From: Sulfitobacter aestuariivivens
GTDB taxonomy: Bacteria; Pseudomonadota; Alphaproteobacteria; Rhodobacterales; Rhodobacteraceae
Assembly: GCF_014763045.1 (NCBI RefSeq)
Contig: NZ_JACTAG010000002.1
Location: 62,001 to 126,000 of the forward strand
DNA length: 64,000 bases
Direction of reading: 5' to 3'
Shown here: positions 1-64,000 of the stretch, piece by piece
How positions within the stretch are numbered: position 1 is the stretch's first letter
Layout: the number at the start of each line of letters is the position of its first letter
Made by a program: the position numbers and the translations under genes
The notes under the pieces: model-generated
Seen by the model: the letters and a program-made list of their open reading frames with translations, nothing else
Told to the model about the DNA's origin: nothing
Database searches by the model: none

Positions 1-806
1 TCCATCAGATGGATGATGGAGATGAAAATGATCAGCGGCATCAGATGCGGGATGATCACATGGCGCAGGCGCTCCCAGCGGCTGGCCCCGTCGATGACCG
101 CACTCTCGAGCGTGTCCATGTTCACTGTTTGCAGCCCGGCATAAAAGATCACAAAGGCGAAGGGCGCATTGTTCCAGACTCGGAAGAAATACATCAGCAA
201 CTCGATGGTCCAGGCCTGGGCGAACATGGAGATGTTGGTCTGGGTCCAGCGCTCCAGCAGCGATGTCAGAATGCCATCCCCCACAAAGAGCCAGTAGATC
301 GCCAGCGACCCGATGACGGGCGTGATGATGAAGGGCAAAAGCGATATGAAGATCACCGGCCCGCGCACGGCGCGCACTGCATTGTTGACCGCCAACGCCA
401 GTGACAGGCCCACAACCAGCACCAGCGGCAGCGTGAGCAGTGTAAACATCAGGGTAAAGCGCAGCGCCTTCCAGAAATCGATCTGCAGAATGTCGCCCCA
501 GTTGCCCGAACTGATCGCATCACCAACCTTGTCGAGCTGCAGCACGTTTCGATAGCTTTGCAGACCGACCCATTCGGTCTGGGTGACGGTCTTGCCGTTC
601 TCGTCCAACACCGGCACCGTCTTGACCTCGGTCACGCAGGTCTGACCAATAAACCCCGGCGTGCAGGTCTCGACCTCCTGCTGCTCAACGATGGGCTGGG
701 TGATCTTGAAGCTCTCAAAAAACACCGACACCAGCGGCAGGGCAATGAAAATGAACATCATAAAAACCGAAGGCCCGACGAAAGCGGCGAATGTCTTTTT
801 GTTCAT
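1..806 (-). CDS. Sugar ABC transporter permease, MalF/UgpA type (3' end cut by window)
   Basis: Inner-membrane permease of a carbohydrate ABC importer. The ATG is at 806, and about 268 codons are present before the window edge, so the C-terminus is missing. The N-terminal membrane segment (residues about 9-30) is followed by a periplasmic loop of roughly 80 residues with two cysteines, then several hydrophobic helices. The EAA loop that contacts the ATPase is visible near the edge (SAVIDGASRWERLRHVIIP). It lies downstream of the ATPase and binding-protein genes on the same strand, so it is the third gene of that operon. A second permease gene probably follows outside the window. The substrate cannot be read from the sequence. 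Confidence 0.9.
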   Translation of the reverse strand, partial: MNKKTFAAFVGPSVFMMFIFIALPLVSVFFESFKITQPIVEQQEVETCTPGFIGQTCVTEVKTVPVLDENGKTVTQTEWVGLQSYRNVLQLDKVGDAISSGNWGDILQIDFWKALRFTLMFTLLTLPLVLVVGLSLALAVNNAVRAVRGPVIFISLLPFIITPVIGSLAIYWLFVGDGILTSLLERWTQTNISMFAQAWTIELLMYFFRVWNNAPFAFVIFYAGLQTVNMDTLESAVIDGASRWERLRHVIIPHLMPLIIFISIIHLM

Positions 807-891
807 GACTCAAATCCCCCTGTCAGACAGCCTCGGCGGTCTTGGCGGGCGGCTGACCGCATCAGCCCCCTGCAAAAAGCGCAGCGTGAGA

Positions 892-920
892 AGGGCTGGC
901 CGGAATGCCCGGCCAGCCCT
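892..920 (-). other. Intercistronic hairpin between binding-protein and permease genes
   Basis: A perfect 12-bp inverted repeat (AGGGCTGGCCGG and its complement) with a 5-nt loop starts 8 nt after the binding-protein stop codon and lies about 85 nt before the permease start. No U-run follows on the minus strand. It therefore looks like a 3' mRNA-stabilising or partial-termination structure that would keep binding-protein mRNA above permease mRNA, as REP hairpins do after malE in enterics. The function is inferred from position. Confidence 0.6.
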
Positions 921-927
921 GGTTGGT

Positions 928-2142
928 TTATTCCAGGATGCCCGCTTCCTTGGCAGACGTTGAATAGGCTTCCTCGATCGCCGCCAGCGTGGCGGCTGCA
1001 TCGCGCTCACCAGTCAGATACGCGGGCAATTCATTGCCCAACGCGGTGTGCATCAGACCCATGCGCACGGTGGACGGATAGGCGGGCGGCGCCGGGTTGG
1101 CGGTGGCGGTGGCAATCGCCCCCTGCGCCATCTCGGTGGGTTCATAGCCCTTCACCAGCCAGATGGCAGCGTCATTGGCGCCCTTGACCATCTCTTCGTC
1201 CAGACCTTCCATCGCAACACGGAAAGCGGCATCCGCTTCCTCGTCAGAGATATTGGCCGCGATCACGATGCCGTCCCACCACAGCGTGGTGGCCGGTGCG
1301 CCGCCATCCATGGCAAGCGGGGCCGAAGCAGATTTGACCTTGCCGACGACCTGGCTTTCCGCCTCGTCGTTCATGGCACCGCCGCGCGAGGCCCAGAGGT
1401 TCGCCATGGCAATCTTGCCCTGCTGGAACTGCTGCTGCACATAGGTGGAATCGCTGACCAGCACTTCGGGATCGGTGTAATCAAGCGCCGCCTTCATCGT
1501 CTCCAGCGCAGCCATCCCGGCCTCGTTGTTGACAACGGCACTGTTGTCATCTGCAAAGAACGTGCCGCCATGACCGGGGTACATATTGACGAATTCCTGC
1601 GCGAGGTTCCAACCGGATTTCATGGTGGCCCCCAGAGGCACTTCGATGCCCGCTTCCTTGAGCTTGGCAGCCGCAGCATATACCTCGTCCCAAGTGGTGG
1701 GTACTTCGATGCCGTTCTCTGCCAACAAGTCCTCGCGGTACATCAGATGCTGGGTGTTCACCATCATGGCAATCGCCATGATCTTGCCATCGATGCGGAT
1801 CAGCTGGTTGGGCTGCAGGTTCTGGCCATACTTCTCAACCAGATCGTCCAGCGGGCGAATGGTGCCGGCGTTGAGCAGCGGCGTCAGCGTGCCGTTGGAC
1901 ACCCCGCCGATGTGATATAGCGACGGATTGGCCTCGAAGGCGGCTGGCTGCTTGGTGCGGAATTCCTGATCCAGCTCGGCCTGAACGTTGCCGCATTCGG
2001 ACATCGCGTCCGCGACCGCTTTCCAGGCTTCAAAGCCCGCCGACAGCATCTTGACCTCTGTTTGGTTTTCAAAAGCGCAGGCCGACCATGCTGTCGTGCC
2101 CATGAGGGATACTACCCCTGCCAGTGCTAGTTTCTTCAACAT
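928..2142 (-). CDS. Extracellular sugar-binding protein of ABC importer
   Basis: Periplasmic solute-binding protein, 404 aa, family 1 (SBP_bac_1, maltose-binding-protein-like). The ATG at 2142 was chosen because it is followed by a clear Sec signal peptide (MLKKLALAGVVSLMGTTAWSA) and preceded by an AGGGAG ribosome site about 10 nt upstream. An upstream in-frame extension lacks such features. The mature protein has the usual two-lobe composition with aromatic residues suited to sugar stacking. It sits between the ATPase gene (2240-3289) and the permease gene, all on the minus strand. The family transports mono- or disaccharides or polyols; the actual ligand is not determinable here. Confidence 0.9.
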   Translation of the reverse strand: MLKKLALAGVVSLMGTTAWSACAFENQTEVKMLSAGFEAWKAVADAMSECGNVQAELDQEFRTKQPAAFEANPSLYHIGGVSNGTLTPLLNAGTIRPLDDLVEKYGQNLQPNQLIRIDGKIMAIAMMVNTQHLMYREDLLAENGIEVPTTWDEVYAAAAKLKEAGIEVPLGATMKSGWNLAQEFVNMYPGHGGTFFADDNSAVVNNEAGMAALETMKAALDYTDPEVLVSDSTYVQQQFQQGKIAMANLWASRGGAMNDEAESQVVGKVKSASAPLAMDGGAPATTLWWDGIVIAANISDEEADAAFRVAMEGLDEEMVKGANDAAIWLVKGYEPTEMAQGAIATATANPAPPAYPSTVRMGLMHTALGNELPAYLTGERDAAATLAAIEEAYSTSAKEAGILE

Positions 2143-2239
2143 TGATGCAAACTCCCTGTTTTGCGTATTTGGCGGATGCATCTTGCAAGTCTGCATCCGG
2201 GTTTGGCCGCCCCGACGGGGCCAGCAGATCAATCGCGCG

Positions 2240-3289
2240 TCAGACACGTTCCCCCGAAGCGCGGTCGAATATGTGGCAGATGTCGGAAGGGACAGCGAAA
2301 GATATCTCGTCCCCGATCTCTGCACGAAATTCTTTGGTGGTCTTCACCGACACCAGCTGTCCACCGGCCTTGACCGCAAGCATCACGGCATCTCCCAACA
2401 GCTCGACCGTGTAGATGGGCGCGGTGATCTGGCCCTTCTGGCCAGCTTCCGCCAGACCCGCGTCTTCGGCGCGGAACCCCAGCGTCACTTCACCGTCAGC
2501 TGCGGAAAGCCCATTGATTTCAACGTTCTTCCCCGTGAATGTTCCGTCCTTGATGGTTCCGTCCATCAGATTCATCGCGGGCGATCCAATGAAGGACGCC
2601 ACAAAGGTATTGGCCGGATTGTCATAGATGTCAGTCGGCGTACCCACCTGCTGCACCTTGCCCTGCTTCATGACCACGACCCGATCCGCCAGTGTCATCG
2701 CCTCGATCTGGTCGTGCGTCACATAGACGGTCGTTACTTTCAATTCGTGGCTCAGGTTCTTGATCTGTGCGCGTGTCGATACGCGCAGCTTTGCATCAAG
2801 GTTCGACAGCGGCTCGTCCATCAGGAACACTGATGGCGTACGTACAATTGCACGGGCAAGGGCCACACGCTGGCGCTGCCCCCCCGAAAGCTCTGCCGGT
2901 TTGCGATGCAGGAAATCGTCCAGCTCCACCATGGCCGACGCGCGGCGCACCCGCTCGTCATGCTCAGCAGGATCGGCCTTGCGCACCTTCAGCGGGAAGC
3001 GGATGTTTTCATAGACGTTCATGTGCGGATAAAGGCCGTAAGACTGGAACACCATCGCCACATCGCGGTCCTTGGGGTCCAGATCATTCACGACCTTGCC
3101 GTCGATCAGGATGTCCCCCTCGGTGATGTCCTCCAACCCCGCAATCATGCGCATGGTTGTGGTCTTGCCGCAGCCTGAAGGCCCCAGAAGAACCAGGAAT
3201 TCACGATCCGCGATGGTCAGGTCGAAGCTGTCCACCCCGACAAAGCTGCCCCAGCGCTTGTTCACATTGCGCAGTTGAATTTCAGCCAC
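2240..3289 (-). CDS. Sugar ABC transporter ATPase, UgpC/MalK family
   Basis: Cytoplasmic nucleotide-binding subunit, 349 aa, first gene of the importer operon. Walker A GPSGCGKTT is at residues 36-44, signature LSGGQ at 134-138, Walker B VFLMDEP at 154-160 and the H-loop histidine at 192. The C-terminal third (about 240-349) is the TOBE/regulatory domain typical of UgpC/MalK. The start codon is GTG at 3289 with a purine-rich GAGGGGGGA site a few nucleotides upstream. A perfect LacI-type palindrome (3366-3387) lies about 77 bp upstream and probably controls the operon. UgpC/MalK ATPases often serve several sugar importers, so this one alone does not define the substrate. Confidence 0.93.
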   Translation of the reverse strand: MAEIQLRNVNKRWGSFVGVDSFDLTIADREFLVLLGPSGCGKTTTMRMIAGLEDITEGDILIDGKVVNDLDPKDRDVAMVFQSYGLYPHMNVYENIRFPLKVRKADPAEHDERVRRASAMVELDDFLHRKPAELSGGQRQRVALARAIVRTPSVFLMDEPLSNLDAKLRVSTRAQIKNLSHELKVTTVYVTHDQIEAMTLADRVVVMKQGKVQQVGTPTDIYDNPANTFVASFIGSPAMNLMDGTIKDGTFTGKNVEINGLSAADGEVTLGFRAEDAGLAEAGQKGQITAPIYTVELLGDAVMLAVKAGGQLVSVKTTKEFRAEIGDEISFAVPSDICHIFDRASGERV

Positions 3290-3365
3290 GGATGTCCCCC
3301 CTCGTTGTGCCCCGACGCATCGGTGCCCCTTTACGGTGGGTCAATCCGCCGCGTTAAGCAAGAAT

Positions 3366-3387
3366 TTTTTGCACACGTGTGCAAAAA
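3366..3387. promoter_or_regulatory. LacI-family-type operator palindrome
   Basis: A 22-bp perfect palindrome with core TGCACACGTGTGCA flanked by five T and five A. The central CG and TGCA arms match the general architecture of LacI-family operators. It lies 77 bp upstream of the GTG start of the sugar ABC operon. No lacI gene lies in the window, so the regulator would be encoded elsewhere, possibly beyond the permease genes. Confidence 0.65.
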
Positions 3388-3501
3388 TTTCTGATGTTCA
3401 GAAAAGAATTTGTATAAACAATGGCTTGGTGCCGAGTTTTTGAGCGAGCACAAACCTCCGTTTCCACTCAGATCGGTCAAAGCGATTCGGTGTTTCCGCT
3501 G

Positions 3502-5682
3502 CTATTGGCGCAAGATCCCCTGTGCCGCTGCAACGATACCCTCGCGGGATGGCAACGTCGCACCGTAAGCCTTCCCGGTGGCAATAAAGCTGTCTTCGGC
3601 CGTCAGACGGGCCGCCGATGTAATGCCATTTTCGGCCATCAACGCCATCAACGCCTCGGCCTGACCACCGGTCCGGCGACATTCATCCACGATCAGAACC
3701 GGCCGGTCACCGATGGCATCCAGCAACGCGGCGTGCGGCAGGGGTGCGATCCACCGCAGGTCGATCACACGCGCTGCGATGCCCAGCGCCTCAAGGTCGT
3801 GCTGCGCCTGACGACTAAGGTAGTGGCCGTTGGCGTAGCTCACAATCGCAAGGTCCGCACCGTCGCCATGCACACCCACCGTATCCAGTGCAATACGCTC
3901 ATCCGGCGCGGGATAATGGCGCATCCATTTTCCGTCGCCCGGCTCCAGCAAATCTCGCATCGGATAAAGCGCGATGGGTTCCAGAAACACCACCACGCGC
4001 TGCTCTTCCCGGGCAAGCCGCACACATTCCCGCAGCATCTTTGCCGCCTCGTCTCCGGAGGATGGGCAGGCGATGATGACGCCCGGTATGTCGCGCAACA
4101 CCGCGATAGAGTTGTCGTTGTGAAAATGCCCGCCGAACCCCTTTTGGTACCCCAGTGCAGAGATGCGGATCACCATCGGATTGGTCCACTGACCGTTTGA
4201 GAAAAAGGGCAGCGTCGCCGCCTCTCCGCGCACCTGATCTTCGGCATTGTGCAAATACGCTAAAAATTGGATTTCAGGCATCGGAATGAAGCCATTATGC
4301 GCCAACCCGATGGCCAGCCCCAGAATGCTGGTTTCATCCAACAGCGTGTCGATCACCCGCGCCGGTCCAAAGCGGGAATGCAGCTTTTGCGTGACGCCAT
4401 AGTTGCCGCCCTTGCGACCAACGTCTTCCCCCATCAAAAGTGTCTCGTCATGGGACAGCAGAATGTCATGCAAGGCCCAGTTGATCAGGCGCGACATCGG
4501 CTGTGGCTGATCGAGTTGCGCCGCATCGCTACCAAAGACTTCCCTGCGTCGCGCGACATCTGGCCCGTTTGTGGACGCACATATGCGCTTGGGCGGGATC
4601 AACGACGCCATGACCTCATCTGCTGTGCGCAGGCGCGGCACATCTGCCATCTCGCGCGCGGCCTCTGCGACATCGCCAAGCGCGCCTTGATGGATATCGC
4701 GCACCTCATCCGGGCTGGCGGCACCGGACCGGACAAGCCAAGCGGCGGTGTACAGCAGCGGATCGTGCGCCTCTTCCGCCTCGACCTCACTTTTTGGCAA
4801 ATAGGACGTGACCACATCGGGCCCCGCGTGGCCGTACAGGCGCACCGTCTTGAGATGCAAAAACGCAGGTTTGCGGTGGGTCCGCACCCACTGCGCTGCC
4901 TCTTCTGCGACAACCATCGCCGCAAAGACATCGCGCCCGTCGGCTTCAAAATACCGCAGCCCCGGGCGCGCACTGACCGACGCCTTGACCCAGCCGGTCG
5001 GCGTCTTGGTCGAGATGCCGATGCCATTGTCCTCGCACACGAACAACAGCGGCAGCGGGATCCCCTGAACGCATGTCCAGCCTACTGCATTCAAGGCACC
5101 CTGCGCCGTGGAATGGTTCAGCGATGCATCCCCAAAACTGCACATTGCTATCGAATCCGGCGGCAGGACCGCATGTTCGGGCCTGTTGCGGCGCGCCAGC
5201 CCGATGCCATGGGCCGCGCCCACAGCCTTGGGCAAATGGCTTGCGATGGTCGACGTTTGTGGCGGGATCATCAAGGACCGCGAGCCCAGCACCTTGTGGC
5301 GCCCCCCACTGGTCGGATCGCCCGACGCACAGGCAAAGCTGAGCAGCATGTCGCGCATCATGCCTGCCTGCCCCGCTTTCGCGGCCCGCGCGATCTGAAA
5401 CGCCGCATCGCGGTAGTGCAAAAAGGCGATGTCATCAACACGCAGCACCTGCCCCAGCGCCGCCATCCCTTCATGCCCCGAAGAGCCGATGGTATAAAAC
5501 CCCTCGCCCCGCTTTTGCATCGCACGGCTTTCGATATCCAGGGCACGCGACAAAACCTGTGACCTGAACACATCCAGCGCCACGCCCTGCGGTAACGCGT
5601 CATGCTCACCACTGATTTCAGGAAAATCCTGCGCCGCCACACGGCTCAGAAAGTTTTCATGAACGATAGAAACGCGGTCCAA
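3502..5682 (-). CDS. Fused E1 alpha-beta 2-oxoacid dehydrogenase (thiamine-dependent)
   Basis: A 726-aa single-chain E1 component of a branched-chain 2-oxoacid/pyruvate-type dehydrogenase. Residues about 35-360 match the E1 alpha subunit: the thiamine-diphosphate motif begins GDASLNHS at 184-191 and ends EDNGIGIS at 217-224. Residues about 390-726 match E1 beta (LLMGEDVGRKGGNYGVT; C-terminal transketolase domain). No in-frame ATG lies near the N-terminus. TTG at 5682, with GGAG about 10 nt upstream, is the best start. Neither E2 (lipoyl acyltransferase) nor E3 is adjacent, so partner subunits must come from elsewhere or the enzyme has another role. Substrate specificity is unknown. Confidence 0.85.
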   Translation of the reverse strand: MDRVSIVHENFLSRVAAQDFPEISGEHDALPQGVALDVFRSQVLSRALDIESRAMQKRGEGFYTIGSSGHEGMAALGQVLRVDDIAFLHYRDAAFQIARAAKAGQAGMMRDMLLSFACASGDPTSGGRHKVLGSRSLMIPPQTSTIASHLPKAVGAAHGIGLARRNRPEHAVLPPDSIAMCSFGDASLNHSTAQGALNAVGWTCVQGIPLPLLFVCEDNGIGISTKTPTGWVKASVSARPGLRYFEADGRDVFAAMVVAEEAAQWVRTHRKPAFLHLKTVRLYGHAGPDVVTSYLPKSEVEAEEAHDPLLYTAAWLVRSGAASPDEVRDIHQGALGDVAEAAREMADVPRLRTADEVMASLIPPKRICASTNGPDVARRREVFGSDAAQLDQPQPMSRLINWALHDILLSHDETLLMGEDVGRKGGNYGVTQKLHSRFGPARVIDTLLDETSILGLAIGLAHNGFIPMPEIQFLAYLHNAEDQVRGEAATLPFFSNGQWTNPMVIRISALGYQKGFGGHFHNDNSIAVLRDIPGVIIACPSSGDEAAKMLRECVRLAREEQRVVVFLEPIALYPMRDLLEPGDGKWMRHYPAPDERIALDTVGVHGDGADLAIVSYANGHYLSRQAQHDLEALGIAARVIDLRWIAPLPHAALLDAIGDRPVLIVDECRRTGGQAEALMALMAENGITSAARLTAEDSFIATGKAYGATLPSREGIVAAAQGILRQ

Positions 5683-5710
5683 AGTGACGCCGCTCCAAAA
5701 AAGATTTCAG

Positions 5711-5812
5711 GCCTCCGGCGGGGATATTTCACGCCAGAAGATACAAGGAAATAGTATAACTGTATCTTCTGGCCCGAAATATCCGGAGGGGGCTTGGGGG
5801 AGGAAATCCCCC
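5711..5812. repeat. Palindromic intergenic element, copy A
   Basis: A composite palindrome. The outer arms are GATATTTC / GAAATATC. The inner perfect 11-bp stem is CCAGAAGATAC (5734-5744) with GTATCTTCTGG (5762-5772) around a 17-nt loop. A GC hairpin follows: GGGGGA, loop GGAAA, TCCCCC (5796-5812). It lies between the 3' end of the glutaryl-CoA dehydrogenase gene and the start of the E1 gene, both on the minus strand. A second copy with the same layout and a different stem sequence is at 25695-25790. Confidence 0.7.
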
Positions 5813-5822
5813 ATTCCGAACT

Positions 5823-7046
5823 CTAGAAAAAGGCCTGCAGGCCCGTTTGCGCGCGCCCCAGAATCAACGCATGCACATCATGTGTGCCCTCATAGGTGTT
5901 CACCGTTTCAAGGTTCATCATATGGCGGATCACCTGGAATTCGCCCGAAATCCCGTTGCCCCCGTGCATGTCGCGGGCATTGCGGGCCACATCCAGCGCC
6001 TTGCCGCAGTTGTTACGCTTGACGATAGAGATCATTTCAGGGGCTGCATTGGCGCCATCCATCAAGCGGCCCACTTGCAGTGAAGCCTGCAGCCCCAGCG
6101 AGATTTCGGTCATCATATCGGCCAGCTTTTTCTGAAAAAGCTGGGTCTGTGCCAGCGGCTTGCCGAACTGTTTGCGGTCCAGACCGTACTGGCGCGCGGC
6201 GTGCCAGCAGAACTCTGCCGCCCCCATCGCCCCCCAGCTGATACCATACCGTGCGCGGTTCAGGCACCCGAAGGGGCCCTTGAGGCCCTGAACATGGGGC
6301 AACAGCGCGTCGTCCCCCACTTCGACGTCCTTCATCACGATCTCACCCGTGATCGAGGCACGCAAGGAAAGCTTGTTGCCCACCTTCGGGGCCGAAAGCC
6401 CCTCCATTCCCTTCTCAAGCACAAAGCCGCGGATCTTTCCGCCGTGCTCTTCTGATTTAGCCCAAACCACAAAGACATCCGCAATAGGCGCGTTTGAAAT
6501 CCACATCTTTGAGCCGGTCAGCTTGTATCCATTCGCCGTCTTGACCGCCCGTGTCTTCATGCCTGCAGGGTCAGACCCTGCATCCGGCTCGGTCAAACCG
6601 AAACACCCGATCCATTCGCCAGAGGCAAGTTTCGGCAGGTACTTCTTGCGCTGCGCTTCGGATCCATACGCATAGATCGGGTACATCACGAGGCTGGCCT
6701 GCACCGACATCATCGACCGGTAGCCGCTGTCCACGCGCTCCACTTCCCGCGCGACCAGACCGTAGGACACATAGTTGCCGCCCAGTCCACCGTATTCTTC
6801 GGGAATGGTGACGCCAAGCAGTCCCATGTCTCCCATTTCGCGGAATATCGAGGCGTCTGTTTCCTCATTGGCAAAGGCGTCAATCACCCGTGGCTGCAGC
6901 TTCTCCTGCGCATAGGCATAGGCGCTGTCGCGGATCATCCGTTCGTCTTCGGTCAACTGATCCGACAGGCGGAAGGGATCGGACCAATCGAATGATCCCA
7001 GATCGGGGGCATCTTTGGCACGCAGTACGGGGGCTTCGGCGTTCAT
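5823..7046 (-). CDS. gcdH: Glutaryl-CoA dehydrogenase
   Basis: FAD-dependent acyl-CoA dehydrogenase, 407 aa, converting glutaryl-CoA to crotonyl-CoA and CO2 in lysine/tryptophan breakdown. The order of acyl-CoA dehydrogenase N-terminal, middle and C-terminal domains is complete. The catalytic base is Glu386 in [10 protein letters not shown]. Arg110 in [10 protein letters not shown] corresponds to the arginine that binds the distal carboxylate, which separates this enzyme from monocarboxyl dehydrogenases. [11 protein letters not shown] is the flavin-contacting signature. It is transcribed divergently from a LysR regulator starting at 7148, with a LysR-type box between them. This is the usual arrangement for gcdH and its regulator in alphaproteobacteria. 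Confidence 0.94.
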
Positions 7047-7133
7047 TGTGTCGTCCTTTCGTCATCGCGGTAAGGTTGGCGCAGTATTGCAAAAGCCGCC
7101 GGGAACTTCTATCGCTGCTTTTTCCTGCTCACA

Positions 7134-7146
7134 TGAGAAAAACTCA
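7134..7146. promoter_or_regulatory. LysR-type T-N11-A box in gcdH-lysR intergenic region
   Basis: TGAG-N5-CTCA, an interrupted palindrome that fits the T-N11-A rule for LysR-family binding sites exactly. It lies 88 bp upstream of gcdH and immediately in front of the ATG at 7148. A site here could bind the regulator for autoregulation and gcdH control. Confidence 0.5.
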
Positions 7147-7147
7147 T

Positions 7148-8035
7148 ATGATTGCCCCGCGCCGGTTCCTGCCTTCGATCTCTTCACTGCGTGCGTTCGA
7201 GGCCGTAGCGCGCCTTGGCAGCGCCACCCAGGCGGCACTGGAACTGTCGCTGACCCAAAGCGCTGTCAGCCGACAGCTCAAGGTGCTGGAGGAACAACTG
7301 GGTGTGGCCCTTCTAAATCGTCAAGGCCGCCAGCTTGGGCTGACCCAGGCAGGAAGTGACTATGTCGTGGATGTTCGCGATATCCTCAACCGGCTGGCAC
7401 GGGCATCGGCGGCGGCGCGCAGTGACCGGACCGGGGGCCTGTTGAACCTGGCAATACTTCCGGCGTTCGGCATGCATTGGCTGGCCCCACGCCTGCGCGA
7501 TTTCGCCGAGGCCCATCCGGAAGTCACCGTCAATCTCTCCACCCGGCTGGAACCCTTCGCGCTTCAATCCAGCCCCTTTGATGCGGCGATCCATTTCGGC
7601 CACGAAGATTGGCCCGGGGTCAGCTATCTGCCGCTGATGCCTGAAACCGTCGTGCCCGTCTGCGCGCCGGATCTGTTGGTTGCCCCCCTTGACGACCCGC
7701 GCGAGATGCTGCGCCTGCCGCTGCTGCATCTTGAGACACGCCCAAAGGGCTGGGGCCGCTGGCTAAGCGCTAATGACGTCGAAGACAACGTGCCCGAAGG
7801 GATGGTCTTTGACCAGTTCTCCACCATGGCGCAGGCGGCTGTGCACGGTCTTGGCGTGGCCTTGCTGCCCACCTTCACAGCGGAGCCTTATTTACGCAGC
7901 GGTGATCTGGTCCTTGCCTCTGAACAGACAACCCACAGCATCGGCAGCTATTATCTGGTCTGGCCTGCGGAGACCGAAACCAAAGCGGCGCTCAAGTGCT
8001 TTGTGACCTGGCTGAAAACACAGCTTGCCGGCTGA
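7148..8035 (+). CDS. LysR-family regulator, divergent from gcdH
   Basis: A 295-aa transcription regulator. The N-terminal winged helix-turn-helix (about residues 8-65; SATQAALELSLTQSAVSRQL) is followed by a LysR effector-binding domain (about 92-290), similar to the GcvA/glutaryl-CoA regulator group. Two in-frame ATGs exist, 7133 and 7148. The second was chosen because the T-N11-A palindrome at 7134-7146 would otherwise lie inside the gene. The N-terminus is therefore uncertain by five residues. Its divergent position to gcdH suggests it activates glutarate/lysine catabolism. The ligand may be glutarate or glutaryl-CoA, which is inferred from context only. Confidence 0.88.
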   Translation: MIAPRRFLPSISSLRAFEAVARLGSATQAALELSLTQSAVSRQLKVLEEQLGVALLNRQGRQLGLTQAGSDYVVDVRDILNRLARASAAARSDRTGGLLNLAILPAFGMHWLAPRLRDFAEAHPEVTVNLSTRLEPFALQSSPFDAAIHFGHEDWPGVSYLPLMPETVVPVCAPDLLVAPLDDPREMLRLPLLHLETRPKGWGRWLSANDVEDNVPEGMVFDQFSTMAQAAVHGLGVALLPTFTAEPYLRSGDLVLASEQTTHSIGSYYLVWPAETETKAALKCFVTWLKTQLAG

Positions 8036-8083
8036 ACGGGCTTTTCGGCAGAAGCGATACGCGCATCGTTGCGCAAAACGTCA

Positions 8084-8749
8084 TCACAGCGGTTCGATCA
8101 GCTCAGGCCCGCTCGCGCGATTGGAGTTGACTGCGCGGTCCACACGGTGCCATTCCAGCACATCCTCTGCCGCGGCCTGCATCAGCGTGGCCGCTCCCTT
8201 GCCCGCCTCACCCAGCCACAGCGGCCAGTTGTCCGGTTCCACAATGACCGGCATCCGGTGGTGTATCGCGGACATGCCTTCATTGGCGCCGGTGGTCACG
8301 ATCGCACAGGTGGGCAGACGGCTGCCATCCTCCTGCTTCCAGTCCTGCCAGAGGGCTGCAAAGGCCAAGGGCGATCCATCTGTCCGGGTAATGTACCAGG
8401 GATCGCGCCCGCCGTCGGCATCCTTGGTCCATTCATAAAACCCCGATGCCACGATCAGGCCGCGCCTTTCCCGTGCAGCCGCGCGAAAGGCGGGTTTTTC
8501 AGCAACGGTTTCTGCCCGCGCATTGATCAACAGCGGCCCGCCGTTCGGTTTCTTGTACCAGTGCGGGATCAATCCCCAGCGCATCGCAGACAAGCGGCGA
8601 TCCCCGGTTTCGGTGCTGGTGATGATATGCACATCCGTCGTCGGGCAGACGTTGTAGTTTGGAACGAATGGCAGATCATTCGCAGGCGCGGCAGCAAATA
8701 CCTGCACCATCGCGTCATGCGGCAACGTCACGGCCATGCGTCCACACAT
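8084..8749 (-). CDS. SRAP/HMCES-family abasic-site DNA-protein crosslink protein (YedK-like)
   Basis: A 221-aa SOS-response-associated peptidase domain protein. The family seals abasic sites in single-stranded DNA by forming a thiazolidine link through Cys2, which is present right after the initiator Met (MCGR). The other conserved residues are Asn76 (NARAET), Glu106 (SGFYEW) and His163 (IHHRMP). Length and motif order match E. coli YedK. It stands alone, convergent with the LysR gene and divergent from the MFS gene. No LexA box was recognised in the 140-bp upstream region. Confidence 0.93.
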   Translation of the reverse strand: MCGRMAVTLPHDAMVQVFAAAPANDLPFVPNYNVCPTTDVHIITSTETGDRRLSAMRWGLIPHWYKKPNGGPLLINARAETVAEKPAFRAAARERRGLIVASGFYEWTKDADGGRDPWYITRTDGSPLAFAALWQDWKQEDGSRLPTCAIVTTGANEGMSAIHHRMPVIVEPDNWPLWLGEAGKGAATLMQAAAEDVLEWHRVDRAVNSNRASGPELIEPL

Positions 8750-8890
8750 AAGCGGATCCTTCCCTTGGTGATATCAAAAGGACATAGGATATCCGCCCCA
8801 CAGGTGCAAAGCCACCGCTTGCCCCGCCGCAACCCTTTCTGGCACACATGCCGTGACACGGGGCCAATTTGCCCGGGAGGTGTAGGCCAG

Positions 8891-10153
8891 ATGATCAAGG
8901 ATATCCTGCCAATCGGCGCATTGCTCTTAGGGTCTGCCTTCCTGCTTTTTGGGGGCGGCATTCACGGGCTCATCTTGCCCGTCCGGGGCACGATCGAAGG
9001 GTTTGACAGCCTGTCACTGGGCCTTTTGGGCACGGGCTGGGCGCTGGGATATGTGGCCGGGTGCATTCTGACGGCAGGCCTTGTGGCACGGGTGGGGCAT
9101 ATCCGGGCGTTCGGGGCGATGTGCGCCATCGCAGCCGTGACCGTGTTGTGCAACGCGATCATCGTCACCCCCTGGGCGTGGATCGCGCTGCGGGGCATCA
9201 CCGGGTTCTGCTTTGCCGCAACCGCGATGATCGTCGAAAGCTGGCTGAGCGAACGCACCGATCCGGGCAACCGGGGCCGCATCTTTGGCATCTATACAAT
9301 GGTCAACCTTGGGGCCAGCACGGCGGGCCAGTTGATGCTCACAATGGGCGATCCCGCGGGTTTCGTATTCTTTGCCCTTGGCGCGATCTTTTATTGCCTC
9401 GCACTGGTCCCAACCGCGCTAAGTTCCGTCACCACGCCTACACCGCTGGTATCCGTGCGTCTGAACCTGCGCGCGCTCTGGCGCAACTCACCAGTGGCCG
9501 TCTTTGCCGTCTTCTGGGTGGGGCTGTCAAATGCGTCTTTCGGAACGCTGGCGGCGGTTTATGCGCAAAACGTCGGGCTGGTTCTGGCCGCGGTAGCACT
9601 TTTTACATCGATCCCCATCCTAGCAGGCGCCATCATGCAAATCCCGGTCGGGTTGCTGTCGGACAAGATGGACCGGCGCCGCGTCCTGCTGGGCGTCGCC
9701 GTGCTGGCCCTGATCGCGGATGCCGCATTTCTGAGCTTCGCGCCTGAGGCCCGCATCGCCAACTTCGCGCTGGCCGCCCTGTTGGGTGGGTCGATCTTTG
9801 CGATGTATCCGGTGATCGTCGCCCATGCAAATGATCACGCCGAACCCGGCACCGCGATCCAGATATCCGGCGGGCTGTTGCTGATCTTTGGCATCGGCTC
9901 AATCGTCGGCCCGCTGGTCGCGGGATGGGCGATGGGCAGCATCGGCAGCCGGGCGCTTTACGGGGTCACGGCCCTCGCGCACCTGATGATCATCGCCTAT
10001 ACACTGTGGCGCATGCGCCAGCGCGACGGCGTAGCGACGGCGCATAAATCCACCTTTCAGCCGATCAACGCAGGCCGCACATCGAACCTGCAAACCGCAG
10101 AGCTTAGCCAATCGGGGCCAGCACCGTCTGCCAGCCCCGAAAAAGCACCCTAA
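8891..10153 (+). CDS. MFS transporter (YcaD-like)
   Basis: A 420-aa major facilitator superfamily permease with about 12 hydrophobic helices. ATG 8891 has a strong GGGAGGTG ribosome site about 10 nt upstream. The loop 2-3 region and GLLSDKMDRRRVLL after helix 8 are MFS features. The first half resembles the YcaD group of uncharacterised drug/metabolite exporters. The C-terminal 40 residues are polar and probably cytoplasmic. The stop codon overlaps the convergent GNAT stop by 4 nt (CTAA), so its transcript must run antisense into the toxin-antitoxin genes unless it ends inside the coding region. Substrate unknown. Confidence 0.88.
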   Translation: MIKDILPIGALLLGSAFLLFGGGIHGLILPVRGTIEGFDSLSLGLLGTGWALGYVAGCILTAGLVARVGHIRAFGAMCAIAAVTVLCNAIIVTPWAWIALRGITGFCFAATAMIVESWLSERTDPGNRGRIFGIYTMVNLGASTAGQLMLTMGDPAGFVFFALGAIFYCLALVPTALSSVTTPTPLVSVRLNLRALWRNSPVAVFAVFWVGLSNASFGTLAAVYAQNVGLVLAAVALFTSIPILAGAIMQIPVGLLSDKMDRRRVLLGVAVLALIADAAFLSFAPEARIANFALAALLGGSIFAMYPVIVAHANDHAEPGTAIQISGGLLLIFGIGSIVGPLVAGWAMGSIGSRALYGVTALAHLMIIAYTLWRMRQRDGVATAHKSTFQPINAGRTSNLQTAELSQSGPAPSASPEKAP

Positions 10154-10602
10154 AGCACTTTGCAAAAGATCACTTTGTCATCGCCCGCAGCCCAGTAGTC
10201 GCGAATACGGGCCTCTTCGTGATATCCCAGCCCCGCATAGAAACCGCGTGCCTGCGCGAAATCCTGCGTGCCCGACGTCTCGACGATCAGCAACCGCACG
10301 CCGTCACCGCGCAATCGCGCCTCAGTTACCGCAACAAGGCTGGCACCAACGCCCTGCCGCTGCAGATCCGCCCGCACGCCCAGGGCCAGCATGTTCCAAA
10401 CACCTTCCGCCAAAGGTTCCGGTCGGGTAAAGCTCAAAGCCACCGGATCGCCGGCCCGGGCCGCCGTCAACCAAAAACCGCCCTCCGGCGCTGCCAGCAT
10501 ATCCGGCAGCATATCAGGCGGAAAAAGTTGGGTGTCCTCCAACACGACGGTCAGTCCGGGAATGTCGTCAGATGTGGTGGGGCGTATTTCTGTCGTTGTC
10601 AT
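10150..10602 (-). CDS. GNAT acetyltransferase, probable YjhQ-type antitoxin partner
   Basis: A 150-aa GCN5-related N-acetyltransferase. The acetyl-CoA loop is seen as VRADLQRQGVGASLV (about residues 77-91), and the ARGFYAGLGYHEEARI motif lies at about 118-133. The ATG at 10602 starts 8 nt after the stop of the yjhX-like gene on the same strand, so the two are cotranscribed. In E. coli the toxin YjhX (TopAI) is followed by YjhQ, a GNAT protein that acts as its antitoxin. The same order and family pairing here support that role. Alternatively it is a general small-molecule acetyltransferase that happens to follow yjhX. Confidence 0.75.
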   Translation of the reverse strand: MTTTEIRPTTSDDIPGLTVVLEDTQLFPPDMLPDMLAAPEGGFWLTAARAGDPVALSFTRPEPLAEGVWNMLALGVRADLQRQGVGASLVAVTEARLRGDGVRLLIVETSGTQDFAQARGFYAGLGYHEEARIRDYWAAGDDKVIFCKVL

Positions 10603-10610
10603 ATCGTATC

Positions 10611-10868
10611 CTATCTGTTGTCCATTTGTGCGCGCACGCAGGTGATGCCCAGCCGCGTAACCCGGTAAGGGCGTCCGCCGGTGGACTTGATAAAGCGCCG
10701 TTTTCTCAGGCGGTCGAAAAGATCGAGGGAGCAATCGCTCAGCACATGACCGTCGCGGGTGATGCAGGTCACATCCTGCACCTTGCCGCTGGGCAGGCGT
10801 TCGAAATGGATCGCACCCCCTTGGGCGAGCACATGCAGCACACGCTGCTCGCGTTTCGAGATGTTCAT
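10611..10868 (-). CDS. yjhX: YjhX/TopAI family toxin (UPF0386)
   Basis: An 85-aa protein with the full-length UPF0386 pattern: MNISKREQRVLHVLAQGG at the start, CITRDGHVLSDC in the middle, and a GRPYRVTRLG / VRAQMDNR ending. E. coli YjhX inhibits topoisomerase I and is toxic when expressed alone; YjhQ relieves it. The fold is predicted to be a winged-helix-like domain. It is the first gene of a two-gene unit with the GNAT gene at 10602-10150. Length and terminal motifs are intact, so it should be functional. The toxin role is known for the E. coli family member and inferred here. Confidence 0.85.
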   Translation of the reverse strand: MNISKREQRVLHVLAQGGAIHFERLPSGKVQDVTCITRDGHVLSDCSLDLFDRLRKRRFIKSTGGRPYRVTRLGITCVRAQMDNR

Positions 10869-10899
10869 TGGTTCGTCTCATGTCTTGAAAAAACACATC

Positions 10900-10934
10900 A
10901 AGACCGCCCGGCGATCGCGCGGGTGGTCTTTTTT
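10900..10934 (+). terminator. Strong intrinsic terminator reading on the plus strand
   Basis: The stem is AAGACC, a G-U pair, then CCCG, with the complementary arm at 10920-10930. T6 overlaps and follows the descending arm (10929-10934). The U-run is correctly placed for plus-strand RNA. On the minus strand the nearest U-run is 6 nt away from the hairpin. A second weaker hairpin with TTTT follows at about 10944-10962. No annotated plus-strand gene ends nearby, the closest being the MFS gene that ends at 10153. Confidence 0.65.
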
Positions 10935-11029
10935 GTGATCAGACCAACAAAGTGGTCCTTTTAGGCGCGCACACGCTCAGACATGAAATCTCCGTCACCC
11001 ACAGGATAGATCGGGGTGGTTTGGTTGAC

Positions 11030-11491
11030 CTAGCGTTCGGCGGCGCCGGGGTCAATCGCGTCACCAGTCTGCGCCATCGACGTGAGGCTTTTCACCAACA
11101 CCTCGAATGCGGCAGCACCGATCTGGCTGCGCACCTCCGCTTCGATCTCGCGCTTGACGGTGTCGGCGACGCGGGCGGCCGCCTGCCCCTTGTCCGTCAG
11201 CACCACGCGTTTGCGCCGCGCGTCGTCACGGTCCGCAACCCGCGCAACCACGTCGTCGGCGACCAGATCGTCCAAATGCTGCTGTACCGCCTGCTTGGTC
11301 AGCCCCGACTTTCGGACCAGCACATTCTGCGCCACCCCGTCTGCGCCGATGTATTGAACCAACGCCCCCCGTGCCTCGACCATCCACGGACAGCCACGCG
11401 CGGCCATCGCAACGTTGAAACGGTCTTTCCAGGCCGCAAACGCCTGATGAAGGTGCCATCCCAGATGATCGATTGGGTCTCGTTTGCTCAT
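11030..11491 (-). CDS. MarR-family transcription regulator
   Basis: A 153-aa winged-helix regulator. The DNA-recognition helix lies in VRKSGLTKQAVQQHLDDLV (about residues 59-77), followed by the wing with DRDDARRKRVVLTDKG (about 87-102), a classic MarR signature. The ATG at 11491 lies 15 bp from the first of two identical-core palindromes (11506-11520 and 11543-11557), between this gene and a divergent 104-aa gene. This points to autorepression and joint control of the divergent gene. Inducer unknown. The 3' region leads into the toxin-antitoxin locus on the same strand, separated by about 160 bp. Confidence 0.9.
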   Translation of the reverse strand: MSKRDPIDHLGWHLHQAFAAWKDRFNVAMAARGCPWMVEARGALVQYIGADGVAQNVLVRKSGLTKQAVQQHLDDLVADDVVARVADRDDARRKRVVLTDKGQAAARVADTVKREIEAEVRSQIGAAAFEVLVKSLTSMAQTGDAIDPGAAER

Positions 11492-11505
11492 CGCATGTCC
11501 ATTTA

Positions 11506-11520
11506 GTCAAGTCGCTTGAC
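11506..11520. promoter_or_regulatory. MarR operator candidate 1
   Basis: GTCAAG-TCG-CTTGAC, a perfect 6-bp inverted repeat with 3-nt spacer, inside the longer shared context TTAGTCAAG-N3-CTTGACGAA. The same sequence apart from the spacer recurs 37 bp away. Located 15 bp upstream of the MarR ATG. Confidence 0.7.
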
Positions 11521-11542
11521 GAATCTTCTCGTGCTGCTATTA

Positions 11543-11557
11543 GTCAAGATACTTGAC
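11543..11557. promoter_or_regulatory. MarR operator candidate 2
   Basis: GTCAAG-ATA-CTTGAC, the second copy of the palindrome, in the same TTAG...GAA context. It lies 65 bp upstream of the start of the divergent 104-aa gene at 11622. The differing spacer and conserved arms indicate selection for protein binding. Confidence 0.7.
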
Positions 11558-11621
11558 GAAACGGCGTCAGGCAACATGACCAAGCTGACGCCCTCCATAT
11601 TCCAAACGAAAGGACACGCCC

Positions 11622-11936
11622 ATGGGACTCTTGGAAAATATCGTGCTGAGCGTACTGATGCTTGGCAACACACACTACGTCGACGTCGGCCAGAAGACAG
11701 ACGCGGTGATCTATTACCCCTCAGCCACCCAGGCCCACATGACCCTCCCGGGTCAGGACCCCTGGACCGGCGCACTGACAATGCTGGAAGATGGCTATCA
11801 TGTCGCCTGGAAAAATGGCCCTGAGGGAAACTGGCAGATCCGCCATGCACAGGGGGTCTTCACCTATGTCGGACCCGATGGGAACGACGCGGGTACGATC
11901 ACCAAGATCGTGCCGGGCAATCCCGAAGGCTACTGA
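11622..11936 (+). CDS. Hypothetical small protein, MarR-divergent
   Basis: A 104-aa protein of no family I recognise. ATG 11622 follows a GAAAGGA site. The N-terminus is hydrophobic (LLENIVLSVLMLGN) but short; the rest is soluble, with four tryptophan/tyrosine-rich short strands (GYHVAWKNGPEGNWQIRHAQ, FTYVGPDG) that suggest a small beta-rich fold. It is read divergently from the MarR gene through the twin operators, so it is the most likely regulated target. It ends 6 bp before a strong hairpin terminator. Function unknown. Confidence 0.75.
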   Translation: MGLLENIVLSVLMLGNTHYVDVGQKTDAVIYYPSATQAHMTLPGQDPWTGALTMLEDGYHVAWKNGPEGNWQIRHAQGVFTYVGPDGNDAGTITKIVPGNPEGY

Positions 11937-11942
11937 AACGAC

Positions 11943-11969
11943 AAGGGCGCGGCCCCTGGCCACGCCCTT
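11943..11969. terminator. Bidirectional hairpin terminator
   Basis: AAGGGCG, one mismatch, GGCC, loop CCT, GGCC, mismatch, CGCCCTT. It sits between the convergent ends of the 104-aa gene and the 5'-nucleotidase gene and can serve both. Confidence 0.7.
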
Positions 11970-11990
11970 TCATTCACTTCTTCTGCAGGC

Positions 11991-13547
11991 TTACTTGACC
12001 GTGATGCGCCCATCGGTAAATGGCTTGTAAGGCGCATTCTCAGCCAGATATTCCGCCGTGACATCCGCCAGATCGGGGCCGAAGTCATAAGGGTTCATGG
12101 CAGACTTGAACATGTCGTAGCCGTCGCCGCCGTTGCGGACATAGTTGTTTGAGACAACACCATAGACCTTGGCCGGATCAACCGCCTCACCCCCGATCAT
12201 CACATCACTGACACGGCTGCCGGCAGGCTGGCTGCCGTCAAAGGCAAAGGTCATGCCCGCAACCTGCGGGAAACGGCCTGCGCCCTCTTCCACTTGGCTC
12301 ACACCGTTCTCCAGAGCGGCGACAAGTGTCTCGCCCGTCACCTGGAAGGTCGACAGCGTGTTCTGGAACGGCAGCACGGTCAGCACCTCGCCCATAGTCA
12401 CTTCGCCTGCATCGATAGAGGCGCGGATGCCCCCGCCGTTCTGGATCGCGACATCAATGCCCTGATCGGCCACCCGTGCCAGCATCGCATCGGCAATCAG
12501 CGTCCCCATTGAGCATTCCTGCGCCCGGCAAACCTCGCGGTCACCGCCCAGCGGCTCATCGATCGAGGTCACGACCTTGTTGCGGATCTCCTCCAGCGGG
12601 CCAGCCGCTTCGGCGATGCGCGTCACCGTGCCTTCATCCTCGGTCACGGCAGCGTCCATGATGATGGGCTCGCCCGCCGCTTCCGTGATGTTGCCCTCGT
12701 CATCGAAGGTCACATTCAGCTCCCCCAGAAACTTGCCATAGGCATAGGCCTGCACGATCGCCGTATTGCCCACCATCGTGGGGTAAGGGCCGGCCGCGCG
12801 ATCACTGGTGTTGCTCAGCAATGTGTTTGAGTGGCCGCCGACAATCACATCCACCCCGGTGGTTTCCGCCGCAACCTTCTGGTCTGTGGCATAGCCAGAG
12901 TGGCTTAGCACGATGATCTTGTTGACACCCTCGGCCGTCATCTTGTCGACCTCGCCCTGCACAGCAGCAACCGGATCCGAGAAGGTGATGTTATCACCGG
13001 GGCTGGCCAATTCATGCGTGTCCTCGGGCGTGAGGCCAATCATACCAATCTTTTCGCCACCGCGTTCGATCACAACGGACTTGGCGATCTGATCTGCCAA
13101 AAGCGGCTCACCCGAGATATCGGCGTTCGACATCAGAATCGGGAATTCCACCGCATCCACAAAACCACGAAGCACTTCGGGACCATCATCGAACTCGTGG
13201 TTGCCGACGGTCATGCCGTCATAGCCCATCTGGTTCATCATCTCGGCGGCCAGCTTGCCCTTGTAGTAGGTGTAGAACAGCGTGCCCTGAAACTGGTCGC
13301 CGCCGTCCACAAGAATGGAATTGTTGGTGCGGCTGCGTGCGTCCGTAATGGCGGTCATCAGACGCGCAGAGCCGCCGAAACACTTGCCCTCTCCATTATC
13401 TTCGGCAGAGCAGGGTCCGTCATACTTCGAGATCGGCTCGAACCGGGCATGGAAGTCGTTGGTGTGCAGGATGGTCAGGTTATAATCCGCGGCGGCCATG
13501 CCCGTCGTCAGGGCAAGGGCGGCAGAGGCGGTCAGGAATCGTTTCAT
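11991..13547 (-). CDS. Periplasmic 5'-nucleotidase / UshA-family metallophosphatase
   Basis: A 518-aa secreted two-domain nucleotidase that removes phosphate from nucleotides or 2',3'-cyclic nucleotides in the periplasm. A signal peptide occupies residues 1-20 (ending GMAAA). Metal ligands are visible in HTNDFH (Asp31, His33), DGGDQFQGT (Asp84), GNHEFD (Asn116, His117), LSHSGYATD and GGHSN. The C-terminal substrate-binding domain spans about 320-518 (NGGGIRASIDAGEVTMGEVL). A GGGGGAAAA ribosome site precedes ATG 13547. It is a single gene. The nucleosides it releases could feed the cdd-deoA-deoB-upp salvage operon further along. Confidence 0.9.
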   Translation of the reverse strand: MKRFLTASAALALTTGMAAADYNLTILHTNDFHARFEPISKYDGPCSAEDNGEGKCFGGSARLMTAITDARSRTNNSILVDGGDQFQGTLFYTYYKGKLAAEMMNQMGYDGMTVGNHEFDDGPEVLRGFVDAVEFPILMSNADISGEPLLADQIAKSVVIERGGEKIGMIGLTPEDTHELASPGDNITFSDPVAAVQGEVDKMTAEGVNKIIVLSHSGYATDQKVAAETTGVDVIVGGHSNTLLSNTSDRAAGPYPTMVGNTAIVQAYAYGKFLGELNVTFDDEGNITEAAGEPIIMDAAVTEDEGTVTRIAEAAGPLEEIRNKVVTSIDEPLGGDREVCRAQECSMGTLIADAMLARVADQGIDVAIQNGGGIRASIDAGEVTMGEVLTVLPFQNTLSTFQVTGETLVAALENGVSQVEEGAGRFPQVAGMTFAFDGSQPAGSRVSDVMIGGEAVDPAKVYGVVSNNYVRNGGDGYDMFKSAMNPYDFGPDLADVTAEYLAENAPYKPFTDGRITVK

Positions 13548-13704
13548 CGGTTTTCCCCCGTTGGAAAGTTATGCAGGCATCGTGGCGCGCCCGGTGCGGG
13601 GAGTCAAAGCGGATGTGGCCCGGTTGACGCAACGACGGACCTCATACGCAGTGATGCGTCCAACAAAGTGGCAGTGCCAAATGCAGTTTTACCTTGCAAC
13701 ACCG

Positions 13705-13723
13705 GATGCACTGCTCGTGCATC
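13705..13723. promoter_or_regulatory. Inverted repeat upstream of cyclase gene
   Basis: GATGCAC-N5-GTGCATC, a perfect 7-bp inverted repeat 89 bp upstream of the cyclase ATG and about 160 bp upstream of the nucleotidase start, in the 265-bp divergent intergenic region. It could be an operator for either gene. No regulator is adjacent. Nothing else was recognised in this spacer. Confidence 0.35.
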
Positions 13724-13812
13724 AAGCCGTCAGGGCATATCCGGGGGAACCGCTGTCTTCTCGACTTGTCGACTTATTTTGAGCTAAATTTCCTTCAGGA
13801 GTGCTTAAGACG

Positions 13813-15675
13813 ATGAACCAAGGCCGCCAGGAACGTAGGCTGACGACAATACTTTCATTGGACGTCGTTGGGTATTCCCAACTGATGAGCAAGGACGAGA
13901 GCGGCACGGTGGCAACGCTCCAGCACTTGCGGCGATCTGAAATCAATCCCCGTGTCGACACGTATAATGGGCAGGTCATCAAACTTGTCGGCGACGGCAG
14001 CATCATCGAATTCAGCAGCGTGGTCGATGCCGTCAGCTTTGCAGTAGACGTGCAGCACGCCCTCGCAAGATCGCAATCCAAAAAGCCAGAACAGGACCGG
14101 GTCCTCTTTCGCATCGGCATCAATGTGGGCGACGTCATCGTCGATGACAAAGAGATATACGGCGATGGCGTGAACGTGGCTGCCCGGATCGAAGGTCTGG
14201 CAGACACCGGGGGGATATGCGTGTCTCAGACGGTCTATGATCATGTGAAAGACAAACTCGACCTGACCTTCCAGCCAATGGGCCCCCAGCAGCTGAAAAA
14301 CATCCCCGTTCCGGTGCGGGTTTATCGGATAGAGCTGGACAGCCGTTCCCGCCACCTGACTACATATCCGGCGGTGACAACTGCCGATCCTGCTGCTGAA
14401 CCGTCGAAGCCAAGGCGCTACAGCTGGGTGGCAGCAGCCCTGTTTGTAGTCTTGGCTCTCGCAGTCCTTGCATATGTGTTCCGGCCAGACGGCGCGTCCA
14501 GACCGGTGGTTGCCGTTCTGCCCTTCCATGACATCAGCCCACAAGACCAACGCGGTCTGCTGAGTGACCCGCTCAGCGATGGGATCCTCGCCTATATCGC
14601 CCGCTTTCCCGAACTGACGGTGATCGCCCGCGGCTCCAGCTTTCGATATCGCGACACGGACCGCGATCTGCGTGAAATCGGTGCGCAGCTTGACGCAGAC
14701 TATCTGCTCGAAGGCAGCCTGAATTTCGATGGGCAAAGGATCATCGTGAACGCCGCACTGGTCGATGTCAGCAAGAATACGCAAGTGTGGGCGGATCAGA
14801 TCACGGACGATATTGACGATCTGATGGTCTTGATCGCCGATATCGGTCAAAGGGTCGCCTACCAGGTAGAGGACTATCTTGGTCAGGTGCGCGTCGCGCA
14901 GCCAGGACCATTCAAGGCGGATGCGCTGCTGATGACCATGAAAGCACGACGCGCAACGATGCGCGGTCTGTCAAAAGAGAGCAACGACGCTGTCATTCAG
15001 ATGAACCGCGAAACAATAGAGCTATATCCCGACGAAGCCTGGGGCCACCTGGCGATGGCCTTTGCACTTCGCACCCAGGTCCGCTTTGGGTGGGCAGATG
15101 ATCCCGAAAAAACGCTTGCCCAGGCCGTCCGTCATGGAGAAACCGCCGTCAGGCTCGATCCGGGCAATTATTCGACCTACTTCGCGCTGGGCCGGGTGCG
15201 GTTGCAGCAGGGTGACCATCCCCGCGCAATCGAAGCCCTCGAAAGGGCCCTGTCGCTCAATCCGTCCACAGCCGATGCCCTGAATGCGCTCGCACAGGCG
15301 CATTTCTATCAGGGAAGAAACGAAAAGGCCCTCGAAATCCTCGCTGAATCGGCCCGTATCGACCCGCTGCCCTCATTTGTGCATTCGTGGATATTGGCGT
15401 GGGTGCTGTGGCAGGATGAGCAATGTGAAAAGGCCAGCGAAGCTTTCGGCAAGATCGCGTCACCGCCGCCTGCATCCCAGAAACTTGCCTCGGTGATCGA
15501 AACGTGCCTTGGCAATACAGAGGCAGCGCAGGCAGCTCTTTCTGCCTTTCTGGAGGCGACGCCGGACTGGACAATCGCAAAGGAAACCAAGCTGCAAGAA
15601 AACGTCTGGACCTATGAAACCGGTCGCGAACGCTGGATCGAAAATCTCGCTGAGGCCGGACTGCCAAGCGGCTGA
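13813..15675 (+). CDS. Class III adenylate/guanylate cyclase with TolB-like and TPR regions
   Basis: A 620-aa membrane-anchored signalling protein. The N-terminal cyclase domain (about 8-175) keeps the metal aspartates Asp17 (LSLDVVGYS) and Asp61 (KLVGDGS) and the Asn121/Arg125 pair (NVAAR), so catalysis is likely. One transmembrane helix lies at about 203-223. Residues 231-380 form a TolB/FlgO-like domain (PVVAVLPFHDISP, YLLEGSL), and the rest is TPR repeats (about 385-600) presumably outside the membrane. ATG 13813 was preferred over GTG 13801 because AGGAG lies 11 nt ahead of the ATG. The architecture is common in alphaproteobacteria. Whether it makes cAMP or cGMP is not shown. Confidence 0.88.
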   Translation: MNQGRQERRLTTILSLDVVGYSQLMSKDESGTVATLQHLRRSEINPRVDTYNGQVIKLVGDGSIIEFSSVVDAVSFAVDVQHALARSQSKKPEQDRVLFRIGINVGDVIVDDKEIYGDGVNVAARIEGLADTGGICVSQTVYDHVKDKLDLTFQPMGPQQLKNIPVPVRVYRIELDSRSRHLTTYPAVTTADPAAEPSKPRRYSWVAAALFVVLALAVLAYVFRPDGASRPVVAVLPFHDISPQDQRGLLSDPLSDGILAYIARFPELTVIARGSSFRYRDTDRDLREIGAQLDADYLLEGSLNFDGQRIIVNAALVDVSKNTQVWADQITDDIDDLMVLIADIGQRVAYQVEDYLGQVRVAQPGPFKADALLMTMKARRATMRGLSKESNDAVIQMNRETIELYPDEAWGHLAMAFALRTQVRFGWADDPEKTLAQAVRHGETAVRLDPGNYSTYFALGRVRLQQGDHPRAIEALERALSLNPSTADALNALAQAHFYQGRNEKALEILAESARIDPLPSFVHSWILAWVLWQDEQCEKASEAFGKIASPPPASQKLASVIETCLGNTEAAQAALSAFLEATPDWTIAKETKLQENVWTYETGRERWIENLAEAGLPSG

Positions 15676-15808
15676 TCACCCGGTTTCTTCTGCTCATTGC
15701 CCGTCCAACGCCGTAACCCAGGATCCCTGTGCGAAACGCCGGACCCACCCCTTGCCTGCACCGATGAAACCGCTTGACCCCACCCCGCACCAGATGCATC
15801 ACCCTGAC

Positions 15809-16159
15809 ATGTTGATCTTCAAAATATTCCGCACCGAAGAATGGACCGCCCTGCGCAAGGACGGCGTGACCGATGGCGCGCCGATTGATGTGGCCGATGG
15901 GTATGTGCATTTCTCCACCGCCGCGCAGGCCGAAGAAACCGCGGCCAAGCACTTTTCGGGTCAGGATGGTCTGTACCTTTTGGCCGTGGATGCCGGTGCA
16001 TTGGGCGATGAACTGAAGTGGGAGGTATCGCGCGGCGATGCGCTGTTCCCACATCTCTACCGCAAACTGCACCTCAAAGACGTCGTTTGGGCCCAGCCGC
16101 TCCCCTTGGCAAACGGCGTCCACCAGTTTCCCGCAGGTCTGGCAGAGGCCGAGGCGTGA
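15809..16159 (+). CDS. DUF952 family protein
   Basis: A 116-aa protein of the DUF952 family, recognised from IFKIFRTEEW at the start, DGYVHFSTAAQAEET in the middle, and LYLLAVDAGAL and FPHLYRKLHL later. The family resembles ADP-ribosyltransferase-like folds and has no established function. ATG 15809 was chosen to fit the usual family N-terminus; in-frame ATGs at 15794 and 15763 also exist, and none has a clear ribosome site. Its stop overlaps the GTG of the next gene (GTGA), making it the first of four coupled genes ending in arsC. Confidence 0.75.
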   Translation: MLIFKIFRTEEWTALRKDGVTDGAPIDVADGYVHFSTAAQAEETAAKHFSGQDGLYLLAVDAGALGDELKWEVSRGDALFPHLYRKLHLKDVVWAQPLPLANGVHQFPAGLAEAEA

Positions 16160-16587
16160 CCGGGTACATCGACCCCGAGCGCGCGCAATTCGATGCCTTC
16201 AAGGCGCTGAACCGTGATCAGCCGATCCAGATGCTGAATCTCGTGGCATTCAATGACCGCGCCGCCTACCCCAGCGATCACGCGTTGGCCGATACCGGCC
16301 TTACTGGCGCACAAGCCTATGCCAACTATGGCGCTGAAACCGCACCGATTCTGGCCCGCGTTGGCGGCAGCATCGTGTGGCGGGCCCGGTTCGAGACGAC
16401 GCTGATCGGCCCCACCGATGAGGTCTGGGATGCAATGTTCATTGCGCGCTACCCCACAGCACACGCCTTCCTTGCGATGGTGTCGGACCCCGCGTACCAA
16501 AAGGCAGTCGTGCACCGGCAGGCCGCTGTGCGCACCTCCCGCCTGATCCGATCCGAAGGCCTGACACCCCTGGAAAGCTTTGCATGA
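16156..16587 (+). CDS. DUF1330 family protein
   Basis: A 143-aa protein with the DUF1330 ferredoxin-like alpha-beta pattern ([44 protein letters not shown]). The family forms small dimeric alpha-beta barrels of unknown function. The start is GTG 16156, overlapping the DUF952 stop by 4 nt. The stop overlaps the pyrD ATG by 4 nt, so translation is coupled on both sides. Its constant placement before pyrD gives no clear functional clue. Confidence 0.8.
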
Positions 16588-17627
16588 GCGCGCTGATCGA
16601 ACGGCTGGGCCTGATGGCCCTGCACAGTGTCGATCCTGAAACGGCACATGGGCTGGCGGTGCGTGCCTTGCAGGCGGGCCTCGCACCATCCCCCGGCCCC
16701 ATCAGCACCTCCCGCCTCACGACGCAGATCGCTGGGATCGACCTGCCCAACCCGGTGGGCCTCGCCGCCGGCTTTGACAAGAACGCCACTGTCATCGCCC
16801 CCCTGTCGCGCGCAGGCTTTGGCTTTATAGAAGTGGGGGCCGCCACGCCCCTGCCCCAGCCCGGCAATCCCAAACCACGCCTGTTTCGCCTGACCGAAGA
16901 TGCCGCCGCCATCAACCGCTTTGGCTTTAACAACGAAGGGGCTGACGCCATCGCCGCAAGGCTTGCGACCCGTGGCGCGGGCGTGCCCGTGGGGCTTAAC
17001 CTTGGCGCCAACAAGACCAGCACGGACCGGGCCGCCGATTTTGCAAAGGTGATGGTCGCCGCGCGCGATCACGTGGACTTTGCCACCGTCAACGTATCCT
17101 CCCCCAACACGGAGAAACTGCGCGATCTGCAAGGCAAGGCCGCCTTGGCCGGTCTCCTTGAAGGGGTCATGGACGTGCGGGGGGCCACGCCGGTCTTCCT
17201 CAAGATCGCGCCTGACCTCAGCGACGCGGAAATCGCAGATGTCGCAGAAGTCGCGGCGCACGCGGGCGTCGCGGCAATCATCGCCACCAATACCACGCTG
17301 GACCGCGACGGTTTGACCAGCCCCCACGCGGGCGAAACCGGAGGGCTCTCCGGCGCGCCGCTCTTTGAGAAATCCACCCGGGTGCTGGCGCGGCTGTCTG
17401 CACAAACGGATATCCCGCTGATCGGCGTGGGCGGCGTCGGATCGGCAGCACAGGCCTATGCCAAGATATGCGCCGGGGCCTCGGCGGTCCAGCTTTACAC
17501 AGCACTGGTCTTTCAGGGCATGTCGCTTGTCTCCGAAGTCGTAAACGGCCTTGAAACGCTCTTGGCCCGGGACGGGTTCGCACACGTCAGCGACGCCATC
17601 GGCTGCAAAAGGGACGACTGGACATGA
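16584..17627 (+). CDS. pyrD: Dihydroorotate dehydrogenase (quinone), class 2
   Basis: A 347-aa FMN enzyme that oxidises dihydroorotate to orotate with membrane quinone, the fourth step of pyrimidine synthesis. The class 2 N-terminal helices (residues 1-45) that dip into the inner membrane are present. [10 protein letters not shown] (58-67) is the FMN/substrate loop, and [11 protein letters not shown] (170-180) holds the catalytic Ser173. GVGGVGSA is the C-terminal phosphate loop. It overlaps both neighbours by 4 nt (DUF1330 before, arsC-like after). The carB gene at 60470 belongs to the same pathway. Confidence 0.95.
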
Positions 17628-17968
17628 TCACGATCTGGCACAATCCGCGCTGCTCCAAATCGCGCCAGGCACTTGCCCTGATCGAAGCGGCAGGCATAGA
17701 CGTGACGGTGCGCAAATATCTCGAAGACGCGCCCGGGGTGGCAGAGCTTGAAACGGCGCAGCAGGCCCTCGGTCTCACCAGCGCCATCGACATGATGCGC
17801 ACCGGCGAAAAGGTGTTCCGGGAACTGGGCCTGTCCAAAGACACCCCTGATACCGATTTGCGGAGTGCCATGGCCACGCACCCCATCCTGATCGAACGGC
17901 CCATTGTCTTCAATGCAGGCAATGCCGTGGTCGGCCGCCCTCCTGAGGCCGTAAAAGCCCTGCTCTAG
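17624..17968 (+). CDS. arsC: ArsC-family reductase (glutaredoxin-coupled type)
   Basis: A 114-aa thioredoxin-fold protein of the E. coli ArsC family. The active-site cysteine is Cys10 in [10 protein letters not shown], with the family-typical central KYLEDAP and [15 protein letters not shown] near the C-terminus carries the arginine that helps bind arsenate. Its overlap with pyrD (ATGA) places it in a housekeeping operon rather than an ars cluster: no arsR, arsB or acr3 is nearby. A role in general redox chemistry, as for YffB/Spx-like relatives, is equally possible. Confidence 0.8.
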
Positions 17969-17984
17969 GGTCGGGCCCGGCGGT

Positions 17985-19361
17985 TCATTGCCGCACCGGG
18001 GCCGCTGCCGCCTCCAACGCCGGGTATTTCCAGGCCAGTGTCGCGGCCCGCACCACAAAGGAAATCATCAGCGCAATCCACAGCCCGTGATTGCCCAGCG
18101 CGGGAACCAGCACAGCGGCGCAAGCCACATAGACCGCGAAAGAAATCGCCATCATGTTGCGCATATCCTTTGTCCGCGTGGCACCGATAAAGATGCCATC
18201 GAACATGAATGCGGCAACGCTGATCACCGGCACGGCAACGATGTACGGCAGGAACACACGCGCCATCGCCTGTACGTCTTGCGCCTTGGCCATCGTGTCA
18301 ATCAGTGCGGGACCCGCGACCAGAAAGAACAGCGACAACAGCGCAGAGACCGCAAAGGCCCAGCCAGAGGCCACAATCGCCGCGCGTCGCAAGACCGCAC
18401 GCCGCCGCGCGCCCATCGCCTTGCCCACCAGCGCTTCGGCGGCAAAGGCAAACCCGTCCAACCCGTAGGCGGTAATCATGAAGAACTGAACCAGCACCTG
18501 ATTGGCAGCCAGCGTCACATCCCCCATCGACGAGCCGATAAACAGAAACGAGATAAAGATCCCTTCCAGCAGCAGCGACCGCACCAGAATATCGCCATTC
18601 ACCCGCACCATATGCAGCCAGCGCGCGCCATCGAACACGCGGTCCCATGTGCGCCACAGCACATCCCTGAAAACTGCCCGGCAGAACCACAGGCCCATCG
18701 CCGCTCCGCTCCATTCGGCCAGAAAGGTCGCGATGGCCACGCCCTGCACACCCCAGCCCAGCCCCAGCACAAACCACAGGTCCAGTACGATGTTCAGCCC
18801 GTTCATCCAGACCTGTATGACCAGAACTGCACGGGTACGTTCCTGCGCGATCAGCCAGCCGGTGATCGCAAACAGTGCAATGGCCGCTGGTGCTGACCAG
18901 ACGCGAATGGTCATGTACTGACGCGCGAGGGTCTCGACCTCCGCCGACGCGGGCGACGCCTTGAAGGCCAGCCAGAATAGCGGCACCTGCAACAGCATCA
19001 CGGCCAGCCCCGCCCCCGCCCCGATCAGCAAGCCACGGGTCAGCAGCGCCGCCACTTCGCCGTCATCCCCGTTGCCTGCCGCCTGCGCCGTCAGCCCGAC
19101 GGTCCCCATGCGCAGAAACCCAAAGACCCAATAGAACGCTGACAGCAGGATCGCCCCCAGACCCACCGCCCCAATCGGCGCGGCAAGGCCCATCTGTCCG
19201 ACCACACCGGTATCGACCGCTCCAAGGATCGGCACGGTGGCGTTAGACAAAACGATCGGCAGCGCAATATTGAGGACACGCTTGTGGGTAATCGCCGCGC
19301 GCGCGTCAGCGTTGCTTTGATCCACCGCCAGCCGTTCAGTTTGCGTCAGATCACCCGGCAT
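17985..19361 (-). CDS. MATE-family efflux transporter (DinF-like)
   Basis: A 458-aa multidrug/toxin extrusion protein with 12 predicted helices in two MatE halves (about 30-210 and 250-430). NIALPIVLSNATVPILGAVD is the typical first helix, and DGFAFAAEALVGKAMG in the second half matches the DinF/NorM type. Such proteins exchange Na+ or H+ for cationic drugs or metabolites. Its start overlaps the preceding thioesterase gene by 11 nt, so it is the last gene of a three-gene operon with two hot-dog thioesterases. Substrate unknown. Confidence 0.9.
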   Translation of the reverse strand: MPGDLTQTERLAVDQSNADARAAITHKRVLNIALPIVLSNATVPILGAVDTGVVGQMGLAAPIGAVGLGAILLSAFYWVFGFLRMGTVGLTAQAAGNGDDGEVAALLTRGLLIGAGAGLAVMLLQVPLFWLAFKASPASAEVETLARQYMTIRVWSAPAAIALFAITGWLIAQERTRAVLVIQVWMNGLNIVLDLWFVLGLGWGVQGVAIATFLAEWSGAAMGLWFCRAVFRDVLWRTWDRVFDGARWLHMVRVNGDILVRSLLLEGIFISFLFIGSSMGDVTLAANQVLVQFFMITAYGLDGFAFAAEALVGKAMGARRRAVLRRAAIVASGWAFAVSALLSLFFLVAGPALIDTMAKAQDVQAMARVFLPYIVAVPVISVAAFMFDGIFIGATRTKDMRNMMAISFAVYVACAAVLVPALGNHGLWIALMISFVVRAATLAWKYPALEAAAAPVRQ

Positions 19362-19875
19362 CGACGGGCTTGCGCTGCGGCATCACGAAATGCCCCGTCG
19401 CCTGCGCGTACAGACGCGAGCGGTTGTCCTGCCACCCTTCCACATGCACGCTGGCATACCGTCGGCCTGACCGATTGATCCGCGCCCGCGCGTAAGCGTC
19501 ACGCGGCAAGCCTGAGCGCAGGTAGTCGACGGTAAAATCAATGGTTTTCGGCAGACGCGGCAAATGATCGGCATCCAGCGTTTTCACATCCAGTGTCCCG
19601 CTTTCCATGTCTTCCCAGATCAGGCCCCAGCTCAGCGTGATGATGGCGGTCACCTCAAGAAACGCCGCAGTGGCTCCGCCATGCAGCGCAGGCAGCAACG
19701 GGTTGCCGATCAGCGTTTCCTTGAATGGCAGGATACCGGTCAGTTCATCGCCCCGCCTCTCGAACTGAATGCCCAGAAACTGAATGTAGGGCACATCCTC
19801 CACCAGCGTGCGCAGCACCTTGTCGCGGCGCTCTTTGACAACCTGCATCGGCTCAGGGCGCGGGCGCGTGTTCAT
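19351..19875 (-). CDS. PaaI-type hot-dog thioesterase
   Basis: A 174-aa acyl-CoA thioesterase-like protein of the 4HBT/PaaI superfamily. The central ALHGGATAAFLEVTAI (about residues 63-78) is the HGG motif of the hot-dog helix, and RRYASVHVEGW near the end is the closing strand. It is somewhat longer than its operon partner upstream and shares low similarity with it, so the two are diverged tandem paralogues. The first nucleotides overlap the stop of that gene (ATGA). Likely substrates are short or aromatic acyl-CoAs. Clustering with a MATE exporter hints at handling or expelling a released acid. Confidence 0.82.
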   Translation of the reverse strand: MNTRPRPEPMQVVKERRDKVLRTLVEDVPYIQFLGIQFERRGDELTGILPFKETLIGNPLLPALHGGATAAFLEVTAIITLSWGLIWEDMESGTLDVKTLDADHLPRLPKTIDFTVDYLRSGLPRDAYARARINRSGRRYASVHVEGWQDNRSRLYAQATGHFVMPQRKPVDAG

Positions 19876-20294
19876 AGCTTGCCCTCCACCGTGAAGGTGC
19901 CTGTGGCGGTCGCCACCGGGTTTTCGGCGTCCGCATCGGTGGCCGTGGCGCGCACAAAGGCCACCGACCGGGTCACATGGTAACAGGTCGCTTTGGTTGT
20001 GATCCGCTCGCCCGGCTTGGCCGCGCGCAGGTATTCAATGCGCAGATCCATTGTCGCCGTGCCTGCTGGATTGCTTGGATGGCTCATCACCGCCGCACCG
20101 CAACAGGTGTCCATCAGCGCCGACACCGCCCCGCCATGCACAACGCCTGTCTTGGGATCACCCACCAGCTTTTCGTCATAGGGCATCGCGATCACGGCCA
20201 CCCCGCCGCCAAGTTCTTCCAGCTCCATCCCCAGCGCGATCGAGTGGGGCAGCGCCTCGATAAACTGACCGGCGGCTTTATTCTTTTCGCTCAT
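19872..20294 (-). CDS. PaaI-type hot-dog thioesterase
   Basis: A 140-aa hot-dog fold protein and first gene of the thioesterase-thioesterase-MATE operon. GVVHGGAVSALMDTCCGAA (about residues 60-78) is the HGG motif plus hot-dog helix with the active-site Asp, and RSVAFVRATATD is the conserved back strand. The start is ATG 20294 (MSEKNKAAGQ); a longer in-frame reading upstream has no ribosome site. It is divergent from the MerR gene at 20411 across 116 bp, so the MerR regulator may act on both sides. Confidence 0.85.
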   Translation of the reverse strand: MSEKNKAAGQFIEALPHSIALGMELEELGGGVAVIAMPYDEKLVGDPKTGVVHGGAVSALMDTCCGAAVMSHPSNPAGTATMDLRIEYLRAAKPGERITTKATCYHVTRSVAFVRATATDADAENPVATATGTFTVEGKL

Positions 20295-20410
20295 GATGGC
20301 ATTCCATTGGGAAATTTTCACCTTTATCTGCGCGGGCTTCGCAAAGGGCAAGGTCATGCGTTGCGCTTGCGTCCCCGCCCGCATAGCTTATCCCGCAAGG
20401 AGAGAGACCG

Positions 20411-20779
20411 ATGGCCGAAGACCGCCTCACTTTCAAAGAGATGTGTGCCGAGTTCGATGTGACGCCCCGCACATTGCGTTACTACGAATACATCGAACTG
20501 TTGCAACCGGACCGTGAGGGCCGCGCGCGGTATTATGGCCCGCGCGAACGCGCACGCATGACGCTTATCCTGCGTGGTCGCAAATGGGGCTTCGCGCTTG
20601 AGGATATCCGCCAGTGGCTGCTGATCTACGAAAACGAAGGATCAGAGGCGCAGATGCAGACCTGGGTCGAAATGTCGGGCTATCAGATCAAAGAACTGGA
20701 AGACCAACGCGCGCAGCTCGATGAAGCGATCGAAGAGCTGAAAAAACTCCGCGCGGATACAGCCGCATCCCTGAAATAG
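20411..20779 (+). CDS. MerR-family regulator, acyl-CoA catabolism type
   Basis: A 122-aa MerR regulator. The winged helix covers about 7-75 (FDVTPRTLRYYEYIELL) and is followed by a dimerisation coiled coil (about 80-118, rich in Glu/Lys/Gln). It lacks the C-terminal cysteines of metal-sensing MerR proteins, so it belongs to the short group (LiuR-like) often linked to acyl-CoA degradation. An AAGGAGAG site precedes ATG 20411. It is about 43% identical by eye in the HTH to the second MerR protein 330 bp downstream. Its position upstream of the acyl-CoA dehydrogenase cluster suggests local control. Confidence 0.85.
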   Translation: MAEDRLTFKEMCAEFDVTPRTLRYYEYIELLQPDREGRARYYGPRERARMTLILRGRKWGFALEDIRQWLLIYENEGSEAQMQTWVEMSGYQIKELEDQRAQLDEAIEELKKLRADTAASLK

Positions 20780-21108
20780 CCGTCTGATCCGCGCGCAAAC
20801 AGGCCTGCAATCCCATTTACACCCGCAGGATTCGCGACACTAACCGCCGAAACTATGGGAAAAAGAGCACACTTTCCGCCTGCAACCCATGGCTGAAGCG
20901 CTTGCACCCCAAATGCGCCGCTGACCCGCTCCTTTCCCCCTGACGCTGGTGTTTCCCCACGCTTTCAGCACCTTACCTGCGCTGCACCTACGTCACCCTC
21001 GCAAGTGACGTGACGTCTCGGTTACGTCAACGTCAACGCTTGTTGTAAAAAATCTCAAAGCGCCACACATCGGGCTCAGAAGTTGAACCCGAAGACGAAA
21101 GTTGTGAC
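20780..21108. other. 329-bp intergenic region between two merR genes
   Basis: No credible coding region was found. The last 120 bp hold the dense ACGT half-site cluster described at 20990-21036, followed by an A-rich stretch (TTGTTGTAAAAAA) that could be part of a promoter for the second merR gene. The first 200 bp show nothing recognisable and no clear terminator for the first merR gene. Confidence 0.6.
20990..21036. promoter_or_regulatory. Cluster of TGACGT/ACGTCA half-sites (LiuR-like operator)
   Basis: Reading left to right: ACGTCAC, 8 nt, GTGACGT inverted; TGACGTGACGT; then TTACGTCAACGTCAACG. The last has ACGT-N2-ACGT spacing, as in the TTTACGTTAACGTAAA-type consensus published for LiuR (MerR family) control of branched-chain and fatty-acid catabolism. 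It lies 73 bp upstream of the second MerR ATG, which precedes an acyl-CoA dehydrogenase gene. Assignment by motif resemblance. Confidence 0.55.
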
Positions 21109-21510
21109 ATGACAACCGAAACCATGACCATCCGCCAGATGTGTGACGCATTCGACGTCACCCCGCGGACATTGCGCTTTTACGAAGCCAAGGAACTGCT
21201 GTTCCCGATCCGGGAAGGCCAGAAACGCCTTTTCACCAAGCGCGACCGTGCGCGTCTCAAGCTGATCCTGCGCGGCAAGCGCTTTGGCTTCAGCCTCGAG
21301 GAAATCCGCCAGTTGCTGGACCTTTATCATATGGGTGACCAGCAGCAGACGCAGATCCTGCGCTCTTATGAAATCGCCAAGGAACGCCTTTCCGACATGG
21401 AAACGCAGCGTGACGAGCTGAGCGAAGCCATTGACGATCTGCGTGGCCAGATCAAATGGGGAGAGAAGATGATCGCCTCCATGCAGCAAAACCGGAGTGC
21501 CGCAGAATAG
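21109..21510 (+). CDS. MerR-family regulator, acyl-CoA catabolism type
   Basis: A 133-aa MerR protein with HTH FDVTPRTLRFYEAKELLF (about 14-31), wing and a coiled-coil tail (about 85-130), and no effector domain. Like its neighbour at 20411 it lacks metal-binding cysteines. It is followed 48 bp later by the large acyl-CoA dehydrogenase gene on the same strand, so autoregulation through the ACGT cluster upstream would also set expression of the downstream genes. The two MerR proteins likely arose by duplication and may compete for or share sites. Confidence 0.88.
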   Translation: MTTETMTIRQMCDAFDVTPRTLRFYEAKELLFPIREGQKRLFTKRDRARLKLILRGKRFGFSLEEIRQLLDLYHMGDQQQTQILRSYEIAKERLSDMETQRDELSEAIDDLRGQIKWGEKMIASMQQNRSAAE

Positions 21511-21558
21511 GCGCATATCCCACCCCGACAAAAACAGAATTCAACGACGGAGATCCAG

Positions 21559-23340
21559 ATGCCCAGTTATACAGCCCCCACCAAAGACATTCAGTTTATC
21601 CTGCATGACCTGCTGAAAGTCACTGAATCGGAGACCCCGGGCTACGCCGATCTGGAAGCCGACTTTACCGCAGCGATCTTTGAAGAAGCGGGCAAGCTGA
21701 CCTCCGAAGTCCTGACCCCCCTTAATGCGGTCGGCGACAAGGAAGGCTGCAAACTGGAGAATGGTATCGTCTACACACCAAAGGGCTTCAAAGAAGCCTT
21801 TGGTCAGGTGAAAGAAGGCGGCTGGACCGGTCTCGACATGCCCGAGCAGTACGGCGGCCAGAACATGCCGGTCGTCATCGGGTCTGCCGTGGGTGAATTG
21901 TTCTCCTCGTCGAACCAGGCGTTCACCATGTATCAGGGACTGACCCATGGTGCGGCATCGGCCATTCTCGCACATGGCACAGATGCGCAGAAAGACACCT
22001 ATCTGCCCAACATGGTGTCCTGCGAGTGGACAGGCACGATGAACCTGACCGAACCGCACTGCGGTACCGATCTGGGCCTGATGCGCACCAAAGCCGTCCC
22101 GCAGGACGATGGCAGCTACAAGATCACGGGTCAGAAGATCTTTATCTCCGCCGGTGAACACGACATGGCCGACAACATCATTCACCTGGTGCTGGCCAAA
22201 ATCGAAGGCGGCCCCGAAGGCATCGCCGGTGTCTCGCTCTTCATCGTGCCCAAGTTCATGGTCAACGAAGACGGTAGCCTCGGCGAACGCAACGGCGTCT
22301 CTGTCGGCTCCATCGAAGAAAAGATGGGCATCCACGGCAACTCTACCTGCGTGATGAACTATGACGACGCGACGGGCTTCCTGCTGGGTCAGGAACACAA
22401 GGGCATGCGCGCCATGTTCACCATGATGAACGAAGCGCGTCTGGGCGTTGGCATGCAAGGCCTGAGCCAGGCCGAAGTGGCCTATCAGAACGCGTTGGAA
22501 TACGCCAAGGACCGCCTGCAGGGCCGTGCCGTCACCGGGGCGGAACATCCTGACAAGCCTGCCGATCCGCTGATCGTGCACCCTGATATCCGCCGTTCTC
22601 TGATGGATCAGAAAAGCTTTGCCGAAGGCGCGCGCGCATTCATCCTGTGGGGTGCCACCATGATCGATGCCTCGCACCGCAATGGCGACGAAGCCGCCGA
22701 AGGGCTGGTGTCACTGCTGACGCCCGTGATCAAGGGTTTCCTGACCGACGTCGGCTACGACATGACCGTCAAGGCCCAGCAGGTTTATGGCGGGCACGGC
22801 TACATCGAAGAATGGGGCATGTCCCAGTTCACGCGCGACGCCCGGATCGCCATGATCTACGAAGGCGCCAATGGTGTTCAGGCTCTCGACCTGGTGGGCC
22901 GCAAACTGGCCCAGGACGGCGGCAAGCACGTGATGGCGTTCTTTGATCTGGTCAAAGGCTTCATCAAGGAAAACGCCGGTCAGGATGACGCTTTTGATGT
23001 CGACTTCCTTGAGCCCCTGAAAGCGGCCTCCAAGGACCTGCAATCGGCGGGCATGTATTTCATGCAAAACGGCGCCAAGAACCCCAACAATGCGCTGGCA
23101 GGGTCCAACGACTTCATGCACATGTTCGGTCATGTCTGCCTTGGCCTTATGTGGGCCAAGATGGGTCTGGCCGCCAAGGCCGCACTGGCTGGCGGGGCGT
23201 CTGACACCGCGTTTTACGAAACCAAGCTGGCAACGGGTCGCTACTACATGGCCCGCCAGTTGCCCGCGACCACGCTGCACCTCAAGCGCATCGAATCCGG
23301 TGCGGACACCGTCATGGCACTGGAGGCCGCAAACTTCTGA
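21559..23340 (+). CDS. Large acyl-CoA dehydrogenase, DmdC-like
   Basis: A 593-aa FAD acyl-CoA dehydrogenase of the long subfamily with an extra C-terminal domain (about 470-590). [19 protein letters not shown] is the flavin-binding signature, and Glu435 in [10 protein letters not shown] is the catalytic base. The N-terminus [13 protein letters not shown] is the form seen in DmdC, the 3-methylmercaptopropionyl-CoA dehydrogenase of DMSP demethylation, and in related medium/long-chain enzymes; the sequence alone does not settle the substrate. An ACGGAGAT site precedes ATG 21559. No dmdD-type hydratase gene follows. Downstream come small genes, a second acyl-CoA dehydrogenase, thiolase and a FadB-type protein. 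Confidence 0.85.
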
Positions 23341-23357
23341 TCGCATGGGAGGAGGCG

Positions 23358-23573
23358 ATGAATACGCTGCGCGAACTTGTGTTGATGCTGTCCACGTTTA
23401 TGTGGATCGGTGCCGGCACCTGGATCATCACAGCACTCATCGCCTCCGACACCTCAATTTCCGGAGACCAGGCCGCTGAAATGGCCCCCTCCACCTCTTA
23501 CTTTGTGTTTGGCATTGGCGTTGCAGTTTTCATCCTCGTCACTGTCTTTTGGAAAAAGAAGAAGGAGCCCTGA
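23358..23573 (+). CDS. Small two-helix membrane protein
   Basis: A 71-aa protein with two hydrophobic segments (about residues 8-28 and 47-66) and a basic C-terminus (KKKKEP), so both ends probably face the cytoplasm. ATG 23358 has a GGGAGGAG site 8 nt upstream, an excellent translation signal. It lies 17 bp after the dehydrogenase gene and shares one nucleotide with the next gene (TGATG). No known family was recognised. It might anchor or assist the secreted protein encoded next. Confidence 0.8.
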   Translation: MNTLRELVLMLSTFMWIGAGTWIITALIASDTSISGDQAAEMAPSTSYFVFGIGVAVFILVTVFWKKKKEP

Positions 23574-24292
23574 TGCCTGAGCGCGGCCCCCTGAAATCCC
23601 GGATCTCCGCCCTTGTGGTGGCCGCTGGATTGCTTTTTCAGGCCGCGACGCTGCACGCTCAACAAACGGCCATCCTTCCAGAACCACGCGCCCTGACCGC
23701 CTTTGCCGCCGCCGACGGTTATGCAGACATGACCCCGGATCGCTACGGCACCCCGGCCAGCCCGAAAACCGATGAGCTGGGCCTCTACCTGCTGCTGCGT
23801 ATGTTCCGCACCACCTGCATGGGCCTTGAACGCGGCAAAAGCCTGGCAGACGTGATGCCGAAAGACTTCTTTGTCACCGGATCAAGCCGCTATCTCCTCG
23901 GGCCGGATGCCACGCCTAAGGGAGAGACCATCGTGCTCTCTTCCACCGGCGACATCGCGCTGGACGAAGACAAAGGCCACCCCGCCATCTGGATCGAACC
24001 CAAGGCGCAATCAGTCGTGTGTTCGGCCCAGTGGCGCATGCCCACACAGATCACGCCAGAGCAACAGGCAATCTACGCCGGGTTTCTGTCTGATTGGGTG
24101 CCGTTTGAACTGGCCCTTGTCCGTGCGACCCGCCCCATTGACGGGACCGATCCCGGCGTGACCGCACTGATCGAAGGCGATCGCCCCTGTGGCGACGCAT
24201 GGTGCCCGGTGTCGATCCTTTACAGCCTTCGCCGCGGGGATATCAGCCTGAAAACGGTGCTGAACACCGCCACAATCAACGGAATGCCCTGA
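23573..24292 (+). CDS. Secreted hypothetical protein
   Basis: A 239-aa protein with a signal peptide (residues 1-29; ISALVVAAGLLFQAATLHAQ). The mature part has cysteines at CMGLERGK, SVVCSAQW and the close pair CGDAWC, suggesting disulfides in the periplasm. No family was recognised. The start ATG 23573 overlaps the previous stop by one nucleotide and the stop overlaps the next start likewise, so it is firmly part of the operon. Its presence inside an acyl-CoA degradation cluster is unexplained. Confidence 0.8.
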   Translation: MPERGPLKSRISALVVAAGLLFQAATLHAQQTAILPEPRALTAFAAADGYADMTPDRYGTPASPKTDELGLYLLLRMFRTTCMGLERGKSLADVMPKDFFVTGSSRYLLGPDATPKGETIVLSSTGDIALDEDKGHPAIWIEPKAQSVVCSAQWRMPTQITPEQQAIYAGFLSDWVPFELALVRATRPIDGTDPGVTALIEGDRPCGDAWCPVSILYSLRRGDISLKTVLNTATINGMP

Positions 24293-24504
24293 TGCCCAAA
24301 CGCTTCCGCCTGACCCGCCGCTTCCCGGTCGCCATGACCGAAGACGGCTATCGCCGCCTCAAGAAATTCAGCGCCGATGCGGGATTGGACGAAGGCGAGG
24401 CGCTGTCGTTTCTCTTTGAGAATTTCAACAGCGTGATGAACGAAGAAAACCTGATTGCACGGCTGCGGCTGTTCAATTCCGAAATAGACAGCAGAAAACG
24501 GTGA
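24292..24504 (+). CDS. Small ribbon-helix-helix-like protein
   Basis: A 70-aa basic protein. The sequence [31 protein letters not shown] runs as a beta strand then two helices and resembles ribbon-helix-helix DNA-binding proteins, but the match is by pattern only. It is joined to the preceding gene by a TGATG overlap and abuts the second acyl-CoA dehydrogenase. It could be a small local regulator or an uncharacterised adaptor. Confidence 0.65.
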
Positions 24505-24518
24505 CCGCGGTGAAAGAC

Positions 24519-25667
24519 ATGACACAGACCTCCTCAAGCTGGATGACAGAAGAACACCGCATGATTGCGGACATGACGGCGGATTTCATCAACACTGAAT
24601 GGGCGCCCAAGTTCGAGAAATGGCGCAACCAGGGCGAGATGGATCGCGAAACCTGGAATGAAGCGGGCGAACTGGGTCTGCTGTGCCCCTCCCTTCCCGA
24701 AGAATACGGCGGGCCAGGCGGTGATTTTGGCCATGAGGCCGCGATTCTCATCGAGATGAGCCGCGCCAATCTCGCGTCATGGGGCCATCCAATCCATTCC
24801 GGCATCGTCGCCCATTACATCCTCGCCTACGGAACCGAAGAGCAGAAAAAACGCTGGTTGCCCAAGATGATCAGCGGCGAACTGGTCGGTGCGCTGGCCA
24901 TGACCGAACCCTCCACCGGGTCGGACGTGCAGGCGATCAAGACCCGCGCCGTACGCGATGGCAATGCCTACCGCCTGTCGGGGCAAAAGACCTTCATCAC
25001 CAACGGTCAACACGCCAATCTGATCATCGTCGCGGCCAAGACAGACCCGTCACTGGGCTCAAAGGGCGTCTCAATGGTGGTGCTCGAAACCGACGGTGCC
25101 GATGGTTTCCAGCGCGGGCGCAACCTTGAAAAGATCGGACTGCACGCCGCCGACACCTCCGAGCTTTTTTTCGACAACGTCGAAATCCCCCCCGAAAACA
25201 TCCTCGGCCAAGAGGAAGGCCGCGGCTTTTACCAGATGATGCAGCAATTGCCGCAGGAACGTCTGATCATTGCCTGCGGCGCAGTGGGTGCCATGGAAGG
25301 CGCGGTTGAACGCACGGTCGCCTATTGCAAGGAACGCGAAGCCTTCGGCGGCCCGCTGACCCAGTTCCAGAACACAAGGTTCCAACTGGTCGAATGCAAG
25401 ACCAAGACCATGGTCGCGCGCGCCTTTCTGGATGAATGCATCTCGGACCATCTGCGCGGCGAGCTCAGCGTCGAAAAGGCCGCAATGGCAAAGTACTGGA
25501 TCACCGACACCCAGGGCGAAGTGCTGGACACCTGCCTGCAGATGCACGGCGGCTACGGTTTCATGGCCGAATACGACATCGGCCAAATGTGGTCGGACGC
25601 TCGTGTCCAGCGCATCTACGGCGGCACGAATGAAATCATGAAGGAACTGATCTCGCGCAGCCTCTGA
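24519..25667 (+). CDS. Acyl-CoA dehydrogenase (FadE/LCAD-like)
   Basis: A 382-aa FAD acyl-CoA dehydrogenase with the three standard domains. [18 protein letters not shown] is the flavin signature. [14 protein letters not shown] at the C-terminus has Gly where many members have the catalytic Glu (YEGT), as in long-chain/isovaleryl-type enzymes whose base sits in helix G; a candidate lies in [17 protein letters not shown] 24519 has GGTGA five bases upstream. A GTG at 24501 overlapping the previous stop is the alternative start but has no ribosome site. It is the second dehydrogenase of the cluster and ends just before palindromic element B. Confidence 0.88.
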
Positions 25668-25694
25668 CGGCAACGCGTGCTTAAATCAAGGATT

Positions 25695-25790
25695 AGGTAT
25701 TTGAAAAAGGGTGAAATTGGGGGCTGTCGTTCTTCCGTTTCACCCTTTGGAAATACCTCCCGGGGGTCCGGGGGTGGGAAACCCCCGGGT
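25695..25790. repeat. Palindromic intergenic element, copy B
   Basis: Same layout as 5711-5812. Outer arms are AGGTATTT / AAATACCT. The inner perfect 11-bp stem is AAAGGGTGAAA (25706-25716) with TTTCACCCTTT (25738-25748), loop 21 nt. Then a G-rich linker and a GC hairpin CCGGGGG, loop TGGGAAA, CCCCCGG (25768-25788). It lies between the acyl-CoA dehydrogenase and GST genes, both on the plus strand. The stem sequence differs fully from copy A while pairing is kept. Confidence 0.7.
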
Positions 25791-25815
25791 CCGCCATCGA
25801 AAAAAGGAGCGACCC

Positions 25816-26454
25816 ATGACCATCAAACTCCACTGCTTCGGCGAAAGTGGGAACGCCTACAAGGCGGCCCTCGCGCTTGAGATGTCCGGCCTTGATTGGA
25901 CCCCGGTTAAGGTCGATTTCTTTGGCGGCGAAACCCGGTCCGAAGAGTACAGGACAAACATAAATCCCATGGGCGAAGCGCCAGTGATGATCGATGACGA
26001 CGTGCGCCTGACACAATCCGGCGTGATTCAGGACTACGTCTCTGAGATGTCAGGCCAATTCGGCGGCAAAGACGCGACCGAGCGCCGCGAGATCCTGCGC
26101 TGGGTTCTTTGGGACAATCACAAGCTCAGCTCGAACGCCGGGCTGACGCGTTTCTTGATGAACTTCCTGCCACTGGAGAAGCAACCCAAAGAGGTTATCG
26201 GTTTCATGCAGGGCCGCCTCAAGGCCGCCTATGCGGTGCTGAATGACCACCTTGAGGGCCGCAACTGGATTGTGGGGGATGGCGTCACCAACGCCGATCT
26301 GAGCTGCTGTGGATACCTCTACTATCCTGAACCCTTCGGCTTTGACCGCACCGAATGGCCACACATCGACGCCTGGCTCACACGCCTGTCCGAACAACCC
26401 GGCTGGAAAGCCCCCTACGATCTGATGCCCGGCAGTCCTGCTGACCGCGCCTGA
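25816..26454 (+). CDS. Glutathione S-transferase family protein
   Basis: A 212-aa GST with a thioredoxin-like N-domain (residues 1-80; LHCFGESGNAYKAALALEM, with Ser10 as candidate glutathione-activating residue) and an all-helical C-domain (about 90-205; IVGDGVTNADLSCCGYLYY). AAAGGAG precedes ATG 25816. The gene is inside the acyl-CoA degradation cluster, 25 bp before thiolase. Bacterial GSTs in such clusters often detoxify electrophilic intermediates such as unsaturated acyl-CoAs or aldehydes; that role is inference. Confidence 0.88.
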   Translation: MTIKLHCFGESGNAYKAALALEMSGLDWTPVKVDFFGGETRSEEYRTNINPMGEAPVMIDDDVRLTQSGVIQDYVSEMSGQFGGKDATERREILRWVLWDNHKLSSNAGLTRFLMNFLPLEKQPKEVIGFMQGRLKAAYAVLNDHLEGRNWIVGDGVTNADLSCCGYLYYPEPFGFDRTEWPHIDAWLTRLSEQPGWKAPYDLMPGSPADRA

Positions 26455-26479
26455 AACAACGATAAACCGGAGTACACCA

Positions 26480-27691
26480 ATGACCGAAGCCTACATCTAT
26501 GACGCCCTGCGCACCCCGCGCGGCAAGGGTCGCAAGGACGGCGCCTTGCACGAAGTGACCGCCTTGCGGCTCTCTTCGCAGACACTGAATGCTGTCAAGG
26601 AACGCAACAACCTGGAAGGCCACGCCGTCGAGGACGTGATCTGGGGCAATGTCACACAAGTGATGGAGCAGGGCGGCTGCCTTGCGCGCTCTGCCGTGCT
26701 GGCCTCTGATCTGGATGAACGCATCCCGGGCCTTGCGATCAACCGTTTCTGCGCCTCTGGCATGGAAGCCGTGAATTTGGCCGCCAACCAGGTCAAGGGC
26801 GGCGCAGGCGACGGCTATATCGCCGGTGGCGTCGAAATGATGGGCCGTGTCGCCATGGGTTCGGACGGGGCGGCCATTGCCGTTGATCCGACCCTCGCGA
26901 TGGAGCAATACTTTGTGCCCCAAGGCATCTCCGCCGATATCATCGCGACCGAGTACGGCTATTCGCGTGATGACGCTGATCAGCTGGCCGTTGCCTCCCA
27001 ACAGCGGGCTGAGGCGGCGTGGAAAGACGGGCGGTTCGACAAATCCGTGATCACCATCCGCGATCAAAACGGTCTGACGATCCTGGATCACGACGAATAC
27101 ATGCGCCCCCAGACCGATATGCAAAGCCTCGGCGCGCTCAATCCCGCGTTCCAGCAAATGGGCGAGGTGATGCCAGGATTTGATAAGGTCGCTTTGCTGA
27201 AGTACCCGCATCTGGAAAAGATCCAGCACATCCACCACGCAGGCAACTCGTCTGGCATCGTGGACGGCGCCGCAGCCGTGTTGATCGGCAACAAGGAATT
27301 TGGGGAAAAGCACGGGCTGAAACCCCGCGCCCGGATCCGCGCCACCGCCAAGATCGGCACCGACCCCACCATTATGCTGACCGGCCCCGTCCCCGTCACT
27401 GAAAAGATCCTTGCCGACAATGGCATGAGCATCGGTGACATCGATCTGTTCGAGGTGAACGAAGCCTTCGCAAGCGTCGTCATGCGTTTCATGGACGCCT
27501 TTGATGTGGACCATGACAAGGTCAACGTGAACGGCGGCTCCATCGCGATGGGTCACCCGCTGGGTGCCACTGGTGCGATGATCATCGGCACGCTGCTCGA
27601 TGAGCTTGAGCGCGCGGACAAGGAAGTTGGCCTTGCCACGCTCTGCATCGCCTCCGGTATGGGTGCTGCCACCATCATCGAGCGGGTGTAA
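26480..27691 (+). CDS. fadA: Acetyl-CoA C-acyltransferase (thiolase)
   Basis: A 403-aa degradative thiolase that cleaves 3-ketoacyl-CoA with CoA. The nucleophile is Cys91 (INRFCASGMEAVN), His359 lies in GGSIAMGHPLGATGA, and the second cysteine Cys389 is in LCIASGMGA, all in the family positions. A CGGAG site precedes ATG 26480. It is 5 bp from an NTF2-like gene and close to the FadB-type gene at 28164, forming a fadA-x-fadB unit for beta-oxidation. Length is normal for FadA/AtoB-type enzymes. Confidence 0.93.
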   Translation: MTEAYIYDALRTPRGKGRKDGALHEVTALRLSSQTLNAVKERNNLEGHAVEDVIWGNVTQVMEQGGCLARSAVLASDLDERIPGLAINRFCASGMEAVNLAANQVKGGAGDGYIAGGVEMMGRVAMGSDGAAIAVDPTLAMEQYFVPQGISADIIATEYGYSRDDADQLAVASQQRAEAAWKDGRFDKSVITIRDQNGLTILDHDEYMRPQTDMQSLGALNPAFQQMGEVMPGFDKVALLKYPHLEKIQHIHHAGNSSGIVDGAAAVLIGNKEFGEKHGLKPRARIRATAKIGTDPTIMLTGPVPVTEKILADNGMSIGDIDLFEVNEAFASVVMRFMDAFDVDHDKVNVNGGSIAMGHPLGATGAMIIGTLLDELERADKEVGLATLCIASGMGAATIIERV

Positions 27692-27696
27692 ATCTG

Positions 27697-28146
27697 ATGC
27701 GGCAGGTGAACGGGCAAACAGCACAGCAGATCGCGGAAGTATCGCTTGAGATCACGGGCAAGGCCCTGCTCAGCGATGATTTCGCGACCTTTGCCGCCTG
27801 CTTTCACCTGCCCCACAGCATTGAAACCCCCGATCACAAGCGTGTCCTCAACACGCCCGAGGACCTCAGGTCGATGTTCGACGCCGTTGCCGAAGACTAC
27901 CGCCGCAAGCGTGTCACCGAACTGGTGCGCTATTGCGAGGTCGCCGCTTTCGAAAGCGAGACGCGGATCAAGGCCACGTACATGTCGCACATGCTGGCGG
28001 GGGATCAGCGGGTCCATGACCCCTTCCCCATCTTCTCGGTGCTCGAATTCATCGATGGCCGCTGGCAATGCGTCTCCAGCCAATATGCGGTCGACACAAA
28101 CACAACAGTTGGGCGCGCGATAGCCGCATCCGCCCAGGACGACTGA
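27697..28146 (+). CDS. NTF2-like (SnoaL fold) hypothetical protein
   Basis: A 149-aa protein with the cone-shaped alpha+beta NTF2-like pattern: N-terminal helices, DDFATFAACFHLPHSIET, then strands including IFSVLEFIDGRWQCVSSQY. No catalytic residue can be assigned with confidence. It is located between thiolase and FadB with a 5-bp gap to the former and 17 bp to the latter, so it is cotranscribed. It may bind a hydrophobic intermediate of the pathway. The ATG at 27697 lacks a clear ribosome site, suggesting coupling to thiolase translation. Confidence 0.7.
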   Translation: MRQVNGQTAQQIAEVSLEITGKALLSDDFATFAACFHLPHSIETPDHKRVLNTPEDLRSMFDAVAEDYRRKRVTELVRYCEVAAFESETRIKATYMSHMLAGDQRVHDPFPIFSVLEFIDGRWQCVSSQYAVDTNTTVGRAIAASAQDD

Positions 28147-28163
28147 TCAGACAGGAAAACCAA

Positions 28164-30371
28164 ATGACCGATTTCACAATGAAAACCGACGGCGACGGTA
28201 TCGCCACCATTACTTGGGACGTCGCAGACAAGACCATGAATGTCATGTCTTTCGAAGGGCTTCAGGAACTTGACGCCCTCATCGACGAGGCGCTGGGGGA
28301 CGAGGCCGTCAAAGGCGTGATCATCACCTCTGGAAAGGAGGGCAGCTTTGCCGCCGGTATGGATCTCAACCTGCTAGGTGCGATGCGCGAAAGCGCGGGC
28401 GACGACCCGGCCAAGGGCTTCTTTGAAGGCATCATGAGCACCCACCACCTGCTGCGCAAAATCGAGCGGGCGGGCATGGACCCCAAGAAGCTGAAGGGTG
28501 GCAAGCCCATCGCCTCGGTTCTGCCCGGCACTGCCGCAGGCATCGGGCTGGAACTGCCGCTGGCCACACACCGCATCTTTGCCGCTGACAATCCAAAGGC
28601 CCGCATCGGCCTGCCGGAAATCAAGGTTGGCATCTTCCCTGGTGCGGGCGGCACTACCCGTCTGGTGCGCAAACTGGGCGCGATGGCAGCCTCCGGCTAT
28701 CTGCTGGAAGGCAAGATGGTCCCCCCTGCCGCCGCCGCAAAGGCCGGCCTGATCGACGAGGTCAGCGATGATCCGATGGCCGCCGCGCGCGACTGGGTGC
28801 TGAATGCCACGGACGCCGATCTGGTCAAACCCTGGGATGCGAAGGGCTACAAAATGCCCGGCGGCGCACCTTATCACCCCGCTGGTTTCATGACATTTGT
28901 CGGCGCTAACGCGATGGTCAACGGCCAGACCAAAGGTGTCTACCCTGCGGCCAAGGCCCTGTTGTCGGCAGTCTATGAAGGTGCGCTCGTGCCCTTTGAC
29001 ACAGCCCTCAAGATCGAAGCGCGCTGGTTTACAAATGTCCTGATGAACCCCTCATCCGCCGCGATGATCCGGTCGCTCTTTATCAACAAGGAAGCGCTGG
29101 AAAAAGGCGCTGTGCGCCCCACGGGCATCCCCGATCAGCGCGTCAAAAAGCTTGGCGTTCTGGGCGCGGGCATGATGGGCGCGGGCATTGCACTGGTCAG
29201 TGCGCAGGCGGGCATCGAGGTCGTGTTGGTTGACCGCGATCAGGAAGCCGCGGACCGTGGCAAGGATTATTCGGCCAAGTACATGGACAAAGGAATTGCG
29301 CGCAAAAAGGCCACGCCGGAAAAGAAAGAGGCATTGCTCAACCTCATCACCGCAACCCCCGATCTGGACGCGCTCAAGGGTTGCGATCTGATCATCGAAG
29401 CGGTGTTTGAGGATCCCGAGGTCAAAGCAGAAATGACCAAAAAGGTGGAAGCGATCATTCCCGAGGACTGCATCTTTGCCTCCAACACCTCGACGCTGCC
29501 GATCACCGATCTGGCGCAGGCCTCCTCGCGCCGCGAGCAGTTCATCGGCATCCACTTCTTCAGCCCTGTCGAACGCATGCTGTTGGTGGAAATCATCAAA
29601 GGCAAGGAAACCGGTGACCGTGCGGTGGCCAAGGCGCTGGATTATGTGCGCCAGATCAAGAAGACCCCAATCGTCGTCAACGACGCGCGGTTCTTCTATG
29701 CCAACCGCTGCATCATCCCTTACGTCAACGAAGGCGCGCGGATGATCACCGAAGGTGTCGCCCCGTGGCTTGTCGACAACGCAGCCGCGATGCTGGGCTT
29801 CCCAGTCGGGCCGATCCAGCTGACGGATGAAACCTCCATCGATCTGGGGGCCAAGATTGCCCGCGCCACCAAAAAGGCCATGGGCAACGCCTATCCCGCC
29901 TCTGGTGCCGATGATCTGATCTTCTGGATGGAAAAAGAAGGCCGCATGGGCCGCAAGGCTGGCAAGGGCTTTTTCGACTATGACGAAAAAGGCAAGCGGA
30001 TCGGTTACTGGAAAGGCATGCAGGACAAATATCCGCTGTCCGAAGGCCAGCCGGATGTGCGCGAAGTCCAGGACCGCCTGATGTTCGTTCAGGTGCTCGA
30101 AGCGGTCCGCGCGCTGGAAGAAGGTGTGCTGATGGACATCCGCGAAGGCGACGTGGGCGCGATCCTGGGCTGGGGCTTTGCGCCATGGTCCGGCGGCCCA
30201 CTCAGCTGGCTCGACATTATCGGCACACCCTATGCCGCAGAACGTTGCGACCAGTTGGAGGCCGAGTTCGGCGAACGCTTCAAATGCCCTGACCTGCTGC
30301 GCGAGATGGCCGAAAAGAACCAGACGTTCTATGGCCGCTTTGGTCCGAAGGCCGCAGAAGAGGCCGCCTGA
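28164..30371 (+). CDS. fadB: Bifunctional enoyl-CoA hydratase / 3-hydroxyacyl-CoA dehydrogenase
   Basis: A 735-aa multifunctional beta-oxidation enzyme. The N-terminal crotonase domain (about 10-280) has the oxyanion-hole segments SFAAGMDLNLLG and GTAAGIGLELPLATH and the catalytic-glutamate region GLPEIKVGIFPGAGGTTRL. The NAD domain begins at about residue 330 (LGVLGAGMMGAGIAL), with HFFSPVERMLLVEI and the C-terminal 3HCDH domains after it. ATG 28164 follows AGGAAA. It is the last gene of the cluster, ending before a strong terminator. With thiolase and the acyl-CoA dehydrogenases it completes a beta-oxidation spiral. Confidence 0.94.
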   Translation: MTDFTMKTDGDGIATITWDVADKTMNVMSFEGLQELDALIDEALGDEAVKGVIITSGKEGSFAAGMDLNLLGAMRESAGDDPAKGFFEGIMSTHHLLRKIERAGMDPKKLKGGKPIASVLPGTAAGIGLELPLATHRIFAADNPKARIGLPEIKVGIFPGAGGTTRLVRKLGAMAASGYLLEGKMVPPAAAAKAGLIDEVSDDPMAAARDWVLNATDADLVKPWDAKGYKMPGGAPYHPAGFMTFVGANAMVNGQTKGVYPAAKALLSAVYEGALVPFDTALKIEARWFTNVLMNPSSAAMIRSLFINKEALEKGAVRPTGIPDQRVKKLGVLGAGMMGAGIALVSAQAGIEVVLVDRDQEAADRGKDYSAKYMDKGIARKKATPEKKEALLNLITATPDLDALKGCDLIIEAVFEDPEVKAEMTKKVEAIIPEDCIFASNTSTLPITDLAQASSRREQFIGIHFFSPVERMLLVEIIKGKETGDRAVAKALDYVRQIKKTPIVVNDARFFYANRCIIPYVNEGARMITEGVAPWLVDNAAAMLGFPVGPIQLTDETSIDLGAKIARATKKAMGNAYPASGADDLIFWMEKEGRMGRKAGKGFFDYDEKGKRIGYWKGMQDKYPLSEGQPDVREVQDRLMFVQVLEAVRALEEGVLMDIREGDVGAILGWGFAPWSGGPLSWLDIIGTPYAAERCDQLEAEFGERFKCPDLLREMAEKNQTFYGRFGPKAAEEAA

Positions 30372-30391
30372 AACAAGTAATACGCACCATC

Positions 30392-30418
30392 AAAGGGGCG
30401 CCTCGTGCGCCCCTTTTT
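30392..30418 (+). terminator. Intrinsic terminator after fadB
   Basis: AAAGGGGCGC, loop CTCGT, GCGCCCCTTT followed by TT. A perfect 10-bp stem with U-tract lies 20 bp after the fadB stop. The A-run on the left arm also allows it to serve the convergent gene at 30428. Confidence 0.9.
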
Positions 30419-30427
30419 CTTTGCCAG

Positions 30428-31462
30428 CTATCCGGCGAGGTTCGGATGTCCATAGGCTTCCGGATAGGGCATCGGATGGTGCGGCCCGAGGGGCACGACC
30501 CCATTCCACGACCGCCCGAAATATCCCTGCCGGCAATGCAACAATGATCCGCTTTCTGCCACGCCTGGCAGGCTGTGTACCCGGCACAGCCACCGCCACA
30601 AATGCGGAAAATCCAGAACGCGTGCGCCATTCAGCTTCATCCGCACGTAATAGACCGGGTCGTGCCGATAAAGCGTCGGGAAAAGCCGCAGATCTGCCTC
30701 GGTGAACCGATCGCCCGTCAAAAAGGGCCGGTTATCAGCCGCCAGCCGCTTCTCCAGCCCGTCCAGCGTGTCGAAATACCGCTGAAACGCCGCAGCATAA
30801 ACTGATTGATCCGATGAAAAACCGGCCTTGTACGCGCCGTTGTTGATCCCGACATAGATGACTTCGTTCAGCGCATCGATCTCATCGCGCACCGCAGCAT
30901 GCGCGGACCCGGACGGATAAAGATCGGGCCGGGCATCGTCTGCAATTTCACTGCCAAGCGCACGGGCCTGTGCGTTCAACATGCGCACGATATCGGCACT
31001 TTCATTGGTGACGATCCGCTTACTCTTTTTGTCAAATAGCACCGGCACGGATTTCTCTTCTGACCCTTCGGCCTGATAGATCTGCCGCACCAGACGCATC
31101 GCCTGCCCTGTCGCCGTCTCGACCGTGCACTCCGGCAGTGTCTGCCCCGTCAGGCTGGCGGTGCGATCCGGATTGAACTCCCAATGATTGGGCCCCTCGG
31201 GATCATCTTCAGAGGTCCGGTTGGGAAAAGCCACATCCATGGTGATGCTGCCGGTCAATCCCAGCACGCTGCGCGCCAGAGTCACGCGGTGGCACCACGG
31301 ACAGTTCAGCGCGACATGCAAATGGTACCGACCCGGCTCAGCGGGAAACGCCGCGTCCTCTCCGATGACCGAACGAAACCCGCTGACGCCGCGCACGAAC
31401 TCTCCGCTGGCCCGCCGAGCTGCCGCATCCTTTTGAGATTCCTCGACCGATTTGTCTGCCAT
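30428..31462 (-). CDS. Glutathionyl-hydroquinone reductase (YqjG/ECM4-like)
   Basis: A 344-aa Xi-class glutathione transferase that removes glutathione from glutathionyl-hydroquinones. The catalytic cysteine is Cys54 in NCPWCHRV, with a second cysteine at 57. The NHWEFNPDRTASLTG and VPVLFDKKSKRIVTNES segments and the helical C-domain with YVGINNGAYKAGFS (about 200-215) are the family hallmarks, and HLWRWLCRVHSLPGV is near the end. It is a single gene, convergent with fadB. It probably handles quinones derived from aromatic compounds. Confidence 0.9.
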   Translation of the reverse strand: MADKSVEESQKDAAARRASGEFVRGVSGFRSVIGEDAAFPAEPGRYHLHVALNCPWCHRVTLARSVLGLTGSITMDVAFPNRTSEDDPEGPNHWEFNPDRTASLTGQTLPECTVETATGQAMRLVRQIYQAEGSEEKSVPVLFDKKSKRIVTNESADIVRMLNAQARALGSEIADDARPDLYPSGSAHAAVRDEIDALNEVIYVGINNGAYKAGFSSDQSVYAAAFQRYFDTLDGLEKRLAADNRPFLTGDRFTEADLRLFPTLYRHDPVYYVRMKLNGARVLDFPHLWRWLCRVHSLPGVAESGSLLHCRQGYFGRSWNGVVPLGPHHPMPYPEAYGHPNLAG

Positions 31463-31796
31463 TCATCACGACCCATTCTGACGGACCGGCGATTTTCGCT
31501 GCTCCCTATTTACAAGTGTCTCAAAAACCGCGCGGTACCGCCAGATGCCGCTGTGCAGACACCCTGTTCACAGATGCACGGACCAGCCGTTTCGCCCCAA
31601 AAAGACCAGATCAAGAAAACCACTTGCAACGAATCTCATAACGCCCTTCAATTGTCTTACATTTAGACCACCACGACGGTTCGCCCCATTTCAGCGGTTC
31701 AACCGGCCAGCGATAGGCCGGGATAACGACACAAATACCGACGCGACACCGACGTAATACCGACGTAATACCGAAAGCCCTTGGGAGGATATTTTC
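31463..31796. other. 334-bp intergenic region upstream of methanethiol oxidase gene
   Basis: Divergent spacer. The part next to the GST gene shows nothing clear. Toward the oxidase gene there is an inverted repeat CCGGCC-N7-GGCCGG (31703-31721), then a four-fold 11-bp direct repeat (31737-31776), then a GGGAGGA ribosome site. No coding region of any credibility was seen. Confidence 0.6.
31737..31776 (+). promoter_or_regulatory. Four-fold 11-bp direct repeat ahead of methanethiol oxidase gene
   Basis: Units begin at 31737, 31748, 31759 and 31770, with sequence ACCGACGTAAT (first unit ACCGACGCGAC, last unit truncated to ACCGA). Two units are identical and the period is exactly 11 bp, one helical turn. 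OmpR/PhoB-type response regulators bind direct repeats of this period. The array ends about 20 bp before the start codon. Confidence 0.55.
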
Positions 31797-33194
31797 ATGA
31801 ACCTGCGACCCGATCCCACGTTTCATCCAACTGCACAGCTTGCCATGCAGGCCCCGGTTGAAAACTATGCATTTACCGTGATGCTCAGCCCTGATGGTGA
31901 ACAGTCCGACGGGATTGCCGTCGTTGACGTGAACCCGAAATCCGACAGCTACGGCCAGATCGTGCACAAGGTCATTGTCCCCCATAAGGGCGATGAATTT
32001 CACCACTTCGGCTGGAACGCCTGTTCGTCTTCGCTGTCGCCCCTGACCGGTCACGCCTTTCTGGAACGGCGCTATCTGATCGTGCCCGGTATCCGGTCCA
32101 GCCGCATCTACATCATCGATGTGAAGGACCCGCTGAAGGCGAAGATCCACAAGACCATCGAACCCGAAGAAGTCTTTGCCAAGACCGGATATTCCCGCCC
32201 CCACACGATCCATTGCGGGCCCGAAGGCATCTATGTCTCGACACTTGGCGGCGGCGGTGAAGACGGCACGGACGGCCCTCCGGGCATCTTCATTATGGAC
32301 TGCGAAACCTTTGAAATCATTGGCCGTTACGAGATGGATCGGGGCGAGCAGGACAAGCACTATGACTTCTGGTGGAACTTGCCACAGGACTACATGGTCA
32401 GCTCTGAATGGGGCCTGCCACCTCAGTTCGAAGGCGGCATCGTGGCCGAGGATCTGCTGAGCAACAAGTACGGCCACAAGATTCATTTCTGGGATCTGCG
32501 TGCGCGCAAAAATATTCAGACCATCGACCTGGGGGAAAACCACCAGATGGCGCTGGAAATCCGGCCTGCCCATGACCCGGCCAAAGCCTATGGCTTTTGT
32601 GGCGTGGTTGTCGACACCACCAATTTGCAGGGCTCAATCTTTACCTGGTGGCGTGATGACGACGGGAAATGGCAGGCCAGGAAAACCATCACCATCGACC
32701 CACGCCCCGAGGATGCCGACAACCTGCCGGAGTTGCTCAAGGGCTTTGGCGCCGTGCCACCACTGGTCACCGATATCGACCTCAGCCTCGATGACAAATA
32801 CCTCTATGTCGCCTGTTGGGGCCTGGGCGAGATGCATCAATACGATGTCTCCGACCCGATGAACCCCGTCCTCGCCGGCAAGGTCGAAGTCGGCGGCATC
32901 GCGCGTGGCGCGGCACACCCCAACGGCAAGCCCTTTGCCTATGGGCCGCAGATGGTCGAAATCAGCCGCGACGGTAAACGCGTCTACTGGACGAATTCGC
33001 TCTATTCCACTTGGGATGATCAGTTCTACCCCGATGACGAAGGCGGCCAGATGGTCATGGCAAACAATGACGAGAACGGCTTTCATCTGGACAAGGACTT
33101 TTACGTCGATTTCCCTGAAGGGTTACGGTCCCACCAGATCCGGCTGGAGGGGGGCGATTGCTCTACCGACAGCTTCTGCTATCCGAACGTCTAA
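31797..33194 (+). CDS. mtoX: Methanethiol oxidase (SBP56/selenium-binding protein family)
   Basis: A 465-aa beta-propeller protein of the SBP56 family. Characterised bacterial members (MtoX of Hyphomicrobium, also human SELENBP1) oxidise methanethiol to formaldehyde, H2S and H2O2 and need copper. Conserved metal-region segments are EFHHFGWNACSS (67-78), PHTIHC (135-140), DKHYDFWWN (186-194) and SHQIRLEGGDCSTDSFC at the end. No Sec or Tat signal is visible, so this copy looks cytoplasmic, unlike the periplasmic Hyphomicrobium enzyme. A GGGAGGA site precedes ATG 31797. It is cotranscribed with a membrane protein 3 nt downstream. Confidence 0.88.
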   Translation: MNLRPDPTFHPTAQLAMQAPVENYAFTVMLSPDGEQSDGIAVVDVNPKSDSYGQIVHKVIVPHKGDEFHHFGWNACSSSLSPLTGHAFLERRYLIVPGIRSSRIYIIDVKDPLKAKIHKTIEPEEVFAKTGYSRPHTIHCGPEGIYVSTLGGGGEDGTDGPPGIFIMDCETFEIIGRYEMDRGEQDKHYDFWWNLPQDYMVSSEWGLPPQFEGGIVAEDLLSNKYGHKIHFWDLRARKNIQTIDLGENHQMALEIRPAHDPAKAYGFCGVVVDTTNLQGSIFTWWRDDDGKWQARKTITIDPRPEDADNLPELLKGFGAVPPLVTDIDLSLDDKYLYVACWGLGEMHQYDVSDPMNPVLAGKVEVGGIARGAAHPNGKPFAYGPQMVEISRDGKRVYWTNSLYSTWDDQFYPDDEGGQMVMANNDENGFHLDKDFYVDFPEGLRSHQIRLEGGDCSTDSFCYPNV

Positions 33195-33197
33195 GTC

Positions 33198-33857
33198 TTG
33201 GACGATCCGGCCTCAGTGGCGGCCCTTTGGGGGGCCGTCATTTTTTCTGGAATTTACCATGGCGTGAATCCCGGCATGGGCTGGCCGCTTGCGGTGTCGG
33301 CAGCCCTGTTTGAGCAAAAGACCGCAGCCCTATTGCGCGCGCTGGTGGCGCTGGCTGTCGGTCATTTTCTGGCAATGACGGCAATTCTGTTGCCGTTTTC
33401 CATGATGACGGCGCTTGTCGAATGGGAGCAGCATTTGCGCATCGGCGCCGGTCTGCTCGTGATTGCATTGGGGTTTTATCTACTGATCAACCGAAGGCAT
33501 CCGCGCTTTCTGGCGCGGGTGAAACCGACACGCCTGGCGCTGTGGTCCTTTCTGGCAGCCATGGCCCATGGCGCCGGCTTGATGCTGGTGCCGATCTATC
33601 TGGGGCTTTGCGCGATCGACGAACTGGACGCCGGTCATCAGGCGGCAGGCGCGCTGATGGCCAGCAATATGGGCACTGCGGTTTTGGTGGCTGTGGCACA
33701 TACGGCGGCGATGACCCTGGCGGGTGGCGCACTGGCTGCGGGCATGTACTTCTGGCTGGGTCTCAAGTTCCTGTCAAAAACCTGGTTCAATCTGGATGTG
33801 GTCTGGGCGTTGAGCCTTGTCCTTGTCGGTCTTTTCGGAATCTGGAGCGCCGTTTAG
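33198..33857 (+). CDS. Polytopic membrane protein paired with methanethiol oxidase
   Basis: A 219-aa inner-membrane protein with about six helices. The likely start is TTG 33198, three nucleotides after the oxidase stop and without its own ribosome site, so translation is probably coupled. The first helix carries SGIYHGVNPGMGWPLAV, a histidine followed by an NPG motif, and a later helix has AAMAHGAGLMLVPIY. Such His-containing helices recall NiCoT/TauE-type metal or anion transporters, but no family assignment is safe. Candidate roles are copper supply or export of sulfur products for the oxidase. Confidence 0.75.
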   Translation: MDDPASVAALWGAVIFSGIYHGVNPGMGWPLAVSAALFEQKTAALLRALVALAVGHFLAMTAILLPFSMMTALVEWEQHLRIGAGLLVIALGFYLLINRRHPRFLARVKPTRLALWSFLAAMAHGAGLMLVPIYLGLCAIDELDAGHQAAGALMASNMGTAVLVAVAHTAAMTLAGGALAAGMYFWLGLKFLSKTWFNLDVVWALSLVLVGLFGIWSAV

Positions 33858-33908
33858 ATCCCCATGCAACAAATGGACTTTCCCGCTTCCACGAGCTGAC
33901 CCAAAGAC

Positions 33909-33936
33909 AAAAGGGCCACCGCGCGGCGACCCTTTT
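33909..33936. terminator. Hairpin terminator between convergent genes
   Basis: AAAAGGG, 14-nt GC-rich loop with internal CCGCGCGG, CCCTTTT. It lies 51 bp after the membrane protein stop and 59 bp after the Hint gene end on the other strand, and can act in both directions. Confidence 0.7.
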
Positions 33937-33995
33937 ATCAGACTTGGGGCAGACTTTTGCCGATCCCCCTCCAAAGGGACAGGCAAAAAAAGTCG

Positions 33996-34679
33996 TCAGT
34001 GCGCAGCCATCCGGCCACCCCCTGCACCGCCCGTCGCAAGCATTCTGTCTTCCATCACCATACATTCTGCCAGCCACGCTGCATCGCGCGGTCCGAGCAC
34101 GTCATAGCAGGCCGGGGTTCCGTCAATCAGTGTATCAAGTGCGATAACCGGTGCCGGGCAATGCACCAGCGCACCGCCGTCTGCGTAGATCACCTGCTCT
34201 TTTTCAAAGTACACTGCGATCAGTTCAATCTGCTGAGCAGGTGCGGCGCGGGTAATGCCCCGCACGCCATCCAGACTGTGCGCAGGGATTACGGCAAATG
34301 GATCGCCAAAAACATCCGAAGCCGCGTCGCTTTCCACCAGCACCCCCTGATCGGCAAGCAAAGTCATTTCCTGCCGATTGCCCAGCGCACCGACAGGTAT
34401 GGTCACCGGCCACAGGGCGGCATCGGTATGAGGGGCATCCGTCCAGAAGGTCATGCGACGAATTTCAGTGATTTCCTGCATGCCGTTGTCAAATGTCAAA
34501 ACTTTGTCGCCAATTGCCAGCGCTTCGATCGGACGCCAGCCAAGGTTTGATGCAACGACTGTGCCAGCCATCAGGCCATGCGTTTGGGTCGCAAGGCCCC
34601 CATCGTAGGCGCCCGTCATTTCCAATGCACGGCGGTTGATCCCATTCGTGCGATTGTTCCATCCAAACATAACATCCAT
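33996..34679 (-). CDS. Hint-domain (hedgehog/intein fold) protein, nucleophile missing
   Basis: A 227-aa protein of the Hint_2 group common in Rhodobacterales surface proteins. The core begins at MAGTVVASNLGWRPIEALAIGDKVLTFDNG (about 37-66) and ends with GGALVHCPAPVIALDTL. Canonical members have Cys before the x-x-x-GT turn; here that place is Gly35 and no Cys lies nearby, so autocatalytic splicing or cleavage is unlikely. No signal peptide is evident. The protein has no attached calcium-binding RTX repeats. It is a single gene with a 206-bp upstream spacer in which nothing was recognised. Role unknown. Confidence 0.8.
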   Translation of the reverse strand: MDVMFGWNNRTNGINRRALEMTGAYDGGLATQTHGLMAGTVVASNLGWRPIEALAIGDKVLTFDNGMQEITEIRRMTFWTDAPHTDAALWPVTIPVGALGNRQEMTLLADQGVLVESDAASDVFGDPFAVIPAHSLDGVRGITRAAPAQQIELIAVYFEKEQVIYADGGALVHCPAPVIALDTLIDGTPACYDVLGPRDAAWLAECMVMEDRMLATGGAGGGRMAAH

Positions 34680-34885
34680 CCCCCACGTGACGCGTCCTGG
34701 CAGGGACGCTTTGCAGCCAATAAGGTCAGTTGGATCGATTCTCGTGACCCTGCTTAGTCAGGAAAATGGCACGATTGCGGCATTGTTGCGGCCTTGAATA
34801 ACAATGCTCAGCCTTCAGCAGAAATTGAACCTAAACAGAGACCAATACCGAGTGATCTATCGGTCAATTATCGAAATTTAACCGG

Positions 34886-35533
34886 CTACTCAAAGGTGTA
34901 GCGAAATGTCTCGATGTCTTCTGCACAGCAGTCTGCCACGATATCGTGCAGATGGTCGGTGTAATATTGCCTATAGTCTGGTGCCCGATCCGACTGATTG
35001 ACCTTCGGCAGAGAAATCTCGAAACCAAGGTGCGCCATGAGGGGCCGGGCATCGGCCGCGAAATGCTCCAGCCTGATGCAGCACGCTGCATGTTCTTGCC
35101 CGGTCGCATCCGTCAGGTAGCGTCGCGCAGGCCAGTTTTTCAGAGTGCCTTGTGTGTGGCGCGCCCGCAGGAACCCGGCAAAGTCTGTGGCCTTGGCCAG
35201 CTCCACCGCCGGGTGATCAAAGCTTTGGTCGCGCAGCCAATGATAGTAACTGACAACCCGGTCCCACGGATTGCGAACTAGCGTAAAACAAAAGAACCCG
35301 GCCAGTTCATCTGCGCTGAGCAACCCGTCAATGTCGGACAACGTGCTGTGTTTCCAGAGCCTGCCGCGCGTCTTCACATCTTTCAGACGCCTTTTGCGCT
35401 TGCGCGCCTTGGGCGTGTCGCCGATCAGGATGTCATCTTTCATCGCACGGGCCTCAAGCGCCAGCGCAAGAGAGGTGCCACCGGTTTTCGGAATATGAAC
35501 AAAGATGAAACTGCGGCCGCGGCTGATGATCAT
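34886..35533 (-). CDS. Sulfotransferase family protein
   Basis: A 215-aa sulfotransferase of the Sulfotransfer_2 type that would move sulfate from PAPS to a carbohydrate or other acceptor. The 5'-phosphosulfate loop is IPKTGGTSL (14-22) and the 3'-phosphate site is LVRNPWDRVVSYY (85-97). The start is ATG 35533, overlapping the preceding DMT transporter stop by 4 nt (ATGA). Pairing with an EamA exporter suggests modification followed by export of a small molecule, or an incidental coupling. Acceptor unknown. Confidence 0.87.
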   Translation of the reverse strand: MIISRGRSFIFVHIPKTGGTSLALALEARAMKDDILIGDTPKARKRKRRLKDVKTRGRLWKHSTLSDIDGLLSADELAGFFCFTLVRNPWDRVVSYYHWLRDQSFDHPAVELAKATDFAGFLRARHTQGTLKNWPARRYLTDATGQEHAACCIRLEHFAADARPLMAHLGFEISLPKVNQSDRAPDYRQYYTDHLHDIVADCCAEDIETFRYTFE

Positions 35534-36465
35534 GCAGCGGTCCCCGGCACTGGGTCTGGCACAGGCGGCGCGGATCGCAGGGCGATGATCATCCCCGCTG
35601 CTGCAATGAAGGCCATACCCATCAACCCCAGCATCGGCACCGTTTGCCCCCAAAGCACCCAGGCCCAGAAACTGGCAAAGACCAGCAAGGCGTACTCGAA
35701 CACCGCGACCTGGCTTGCCTCGCCCAGAAGATAGCCCCTGAAGATGAGACCGATGCCGATCAGGGATCCAACCGCCTGCACCCCGAACCAAAAGAGCATT
35801 TCGGCATCAAGAGGGCCCCAGCCCCGCAGGACAAATCCCGCATGGCCAGTCGGGGCACCCTCCCACGGGACCATGAAGACGCCGATAGCGCCGAAGATCC
35901 CGAGCATCCCGAAAAAACCTGCTGTCAGGGTCATCGTGGTTTCCCCTTCACACCAGGCCCGCGTGGCCACCGCACCGATGGCATAGAGCAACCCTGCGAA
36001 AACCGGCAGAAACGCAACCGGATCAAGTGCCGCGGGATCAGGCCGGATGACCAGCAGCGCCCCGACAAAACCCAGCGCCACAGCGCCCCATCGGAAGGGC
36101 CCGACCCGCTTGCCTTGAAAGACGACCGATATCACAACCACAAACAACGGAGAGGTGAACAGCCCTGCCACAACCACCCCGATGGGCATGATGGACAGAC
36201 ATCCAAAATAGATCAGCATCGCACCTGCCTGAAACAGGCTGCGACCCACGACGGCCCATGGGCGTTTGGGCCGCAGAGAGCCAAAGCCGATCATGACGAT
36301 CAGTCCCAGCAGACCAATCGCCATCACGGACCGGACCATATGAAACTGCCAGAGCGACCCGCGTTCTGATATGTAGGGCACGAAGTTATCCGTCAGCCCA
36401 AGGGCAAACATTCCGCCCAGCACGCTGAGCGCGGCCAGCCCCGGTCGCACCACGTTTGTCGTCAT
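35530..36465 (-). CDS. EamA/DMT-superfamily transporter
   Basis: A 311-aa drug/metabolite transporter with ten helices in two EamA repeats (about 10-140 and 155-295). PIGVVVAGLFTSPLFVVVIS and YALLVFASFWAWVLWG are the typical repeat ends. ATG 36465 is preferred to the in-frame TTG just before it. Its stop overlaps the sulfotransferase start, so the two are one operon. It is divergent from the acyl-CoA synthetase gene across 94 bp. Such proteins export amino acids, nucleosides or small organics. Confidence 0.88.
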   Translation of the reverse strand: MTTNVVRPGLAALSVLGGMFALGLTDNFVPYISERGSLWQFHMVRSVMAIGLLGLIVMIGFGSLRPKRPWAVVGRSLFQAGAMLIYFGCLSIMPIGVVVAGLFTSPLFVVVISVVFQGKRVGPFRWGAVALGFVGALLVIRPDPAALDPVAFLPVFAGLLYAIGAVATRAWCEGETTMTLTAGFFGMLGIFGAIGVFMVPWEGAPTGHAGFVLRGWGPLDAEMLFWFGVQAVGSLIGIGLIFRGYLLGEASQVAVFEYALLVFASFWAWVLWGQTVPMLGLMGMAFIAAAGMIIALRSAPPVPDPVPGTAA

Positions 36466-36559
36466 CAAAGGCCCTGCGTTCGCTTTTTGCGCTTCAAAAG
36501 ATCGTCTTTCATCGCAATACTCCCCTTTTATAGCGACTTATCGGCAAGGAGAAAGCGAC

Positions 36560-38185
36560 ATGGGCTGGATGCAAGACGAGACAGGCCTGGAAAAATGCGC
36601 TGCCAATCATGTGCCGCTGACGCCGTTGTCGCACCTGCAGCGGGCTGCGCTGGTATTTCCGGATCATCCTGCAGTCATCTACGGTAAGCACCGGGTCAAT
36701 TACGCCCAATACCACGCGCGCTGCTCACAATTGGCCGCCGCCCTTATCAACATCGGCGTGGCGTCGGGTGATGTGGTCGCGACCCTGATCCCCAATCTGC
36801 CCGCGCAGGCCGAAGCACACTTTGGCGTGCCTGCTTGTGGTGCCGTACTCAATACCATCAACACACGGCTCGACATTGGTACGGTGGCCTATATCTTTGA
36901 TCACGGCGGCGCCAAGGTTGTTCTCGTGGACACCCAATTCATGGATCTGGCGGAAGCAGCCTGCGCGCAGATGGATGGCACACCGCCCAAGATCATTGAG
37001 GTTGCCGATGCCGGCGCAGGGTATCCCGCGACAGGAAGGCACCCGGAATACGAAGACGTGCTTGCCGCCGCAGACGCCACCATTGAGTGGGTCATGCCCG
37101 AGGATGAATGGGAGAGCCTTGCGCTTAACTACACATCCGGCACGACGGGGCGGCCAAAGGGTGTGGTTTATCACCACCGCGGGGCCTACCTGATGACAAT
37201 GGGAACGGTGATCTCATGGCGGATGGTCATGCATCCGGTGTATCTGACCATTGTACCGCTTTTTCATTGCAACGGCTGGAACCACACGTGGATGATGCCG
37301 ATGCTGGGGGGCACCATTGTTTGCTGCCGCGATATATCAGCAGCAGCCGTCTACGATGCCATCGCGGATGAAGGTGTCACGCACTTTGGCGGTGCACCGA
37401 TTGTTCTCAACACTATCGTCAATGCGTCCGAGGCCGACCGCCGTGTGTTTGATCACACGGTCGAGGTGTTTACGGCTGGCGCACCCCCTGCGCCTGCAAC
37501 CCTCAGCAAGATCGAAAAGCTTGGTTTCAATGTGACCCAGGTTTACGGGCTGACCGAAACCTATGGGCACGTCACCGAGTGCCTCTGGCAACCCACCTGG
37601 ACAGGCAAAGAGGGGTCCGATCGCGCGGCAATCAAGGCGCGGCAGGGCGTGGCCATGCCGATGATGGAAGACATCACCGTGCTGGACGCGGATATGGCGC
37701 AGGTTCCCAAGGACAGCAGCACGCAGGGTGAAATCATGATGCGCGGAAACGCCGTGATGAAAGGGTATCTCAAGAACCCCGATGCCACCGCTGAAGCCTT
37801 CAAGGGCGGCTACTTCCACTCGGGCGATATCGCGTTGCAACATCCGGACGGATACATCCAGATCGCCGATCGCGCCAAAGACATTATCATTTCTGGTGGC
37901 GAAAACATCTCGAGCGTCGAGGTAGAAGGCGTCCTGATGGGACATCCGGACGTGAACCTTGCTGCCGTCGTGGCCAAGCCCGACGAAAAATGGGGTGAAG
38001 TGCCCTGTGCTTTCGTGGAACTCAAACCGGAGGCAAGCGCCGACGAGGCCGCGCTGATCGCATTCAGCCGCGAAACCCTCGCCGGATTCAAAACGCCCAA
38101 AAAGGTCGTCTTTCAGGAGCTCCCAAAGACCTCGACGGGTAAGATCCAAAAGTTTGAGTTGCGCAAAATCGCGGCTGCGCTCTGA
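36560..38185 (+). CDS. AMP-forming acyl-CoA synthetase
   Basis: A 541-aa ANL-superfamily ligase. The P-loop YTSGTTGRPKG lies at 191-201, YGLTETYGHV is the A5 motif, DIALQHPDGYIQIADRAKDII is the hinge region, and Lys528 (TSTGKIQKF) is the catalytic lysine. Overall it resembles medium-chain acyl/acyl-activating enzymes (AlkK/AAE group). The DMSP enzyme DmdB belongs to the same superfamily, but the N-terminus here differs from characterised DmdB, so that assignment is not made. AAGGAG precedes ATG 36560. It could supply CoA esters to the beta-oxidation cluster at 20-30 kb. Confidence 0.9.
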   Translation: MGWMQDETGLEKCAANHVPLTPLSHLQRAALVFPDHPAVIYGKHRVNYAQYHARCSQLAAALINIGVASGDVVATLIPNLPAQAEAHFGVPACGAVLNTINTRLDIGTVAYIFDHGGAKVVLVDTQFMDLAEAACAQMDGTPPKIIEVADAGAGYPATGRHPEYEDVLAAADATIEWVMPEDEWESLALNYTSGTTGRPKGVVYHHRGAYLMTMGTVISWRMVMHPVYLTIVPLFHCNGWNHTWMMPMLGGTIVCCRDISAAAVYDAIADEGVTHFGGAPIVLNTIVNASEADRRVFDHTVEVFTAGAPPAPATLSKIEKLGFNVTQVYGLTETYGHVTECLWQPTWTGKEGSDRAAIKARQGVAMPMMEDITVLDADMAQVPKDSSTQGEIMMRGNAVMKGYLKNPDATAEAFKGGYFHSGDIALQHPDGYIQIADRAKDIIISGGENISSVEVEGVLMGHPDVNLAAVVAKPDEKWGEVPCAFVELKPEASADEAALIAFSRETLAGFKTPKKVVFQELPKTSTGKIQKFELRKIAAAL

Positions 38186-38379
38186 AAATTCTGGTCTGTT
38201 CGGCCTCAGGGATGCCAAAGCAGCACGCCCAGCGTGCATTTGGGCGGGCTCACCCTTGCCACAGACACCAATGAAAGAAATCGCGGCAAAACTGCACCCT
38301 TCGTATCCCTTCGGCCCATTGCCCCACATCCGGACTTTGATACACTGCGGAAAAACAACAGGCCCCTCTTCGCGCAGTC

Positions 38380-39393
38380 ATGACCGCCCTCAGCAAATAT
38401 GACCGACTTGAATCCGTGGCGCTTTGGCGTGCAACAGCGGACGGGCAGCGGCGCGAGGTCGTGGTCTCCATCGGCGACGCGACGCTGGTCATCAAGGACA
38501 TCACTGACCGGGCACTGACCCATTGGTCGCTTGCGGCGGTCGAACGCGCCAACCCCGGGAACAGACCGGCAGTCTATTTCCCTGACGGCGATCCGGGCGA
38601 AACACTTGAGTTCCCCGAAGACGAGACCGAGATGGTCGATGCTATTGAAACCCTGCGGCGCGCCATCAACCGCGCGCGCCCCAAGCCCGGGCGGCTGCGC
38701 GGGTTGGGCCTGGCCACATCACTTGCTGTTGTCGCGGCCGTAGCGGTTTTTTGGCTGCCAGGTGCAATGCGCGATCACACCTTAACGGTAGTCCCTAACG
38801 TGAAGCGGGCAGAGATTGGCAGCGCGCTCTTGTCGCGGATCGAGCGCGTCTCAGGACAACCCTGCCGTAACAGCGGCGGCCTCAAGGCGCTGGCGCGCCT
38901 GTCTGACCGGCTGGGTGTCGGCACACTTGTCGTATTATCCGACATGACCCGGCCAAGCTTGCATTTACCGGGCGGGATCATCGCGCTCAACCGCAGCCTG
39001 ATCGAAGACTTTGAGGAACCGGATGTGGCCGCAGGCTACGCCCTGACCGAAGCGGCCCTGCGCGACGCCAAGGATCCGCTTCGCGATCTGATCGAAGTCA
39101 CCGGTCTGCGGGAAAACTTTCGCCTTTTGACGACTGGCGAGCTGGCCCCCTTCGCCCTTGATGGCTATGCCGAACATTTGATGACGCGGGCGGCAAAAAC
39201 CCCGGCACTGCCCCCACAACTTGCCCAATTCGAACGGGCGTCCTTGCGCAGCACCCCGTATGCCTATGCGCTCGACATCACTGGCGAAACCACACTGCCG
39301 CTGATCGAAGGTGATCCGATGAATGGTCGCCTGACCGAACCCCTGCTGAGCGATGCGGACTGGTTGCGCCTGCAAGGCATCTGCGGCGGGTGA
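38380..39393 (+). CDS. Membrane protein with degenerate M48-peptidase-like region
   Basis: A 337-aa protein. Residues 1-100 are cytoplasmic and acidic, and one transmembrane helix lies at 108-128. The outer part contains LPGGIIALNRSLIED (196-210), which closely follows the M48 motif that precedes the zinc helix (usually PGG-x-I-x-V-x-x-G-L-L). Where HExxH should follow, the sequence is AGYALTEAALRD, so zinc binding is lost. It is probably an inactive relative with a binding role. ATG 38380 has no clear ribosome site. An SGNH hydrolase gene starts 4 bp after its stop, forming a two-gene unit. Confidence 0.65.
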   Translation: MTALSKYDRLESVALWRATADGQRREVVVSIGDATLVIKDITDRALTHWSLAAVERANPGNRPAVYFPDGDPGETLEFPEDETEMVDAIETLRRAINRARPKPGRLRGLGLATSLAVVAAVAVFWLPGAMRDHTLTVVPNVKRAEIGSALLSRIERVSGQPCRNSGGLKALARLSDRLGVGTLVVLSDMTRPSLHLPGGIIALNRSLIEDFEEPDVAAGYALTEAALRDAKDPLRDLIEVTGLRENFRLLTTGELAPFALDGYAEHLMTRAAKTPALPPQLAQFERASLRSTPYAYALDITGETTLPLIEGDPMNGRLTEPLLSDADWLRLQGICGG

Positions 39394-39397
39394 TCCG

Positions 39398-40117
39398 GTG
39401 TTCCAGTTTGCCACACGCCTTGTTCTGTCTCCGCTTCTGATCGCTCAAGCCCTTGGGGTGCGCCGCATTGCGCAGATCCTGCCCGAGGCCACAGGCCCCC
39501 GCGACGGCGTCACCGGCACCGGCGAGGCCTTGAGACTGCGGATCATCGGAGACAGTTCCGCCGCCGGTGTGGGTGCATCCATTCAGGACGAGGCACTGTT
39601 GGGGCAATTGACCAGTCATCTTGGCAAACAGTTTGAAGTGTCCTGGCATCTCGACGCAATTACCGGAGCCACGACCCGCAGTACCCTTGAACGGCTGAAC
39701 TCAGCCACGCCGACAAGAACGGATATCATTGTGCTGGCCCTCGGCGTCAACGATGCCACGCGTCTGATCCCGCCAGCGCGCTGGCTCAAACGTCACCGTG
39801 CGCTTCTGGACCGCCTGCGTACGCTTTATCAGCCAAGGCACATATACCTCTCCGGCATGCCCCCGCTGGGGCGTTTTCCCCTATTGCCGCAGCCCCTGCG
39901 ATGGACGCTGGGCCAGCAGGCCACCGCCATCGACAATGTCCAGATCCGCCACGCGGCGCGCGTAGATGATCTGACACACGTTCCCTTTGATCTTGACCTT
40001 GATCCCGACCTCATGGCCTCGGACGGGTTTCACCCCAATCCAAGGCTTTACGCGATCTGGGGGGAAGGCCTGGCAAATCGGATCCGGTCGGACTGGCCAG
40101 GGCTGAATTCACAATGA
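39398..40117 (+). CDS. SGNH/GDSL hydrolase
   Basis: A 239-aa esterase/lipase-fold protein. Block I GDSSAAGVG has Ser53, block III GVND has Asn118, and block V DGFHPN has Asp209 and His212, so the catalytic set is complete. The N-terminus (FATRLVLSPLLIAQALG) is a hydrophobic anchor or signal. The start is GTG 39398 with GGGTGA just upstream. It is coupled to the degenerate M48-like gene. Members of this branch deacylate lipids or polysaccharides at the cell envelope; the substrate is not known. It is convergent with the SPOR gene, 4 bp apart. Confidence 0.87.
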   Translation: MFQFATRLVLSPLLIAQALGVRRIAQILPEATGPRDGVTGTGEALRLRIIGDSSAAGVGASIQDEALLGQLTSHLGKQFEVSWHLDAITGATTRSTLERLNSATPTRTDIIVLALGVNDATRLIPPARWLKRHRALLDRLRTLYQPRHIYLSGMPPLGRFPLLPQPLRWTLGQQATAIDNVQIRHAARVDDLTHVPFDLDLDPDLMASDGFHPNPRLYAIWGEGLANRIRSDWPGLNSQ

Positions 40118-40121
40118 CCTG

Positions 40122-41414
40122 TTACTTCCGGACAAAGGCATCCGCATAGCCCGCGCCGCGCAGACGGGAAACGGCCCGTCGCAGCTTGTTTGCGCGGGTG
40201 AATGGGCCAGCTTGCACAGAGGAATAGGTCTTGCCAGCCTTGCGATACGTGCCGATGCGCGCCGGATAACCCATTCGCGCGATCCGCTGTGCGGTACGCT
40301 GCGCGTTGGCAGGGTCCCCGAAGATACCAATCTGCACATATCGACCCGCCACCTTGGTCTGAGCCGGTGCTTTGGGCGGCTCGGACGCTGGGGCTGAACG
40401 TGTCGAATAGGTCGGCTGGCGCACGGTCGTGCGTTTCACCCCGGGATTTCGGATGATCCGCTTGGCGACCTTTCCGTCACGCTGGACGATGGACACCTCA
40501 CCCAATTCGCGGCTCTGGGTCGCAAGATCGAGGTAGGGATAGACCAGCGGGACCGTCGCGGTGACATCGCGGCCCGTGGACTGGTTGATCAGGCGACGCG
40601 GTACCGTCTGCGTCCAGATAAGAAGCATATCCTGACGGCCGGCAAGGTTCTGCTCCGCCCGTCTCGGGTTAAGACGATCATCGTCCCAGGCAGTCTTGTA
40701 CCCTTTGGGCACGGTGACGTTCGTCGTATTGAGCCGATTGATCGCGACGTGCTTGGGCACGATGCGGGTATGTGCATCGACCCGCGTCACGGCTGTGTGT
40801 CTGCGCGCCACACCTGTCTGAGGCACAGACTTTTGACTGCGAAGCCCCGCAATCGGCTCTGTCTGAGGCCCACAACGAACCGGGGCGTGGCGGCTGTTCT
40901 GCAGATAGGGTTGCGCAACGTCGGAGGCCTCGGGACAGGCTGTCGCGCCGTGCCGTTTCGGGCGCGCCACAGCCTGAGCGGGTCGCTGAGCCGTGGCGGC
41001 AACGCGGGGCTTGGCTGCGGTCTGGCGTACCACGGTTGGCCGGGGTGCCGGCGCGGGCAAGGTGTTGCGCGCAGGCTTGGCCGACGCGAGCTGTGGCGAA
41101 TCGATCGTGATCTGTTCAGGTGCCACCGCTGGCGGTGCAACCGGTGTGGGGGCAGCGGCCGTTTCCGATGGGGCGAGCGACGGTTTGAACCCGCAAACGG
41201 TCTTTCGGTCCCGCGTCACACGCGGCACCCATGATACATCCCCGTCAATACCTGCGCGGATGAAAACACACCCTTTGCTGTCGACGTATTGCTTGCCTTT
41301 GTAGGTTGCGGGCGGAAATTCGGCGGGCTGTTGCTGCCTGATCTGCGCCTCACCGACAGAGGTGCCCAGCGTCGCTGCCAACATGATCGCGCCCAAATAC
41401 CCAGCCAGCTTCAT
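40122..41414 (-). CDS. SPOR-domain envelope protein
   Basis: A 430-aa periplasmic protein. Signal peptide 1-23 (ending GTSVGEA). A short domain with two cysteines follows (KGCVFIRAGIDGDVSWVPRV, TVCGF). The long Pro/Ala/Arg-rich linker (about 80-340) is probably disordered. The C-terminal SPOR domain (about 358-430; YVQIGIFGDPANAQRTAQRI, YSSVQAGPF) binds denuded glycan strands of septal peptidoglycan. The layout is typical of Rhodobacterales division-site proteins. It is a single gene, followed on the same strand only by the convergent SGNH hydrolase. Confidence 0.87.
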   Translation of the reverse strand: MKLAGYLGAIMLAATLGTSVGEAQIRQQQPAEFPPATYKGKQYVDSKGCVFIRAGIDGDVSWVPRVTRDRKTVCGFKPSLAPSETAAAPTPVAPPAVAPEQITIDSPQLASAKPARNTLPAPAPRPTVVRQTAAKPRVAATAQRPAQAVARPKRHGATACPEASDVAQPYLQNSRHAPVRCGPQTEPIAGLRSQKSVPQTGVARRHTAVTRVDAHTRIVPKHVAINRLNTTNVTVPKGYKTAWDDDRLNPRRAEQNLAGRQDMLLIWTQTVPRRLINQSTGRDVTATVPLVYPYLDLATQSRELGEVSIVQRDGKVAKRIIRNPGVKRTTVRQPTYSTRSAPASEPPKAPAQTKVAGRYVQIGIFGDPANAQRTAQRIARMGYPARIGTYRKAGKTYSSVQAGPFTRANKLRRAVSRLRGAGYADAFVRK

Positions 41415-41508
41415 AACGCGTCCCCAAACACAAGATGTTCCGCCAAAGATGCATGAGCAAACATCATGTGTCCAGCAACGCGATCAAGAAAGGTCCCGCA
41501 AGACCGTA

Positions 41509-42144
41509 TTATTTCGTCCCAAACATCCTGTCACCGGCGTCGCCAAGGCCCGGCACGATATATCCGACATCGTTCAGCGCCTCGTCCACTGCCGCTGTGA
41601 CGATGGGCACATCAGGATGCGCCTCTTTCATGCGGGCGATTCCCTCCGGCGCGGCAAGCAGGCAGAGAAAGCGAATGTTGGTGGCTCCCGCCTCTTTCAG
41701 CAAATCAATCGCCGCAACAGACGAATTGCCCGTCGCCAGCATTGGATCTACCGCGATGACCAGACGGTCATCCAACCCTTCCGGCACCTTGAAGTAATAT
41801 TGCACCGGCTGAAGCGTTTCTTCATCCCGGTAAAGCCCGACGAACCCCACCCGCGCTGACGGGATCAGTTCAAGCACGCCGTCCAGCAGCCCATTGCCTG
41901 CGCGCAAGATCGAAATCAACGCAAGCTTCTTGCCATCCAGTGTTGGCGCATCCATCTGCCGCATCGGTGTGTCGATGCGTTTCGTTGTCATCGGCAAGCC
42001 ACGTGTGACCTCGTAGGCCAACAGCTGGCTGATCTCGCGCAGCAGCTGACGGAAGACGGCGGTGGGCGTCTCCTTGTCACGCATGATGGTCAATTTGTGC
42101 TGCACCAACGGATGATCCACCACGGTCAGATGTGTGTCGCTCAT
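41509..42144 (-). CDS. upp: Uracil phosphoribosyltransferase
   Basis: A 211-aa enzyme making UMP from uracil and PRPP. The PRPP loop is [12 protein letters not shown] (131-142), and the uracil-binding end [18 protein letters not shown] is intact. ATG 42144 ([17 protein letters not shown]) matches the family N-terminus. It is last in the minus-strand salvage operon cdd-deoA-deoB-upp, 97 bp after deoB. A small hairpin (ACGGGC, 8-nt loop, GCCCGT; 42188-42207) in that spacer lacks a U-tract. Confidence 0.95.
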
Positions 42145-42241
42145 TTCGCTATTCCTCTGTCGTCGCCAAGTCTGCTGCATGCACGGTACGGGCTCAATCA
42201 CGCCCGTGCTTCATCTTTCCCATAAACTCAATTCTACCAGA

Positions 42242-43429
42242 TCACCCGGGCACCGGTACCTGCAAATGCTGCGCAACCAGATGCGCCACATCCTCAAATC
42301 CAATGAGGCCAAGGTTCCCGGCCCCGGTTCCTGCCACCAGCACGGGAACCCGTTCTCTGGTATGATCCGAACCTACCCACGTGGGATCGTTTCCATGATC
42401 TGCCGTGATCAGCATCATGTCACCATCCCGCAATCGTCGCAGCAGGCTGCCAAGTTCGCGATCAAACCACTCCAACGCGCTTGCATAGCCCGATACATCG
42501 CGGCGATGGCCGTAGAGGCTGTCGAATTCGACAAAGTTCGCAAAGGTGAGGCTGCCGTCAGCGGCGGTATCGATGAGATCGGCAAGATGCGTCATCAGTT
42601 CGGCATCAGAACCTTTGCGAACCTCATCAATGCCCGTCATGGAAAAGATATCGCCGATCTTGCCCACGGCATACACGTGACGGCCCACGTCCTGTACCCA
42701 GTTTGTCAGCACAGGTGCGGGCAATTCGATCGCAAAGTCCTTGCGGTTTGCGGTGCGGCTGAAACCCTCTTCTGCGGTCCCGGTGAAGGGGCGCGCAATC
42801 ACCCGGCCCACCTTCATCTTGTGCAGCATTGGGGCAATGGCTGAACAAAGCGCAAGCAACCGGTCAAGACCGAATGTCTCTTCATGGGCCGCGATCTGAA
42901 ACACTGAGTCAGCAGAGGTATAGCAAATGGGCCATCCGATTTCGCAATGCTCAGCGCCCAGGCGCGCAATGATCTCTGTGCCCGATGCGTGGCAGTTTCC
43001 AAGAATCCCCTCCGTTCCCGCAGCCTCGGCCGCTGCCTGTGAAACCTCCGGCGGGAAGGCAGGCTGGGCATCGGGGAAGTAGTGCCAGGCCCAGGGCACC
43101 GGCAGCCCGGCCAGTTCCCAATGCCCCGAGGGCGTGTCCTTGCCCTGTGATACTTCAGTTGCGGCTGCCCAATGTCCCGCGGGCAAGTCCGAGGGCATTT
43201 CGTCGCCCGTTGCCAGCGCCATGGCATGTTGCATGCCCAGCCGGTTCAGATGCGGGATGATCAATGGCCCTGTGCGGCCGACTTCGGCCTTTCCAGCGGC
43301 ACAGGCAGCTTGAATATGTCCCAGGGTGTTGGCACCGGTATCTGGCACCTCACCGTTAAAGAACTGGTCAGCATCCGGCGCACCACCGATGCCGACACTG
43401 TCCATCACAACGAGAAAGGCACGGGGCAT
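42242..43429 (-). CDS. deoB: Phosphopentomutase
   Basis: A 395-aa alkaline-phosphatase-superfamily enzyme interconverting ribose (deoxyribose) 1- and 5-phosphates. The metal site starts at Asp10 ([10 protein letters not shown]), the phosphorylated threonine is Thr99 in [10 protein letters not shown], and [19 protein letters not shown] provides the C-terminal metal ligands. The start shares one nucleotide with the deoA stop (TGATG), so translation is coupled. It channels sugar phosphate from nucleoside phosphorolysis to central metabolism. No deoC is visible in the window. Confidence 0.95.
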
Positions 43430-44733
43430 CAGCCGACCCTCTCCAGGATCAGGTCCGGTACATCTGGTTTGCCATCGCCAATGCGAATGGCGGAACGCAC
43501 TGCTGCTGCTGCCTGATCTGCGTCTTCAGACCGCGCCGCGTGAATCACCGCAAGTGTCTGACCGCGGGCCACATTCTGGCCCAATCGGATTACGTCGGAA
43601 AGTCCCACAGCCGGGTTGATCTGGTCGCTTTCAATCACGCGCCCGCCTCCAAGGGCCACCACAGCCAGACCCAGCGCCTCACCATCGATGTGTTGGATGT
43701 GTCCTGTTTGTGGTGCTGCCACTTCGCGGATCACATTGGCCTCGGGCAAAAAGCGCGCCCAATTCTCCACAAAGGCGACGGGACCGCCCATTGCGGCAAG
43801 CATCTTGCCAAATGTCTCAGCCGCCGCACCGGAGGTGATGGCCGTGACAATGGCGTCTGCCCCGGCCTGCACGTCTTGTGACAGGCCACCATTGGCCAGC
43901 AACACACCCCCCAACGAGGCCGCGACCTCGACAATCGGACCTGTGGGCTGGTCAGTCAGCACACGCATGATCTCGGCCACTTCAAGCGCATTGCCCAGGC
44001 TTGGCACCAAAGGTTGGCTCATGTCGGTGATCACCGCTGTTGTCCGGCACTTGGCGGCATTCGCGGTCTTTGTCAGCGCCTCGGCCAGCGCGCGGGCCTC
44101 GTCCATGCTCTTCATGAACGCGCCGTTGCCCACCTTAACGTCCAGCACCAGCCCATCCAGACCGGCCGCCAGTTTCTTGGACAGAATGGAAGCCGTAATC
44201 AAATCGAGCGAATCCACCGTCGACGACACATCCCGCACCGCATAAAGCCGCTTGTCGGCCGGTGCGATATCAGCGCTGGCGCTCACAATTGCACACCCAA
44301 CCGTGCCGACGATCCTGTTCAACTGTTCTGGATCAAGATTGGTAGACAGGCCGGGAATGGCCTCAAGCTTGTCCAGCGTGCCACCTGTATGTCCCAGACC
44401 CCGGCCCGAAATCATCGGAACATATGCCCCACAGGCGGCCAGCGCGGGCGCCAGGATCAGCGACACGCAATCTCCGACTCCGCCGGTCGAATGCTTGTCC
44501 AGGACGGGGCCATCCAGATCCCATTCCAGCACGCGACCTGAATCGCGCATGGCCAATGTCAGGGCCACGCGACCCTCATCGGTCAGACCGTTCAGGCAGA
44601 TACCCATTGCAAAAGCCCCGGCTTGCGCGTCGCTGATACCCCCATCGGCAAGGGCCTGAGCGATCCATCCGAGATCTTCTTGGCTGAGGGCCTGTCGATG
44701 ACGCAGCTTTGCGAGGACGACGCGCGCATTCAT
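43429..44733 (-). CDS. deoA: Thymidine phosphorylase
   Basis: A 434-aa enzyme splitting thymidine/deoxyuridine into base and deoxyribose 1-phosphate. The phosphate-binding loop KHSTGGVGD is at 80-88, [17 protein letters not shown] follows, and [10 protein letters not shown] is the thymidine-binding signature. Length fits the E. coli type. The ATG lies 3 nt after the cdd stop and the stop overlaps deoB, placing it in the centre of the salvage operon. Confidence 0.95.
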
Positions 44734-44736
44734 GCC

Positions 44737-45132
44737 TCAGTCCTCCAGAAAATCAGCGCCGAATGCACCGGGAAGCAGGGCGGCAAGCGTTGTCTTTTCC
44801 TCAGCCCCCGTCATTGTGGCCATGGTCACAGGGGTTGCTCCCCCGCCAAACTCAGCAAGCTTCTGGCGACAGCCCCCGCAAGGCGGAACAGGCATATCTG
44901 CCCCGGCAATCACATAGGCCTCAGCGATTTCCGTCTCACCTGCGGCAACCATCGCGGCGATCGCACCTGCCTCGGCACAGGTGCCTTCGGGGTAAGCCGC
45001 ATTTTCGACATTACATCCGACAAATACAGCGCCCGACGGAGTACGTAGTGCGGCGCCCACTTTGAACTTTGAATACGGAGCATGCGCATTCTGGCGCACC
45101 ATTATTGCCAATTCACGTAAATCAGTCGCCAT
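44737..45132 (-). CDS. cdd: Cytidine deaminase
   Basis: A 131-aa homotetramer-type cytidine deaminase. Zinc ligands and catalytic acid are Cys52 and Glu54 (GTCAEAGAI) with Cys85 and Cys88 (PPCGGC); APYSKFKVGAAL is the N-terminal signature. ATG 45132 follows an AAGGGGG site. It is first in the cdd-deoA-deoB-upp operon and divergent from the malic enzyme gene at 45291. The order lets cytidine, deoxycytidine, thymidine and uracil be recycled in one unit. Confidence 0.95.
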   Translation of the reverse strand: MATDLRELAIMVRQNAHAPYSKFKVGAALRTPSGAVFVGCNVENAAYPEGTCAEAGAIAAMVAAGETEIAEAYVIAGADMPVPPCGGCRQKLAEFGGGATPVTMATMTGAEEKTTLAALLPGAFGADFLED

Positions 45133-45249
45133 AAAGCCCCCTTTCGCATATCTATAGAAAACTATGTGCGAAGTTACGAGCGGCAAAACGCGCCCGTTCG
45201 CCCCCATTTGCTGTTTCGAAATTGTGATGGGTGGCAGCGGAGTTGAAAG

Positions 45250-45267
45250 TAGTTTAGCACTAAACTA
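45250..45267. promoter_or_regulatory. Palindromic operator candidate upstream of malic enzyme gene
   Basis: TAGTTTAG-CA-CTAAACTA, a perfect 8-bp inverted repeat with 2-bp centre, ending 23 bp before the malic enzyme ATG and lying 118 bp upstream of cdd. AT-rich against a GC-rich background. Its closeness to the start suggests a repressor overlapping the promoter. The regulator is unknown. Confidence 0.55.
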
Positions 45268-45290
45268 ATTTCTGGCAGGAGCTTTGCACG

Positions 45291-47564
45291 ATGTCCGACA
45301 CGACCAATGCACGACAGGCAGCCCTCGATTACCACGCCCTTCCGCGACCGGGAAAGCTTGAGGTCCGCGCAACCAAACCGTTAGCTAACGGGCGTGATCT
45401 GGCGCGTGCTTACAGCCCGGGTGTTGCCGAGGCCTGCCTCGAGATCAAGGAAGATCCAGCCAATGCCGCCCTATACACGTCGCGGGGCAATCTGGTGGCT
45501 GTTGTCACCAACGGTACTGCGGTGCTGGGGCTTGGCAACATTGGCGCGCTGGCGTCCAAACCGGTGATGGAAGGCAAGGCCGTTCTGTTCAAGAAATTCG
45601 CCAGTATCGATTGTTTTGACATTGAGGTCGATCAGGCCGATCCAGAGAAACTGGCCGATATCGTCTGCGCGCTTGAGCCGTCCTTTGGTGCGATCAACCT
45701 GGAAGACATCAAAGCCCCCGATTGCTTTACTGTTGAACGGATCTGCAGGGAACGGATGAACATCCCGGTTTTCCACGACGATCAGCACGGCACAGCCATT
45801 GTCGTGGGGGCGGCCGCTACCAACGCGCTCTTCGTCGCCAAGAAAAAGTTTGAAGACATCAAGGTCGTCTCGACCGGCGGCGGGGCTGCGGGCATCGCGT
45901 GCCTCAACATGCTGCTCAAGCTCGGGGTCAAACGCGAGAACGTGTGGCTGTGCGACATTCAGGGGCTGGTCTACGAAGGCCGCACCGAAGACATGAACCC
46001 GATCAAATCCGAATACGCGCAGAAAACAGATCTACGCACCCTTGATGACGTGATCTCCGACGCCGATCTCTTTCTGGGCCTGTCCGGCCCCGGCGTCTTG
46101 TCGCCTGAGATGGTCGCCAAAATGGCCGATGCGCCGATCATCTTTGCGCTGGCCAACCCAACGCCTGAGATCATGCCGGAACTTGCGCGCAGCGTTGCAC
46201 CCAGGGCGATCATTGCTACCGGGCGCTCGGATTTTCCCAATCAGGTCAACAACGTTTTGTGTTTTCCCTTCATTTTTCGCGGCGCGCTGGACGTCGGCGC
46301 GACCACAATCAACGACGAGATGCAGCTGGCCTGCATCGAAGGGATCGCCGCCCTTGCGCGCGCTACCACCTCAGCCGAGGCGGCAGCGGCCTATCAGGGC
46401 GAAGAGCTGACGTTTGGTCCCGAATACCTGATTCCCAAGCCCTTTGACCCGCGCCTGATTGGTGTGGTTTCTTCCGCGGTTGCACAGGCGGCGATGGAAA
46501 CGGGCGTCGCCACGCGACCGATCGAAGACCTCGACGCCTATCGGCAGAAGCTTGACAGCACCGTCTTCAAGTCTGCCCTTTTGATGCGGCCGGTTTTTCA
46601 GGCTGCGCGGGTCTCGCCCCGTCGCATCGTCTTTGCCGAGGGCGAAGACGAACGTGTGCTGCGCGCCGCGCAGGCGATTATCGAAGAAACCATTGAAATG
46701 CCGATACTGATTGGTCGCCCGGAAGTCATTGAAAAGAGGATTGAAAACGCTGGCCTGAACCTGAGGTTGGGTCAGAATGTCGATCTCGTAAACCCCGAGA
46801 ACGACCCGCGCTACCGCGACTATTGGGAAACATACCATGATCTTTTGTGCCGCCGGGGGGTGTCCCCCGACATCGCCCGCGCGATTATGCGCACCAACAC
46901 GACCGCGATCGGTGCTGTTATGGTACATCGCCAGGAAGCCGATAGCCTGATCTGCGGCACGTTTGGCGAATTTCGCTGGCATTTGAATTATGTCGAACAG
47001 GTCTTGGGCCGCGATGGTCTGAAACCTCATGGCGCGCTCAGTATGGTAATCCTAGAAGATGGTCCGCTCTTTATTGCGGACACGCATGTGCATCTGCATC
47101 CCACCCCCGAACAAATTGTCGAAATTGCCGAAGGGGCCGCGCGCCATGTGCGCCGTTTCGGGATCGAGCCAAAGATCGCCTTTTGCTCGCAATCGCAATT
47201 CGGCAACCAGGGCGACGGCACTGGTGGGCGCCTGCGCGGCGCGATCCGGATGCTGGACGAGATGAAGGTGGATTTCTGCTACGAGGGGGAAATGAACATC
47301 GACACAGCGCTTGATCCTGAATTGCGCGCCCGCCTCTTGCCGTCAAATCGGATGGACGGTGCGGCAAATGTGCTGATCTTTGCCCACGCCGATGCGGCAT
47401 CTGGCGTGCGCAACATCCTCAAGATGAAAGGCGGCGGTCTTGAAGTCGGGCCAATTCTGATGGGCATGGGTAACCGCGCCCACATCGTGTCCCCATCGAT
47501 CACAGCGCGCGGATTGCTGAACGTGAGCGCCATCGCGGGCACCCCGGTGGCACACTATGGGTGA
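45291..47564 (+). CDS. maeB: NADP-malic enzyme fused to phosphotransacetylase-like domain
   Basis: A 757-aa MaeB-type protein. Residues about 1-425 form malic enzyme, oxidising malate to pyruvate and CO2: [25 protein letters not shown], and the NADP loop [14 protein letters not shown]. Residues about 430-757 resemble phosphate acetyltransferase ([30 protein letters not shown]); in studied MaeB proteins this part is regulatory, responding to acetyl-CoA, rather than a working transacetylase. A GGCAGGAG site precedes ATG 45291, and a palindrome lies just ahead. It supplies NADPH and pyruvate during growth on C4 acids or acetyl-CoA-yielding substrates. Confidence 0.94.
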
Positions 47565-47566
47565 CG

Positions 47567-48337
47567 TCAAAACCGCAGATTGAAAACCCGGCTCAAACCC
47601 AGACGAACGGTCCACTGATCCTCTGATCCGGCTTGGGTGATCGGACTGTCCGCTGCTGCGTTTTGCAGCATTTCGTACCGCACGGCGCCTTCCAGCGCCC
47701 AACGATCATCCAGTTCGTAGGTTGCCTCAACCTCAAAGCCTGCGCCCAAGAGCCCCCCTTCGGCGTTATAGGCGCCAAAGGATGACGCTGCCGCCTCAGC
47801 CGCAGTGATGCCAAAGTAGGTCTGTGCATATTCGGTATTGCCGATGTTCAGACGCGGACCTGCGGTGATGGTCAGCCTGTCGTCAGGCCGGAAAATCAAA
47901 TCGCCGCCCAGCGTGCCGGTGACACCGTGATGGCCGCCAAAGCCATGGCGCACCTCACCGAAAACCTGCCAATTGACCTCTCGGTAAATCACGCCGAACC
48001 CCAGCTCAACCGCAGCGTCGATATCCTTTAATCCGGCCAGTTCCGGGTTATCAGCACTGTCGCGGTCTCCGATGACGTTGAATGCGCCGCGAAAGCCAAG
48101 GCCTGTCACGGTCTCGCCGCGCACACCGTTGCCGCTGTTGATGGGGCCCCATTGCAACGCGCCAAAGGTGAAACCCAAATCGGGCGATGCGCGATAATTG
48201 CTTGAGCCCGGATACTCAGGCGCGGCCGCGATACCGCCACGCAATGCAAAGTTGAAAACACGGTCCTGCGCATCGGCGGTCTGAACGCCACCGGCCAGCA
48301 TGGCCGCGGAAAGTACCACAAGTGTCGGGATGCGCAT
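47567..48337 (-). CDS. MipA/OmpV family outer-membrane protein
   Basis: A 256-aa beta-barrel protein. Signal peptide 1-23 (ending TADAQ), then alternating strands with aromatic girdles (NFALRGGIAAAPEYPGSSNY, GVIYREVNWQVFGEVRHG) and a C-terminal Phe (FNLRF), as required for barrel assembly. The PEYPGS motif is typical of MipA/OmpV. ATG 48337 was chosen from the signal peptide. Members act as scaffold for murein enzymes or as porin-like proteins; the exact role is unknown. Its stop lies 2 bp from the convergent maeB stop. Confidence 0.88.
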   Translation of the reverse strand: MRIPTLVVLSAAMLAGGVQTADAQDRVFNFALRGGIAAAPEYPGSSNYRASPDLGFTFGALQWGPINSGNGVRGETVTGLGFRGAFNVIGDRDSADNPELAGLKDIDAAVELGFGVIYREVNWQVFGEVRHGFGGHHGVTGTLGGDLIFRPDDRLTITAGPRLNIGNTEYAQTYFGITAAEAAASSFGAYNAEGGLLGAGFEVEATYELDDRWALEGAVRYEMLQNAAADSPITQAGSEDQWTVRLGLSRVFNLRF

Positions 48338-48554
48338 TAAATTTCTCCAAAAACGGGCAGGATGCCGGTCCCTATGCATCTAGCGGCTTTGGACGCAGGG
48401 TCCACTGATTTTTGCGCCTAGACACCCAAAGGTGATTTACGCAGGCGTGATCTTGCGTGAAAATTTCTTTGCAGATCGCAGCATTGCCGAGTGCATCAGG
48501 CTTGCCCGCGACCGCTGTGCTGCTTAACCAAGGGGCATATCGGGAGGACAGACC

Positions 48555-50444
48555 ATGGGATATCACGAAACCTACGCATCCTGGCAAGACGATCCAGAGG
48601 GCTTTTGGCTCAAGGCAGCAGAGGCGATTGACTGGGATGTTGCTCCGACACAGGCGCTTTTCGATCGCGGCGACAACCTGTTTGAATGGTTCGCCGATGC
48701 CCGCGTGAACGGCTGCTACAATGCCGTCGACCGCCATGTGGAAAACGGACGTGGTGATCAGGTGGCGATTATCCACGACAGCCCCATCACCGACACCAAA
48801 ACCAAAATCACCTATGCCGAAATGCAGACCCGGGTTGCCGCCCTCGCCGGCGCAATGGCAGCCCAAGGGGTCACCAAGGGCGACCGCGTCATCATTTATA
48901 TGCCCATGGTGCCCGAAGCGCTGGATGCAATGCTTGCCTGCGCGCGCATCGGCGCGGTGCATTCCGTAGTTTTCGGCGGGTTTGCCGCCAACGAACTGGC
49001 CGTGCGCATTGATGACTGCACGCCCAAAGCCATACTCGCGGCGTCGTGCGGATTGGAACCGGGCCGCGTGGTCGCCTACAAACCACTGCTCGACGGAGCG
49101 ATTGAGATGGCATCGCACAAGCCCGACGTCTGCCTGATCCTGCAACGAGAACAGCAAACCTGCGATCTTGTCCCGGGGCGCGATCTTGACTGGCATGCGG
49201 CACAAGAAGGTGTCGCGCCTGCCGAATGTGTGCCGGTCGAAGGAAATCATCCTGCCTATATCCTATATACATCCGGCACGACGGGCGCGCCAAAGGGTGT
49301 CGTACGCCACACAGCCGGGCATCTCATCGCGCTGAACTGGACGATGAAGAACATCTATGACGTGAACCCCGGCGATGTCTTCTGGGCGGCATCGGACGTG
49401 GGCTGGGTCGTGGGGCACTCCTACATCTGTTACGGGCCGCTGATCCACGGCAACACCACTGTCGTGTTCGAAGGCAAACCCATCGGCACGCCGGATGCCG
49501 GTACCTTTTGGCGCATCATAGAAGAACACAACGTGCGCAGCTTTTTCACCGCACCGACAGCCATTCGCGCCGTAAAACGCGAAGATCCCAAGGGCGAATT
49601 TATCACGAAGTATGACCTTAGCGGACTACGCGCACTTTATCTGGCGGGCGAACGGGCCGACCCCGATACAATTCTCTGGGCGCAGGAAAAGCTGGGCAAG
49701 CCCGTCTATGATCACTGGTGGCAGACCGAAACTGGCTTTACGATTGCGGGCAACCCGGCGGGGCTCGAAGCGTTACCCGTCAAAATCGGATCGCCCACCG
49801 TGGCAATGCCCGGCTATGATGTGCAGATCCTGGATGAAGCTGGTCATCCCCAAAAGGCCGGGGAGTTGGGCGCCATCGCTATCAAGCTTCCCTTGCCCCC
49901 GGGCACGCTGCCGACACTCTGGAACGCCGAAGACCGCTACAAGAAAAGCTATCTCACCACGTTCCCCGGATACTATGAGACAGGTGATGCCGGCATGATG
50001 GACGATGACGGGTATCTCTACATCATGGCGCGCACCGATGACGTGATCAACGTTGCAGGCCACCGCTTGTCCACCGGTGCCATGGAGGAAGTGCTTGCAG
50101 GCCACCCGGACGTGGCAGAATGCGCGGTGGTCGGCGTCAGCGATGCACTCAAGGGCCAAATGCCGCTTGGCATGGTGTGCCTCTCCAAAGGCGTGAACCG
50201 CCCGCACGAGGAAATCGCGGCGGAATGCGCCAAACGGGTCCGCGACCAAATCGGACCCGTCGCCGCCTACAAGCAAACCTTGGTTGTAGATCGGTTGCCC
50301 AAGACACGCTCTGGCAAGATCTTGCGCGCCACCGTGGTCAAGATTGCCGAAAGCGCAGATTTCAAGCTGCCCGCCACCATCGACGACCCGGCCATCCTGG
50401 ATGAAATCAAGGCGGCCCTGCAAACCATTGGTTACGCCAAATGA
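48555..50444 (+). CDS. prpE: Propionyl-CoA synthetase
   Basis: A 629-aa acetyl/propionyl-CoA synthetase-type ANL ligase. The N-terminal ACS domain starts GYHETYASWQDDPEGFW, the P-loop is YTSGTTGAPKG (about 238-248), WWQTETGFTIAGNP is motif A5, and the catalytic lysine lies in KTRSGKIL near the end. Together with the PrpE-like length this indicates propionate as main substrate, with acetate possible. A GGGAGGAC site precedes ATG 48555. The stop overlaps the start of a cyclase-fusion gene by 4 nt. Propionate is a product of DMSP cleavage and odd-chain oxidation, consistent with the neighbourhood. Confidence 0.9.
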   Translation: MGYHETYASWQDDPEGFWLKAAEAIDWDVAPTQALFDRGDNLFEWFADARVNGCYNAVDRHVENGRGDQVAIIHDSPITDTKTKITYAEMQTRVAALAGAMAAQGVTKGDRVIIYMPMVPEALDAMLACARIGAVHSVVFGGFAANELAVRIDDCTPKAILAASCGLEPGRVVAYKPLLDGAIEMASHKPDVCLILQREQQTCDLVPGRDLDWHAAQEGVAPAECVPVEGNHPAYILYTSGTTGAPKGVVRHTAGHLIALNWTMKNIYDVNPGDVFWAASDVGWVVGHSYICYGPLIHGNTTVVFEGKPIGTPDAGTFWRIIEEHNVRSFFTAPTAIRAVKREDPKGEFITKYDLSGLRALYLAGERADPDTILWAQEKLGKPVYDHWWQTETGFTIAGNPAGLEALPVKIGSPTVAMPGYDVQILDEAGHPQKAGELGAIAIKLPLPPGTLPTLWNAEDRYKKSYLTTFPGYYETGDAGMMDDDGYLYIMARTDDVINVAGHRLSTGAMEEVLAGHPDVAECAVVGVSDALKGQMPLGMVCLSKGVNRPHEEIAAECAKRVRDQIGPVAAYKQTLVVDRLPKTRSGKILRATVVKIAESADFKLPATIDDPAILDEIKAALQTIGYAK

Positions 50445-51997
50445 CCCTACCGTTTGACGAACCACGTCTTCGCGCAGCCCTGCGCGCGGCGTGGTCCGCT
50501 CAGACAGCAAAGCAATGGACACCCGAGATGCCAGCAGCGGGTCAGTGTAATGTCACTGCGGTAGCTGTTCACGATCTCTATGGCGGCGATATCTGCATGA
50601 CGGCGCTGGAAACCTATGACGTGCCGCATTTCTATAACGTCTTTGACAGCCGGCGCGTCGATCTGACGGACAGCCAGTTCGACGCACCGATCGCATACGA
50701 TGACACGCCCACAACCCGGACGCATGCCATGAAATGGGTCACTGCGACCGAACTACAGACCCTCAAGGCAGCGCTCGAACTGCAACCGGGCGGCAGCCAA
50801 TTCCAGGCGATCACAGAAAAGCTGATCGACGGCGGACTCAAGGGAACAGAATTGGATTCCCTGCTTGAGTCCTTCTGTGCAGAGCTTGTGGCGGCAGACG
50901 TCCCCATCAGCCGTGCGCATATCACGATGCGCACATTACACCCCGAGTTCGGCAGCGTCGCGTTTCGCTGGCAAGCTGAGACAGGCAAGCACAGTCAGCG
51001 ATTTGAGCGCACGAGTGAAAGCCCCGAAGAGTGGCTCCGCAGCCCCCTTTATCATCTGGCGACCAGCGATGTGTCAGAGATCCGACAGCGCCTGACGGCC
51101 AATGAACCGACGTGGGATTTTCCCATTTTCGACGACCTGCGGGCTGAAGGGCGCACCGACTATGTCGCATTCAAGCGATTCTTTCTCGATATGTCCAACA
51201 GCGACCGAAGAGAAGAAGACCTTCAGAGCGCCGAAGGCATGTTGCTGTCGTGCTCCTCAGACCATCCCACGGGCTTTTCGGAGGCACATCTGGAAACCCT
51301 GCGAGCGCTTCTTCCGCCGCTCGGCCTTGCGCTCAAATCCGGCTCAAACCGCCAGATGGCAGAGGACATCACGGCGATCTATCTGGGCTCTGACGCAGGT
51401 AAGCGCGTCCTGTCCGGTGATATCACCCGTGGCTCGTCGCGCACGATCTCGGCCGTCATACTTGATTTCGACCTGCGTGGGTTCACCCATCTTTCAGAAA
51501 CCCATCCGGGCACCGTTATCATCGAAATGCTCAACGCCTACTTTGGCGAGGCTGTCGAGATTGTTGAGCAGCACGGCGGTGAGGTTCTGAAATTCATGGG
51601 CGATGGGATGCTGGCAATTTTCGACATTGAAAAGGTGCCAAATGCGCGCAACGCAGCCTTGTCCGCAGCCATCGCGATGCGCGATGAGCTTGAAGTCTTC
51701 AACATCGCGCGCAGCAACGCTGATCTGCCTGTGACGGGTTTCACCCTCGCATTGAATGCAGGCGACGTTCTTTATGGCAACATCGGGGGGCGGGCACGGC
51801 TCGACTTTACGGTAATCGGTCCTGCGGTGAACACGACGGCGCGCATTCTGGGGATGTGCGATCCGCTTGGTCAGCAGATTCTTGTTTCATCCAATGTTGC
51901 CGCCCCTTTGCGTGAAACCCGAAAGGAACTTGTATCAGTAGGTCAGTACCGGATGCGGGGTGTGGCCGACCGGCACGAACTGTTCACCGTCGACTGA
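50441..51997 (+). CDS. YunG-like domain fused to class III adenylate/guanylate cyclase
   Basis: A 518-aa protein with two unrelated parts. Residues 1-113 match the small stand-alone YunG family: AAWSAQTAKQWTP, PAAGQCNVTAVAVHDLYGGDI with Cys36, HFYN with His63, VDLTDSQF with Asp74, then a family-like ending IAYDDTPTTRTHAM. The Cys-His-Asp order recalls papain-like folds. Residues about 120-325 are the sensory region seen in many alphaproteobacterial soluble cyclases, and about 335-518 the catalytic domain with metal Asp344 (DLRGFTHLSE) and Asp388 (KFMGDGML) and VNTTARI. No membrane helix. No plausible internal start separates the two, so this is a true fusion. Its ATG overlaps the prpE stop. 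Confidence 0.82.
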   Translation: MTLPFDEPRLRAALRAAWSAQTAKQWTPEMPAAGQCNVTAVAVHDLYGGDICMTALETYDVPHFYNVFDSRRVDLTDSQFDAPIAYDDTPTTRTHAMKWVTATELQTLKAALELQPGGSQFQAITEKLIDGGLKGTELDSLLESFCAELVAADVPISRAHITMRTLHPEFGSVAFRWQAETGKHSQRFERTSESPEEWLRSPLYHLATSDVSEIRQRLTANEPTWDFPIFDDLRAEGRTDYVAFKRFFLDMSNSDRREEDLQSAEGMLLSCSSDHPTGFSEAHLETLRALLPPLGLALKSGSNRQMAEDITAIYLGSDAGKRVLSGDITRGSSRTISAVILDFDLRGFTHLSETHPGTVIIEMLNAYFGEAVEIVEQHGGEVLKFMGDGMLAIFDIEKVPNARNAALSAAIAMRDELEVFNIARSNADLPVTGFTLALNAGDVLYGNIGGRARLDFTVIGPAVNTTARILGMCDPLGQQILVSSNVAAPLRETRKELVSVGQYRMRGVADRHELFTVD

Positions 51998-52002
51998 TAA
52001 AA

Positions 52003-52030
52003 AAAGGGCGGCCCGCAAGGACCGCCCTTT
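52003..52030. terminator. Bidirectional intrinsic terminator
   Basis: AAAGGGCGG, 10-nt loop, CCGCCCTTT. An A-run on the left gives a U-tract for the convergent csbD transcript; TTT follows for the cyclase transcript. It lies between stops at 51997 and 52049. Confidence 0.85.
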
Positions 52031-52048
52031 CCTGCCAATGCAATTGCC

Positions 52049-52246
52049 TTAGTGCTTGGCGACAAATTCGTCGATCTGACGCTCAGCTTCAGATTTCGCA
52101 AGGCCGTAACGCTCTTGGATCTTGCCAACCAGCTTGTCGCGGTTGCCTTCGGCCTGATCGACTTCGTCGTCGGTCAGATCGCCCCAATGCGCTTTGATGT
52201 CGCCTTTGAACTGCTTCCAGTTACCTTCGATTGTGTCCCAATTCAT
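52049..52246 (-). CDS. CsbD-family stress protein
   Basis: A 65-aa hydrophilic protein with the full CsbD pattern (MNWDTIEGNWKQFKGDIK, WGDLTDDEVDQAEGNRDKL, GLAKSEAERQIDEF). The family is induced by general stress in many bacteria and lacks a known biochemical role. A GAAAGGA site precedes ATG 52246. It is a single gene ending at the shared terminator at 52003-52030. The 188-bp upstream spacer is AT-richer but no specific sigma-factor motif was assigned. Confidence 0.93.
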   Translation of the reverse strand: MNWDTIEGNWKQFKGDIKAHWGDLTDDEVDQAEGNRDKLVGKIQERYGLAKSEAERQIDEFVAKH

Positions 52247-52434
52247 GTCTTGGTCCTTTCGAATAAGTTGTCATGGCGGCGCGCCGGATGCTGCCGCCTT
52301 CCTTATCAAACCAACCCCCCAGAACGCGGGAAGTTCCGCAATTGCCAGCGCAAAACAGAAATTGTTGAAATTGTGATTTGCCGCCATGGCGATCAGCGGC
52401 CTAGGCTGATCCAATCACGTCAAAAGGATCGAAC

Positions 52435-52881
52435 ATGCACAGACTTCTTGCCGCCGTTCTGGCGATACTTCCCATAAGCGGATGGGCCGCCGAAGGCGAA
52501 CGGATCACCGTCACAGGTGAAATCATCGACACGTGGTGCTATTATTCAGGCGTCATGGGCGGGCCGGATGCGGTTGTCGGTTCTGCACATCACACCTGCG
52601 CTTTGTGGTGTTCCGCCTCTGGTATCCCCATTGGGCTGCTGACCGAGGACGGAACGGTCTATACGATCCTCAAACTGGGCGCGCAGGATAATGCGACCGG
52701 CGGCGATACCGCTCTGAGGCTCGCGTCCCATACGGTGACGGCAGATGGCATGCACTATGCACGCGATGGCATCAATTACATTGTGGTCGAAGAGGTGGTC
52801 GAAGATCTCGGAATCGTAAACCTCACCCACGAAGACTACGACGTCGTCCCCTCCTTCGCCATTCCGGAGCCGAAAGAATGA
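52435..52881 (+). CDS. Cys/His-rich periplasmic protein, SCO-operon member 1
   Basis: A 148-aa exported protein. Signal peptide 1-19 (ending GWAAE). The mature N-terminus reads VTGEIIDTWCYYSG with Cys35, then GSAHHTCALWCSASGIP with His52, His53, Cys55 and Cys59, a compact potential metal or heme site, followed by LLTEDGTVYTILK. No named family was recognised. The first half of the next protein follows the same plan, so the two are diverged tandem paralogues. The stop overlaps the next start (ATGA). Operon with a SCO copper chaperone suggests a copper-related job; this is inference. Confidence 0.8.
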   Translation: MHRLLAAVLAILPISGWAAEGERITVTGEIIDTWCYYSGVMGGPDAVVGSAHHTCALWCSASGIPIGLLTEDGTVYTILKLGAQDNATGGDTALRLASHTVTADGMHYARDGINYIVVEEVVEDLGIVNLTHEDYDVVPSFAIPEPKE

Positions 52882-53447
52882 TCCGCGCATTTCTTTTCCC
52901 CGCTCTCGCCCTGCTTGCTGCGCCGCTCGCGGCACAGGATTTCTCAGAAAATTCCGAAGCCCGCAGTTGGAACCTCTATGCCGAAGAACCGGCGCTCTTT
53001 GAGGCTAAGGTCGTTGACGCCATGTGCGAACTCACGGGTGACTGCCCGTCAAACTGCGGCGATGGCGACCGCCAGCTGGCGCTTTTGCGTGCGGCCGACG
53101 GGGTCTTGGTGATGGCGCTGAAGAACAATCAGCCCGCTTTCACAGGTGCCGTCGTCGATTTGCTCCCCTATTGCGGGCAAGATATCACCGTTGATGGACT
53201 CATGATCAACGATGAAGATTTCCCGATCAACAACGTTTATCTGGTGCAACGCATCAAGGCTGGGAGCGCGGACTGGACCAAGGCAAGCCAGTGGACGAAG
53301 GTCTGGGCAGCCAATAACCCCGATGCCAAAGGCAAAGGCCAATGGTTCCGGCGCGATCCCCGCATTCAGGCACTGATCGCCAAAGAGGGATATCTTGGGC
53401 TGGGGCTCGAGATCGACAAGGCGTTCAAGGAATACCTTTTCGAATGA
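52878..53447 (+). CDS. Cys-rich periplasmic protein, SCO-operon member 2
   Basis: A 189-aa exported protein. Signal peptide 1-19 (ending PLAAQ). EAKVVDAMCELTGDCPSNCGDGD contains Cys50, Cys56 and Cys60; a fourth, Cys99, is in LLPYCGQDI. The pattern VVD-x-x-C, later CxxxC, then a hydrophobic LALLRAADGVLVMALK parallels the first protein (IIDTWC, CALWC, IGLLTEDGTVYTILK). It overlaps both neighbours by 4 nt. The C-terminal half is unique and hydrophilic. Candidate role: periplasmic metal binding or redox partner for the SCO protein. Confidence 0.8.
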   Translation: MIRAFLFPALALLAAPLAAQDFSENSEARSWNLYAEEPALFEAKVVDAMCELTGDCPSNCGDGDRQLALLRAADGVLVMALKNNQPAFTGAVVDLLPYCGQDITVDGLMINDEDFPINNVYLVQRIKAGSADWTKASQWTKVWAANNPDAKGKGQWFRRDPRIQALIAKEGYLGLGLEIDKAFKEYLFE

Positions 53448-53998
53448 AGGCGCTGATCACGGCCTTGATGGTGTTGGCAACACCGGTCTGGGCGCAGACT
53501 GCGCTGCCTTTCGATGTGGGTGGACCTTTTGCGCTGACAGATCACACCGGGGCACCGCGCACACAGCAAGACCCTGAAGGGCAGCCACAGTTGCTGTTCT
53601 TTGGCTATGCGAATTGCCCCGGCATCTGCACTGCCGCGCTGCCGCTGATGGTGGGGATTGTCGAACAACTGGCAAAAAAGGGCGTGACCGCCACCCCGGT
53701 CATGATCACCGTCGATCCGGCGCGGGATCAAGTGGGCAACATGGAAGCCCTTTTGAAATACCATCCGGACTTCATCGGTCTGACGGGCGATCCTTCCGCA
53801 TTGCAAGCCGCCTATGAGGCGTTCTCAATCGATCATGAACTTGCCTATGAGGACCCCGAATACGGTCCGGTCTATAGCCACGGCTCTATGGTCTACCTGC
53901 TTGACGGCCAGGGTGAGGTGCTGACCCTGATCCCGCCTGTGGTGGACGAATGGACTGCTGCCGAAATCGCTTTGAAATATGTCTCAGGGCCGGGGTAG
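53444..53998 (+). CDS. SCO1/SenC/PrrC family copper chaperone
   Basis: A 184-aa thioredoxin-fold protein exported by an N-terminal signal (1-17, ending PVWA). The copper-binding CxxxC is Cys58/Cys62 in NCPGICTAALP and the third ligand is His146 in YSHGSMVYLLD, so all ligands are kept. SCO proteins deliver copper to the CuA site of cytochrome oxidase or act as thiol reductases. There are no oxidase genes next to it; its partners here are two cysteine-rich periplasmic proteins coupled by ATGA overlaps. ATG 53444 was chosen for this overlap and signal peptide. Confidence 0.9.
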   Translation: MKALITALMVLATPVWAQTALPFDVGGPFALTDHTGAPRTQQDPEGQPQLLFFGYANCPGICTAALPLMVGIVEQLAKKGVTATPVMITVDPARDQVGNMEALLKYHPDFIGLTGDPSALQAAYEAFSIDHELAYEDPEYGPVYSHGSMVYLLDGQGEVLTLIPPVVDEWTAAEIALKYVSGPG

Positions 53999-54058
53999 CC
54001 TCGTGTTGAGGCCAAGTGTCAAAGTCCGAGCGGCAGGATACGTTGCAGATGCCAGGCT

Positions 54059-54114
54059 GAGTTTATTGGAAAGATGAAGAAGCTCCGTCCATTATTCATC
54101 TTTCCAAAAAACTC
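54059..54114. repeat. Long imperfect inverted repeat (20-position stem)
   Basis: GAGTTT, one mismatch, TTGGAAAGATGAA, 16-nt loop, then the exact complement TTCATCTTTCCAA, mismatch, AAACTC. It sits between the SCO operon end (53998) and the nadK end (54175), convergent genes, so it may be a bidirectional terminator, though the stem is AT-rich and unusually long and U-tracts are short. It may also be a remnant of a small mobile palindrome. Confidence 0.6.
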
Positions 54115-54174
54115 ATTTAAGATGTCGACGTGCTGCCGCCGCCGGATCTGGATCGCGCGTGTTGCAACAGGAGC

Positions 54175-54930
54175 TCAGGTAAACTGTTCTGATATCAGTC
54201 GTTCTTCCAATCCGTGACCAGGATCAAAAAGAATGGCGTGTGACACACTCGGCTCTGACCGAATCTCGACCCGCGTCACATCGCGATGGGATTTGCCGTC
54301 AGCATCGGCCATTACGGGCCGTTTTTCGGGCTCAAGCACATCAAATTGCACCCGCGCGGATGAGGGCAAGAGCGCCCCGCGCCAGCGCCTGGGCCGAAAG
54401 GCGGACATGGCCGTCAAGGCCAACACATCCGCGCCGATCGGCAGGATAGGACCGTGCGCTGAATAATTGTAGGCGGTCGATCCGGCGGGTGTCGCCACCA
54501 GCGCCCCGTCACATACAAGTTCCTGCATCCGCAGCCGCCCGTCGACGGTGATCTGCAACTTGGCAGCTTGTGGACCTGCCCGCAGGAGGGAAACCTCATT
54601 GATCGCCAGCGCCGTTGAAACCGATCCGTCCGAATGGGTTGCGCGCATCTCAAGAGGGTTGATCTCTGCCCGCTCGGCAGCGCTCAGCCGCTCCACCAGA
54701 TCGCCTTCGCCGTATGCATTCATCAAAAAACCGATTGTGCCACGATTCATCCCGTAAACGGCCGCGTCCAGTTCTTGGGTTTCATGCAGCGTATGCAACA
54801 TGAAGCCGTCACCGCCCAGCGCCACGATGACCTCGGCCTCTTGCACAGGCACATCGCCATAGCGCCCGATCAGGGCGGCCCGCGCGGTCTGTGCCACGGC
54901 GGCGGCACTGGCGGTGAATGCGATTTTCAT
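54175..54930 (-). CDS. nadK: NAD kinase
   Basis: A 251-aa enzyme phosphorylating NAD to NADP. The GGDG motif at 39-42 ([13 protein letters not shown]) and the later [16 protein letters not shown] (the second conserved NAD-kinase motif) are both present. ATG 54930 ([14 protein letters not shown]) fits the family; a longer in-frame reading is unlikely. It is divergent from glyA at 55103. The alphaproteobacterial form is short compared with E. coli (292 aa), and this length is normal for the clade. Confidence 0.94.
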
Positions 54931-55102
54931 GGACGTCTCTCCGGAGGCGGTACGCGCAAGCTCCCTGCAGACAAACATATTTGTGCGCGCCCCGCCAGCG
55001 CTGCCGCGCATATTGCCGCAAGGGTCGCAATCACACCTTCACGCGTCTGACGGATTCGGATAGGAGACGCAAAACCCCAAGGCCCCAAAGAGGAATGCGC
55101 CC

Positions 55103-56380
55103 ATGTCCGGCTTTTTCACCGCACCCCTGTCCGAGACCGACCCAGACATCGCCCGCGCCATCGCGGATGAACTGGGCCGCCAGCGCGACGAGATCGAGCT
55201 GATCGCGTCAGAAAACATCGTGTCCGCCGCCGTCCTCGAGGCGCAGGGGTCAATCATGACAAACAAATACGCCGAGGGCTATCCGGGTCGCCGGTACTAT
55301 GGCGGCTGCCAGTTTGTGGACGTCGCTGAAAATCTCGCCATCGAACGGGCGTGCGAACTCTTTGACTGCGGCTTTGCCAATGTGCAGCCGAACTCGGGGT
55401 CTCAGGCAAACCAGGGGGTGATGCAGGCACTTTTGCAGCCCGGCGATACCATTCTGGGCATGAGCCTTGACGCAGGCGGTCATCTGACGCACGGGGCCAA
55501 GCCAAACCAATCCGGCAAATGGTTCAACGCCATACAGTACGGCGTGCGCAAGCAAGACAACCTGCTGGATTATGAACAGGTGCAGGAACTGGCCAGCGAA
55601 CATCAACCCAAGATGATCATTGCGGGCGGTTCTGCAATCCCACGCCAGATCGACTTTGCCCGCATGCGTCAGATTGCCGACAGCGTCGGCGCATATCTGC
55701 ATGTGGACATGGCGCACTTTGCAGGGCTTGTGGCGGCGGGGGAACATCCCTCGCCCTTCCCGCACGCACATGTGGCCACCACGACGACCCACAAAACCCT
55801 GCGCGGCCCTCGCGGCGGCATGATCCTGACAAATGACGAGGCGTTGGCCAAAAAGTTCAACTCTGCCATCTTCCCCGGCATTCAGGGCGGGCCGTTGATG
55901 CATGTCATCGCGGGCAAGGCCGTGGCCTTTGGCGAAGCGCTGCAGCCGGGGTTCAAGGACTACATCAAACAGGTCGTGGTGAACGCACAGGCCCTCTCTG
56001 ATCAGTTGATCAAAGGCGGTCTTGACACGGTCACACACGGGACCGACACCCACGTGGTTCTGGTGGACCTGCGCCCGAAAGGTGTGAAAGGCAACGAGAC
56101 TGAAAAGGCCCTGGGGCGCGCGCATATCACCTGCAACAAGAACGGCGTGCCGTTTGACCCTGAAAAGCCAACGATCACATCCGGTATCCGCCTTGGTTCT
56201 CCTGCCGGTACCACGCGCGGCTTTGGCGAAGCCGAGTTCCGCCAGATCGCGGACTGGATCATCGAAGTGGTTGACGGCCTGGCTGCAAACGGTGCTGACG
56301 GCAATGCAGCGGTCGAAGAGAAGGTCAAGGCGGAGGTCGAAGCACTTTGCGCGCGCTATCCGATGTATCCCAACCTCTGA
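55103..56380 (+). CDS. glyA: Serine hydroxymethyltransferase
   Basis: A 425-aa PLP enzyme interconverting serine and glycine with tetrahydrofolate. The PLP lysine is Lys231 in [28 protein letters not shown] and [10 protein letters not shown] are further family segments. An AGAGG site precedes ATG 55103. It is a single gene followed by a terminator-like hairpin at 56409-56432. It provides one-carbon units; in methylotrophic and DMSP-degrading roseobacters it also takes part in C1 assimilation. Confidence 0.96.
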
Positions 56381-56408
56381 GAGCCCTCTTATGGGCGCAA
56401 GGGTACAG

Positions 56409-56432
56409 GGGGCGGCCGTCAGTCGCCCCTTT
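56409..56432 (+). terminator. Terminator after glyA
   Basis: GGGGCG, 9-nt loop, CGCCCC followed by TTT, 28 bp after the glyA stop. The stem is 6 bp plus a G-U pair; the U-tract is short. Confidence 0.55.
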
Positions 56433-56485
56433 CGCGTCTGCGGGCGATGTCGCTATGGTGACGCAACCCATCACAGGAGACACCC

Positions 56486-56881
56486 ATGATCATCCACCGC
56501 GCCGGGTCACGCCCTTCCAGCACGCCCAACCCTGACTACTTCACTGGTACTGTACGCATGGACCCGCTGATAACAGCCCCCGCGCCTGCGCGGCTCAACG
56601 CGCTGAGCGTCACGTTCGAGCCCGGCGCCCGAACGGCCTGGCACACCCATCCACTGGGCCAGACATTGATTGTCACTGCGGGTGTCGGACGCGCACAACG
56701 CGCAGGCGATCCTGTTCAGACCATCCGCCCGGGCGACGTGATCTGGTTCGAGCCCGGTGAAAAACACTGGCATGGTGCCGCGCCCGATTGCGCCATGTCC
56801 CATATAGCATTGCAGGAAACGCTGGATGGCAGTGCGGCTGATTGGCTGGAAAAGGTTTCGGATGCCGATTACGGCGGCTGA
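56486..56881 (+). CDS. Cupin-domain protein
   Basis: A 131-aa single-domain cupin. Motif 1 gives His53, His55 and Gln59 ([10 protein letters not shown]) and motif 2 gives His94/His96 (GEKHWHGA), so a divalent metal can be bound. It resembles small cupins found with carboxymuconolactone decarboxylases, acting on or binding small organics. AGGAGA precedes ATG 56486. It stands alone, convergent with the LysE gene. Substrate unknown. Confidence 0.87.
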
Positions 56882-56888
56882 GGGCTGA

Positions 56889-57521
56889 CTACCTTACATC
56901 CAGAGCAAGCTTACCGCCCAGCCCCACAAGGATTGACCCGCCCATCCCCTGTGCCCAGACACTTGCACGCGACGATTGGTGCAATTTGCGCATAAGGCGA
57001 TCCGCCATCAGAACGCAGGCCAGATCCGCGCTGGAGAACATGATATTCACGATGGTACCAAGCACCAAAAGCTGCAGCCAAATGGCCATATCCGCCGCAG
57101 GATCCGTAAACTGGGGCAAGAAGGCGAGAAAGAAAAGCGCCGTCTTGGGGTTCAGCACCTCGACAGTCACACTTTCCCAAAATGCGCGGCGGGGCGTCCT
57201 GGCGGCGAGTGACTTTGTCTCGACCGATTGAATCGCAGGCGCCCGGAACATGCGCACCCCCAGCCAGATCAAATACGCGGCCCCGCCCAGCTTGAGCAGG
57301 ACGTAAAGCGTGGGTACGGCCTGAAATATCAGGGCCAGCCCAAAGGCAGCCGCCAGCACATGGACATAGCCGCCAAGGTGCAAACCCAAAGCCGCCATGG
57401 TGCCCGCGCGACTTCCCCGTGAGATCGTCTGCGCAGCCGCATACAACGTGCCGGGCCCGGGCATGTAGGCAAAAACGGCGGTGGCAACAAAAAAGGCGAT
57501 CAGGGTTTCAGATCCCGGCAT
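56889..57521 (-). CDS. LysE/RhtB-family exporter
   Basis: A 210-aa amino-acid exporter with six helices. FAYMPGPGTLYAAAQTISRG carries the PGP motif of the LysE superfamily, and EVLNPKTALFFLAFLPQF is the second signature. ATG 57521 lies 2 nt after the stop of the VOC gene; a TTG two codons earlier is the alternative. Typical cargos are homoserine, threonine or lysine. It is downstream of a VOC protein and a small membrane protein on the same strand. Confidence 0.9.
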   Translation of the reverse strand: MPGSETLIAFFVATAVFAYMPGPGTLYAAAQTISRGSRAGTMAALGLHLGGYVHVLAAAFGLALIFQAVPTLYVLLKLGGAAYLIWLGVRMFRAPAIQSVETKSLAARTPRRAFWESVTVEVLNPKTALFFLAFLPQFTDPAADMAIWLQLLVLGTIVNIMFSSADLACVLMADRLMRKLHQSSRASVWAQGMGGSILVGLGGKLALDVR

Positions 57522-57523
57522 GG

Positions 57524-57871
57524 TCAATGGGCCAGAATATTCAGCGCCCGGCCCATGGGATCGGTGACGAAAAAGCGCCGCACCCCCCAGGGTTCATCGG
57601 TCAGCGGATAGCTTATGTCGCAGCCCATATCCTGCGCGTGCGCAAAGACGGCATCCACATCATCAACCTGAATTGACAGATCCGGCACGGGCGTGCCGCT
57701 GCCGCCCTCAGAGGCGATACTCAACTGCACGGGCCCCAGATCACCACTGCCCATCGTCATGATCCAGCCCTGGTCCATCAGGATGTTGAGGCCCAGCAAC
57801 TCTTCATAGAAGGCCGCCAGGCCCTGGACATCTGCGGTGGCCAGATTGGGAACGATCCGCACAACGGTCAT
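57524..57871 (-). CDS. VOC-family (glyoxalase/bleomycin-resistance fold) protein
   Basis: A 115-aa protein of the vicinal oxygen chelate superfamily: VPNLATADVQGLAAFYEELLGL at the start, QVDDVDAVFAHAQDMG in the middle, FFVTDPMGRALNIL at the end. Single-module members work as dimers. Metal ligands are not all obvious, so it may bind rather than convert a ligand. It lies between a small membrane protein gene and the LysE exporter, all on the minus strand with short gaps. Confidence 0.87.
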   Translation of the reverse strand: MTVVRIVPNLATADVQGLAAFYEELLGLNILMDQGWIMTMGSGDLGPVQLSIASEGGSGTPVPDLSIQVDDVDAVFAHAQDMGCDISYPLTDEPWGVRRFFVTDPMGRALNILAH

Positions 57872-57886
57872 GAGAGTCCTCTGCGA

Positions 57887-58261
57887 TCAGACATAGCCAC
57901 GCCACCACAACCAGACCAAAAACCCGGCGATAACAATCAGCAGATTTCCTGCCACGGCGGCCGCAAGGCTCAACAACTTGCCTTTGCGGGCATCCGCCAC
58001 GTCAATATCCTTTAGATGTGCGGCAACTGTCGCATAGGCCCGGTCGACCTCGGCACTATTCAACTGCCGCGCAAGTTTCGGGTTCGCAGCCAGCTTTTCA
58101 GCACGCACCAGCGCTTGGCCCTCACCGCGCACCCGGCGCGGCAGCCTGCGGCCAGCGCGCTTCAGAGCCTGAGACAGATCCCGGCTGCGCACGCCAAGTT
58201 TCTCCTGCAGTTGCTTGCGCAGGGTTTCTGCCTTGGTGTGAATGTCCTGGTCCTGGAACAT
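57887..58261 (-). CDS. Membrane-anchored hypothetical protein
   Basis: A 124-aa protein with a basic, helical N-terminal 90 residues (LRKQLQEKLGVRSRDLSQAL; many Arg/Lys) and one C-terminal transmembrane helix (about 99-120, ending WLWWRGYV). The topology is probably tail-anchored with the basic part in the cytoplasm. No known domain was recognised, although the composition resembles small proteins found widely in Rhodobacterales. It is 15 bp before the VOC gene and divergent from the esterase at 58316. Confidence 0.75.
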   Translation of the reverse strand: MFQDQDIHTKAETLRKQLQEKLGVRSRDLSQALKRAGRRLPRRVRGEGQALVRAEKLAANPKLARQLNSAEVDRAYATVAAHLKDIDVADARKGKLLSLAAAVAGNLLIVIAGFLVWLWWRGYV

Positions 58262-58315
58262 GGCGGCACCCTAATCGCACTGGCATTGGGGGCGCAATGG
58301 CAGTACGTCTGCTCC

Positions 58316-59080
58316 ATGCTGGCATACACGGAATACGGAACACCTGTCGCCAACGTGCCACCCCTCGTCATTGCGCACGGGCTTTATGGGTCGGGACGCA
58401 ACTGGGGTGTGATTGCGAAACGGTTGTCGGACAAACGCCATGTGATCACGCCGGACATGCGCAACCATGGCACAAGCCCGCAGTCGCCGACACACAGCTA
58501 TCCTGATCAGGCCAATGATCTGGCTGAGCTGATCCATGACATCGGCGCACCGGTCGACCTTTGTGGTCACTCCATGGGGGGCAAGGCCGCGATGACGCTT
58601 GCACTCACGCACCCGGGACTGCTGCGCAAGCTGGTTGTCGCTGACATTGCCCCGGTGGCCTACGGACACACGCAGGCGATGTTCATCGATGCCATGCGCA
58701 GCGTGGACATGTCGCGCGTCACCCGCCGCTCTGACGCCGAGGCGCAGCTGGCCGACGCTGGTGTGGAGCGCGCCTTGCAAAGCTTCTTCACGCAGTCGCT
58801 GGATGTGCCGGAGAAGCGGTGGCGCCTGAACCTTGATGTGCTCGAAGCCGAAATGGACAAGATAATTGGCTGGCCAGAAGACATTGCCGGCCAATTTGAC
58901 GGGCCGGTCCTGTTCCTGTCCGGCGGCGCATCCGACTACGTACAGGTTGCGCACCGCGACCGCATCAAGTCTTTCTTCCCAGTGGCGCGTTTTGCAAAGC
59001 TTCCCGGGGCCGGACACTGGCTGCATGCTGAAAAACCCCGCGAATTCGAGGCCACCCTCCGCACATTTCTGGACGCCTGA
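58316..59080 (+). CDS. Alpha/beta hydrolase (YbfF-like esterase)
   Basis: A 254-aa cytoplasmic hydrolase. HGLYGSGRNW is the oxyanion loop, GHSMGGK holds nucleophile Ser86, and GAGHWLH holds His234; the Asp is probably in the FLSGGASDYV region. The sequence pattern matches E. coli YbfF-type acyl-thioesterase/esterase proteins. ATG 58316 has a poor ribosome site; longer in-frame readings would overlap the divergent gene at 58261. It is a single gene, upstream of the CFA-synthase-like gene. Confidence 0.88.
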   Translation: MLAYTEYGTPVANVPPLVIAHGLYGSGRNWGVIAKRLSDKRHVITPDMRNHGTSPQSPTHSYPDQANDLAELIHDIGAPVDLCGHSMGGKAAMTLALTHPGLLRKLVVADIAPVAYGHTQAMFIDAMRSVDMSRVTRRSDAEAQLADAGVERALQSFFTQSLDVPEKRWRLNLDVLEAEMDKIIGWPEDIAGQFDGPVLFLSGGASDYVQVAHRDRIKSFFPVARFAKLPGAGHWLHAEKPREFEATLRTFLDA

Positions 59081-59149
59081 CACCCGCCACTTGACGCACG
59101 CAAAAATCCCACCAAAATTACTAATGTGAGTTTGGGGGCTCGTGGGAAG

Positions 59150-60346
59150 ATGCTGAAATCGCTCTTCGAAAAAGTTCTGAATACCGTCATGGTGCACGAC
59201 CAACTGCGCATCACCTATCCGGACGGATCCGTAAAATCCTATGGACCGCAAAGCGGTGAGACGGTTGGCTTTACCATCCATACACCCGCAACGCTGAGGC
59301 GCATGTGCATCAATCCTGAGCTGGGGCTGGGCGAAGGGTTTATGGATGGGACCATCACCCTTAACAATACCAGCCTTGACGATTTGCTTCGGGTATTGAT
59401 CACGAACCGTAACGACGGGGGCGTACCGATGTGGTTACACCTGTCCAACCGGGGCCGGTTTCACATGCGCCGCTTCATTCAACGCAATACGCCCGAACGG
59501 GCACGGGCCAACGTGGCGCATCACTATGACATCTCGGACGCGCTTTATCAGCTGTTTCTGGACGAGGACATGCAATATTCCTGCGCCTATTTCACCGACC
59601 CCGACATGTCGCTGGAGCAAGCCCAGATCGCCAAAAAGTCCCATATCGCTGCCAAACTGCGGCTTGAACCGGACAACCATGTGCTGGACATCGGCTGCGG
59701 CTGGGGCGGCATGGCGCTGACGCTGGCGCGGGATTTTGGCGTGCGGGTGACAGGGGTGACACTGTCGCAAAATCAGTTGGACCGAGCCAACGCCCGCGCG
59801 CGCGCCGAAGGGTTAGAAGATCGCGTCACGTTCCGCCTGCAGGATTACCGCAATGTAGACGAAAAATTCGACCGCATCGTCAGCGTCGGCATGTTGGAGC
59901 ATGTGGGCGTTCCGAACTACAGCACCTACTTTGCCAAGGTCGCCGATCTTCTGAAACCAAAAGGCGTGGGGCTGATCCATACCATCGGGCGCAGCGCACC
60001 ACCCTTGCCCCATAGCGCGTGGATCAACAAGTACATCTTCCCTGGCGGGTATGTCCCGTCCCTGTCCGAACTGGCAGGACCAATCGAGAAAAGCGGGCTG
60101 TGGCAAACTGATATCGAGGTATGGCGCCTGCACTACGCGCAGACGATCCGCCACTGGCGCACACGGTTCGAGACCAATCTCGACAAGATCACGGCGATGT
60201 ATGACGATCGTTTTGTCGCCATGTTCCGCTACTACTTCGCTGCCTGCATTGTCGCGTTTGAACATCAGATGCAGGCCGTCTACCAGTTTCAACTGACCCA
60301 TGAACGCGATGCGGTGCCCCTAACCCGGGCATACCTGCACACATGA
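59150..60346 (+). CDS. cfa: Cyclopropane-fatty-acyl-phospholipid synthase family methyltransferase
   Basis: A 398-aa SAM-dependent enzyme that acts on unsaturated acyl chains of phospholipids. The N-terminal lipid-binding domain covers about 1-110 and the methyltransferase domain about 115-390: the SAM loop is VLDIGCGWGG (178-187), ANVAHHYDISDALYQLFL precedes it, and VSVGMLEHVG follows. Length fits bacterial CFA synthase. ATG 59150 was taken over GTG 59126 by resemblance to the family. Related enzymes make furan or methylated fatty acids, so the exact product is open. It is a single gene upstream of carB. Confidence 0.88.
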   Translation: MLKSLFEKVLNTVMVHDQLRITYPDGSVKSYGPQSGETVGFTIHTPATLRRMCINPELGLGEGFMDGTITLNNTSLDDLLRVLITNRNDGGVPMWLHLSNRGRFHMRRFIQRNTPERARANVAHHYDISDALYQLFLDEDMQYSCAYFTDPDMSLEQAQIAKKSHIAAKLRLEPDNHVLDIGCGWGGMALTLARDFGVRVTGVTLSQNQLDRANARARAEGLEDRVTFRLQDYRNVDEKFDRIVSVGMLEHVGVPNYSTYFAKVADLLKPKGVGLIHTIGRSAPPLPHSAWINKYIFPGGYVPSLSELAGPIEKSGLWQTDIEVWRLHYAQTIRHWRTRFETNLDKITAMYDDRFVAMFRYYFAACIVAFEHQMQAVYQFQLTHERDAVPLTRAYLHT

Positions 60347-60430
60347 TGACGGCACACGGCATCTGCGGCCCCGTTAAGTGCGGTTTGAGGTTGCAACGCC
60401 CCCCCCGGTGCCTATAACGCGGTTCAATTT

Positions 60431-60450
60431 GGCGCGCGTTCCCGCGCGCC
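60431..60450 (+). promoter_or_regulatory. GC hairpin in carB leader
   Basis: GGCGCGCG, tetraloop TTCC, CGCGCGCC: a perfect 8-bp GC stem ending 19 nt before the carB ATG. It is too close to the ribosome site (GGGGGG just before the start) to be a usual terminator and may tune translation or mRNA stability. Confidence 0.5.
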
Positions 60451-60469
60451 CGTCTGACCGGGGGGCTCC

Positions 60470-63400
60470 ATGCCAAAAAGAACCGATATCCAATCGATCA
60501 TGATCATTGGCGCGGGCCCCATTGTTATCGGTCAGGCCTGCGAATTCGACTACTCCGGCGCACAGGCGTGCAAGGCGTTGAAGGAAGAAGGCTACCGGGT
60601 CATCCTCGTCAACTCCAACCCTGCGACGATCATGACGGATCCCGGACTGGCCGATGCCACCTATATCGAACCCATCACGCCGGATATTGTTGCCAAGATC
60701 ATCGAAAAAGAACGCCCCGATGCGCTTTTGCCCACCATGGGCGGGCAGACCGGGCTGAACACCTCACTTGCCTTGGAAGAAATGGGCGTGCTCGACACTT
60801 TCAACGTCGAGATGATCGGGGCCAAGCGCGAAGCCATCGAAATGGCCGAAGACCGCAAGCTGTTCCGTGAGGCAATGGATCGTTTGGGTATCGAAAATCC
60901 CAAAGCCACGATTTGCACCGCACCGCTGGATGCATCGGGCAAGAAAGATCTTGTTGCTGGTGTGCAGTTGGCCCTTCAGGACCTCGAAGAGATCGGCCTG
61001 CCCGCGATCATCCGACCTGCATTTACCATGGGTGGGACCGGCGGCGGTGTGGCCTATAACCGCGAAGACTACGAACATTTCTGCCGGTCGGGCATGGATG
61101 CCTCTCCGGTAGGTCAAATCCTGATCGACGAAAGCCTGCTGGGCTGGAAGGAATTCGAGATGGAAGTCGTGCGCGATACCGCCGACAACGCCATTATCGT
61201 CTGTTCAATCGAGAACGTGGACCCGATGGGTGTGCATACCGGCGACAGCATTACCGTTGCCCCGGCCCTCACCCTCACGGACAAAGAATACCAGATCATG
61301 CGCAACCACTCGATCGCTGTCCTGCGCGAGATCGGCGTGGAAACCGGCGGCTCGAACGTGCAATGGGCCGTGAACCCCGACGATGGCCGCATGGTCGTGA
61401 TCGAAATGAACCCGCGTGTCAGCCGCTCCTCCGCGCTGGCCTCCAAGGCGACCGGTTTCCCGATTGCCAAGATCGCCGCGAAACTCGCCGTGGGCTTTAC
61501 ACTCGATGAACTCGACAACGATATTACCGGTGTCACACCCGCCTCCTTTGAGCCCACAATCGACTACGTCGTCACCAAGATCCCCAAATTCGCGTTCGAG
61601 AAATTCCCTGGCTCTACCCCTGACCTGACAACAGCGATGAAGTCCGTGGGCGAGGCGATGTCCATCGGCCGCACCATCCACGAATCCCTGCAAAAAGCAC
61701 TGGCGTCGATGGAATCCGGGCTGACCGGCTTTGACGAAATCGACATTCCCGGCGCACCGGACAAGGCGGCAGTCGTCAAGGCGATCAGCCTGCAAACCCC
61801 CGACCGGCTGCGTACAATCGCGCAGGCCATGCGGCACGGCATGACCGACGATGACATCCACGGGGTGACCATGTTCGATCCTTGGTTCCTTGCCCGCATC
61901 CGTGAGATCATCGAAGCCGAGGAAGGCGTCAGAACCAATGGCCTACCTTCGGATGTGGCCGCACTGCGGCATCTCAAGATGATGGGCTTTACCGATGCGC
62001 GTCTTGCGACGCTTTCAGCGCGTACCGAAGCCGAAGTGCGCCATGCGCGCCTGAACGCAGGCGTGCGCGCAGTCTTCAAACGGATCGACACCTGCGCGGC
62101 AGAATTCGAGGCGCAAACGCCCTACATGTATTCAACCTACGAAACCCCGATGATGGGCGACGTGGAATGCGAGGCACGCCCCTCGGATCGCAAAAAGGTC
62201 GTGATCCTTGGCGGTGGCCCCAACCGCATCGGGCAGGGCATCGAGTTCGATTATTGCTGCTGCCACGCCTGCTATGCGCTGACCGACGCGGGGTATGAGA
62301 CCATCATGGTCAACTGCAACCCCGAGACCGTCTCAACCGACTACGACACTTCCGACCGTCTCTATTTCGAACCCCTCACCTTTGAACACGTGATGGAGAT
62401 CCTGCGGGTCGAGCAGGAGAATGGCACCCTGCACGGCGTCATCGTTCAGTTTGGCGGCCAAACACCGCTGAAAATCGCCGCCGCACTGCAAGAGGCCGGC
62501 ATTCCGATCCTCGGCACTACGCCCGACATGATTGATCTTGCGGAAGACCGCGAGCGGTTCCAGCAACTGGTGCAAAACCTTGGTCTCAAGCAACCGCGTA
62601 ACGGGATCGCCTCGACGGACGCTCAGGCGCTCAGCATTGCCGAAGACATCGGTTTCCCGCTGGTGATCCGCCCGTCTTATGTGCTGGGCGGCAGGGCGAT
62701 GGAAATCGTACGGGATATGGCGTCGCTTGAGCGGTACATCTCCACTGCGGTCGTTGTGTCGGGTGACAGCCCTGTGCTGCTGGACAGCTATCTCAGTGGT
62801 GCCGTTGAACTTGACGTCGACGCGCTGAGCGATGGGTCCGACGTCCACGTGGCCGGCATCATGCAGCACATCGAAGAGGCAGGCGTGCATTCCGGCGATT
62901 CAGCCTGTTCGCTTCCCCCGTACTCACTGCCGAGCGACATTATTGCCGAGGTGGAGCGCCAAACCAAGCTGCTTGCCAAGGCTCTTAACGTCGTCGGTTT
63001 GATGAATATCCAGTTCGCCGTCAAGAATGGTGAAATCTACCTTATTGAGGTCAACCCCCGCGCCTCGCGCACAGTGCCGTTCGTCGCAAAGGCGACTGAT
63101 TCAGCGATTGCAAGCATCGCTGCGCGCGTCATGGCCGGTGAAAAGCTGAGCACCTTTCCCAAGCGCGCCGCCTACCCGCATCAAAGTTCCTATGCGGACG
63201 TGCTGCCATTGGGCGACCCGATGGAATTGGCTGACCCGAACATGCCTTGGTTCTCCGTCAAGGAAGCGGTGCTGCCCTTCGCCCGTTTCCCCGGCGTCGA
63301 CACAATTCTCGGCCCCGAGATGCGCTCAACCGGTGAGGTCATGGGCTGGGATCGGGATTTCCCGCGCGCGTTTCTCAAGGCCCAGATGGGTGCGGGCACC

Positions 63401-63802
63401 ATTTTGCCAGCCGAAGGGTGCGCATTCCTGTCGATCAAGGATGACGACAAGACCGACGACATGTTGAAATGCGCTGAAATTCTTTTAGAGCAAGGCTTTA
63501 CCCTTGTGGCGACGCGGGGGACGGCGGCCTGGCTGAACACCCACGATCACACCTGCGGCACGGTCAACAAGGTCTACGAGGGGCGCCCCGATGTCACGGA
63601 CATGATGAAAGACGGTCGCATCCACCTGGTGATGAACACCACCGAAGGCACACAGGCGGTCGAAGACAGTAAATCCATCCGGTCCATCGCGCTTTATGAC
63701 AAGATCCCATACTATACGACTGCCGCGGGCAGCTATGCCGCCGCTCTGGCCATCAAGGCGCAGGCAGAAGATGAGATCGGGGTAAAGGCGCTGCAAGGCT
63801 AG
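60470..63802 (+). CDS. carB: Carbamoyl-phosphate synthase large subunit
   Basis: A 1110-aa synthetase making carbamoyl phosphate for arginine and pyrimidines with glutamine-derived ammonia. There are two homologous halves: first ATP-grasp unit (about 1-400; [20 protein letters not shown] at the start, [13 protein letters not shown]), an oligomerisation domain (about 400-560), second ATP-grasp unit (about 570-940; [19 protein letters not shown]), and the C-terminal MGS-like allosteric domain (about 950-1110; [13 protein letters not shown]). Length is normal for alphaproteobacteria. carA is not in the window. pyrD at 16584 acts later in the same pathway. Confidence 0.97.
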
Positions 63803-63811
63803 GACGAAGAC

Positions 63812-64000
63812 CTAGCTCTTCTTTCCAAAAAGGCGGCGCCACAGCGGCGCCTCCGGCTTTGCGTCAAAATCACGCTTCACCTCAAGCAAGCTGCGGTTTT
63901 TCAGTTCGGAAATGAGCGTTTCATTGGATCCGGCAAATGCAGGCAAGGTCACGGTTTGCCGCGTGTCGTTCAATGCCACGGCATGAAGACGTTCGACAAA
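63812..64000 (-). CDS. C-terminal end of unidentified protein (cut by window)
   Basis: An open frame of 62 residues running to a TAG at 63812-63814, reading in from beyond the window edge. The sequence (FVERLHAVALNDTRQTVTLP; later SELKNRSLLEVKRDFD and WRRLFGKKS at the end) has no motif I can assign. Codon use is like the neighbours. It is convergent with carB across 9 bp. Identity needs the missing upstream part. Confidence 0.6.
   Translation of the reverse strand, partial: FVERLHAVALNDTRQTVTLPAFAGSNETLISELKNRSLLEVKRDFDAKPEAPLWRRLFGKKS

Follow-up and report, generated by a model that had tools for sequence, protein, structure and literature searches.

Class III cyclases accept many different input domains, so the YunG-cyclase fusion described here does not represent a new kind of system; its domains are known, and it is their combination that appears to be new. 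The closest relatives are the roseobacter cyclases encoded beside a ligase of the PrpE type (at the Sulfitobacter loci L001, L003 and L007, and at others). They lie in the same place as the fusion and have the same sensor region, cyclase domain and catalytic residues, but, unlike it, begin at an ATG or TTG of their own and have no YunG domain. The N-terminal part of the fusion resembles the YunG family (PF24585), present in Bacillus and scattered Pseudomonadota, in its profile score and in 10 invariant residues. The other members read are encoded on their own and are about 100-135 residues long, one of them being truncated, whereas the YunG of this locus is joined to a cyclase. Another small domain attached to a class III cyclase is found in the YHS-domain adenylate cyclase of Mycobacterium phlei, in which a C-terminal YHS domain, reported to be a probable copper sensor, has been tested experimentally (PMC4626032); the domain there is a different one, and YunG is N-terminal. 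In proteins composed of a sensor, a signalling helix and a cyclase, a long helix joins the N-terminal sensor to the cyclase (PMC1592074). The fusion is similar to these in the placement of its long helix between sensor and cyclase; the abstract of that work does not mention YunG.

The window analysed is a stretch of 64,000 nt of Sulfitobacter aestuariivivens (contig NZ_JACTAG010000002.1, positions 62,001 to 126,000). Its features relevant here, in window coordinates, are the following:

48555..50444, + strand: AMP-forming acyl-CoA ligase of the PrpE/AcsA type, with its top score, under the equivalog cut-off, for propionate-CoA ligase
50441..50444, + strand: ATGA, the overlap of the ligase stop with the fusion start
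50441..51997, + strand: fusion gene, YunG - GAF-like region - helix - class III cyclase (open reading frame, Pfam, model)
50465..50776, + strand: YunG domain, residues 9-112 (Pfam profile, alignment)
50546-50548, + strand: Cys36 codon of the YunG domain
50627-50629, + strand: His63 codon of the YunG domain
50660-50662, + strand: Asp74 codon of the YunG domain
50729..50731, + strand: in-frame ATG, codon 97, from which a short form of the cyclase could start
50777..50809, + strand: junction, residues 113-123, occupying the site of the orthologues' own start and first ~15 residues
50792..51280, + strand: sensor region, residues 118-280, predicted GAF-like and kept in the orthologues (alignment, model)
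51281..51385, + strand: residues 281-315, predicted to form a long helix linking the sensor to the cyclase (model)
51458..51973, + strand: residues 340-511, the class III cyclase domain, in which the catalytic residues are conserved (Pfam, alignment, Foldseek)

With slightly better than even confidence, the gene is read as a genuine fusion, known from one genome, whose product is a soluble adenylate cyclase that carries YunG as an additional input domain at its N-terminus. The YunG profile, matching residues 9-112, scores 101.5 bits with the whole protein and 105.5 bits with residues 1-120 (curated cut-off 27; E 2.4e-30 for the isolated part), and the Guanylate_cyc profile (PF00211) matches residues 340-511 with 50.5 bits (cut-off 21.9; E 2.5e-13); no Pfam family was found between the two matches. 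Cys36, His63 and Asp74 fall in columns invariant in all 16 other YunG proteins compared, and the fusion keeps all 10 columns that are invariant among them. The initial annotation, which had described residues 1-113 as YunG-like and as the front part of a soluble class III cyclase, is upheld on both points. Since Cys, His and Asp are invariant in YunG, a putative active or binding site formed by these residues is plausible. Two of the eight columns identical in 15 of the 16 other proteins are altered in the fusion (Asn30 to Met and Gly70 to Ser), and its YunG domain may perhaps be decaying. A tree built from 17 YunG proteins places it with five roseobacter ones (88/94, which is below the tool's mark of strong support).

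A papain-like fold had been proposed for the YunG part, and this proposal gained nothing from the comparisons made. The single protein gave no match among PDB sequences up to E 1, and with a 12-row YunG profile two matches appeared, both at chance level (E 0.86 and 1.5) and neither of them a papain-like or transglutaminase-like enzyme. In hhalign comparisons the transglutaminase core (21 rows) reached 0.1% and the C39 peptidases (17 rows) 0.6%, against 0.1-4.3% for three unrelated controls; the sets were drawn from 23 of 25 transglutaminase loci and 18 of 25 C39 loci, and three were dropped because the locus was incomplete (L195, L209, L234). Together this is weak evidence that YunG does not have a papain-like or transglutaminase-like fold. 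An AlphaFold model of the isolated domain had a pLDDT of 36 and was unusable, and residues 21-99 stay below 50 in the full-length model, the 43-row alignment of which contains no YunG relatives.

YunG is rare. It was found in 2 of 62 genomes of the genus, 6 of 394 of the family (393 genera), 7 of 385 of the class and 4 of 180 of the order, the sets overlapping and each count including the window's genome; across them it is present in 14 other genomes. The control genome, that of Bacillus subtilis, has it as well. At 12 loci it is encoded as a separate protein, its length being read from the nearest start (the truncated one is L108). Long open frames lie upstream of it at two of these loci (L099 and L104). 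Of the two remaining genomes, at L244 a stop comes 119 residues after the start of the match, and at L243 a stop early in the match makes the gene appear broken. Among plasmids, a YunG relative was detected in 12 of 72,556 records, annotated as a hypothetical protein or not annotated, and two scans of viral contigs revealed none. In none of 30 YunG-bearing loci and stretches (15 from the genome-set searches, 5 from plasmids and 10 longer stretches of the same genomes) was the sensor or cyclase part of the fusion matched, and a search of 299 genomes of the phylum with residues 1-163 gave no other genome with both parts. Another genome of the same genus, G082, has YunG and the cyclase on different contigs, so the two parts also exist apart. 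The literature search found no account of a YunG function or of a YunG-cyclase fusion, the name being a common surname under which a mention may be buried. The earlier statements that YunG proteins otherwise stand alone, that they have no known function and that the architecture is undescribed thus agree with all genomes examined and with the papers found.

The cyclase has many relatives without YunG. A pattern-seeded scan with the whole fusion protein, covering 84,980 species with a single genome each, yielded 164 relatives, and in all of the best 80 of these the best-matching segment starts at residue 89 or later. The protein is also matched by 459 plasmid records; among the matches listed (15), the match starts at residue 82 or later. 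When the 17 YunG proteins were compared with loci L001-L080, L082-L095 (14 loci) and L121-L177 (57 loci), no YunG was detected. Within Sulfitobacter the sensor part is matched in 22 of 62 genomes, including the window's own. A clear cyclase orthologue, 54-59% identical over the cyclase part, is present in 14 of the 21 others; the remaining seven match more weakly, and four of them (G016, G021, G035, G084) gave no ligase match in the DNA examined.

The spacing of ligase and cyclase in these genomes defines what is extra in the window. Among the 14 genomes that carry a close orthologue, 12 have the ligase match ending 78-94 nt ahead of the cyclase match, which begins at the equivalent of codon 124 of the fusion, or of codon 128 in two of them. 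The distance is 479 nt in G082, and G031 has no ligase within the 1.5-kb flank of its orthologue; the Sulfitobacter record L022, whose match values equal those of G031, has the ligase 1.4 kb away. In the window, 369 nt lie between the ligase and codon 124. In each of the 13 orthologue loci read, the cyclase has its own start codon at the equivalent of codon 107, nine of the proteins beginning with MAAP, and several of these loci represent the same genomes met in two collections. Spacing and starts taken together indicate that about 280 nt of extra DNA, with YunG, stand in place of the orthologues' short leader, and that the first ~15 cyclase residues are replaced in the fusion. The YunG segment lies in the ligase-cyclase gap, the cyclase start has been taken over, and the new start overlaps the ligase stop in the ATGA. 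Since pairs of ligase and cyclase without YunG occur in the genus, YunG was probably added to a pre-existing pair.

The ligase itself scores 711.7 (cut-off 955) and 680.3 (cut-off 827.4) with two propionate-CoA ligase equivalogs, and is likewise under the cut-off of the acetate-CoA ligase models. Of the overlap with a propionyl-CoA synthetase reported in the initial annotation, the ATGA is real, but the propionyl identity goes too far for an enzyme whose best match is below both cut-offs. The overlap had also been taken as a clue to YunG, a use that has to be given up: the ligase-cyclase pair is present in relatives without YunG, so the link to the ligase tells nothing about that domain. The Sulfitobacter cyclase may be made together with a short-chain acyl-CoA ligase. 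At the Ruegeria and Roseovarius cyclase loci no match to this ligase was found in the flanks examined.

The cyclase domain keeps D344, D388, K384, D455, N464 and R468, six residues that do not vary among the 43 aligned rows, of which the window protein is one; we take them to be the two metal aspartates, the Lys/Asp pair choosing the base and the Asn and Arg of the transition state. The metal aspartates are therefore intact, as had been noted before. A conserved Lys-Asp pair in a class III cyclase suggests ATP as the substrate, and the residues present indicate that the fusion product is probably an adenylate cyclase acting as a dimer. The full-length model, built from the 43 rows, has a mean pLDDT of 80. 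Residues 118-518 are modelled mostly above 80, with a helix of 35 residues at 281-315, and along the sequence the last predicted YunG helix (102-113) ends four residues before the first sensor helix (118-134). The order of helices and strands in residues 118-280 resembles, by eye, that of a GAF domain. A search of the sensor for GAF families gave no family for the window protein and a weak match (E 0.063) for one of 25 members, and a profile of the region compared with the PDB gave chance-level matches only (best E 0.11). From the model, the sensor region is predicted to be GAF-like.

It must be considered whether the fused gene is real and what it yields. That two adjacent genes were joined by a fault of assembly or sequencing is very improbable, even though the evidence comes from a single assembly. 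Synteny is unbroken on both sides: the ligase is ~79-87% identical to its counterparts at syntenic Sulfitobacter loci and the downstream frames at 54175 and 55103 are ~80-93% identical, the frame at 53342 being only 54-61% identical. The gene begins at position 112441 of a contig that extends to at least 1552947, and the extra DNA is a whole segment, not a single base. A single open frame of 518 codons covers 50441-51997 (+), and codon usage, trained on 14 genes of the window, favours the same frame across YunG, junction, sensor and cyclase, in accordance with the initial view of a YunG-type domain running unbroken into the cyclase. The ATG at codon 97 is the sole ATG, GTG or TTG of this frame between codons 85 and 137; the next start-type codon is TTG138, with only CTG, at codons 114 and 128, between them. 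A two-gene reading would thus need a start inside YunG. The claim that there is no plausible internal start is correct for the interval between codons 97 and 138 but overlooks the ATG at codon 97. It is conceivable, if distinctly unlikely, that this ATG gives rise to a second product, a short cyclase of about 46 kDa made alongside the full fusion of about 57 kDa from the ATGA start; the codon is in frame and sits within the YunG part, 10 codons before the point at which the orthologues start, but a ribosome-binding site ahead of it is not clear by eye.

Two further explanations accept the fusion and differ from the favoured reading in its origin or its meaning. The whole YunG-cyclase gene may be older, or come from an unsampled roseobacter, and have replaced the resident cyclase, as opposed to YunG alone having been inserted; this is a serious possibility, held at appreciably less than even confidence. 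In its favour, the fusion cyclase is only 52-57% identical to its Sulfitobacter, Ruegeria and Roseovarius orthologues, which are mostly 66-77% identical among themselves (92% in one pair); the row L030 is 52-55% identical to the window and to the other Sulfitobacter-type rows alike. In the cyclase tree, comprising 75 rows after 36 of 111 distinct segments, either near copies or distant, had been removed manually, the window branches just outside the Sulfitobacter/Ruegeria/Roseovarius clade (SH-aLRT 98 for the clade and 85 for the clade with the window). The ligase, unlike the cyclase, groups with that of the Sulfitobacter record L022 (FastTree, midpoint root, support values not considered). 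On the other hand, holding the window together with the Sulfitobacter group (13 rows) is not rejected (p-AU 0.099), the end branch of the window is long (0.61), the position beside the ligase is the same as in the relatives, and the genomes searched yielded no second fused gene. The divergence of the cyclase can be due either to fast change after the fusion or to replacement of the resident gene by a foreign or older fused one. It is also possible, though less likely than not, that the fusion is neutral, with YunG carried along in frame, doing a separate job of its own or decaying, and not regulating the cyclase. The single genome, the two altered near-invariant positions and the full ancestral sensor region retained by the cyclase would fit such a case, as would the varied genomic settings of YunG elsewhere, with no constant partner seen (mostly by eye). 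It is harder to reconcile with the 10 invariant YunG residues and six catalytic cyclase residues that are all kept, and a useless extension of 110 residues on a regulated enzyme would likely be lost.

Under the favoured reading of a YunG domain gained as an input, a roseobacter-type YunG coding segment would have been placed in the short gap between ligase and cyclase and would have taken over the cyclase start, so that the fusion now begins by stop-start overlap and may be translationally coupled to the ligase. The ancestral input would be the predicted GAF-like region, which, by analogy with the sensor-helix-cyclase proteins, probably controls the cyclase through the long helix, and YunG would be a further N-terminal input domain at the end of this chain. 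Most likely, YunG would bind a small ligand, or act on one, at its putative Cys-His-Asp site, with a change in cyclase activity as the result. It is tentatively proposed, with less than even confidence, that YunG is a ligand-binding or thiol-chemistry domain, the occupancy or catalytic state of which is read out as cAMP. By analogy, it may add a new signal response to the cyclase, as YHS does in M. phlei. The fusion offers a rare handle on the function of YunG, since cAMP is easily assayed and what YunG responds to could be screened simply; if the proposal is true, the fusion would be the first naturally occurring reporter of whatever is sensed or processed by YunG proteins.

It is also worth adding how the model compares with known structures. 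The top Foldseek match in the PDB is the phytochrome-adenylate cyclase 6fht (E 2e-18), with a loose superposition (TM 0.41 by query, rmsd 13.8), and the cyclase part alone matches CyaB (3r5g_B, TM 0.82) and CyaC (1wc1_B, 0.83), both by target length. Models of PycC, from Pycsar, also match the cyclase part (best E 6e-21), as expected for any class III cyclase; the neighbours of the fusion gene that were examined are the ligase, CsbD-like and SCO1 genes.

The sensor-plus-cyclase part of the YunG-cyclase fusion is matched, over residues 134-515, by phrog_34154 (E 2.9e-56), a family of phage proteins whose function is not known, and this type of cyclase is therefore present in phage or prophage records too. 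The S. aestuariivivens genome of 4.2 Mb contains 31 places matching the class III cyclase family, a high count for a genome of this size. The window itself encodes a second such cyclase, of a different domain composition, and the genes located 3' of the fusion gene comprise a short convergent frame and a pair of proteins:

13801-15675, + strand, second class III cyclase, with the cyclase domain N-terminal and tetratricopeptide repeats C-terminal
52049-52246, - strand, frame of 65 residues, convergent with the fusion gene, CsbD-type-like by eye
52435-53998, + strand, two proteins without a family match, with frames at 52435 and 53342

The 65-residue frame may encode a CsbD-type stress protein, judged by its appearance. 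Neither of the two proteins of 52435-53998 has a match in Pfam or NCBIfam at E 0.001; both have N-termini that look secretion-like by eye, and they are followed by an SCO1/SenC protein. The same two frames also lie close to the cyclase gene in six loci with relatives of the fusion's cyclase (L001, L007, L022, L024, L025, and L030).

In G013, a genome of the same genus, a related cyclase gene (L140, L147) is probably broken, since its sensor part is split over two short frames, one of which contains an internal TAA. Two YunG copies, L243 (in G1103) and L245 (in G1116), have stops within the match and are probably broken as well.

Some of the records carry doubtful labels. Two plasmids labelled Stenotrophomonas (L180, CP031730.1) and Lysinibacillus (L181, NZ_CP130332.1) are nearly alike in their YunG protein and gene order, and one of them may be mislabelled or contaminated. 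A Leisingera-type cyclase is located on contig L048 (JAHVJD010000009.1), titled Nocardioides marinus, which is probably a mislabelled record.
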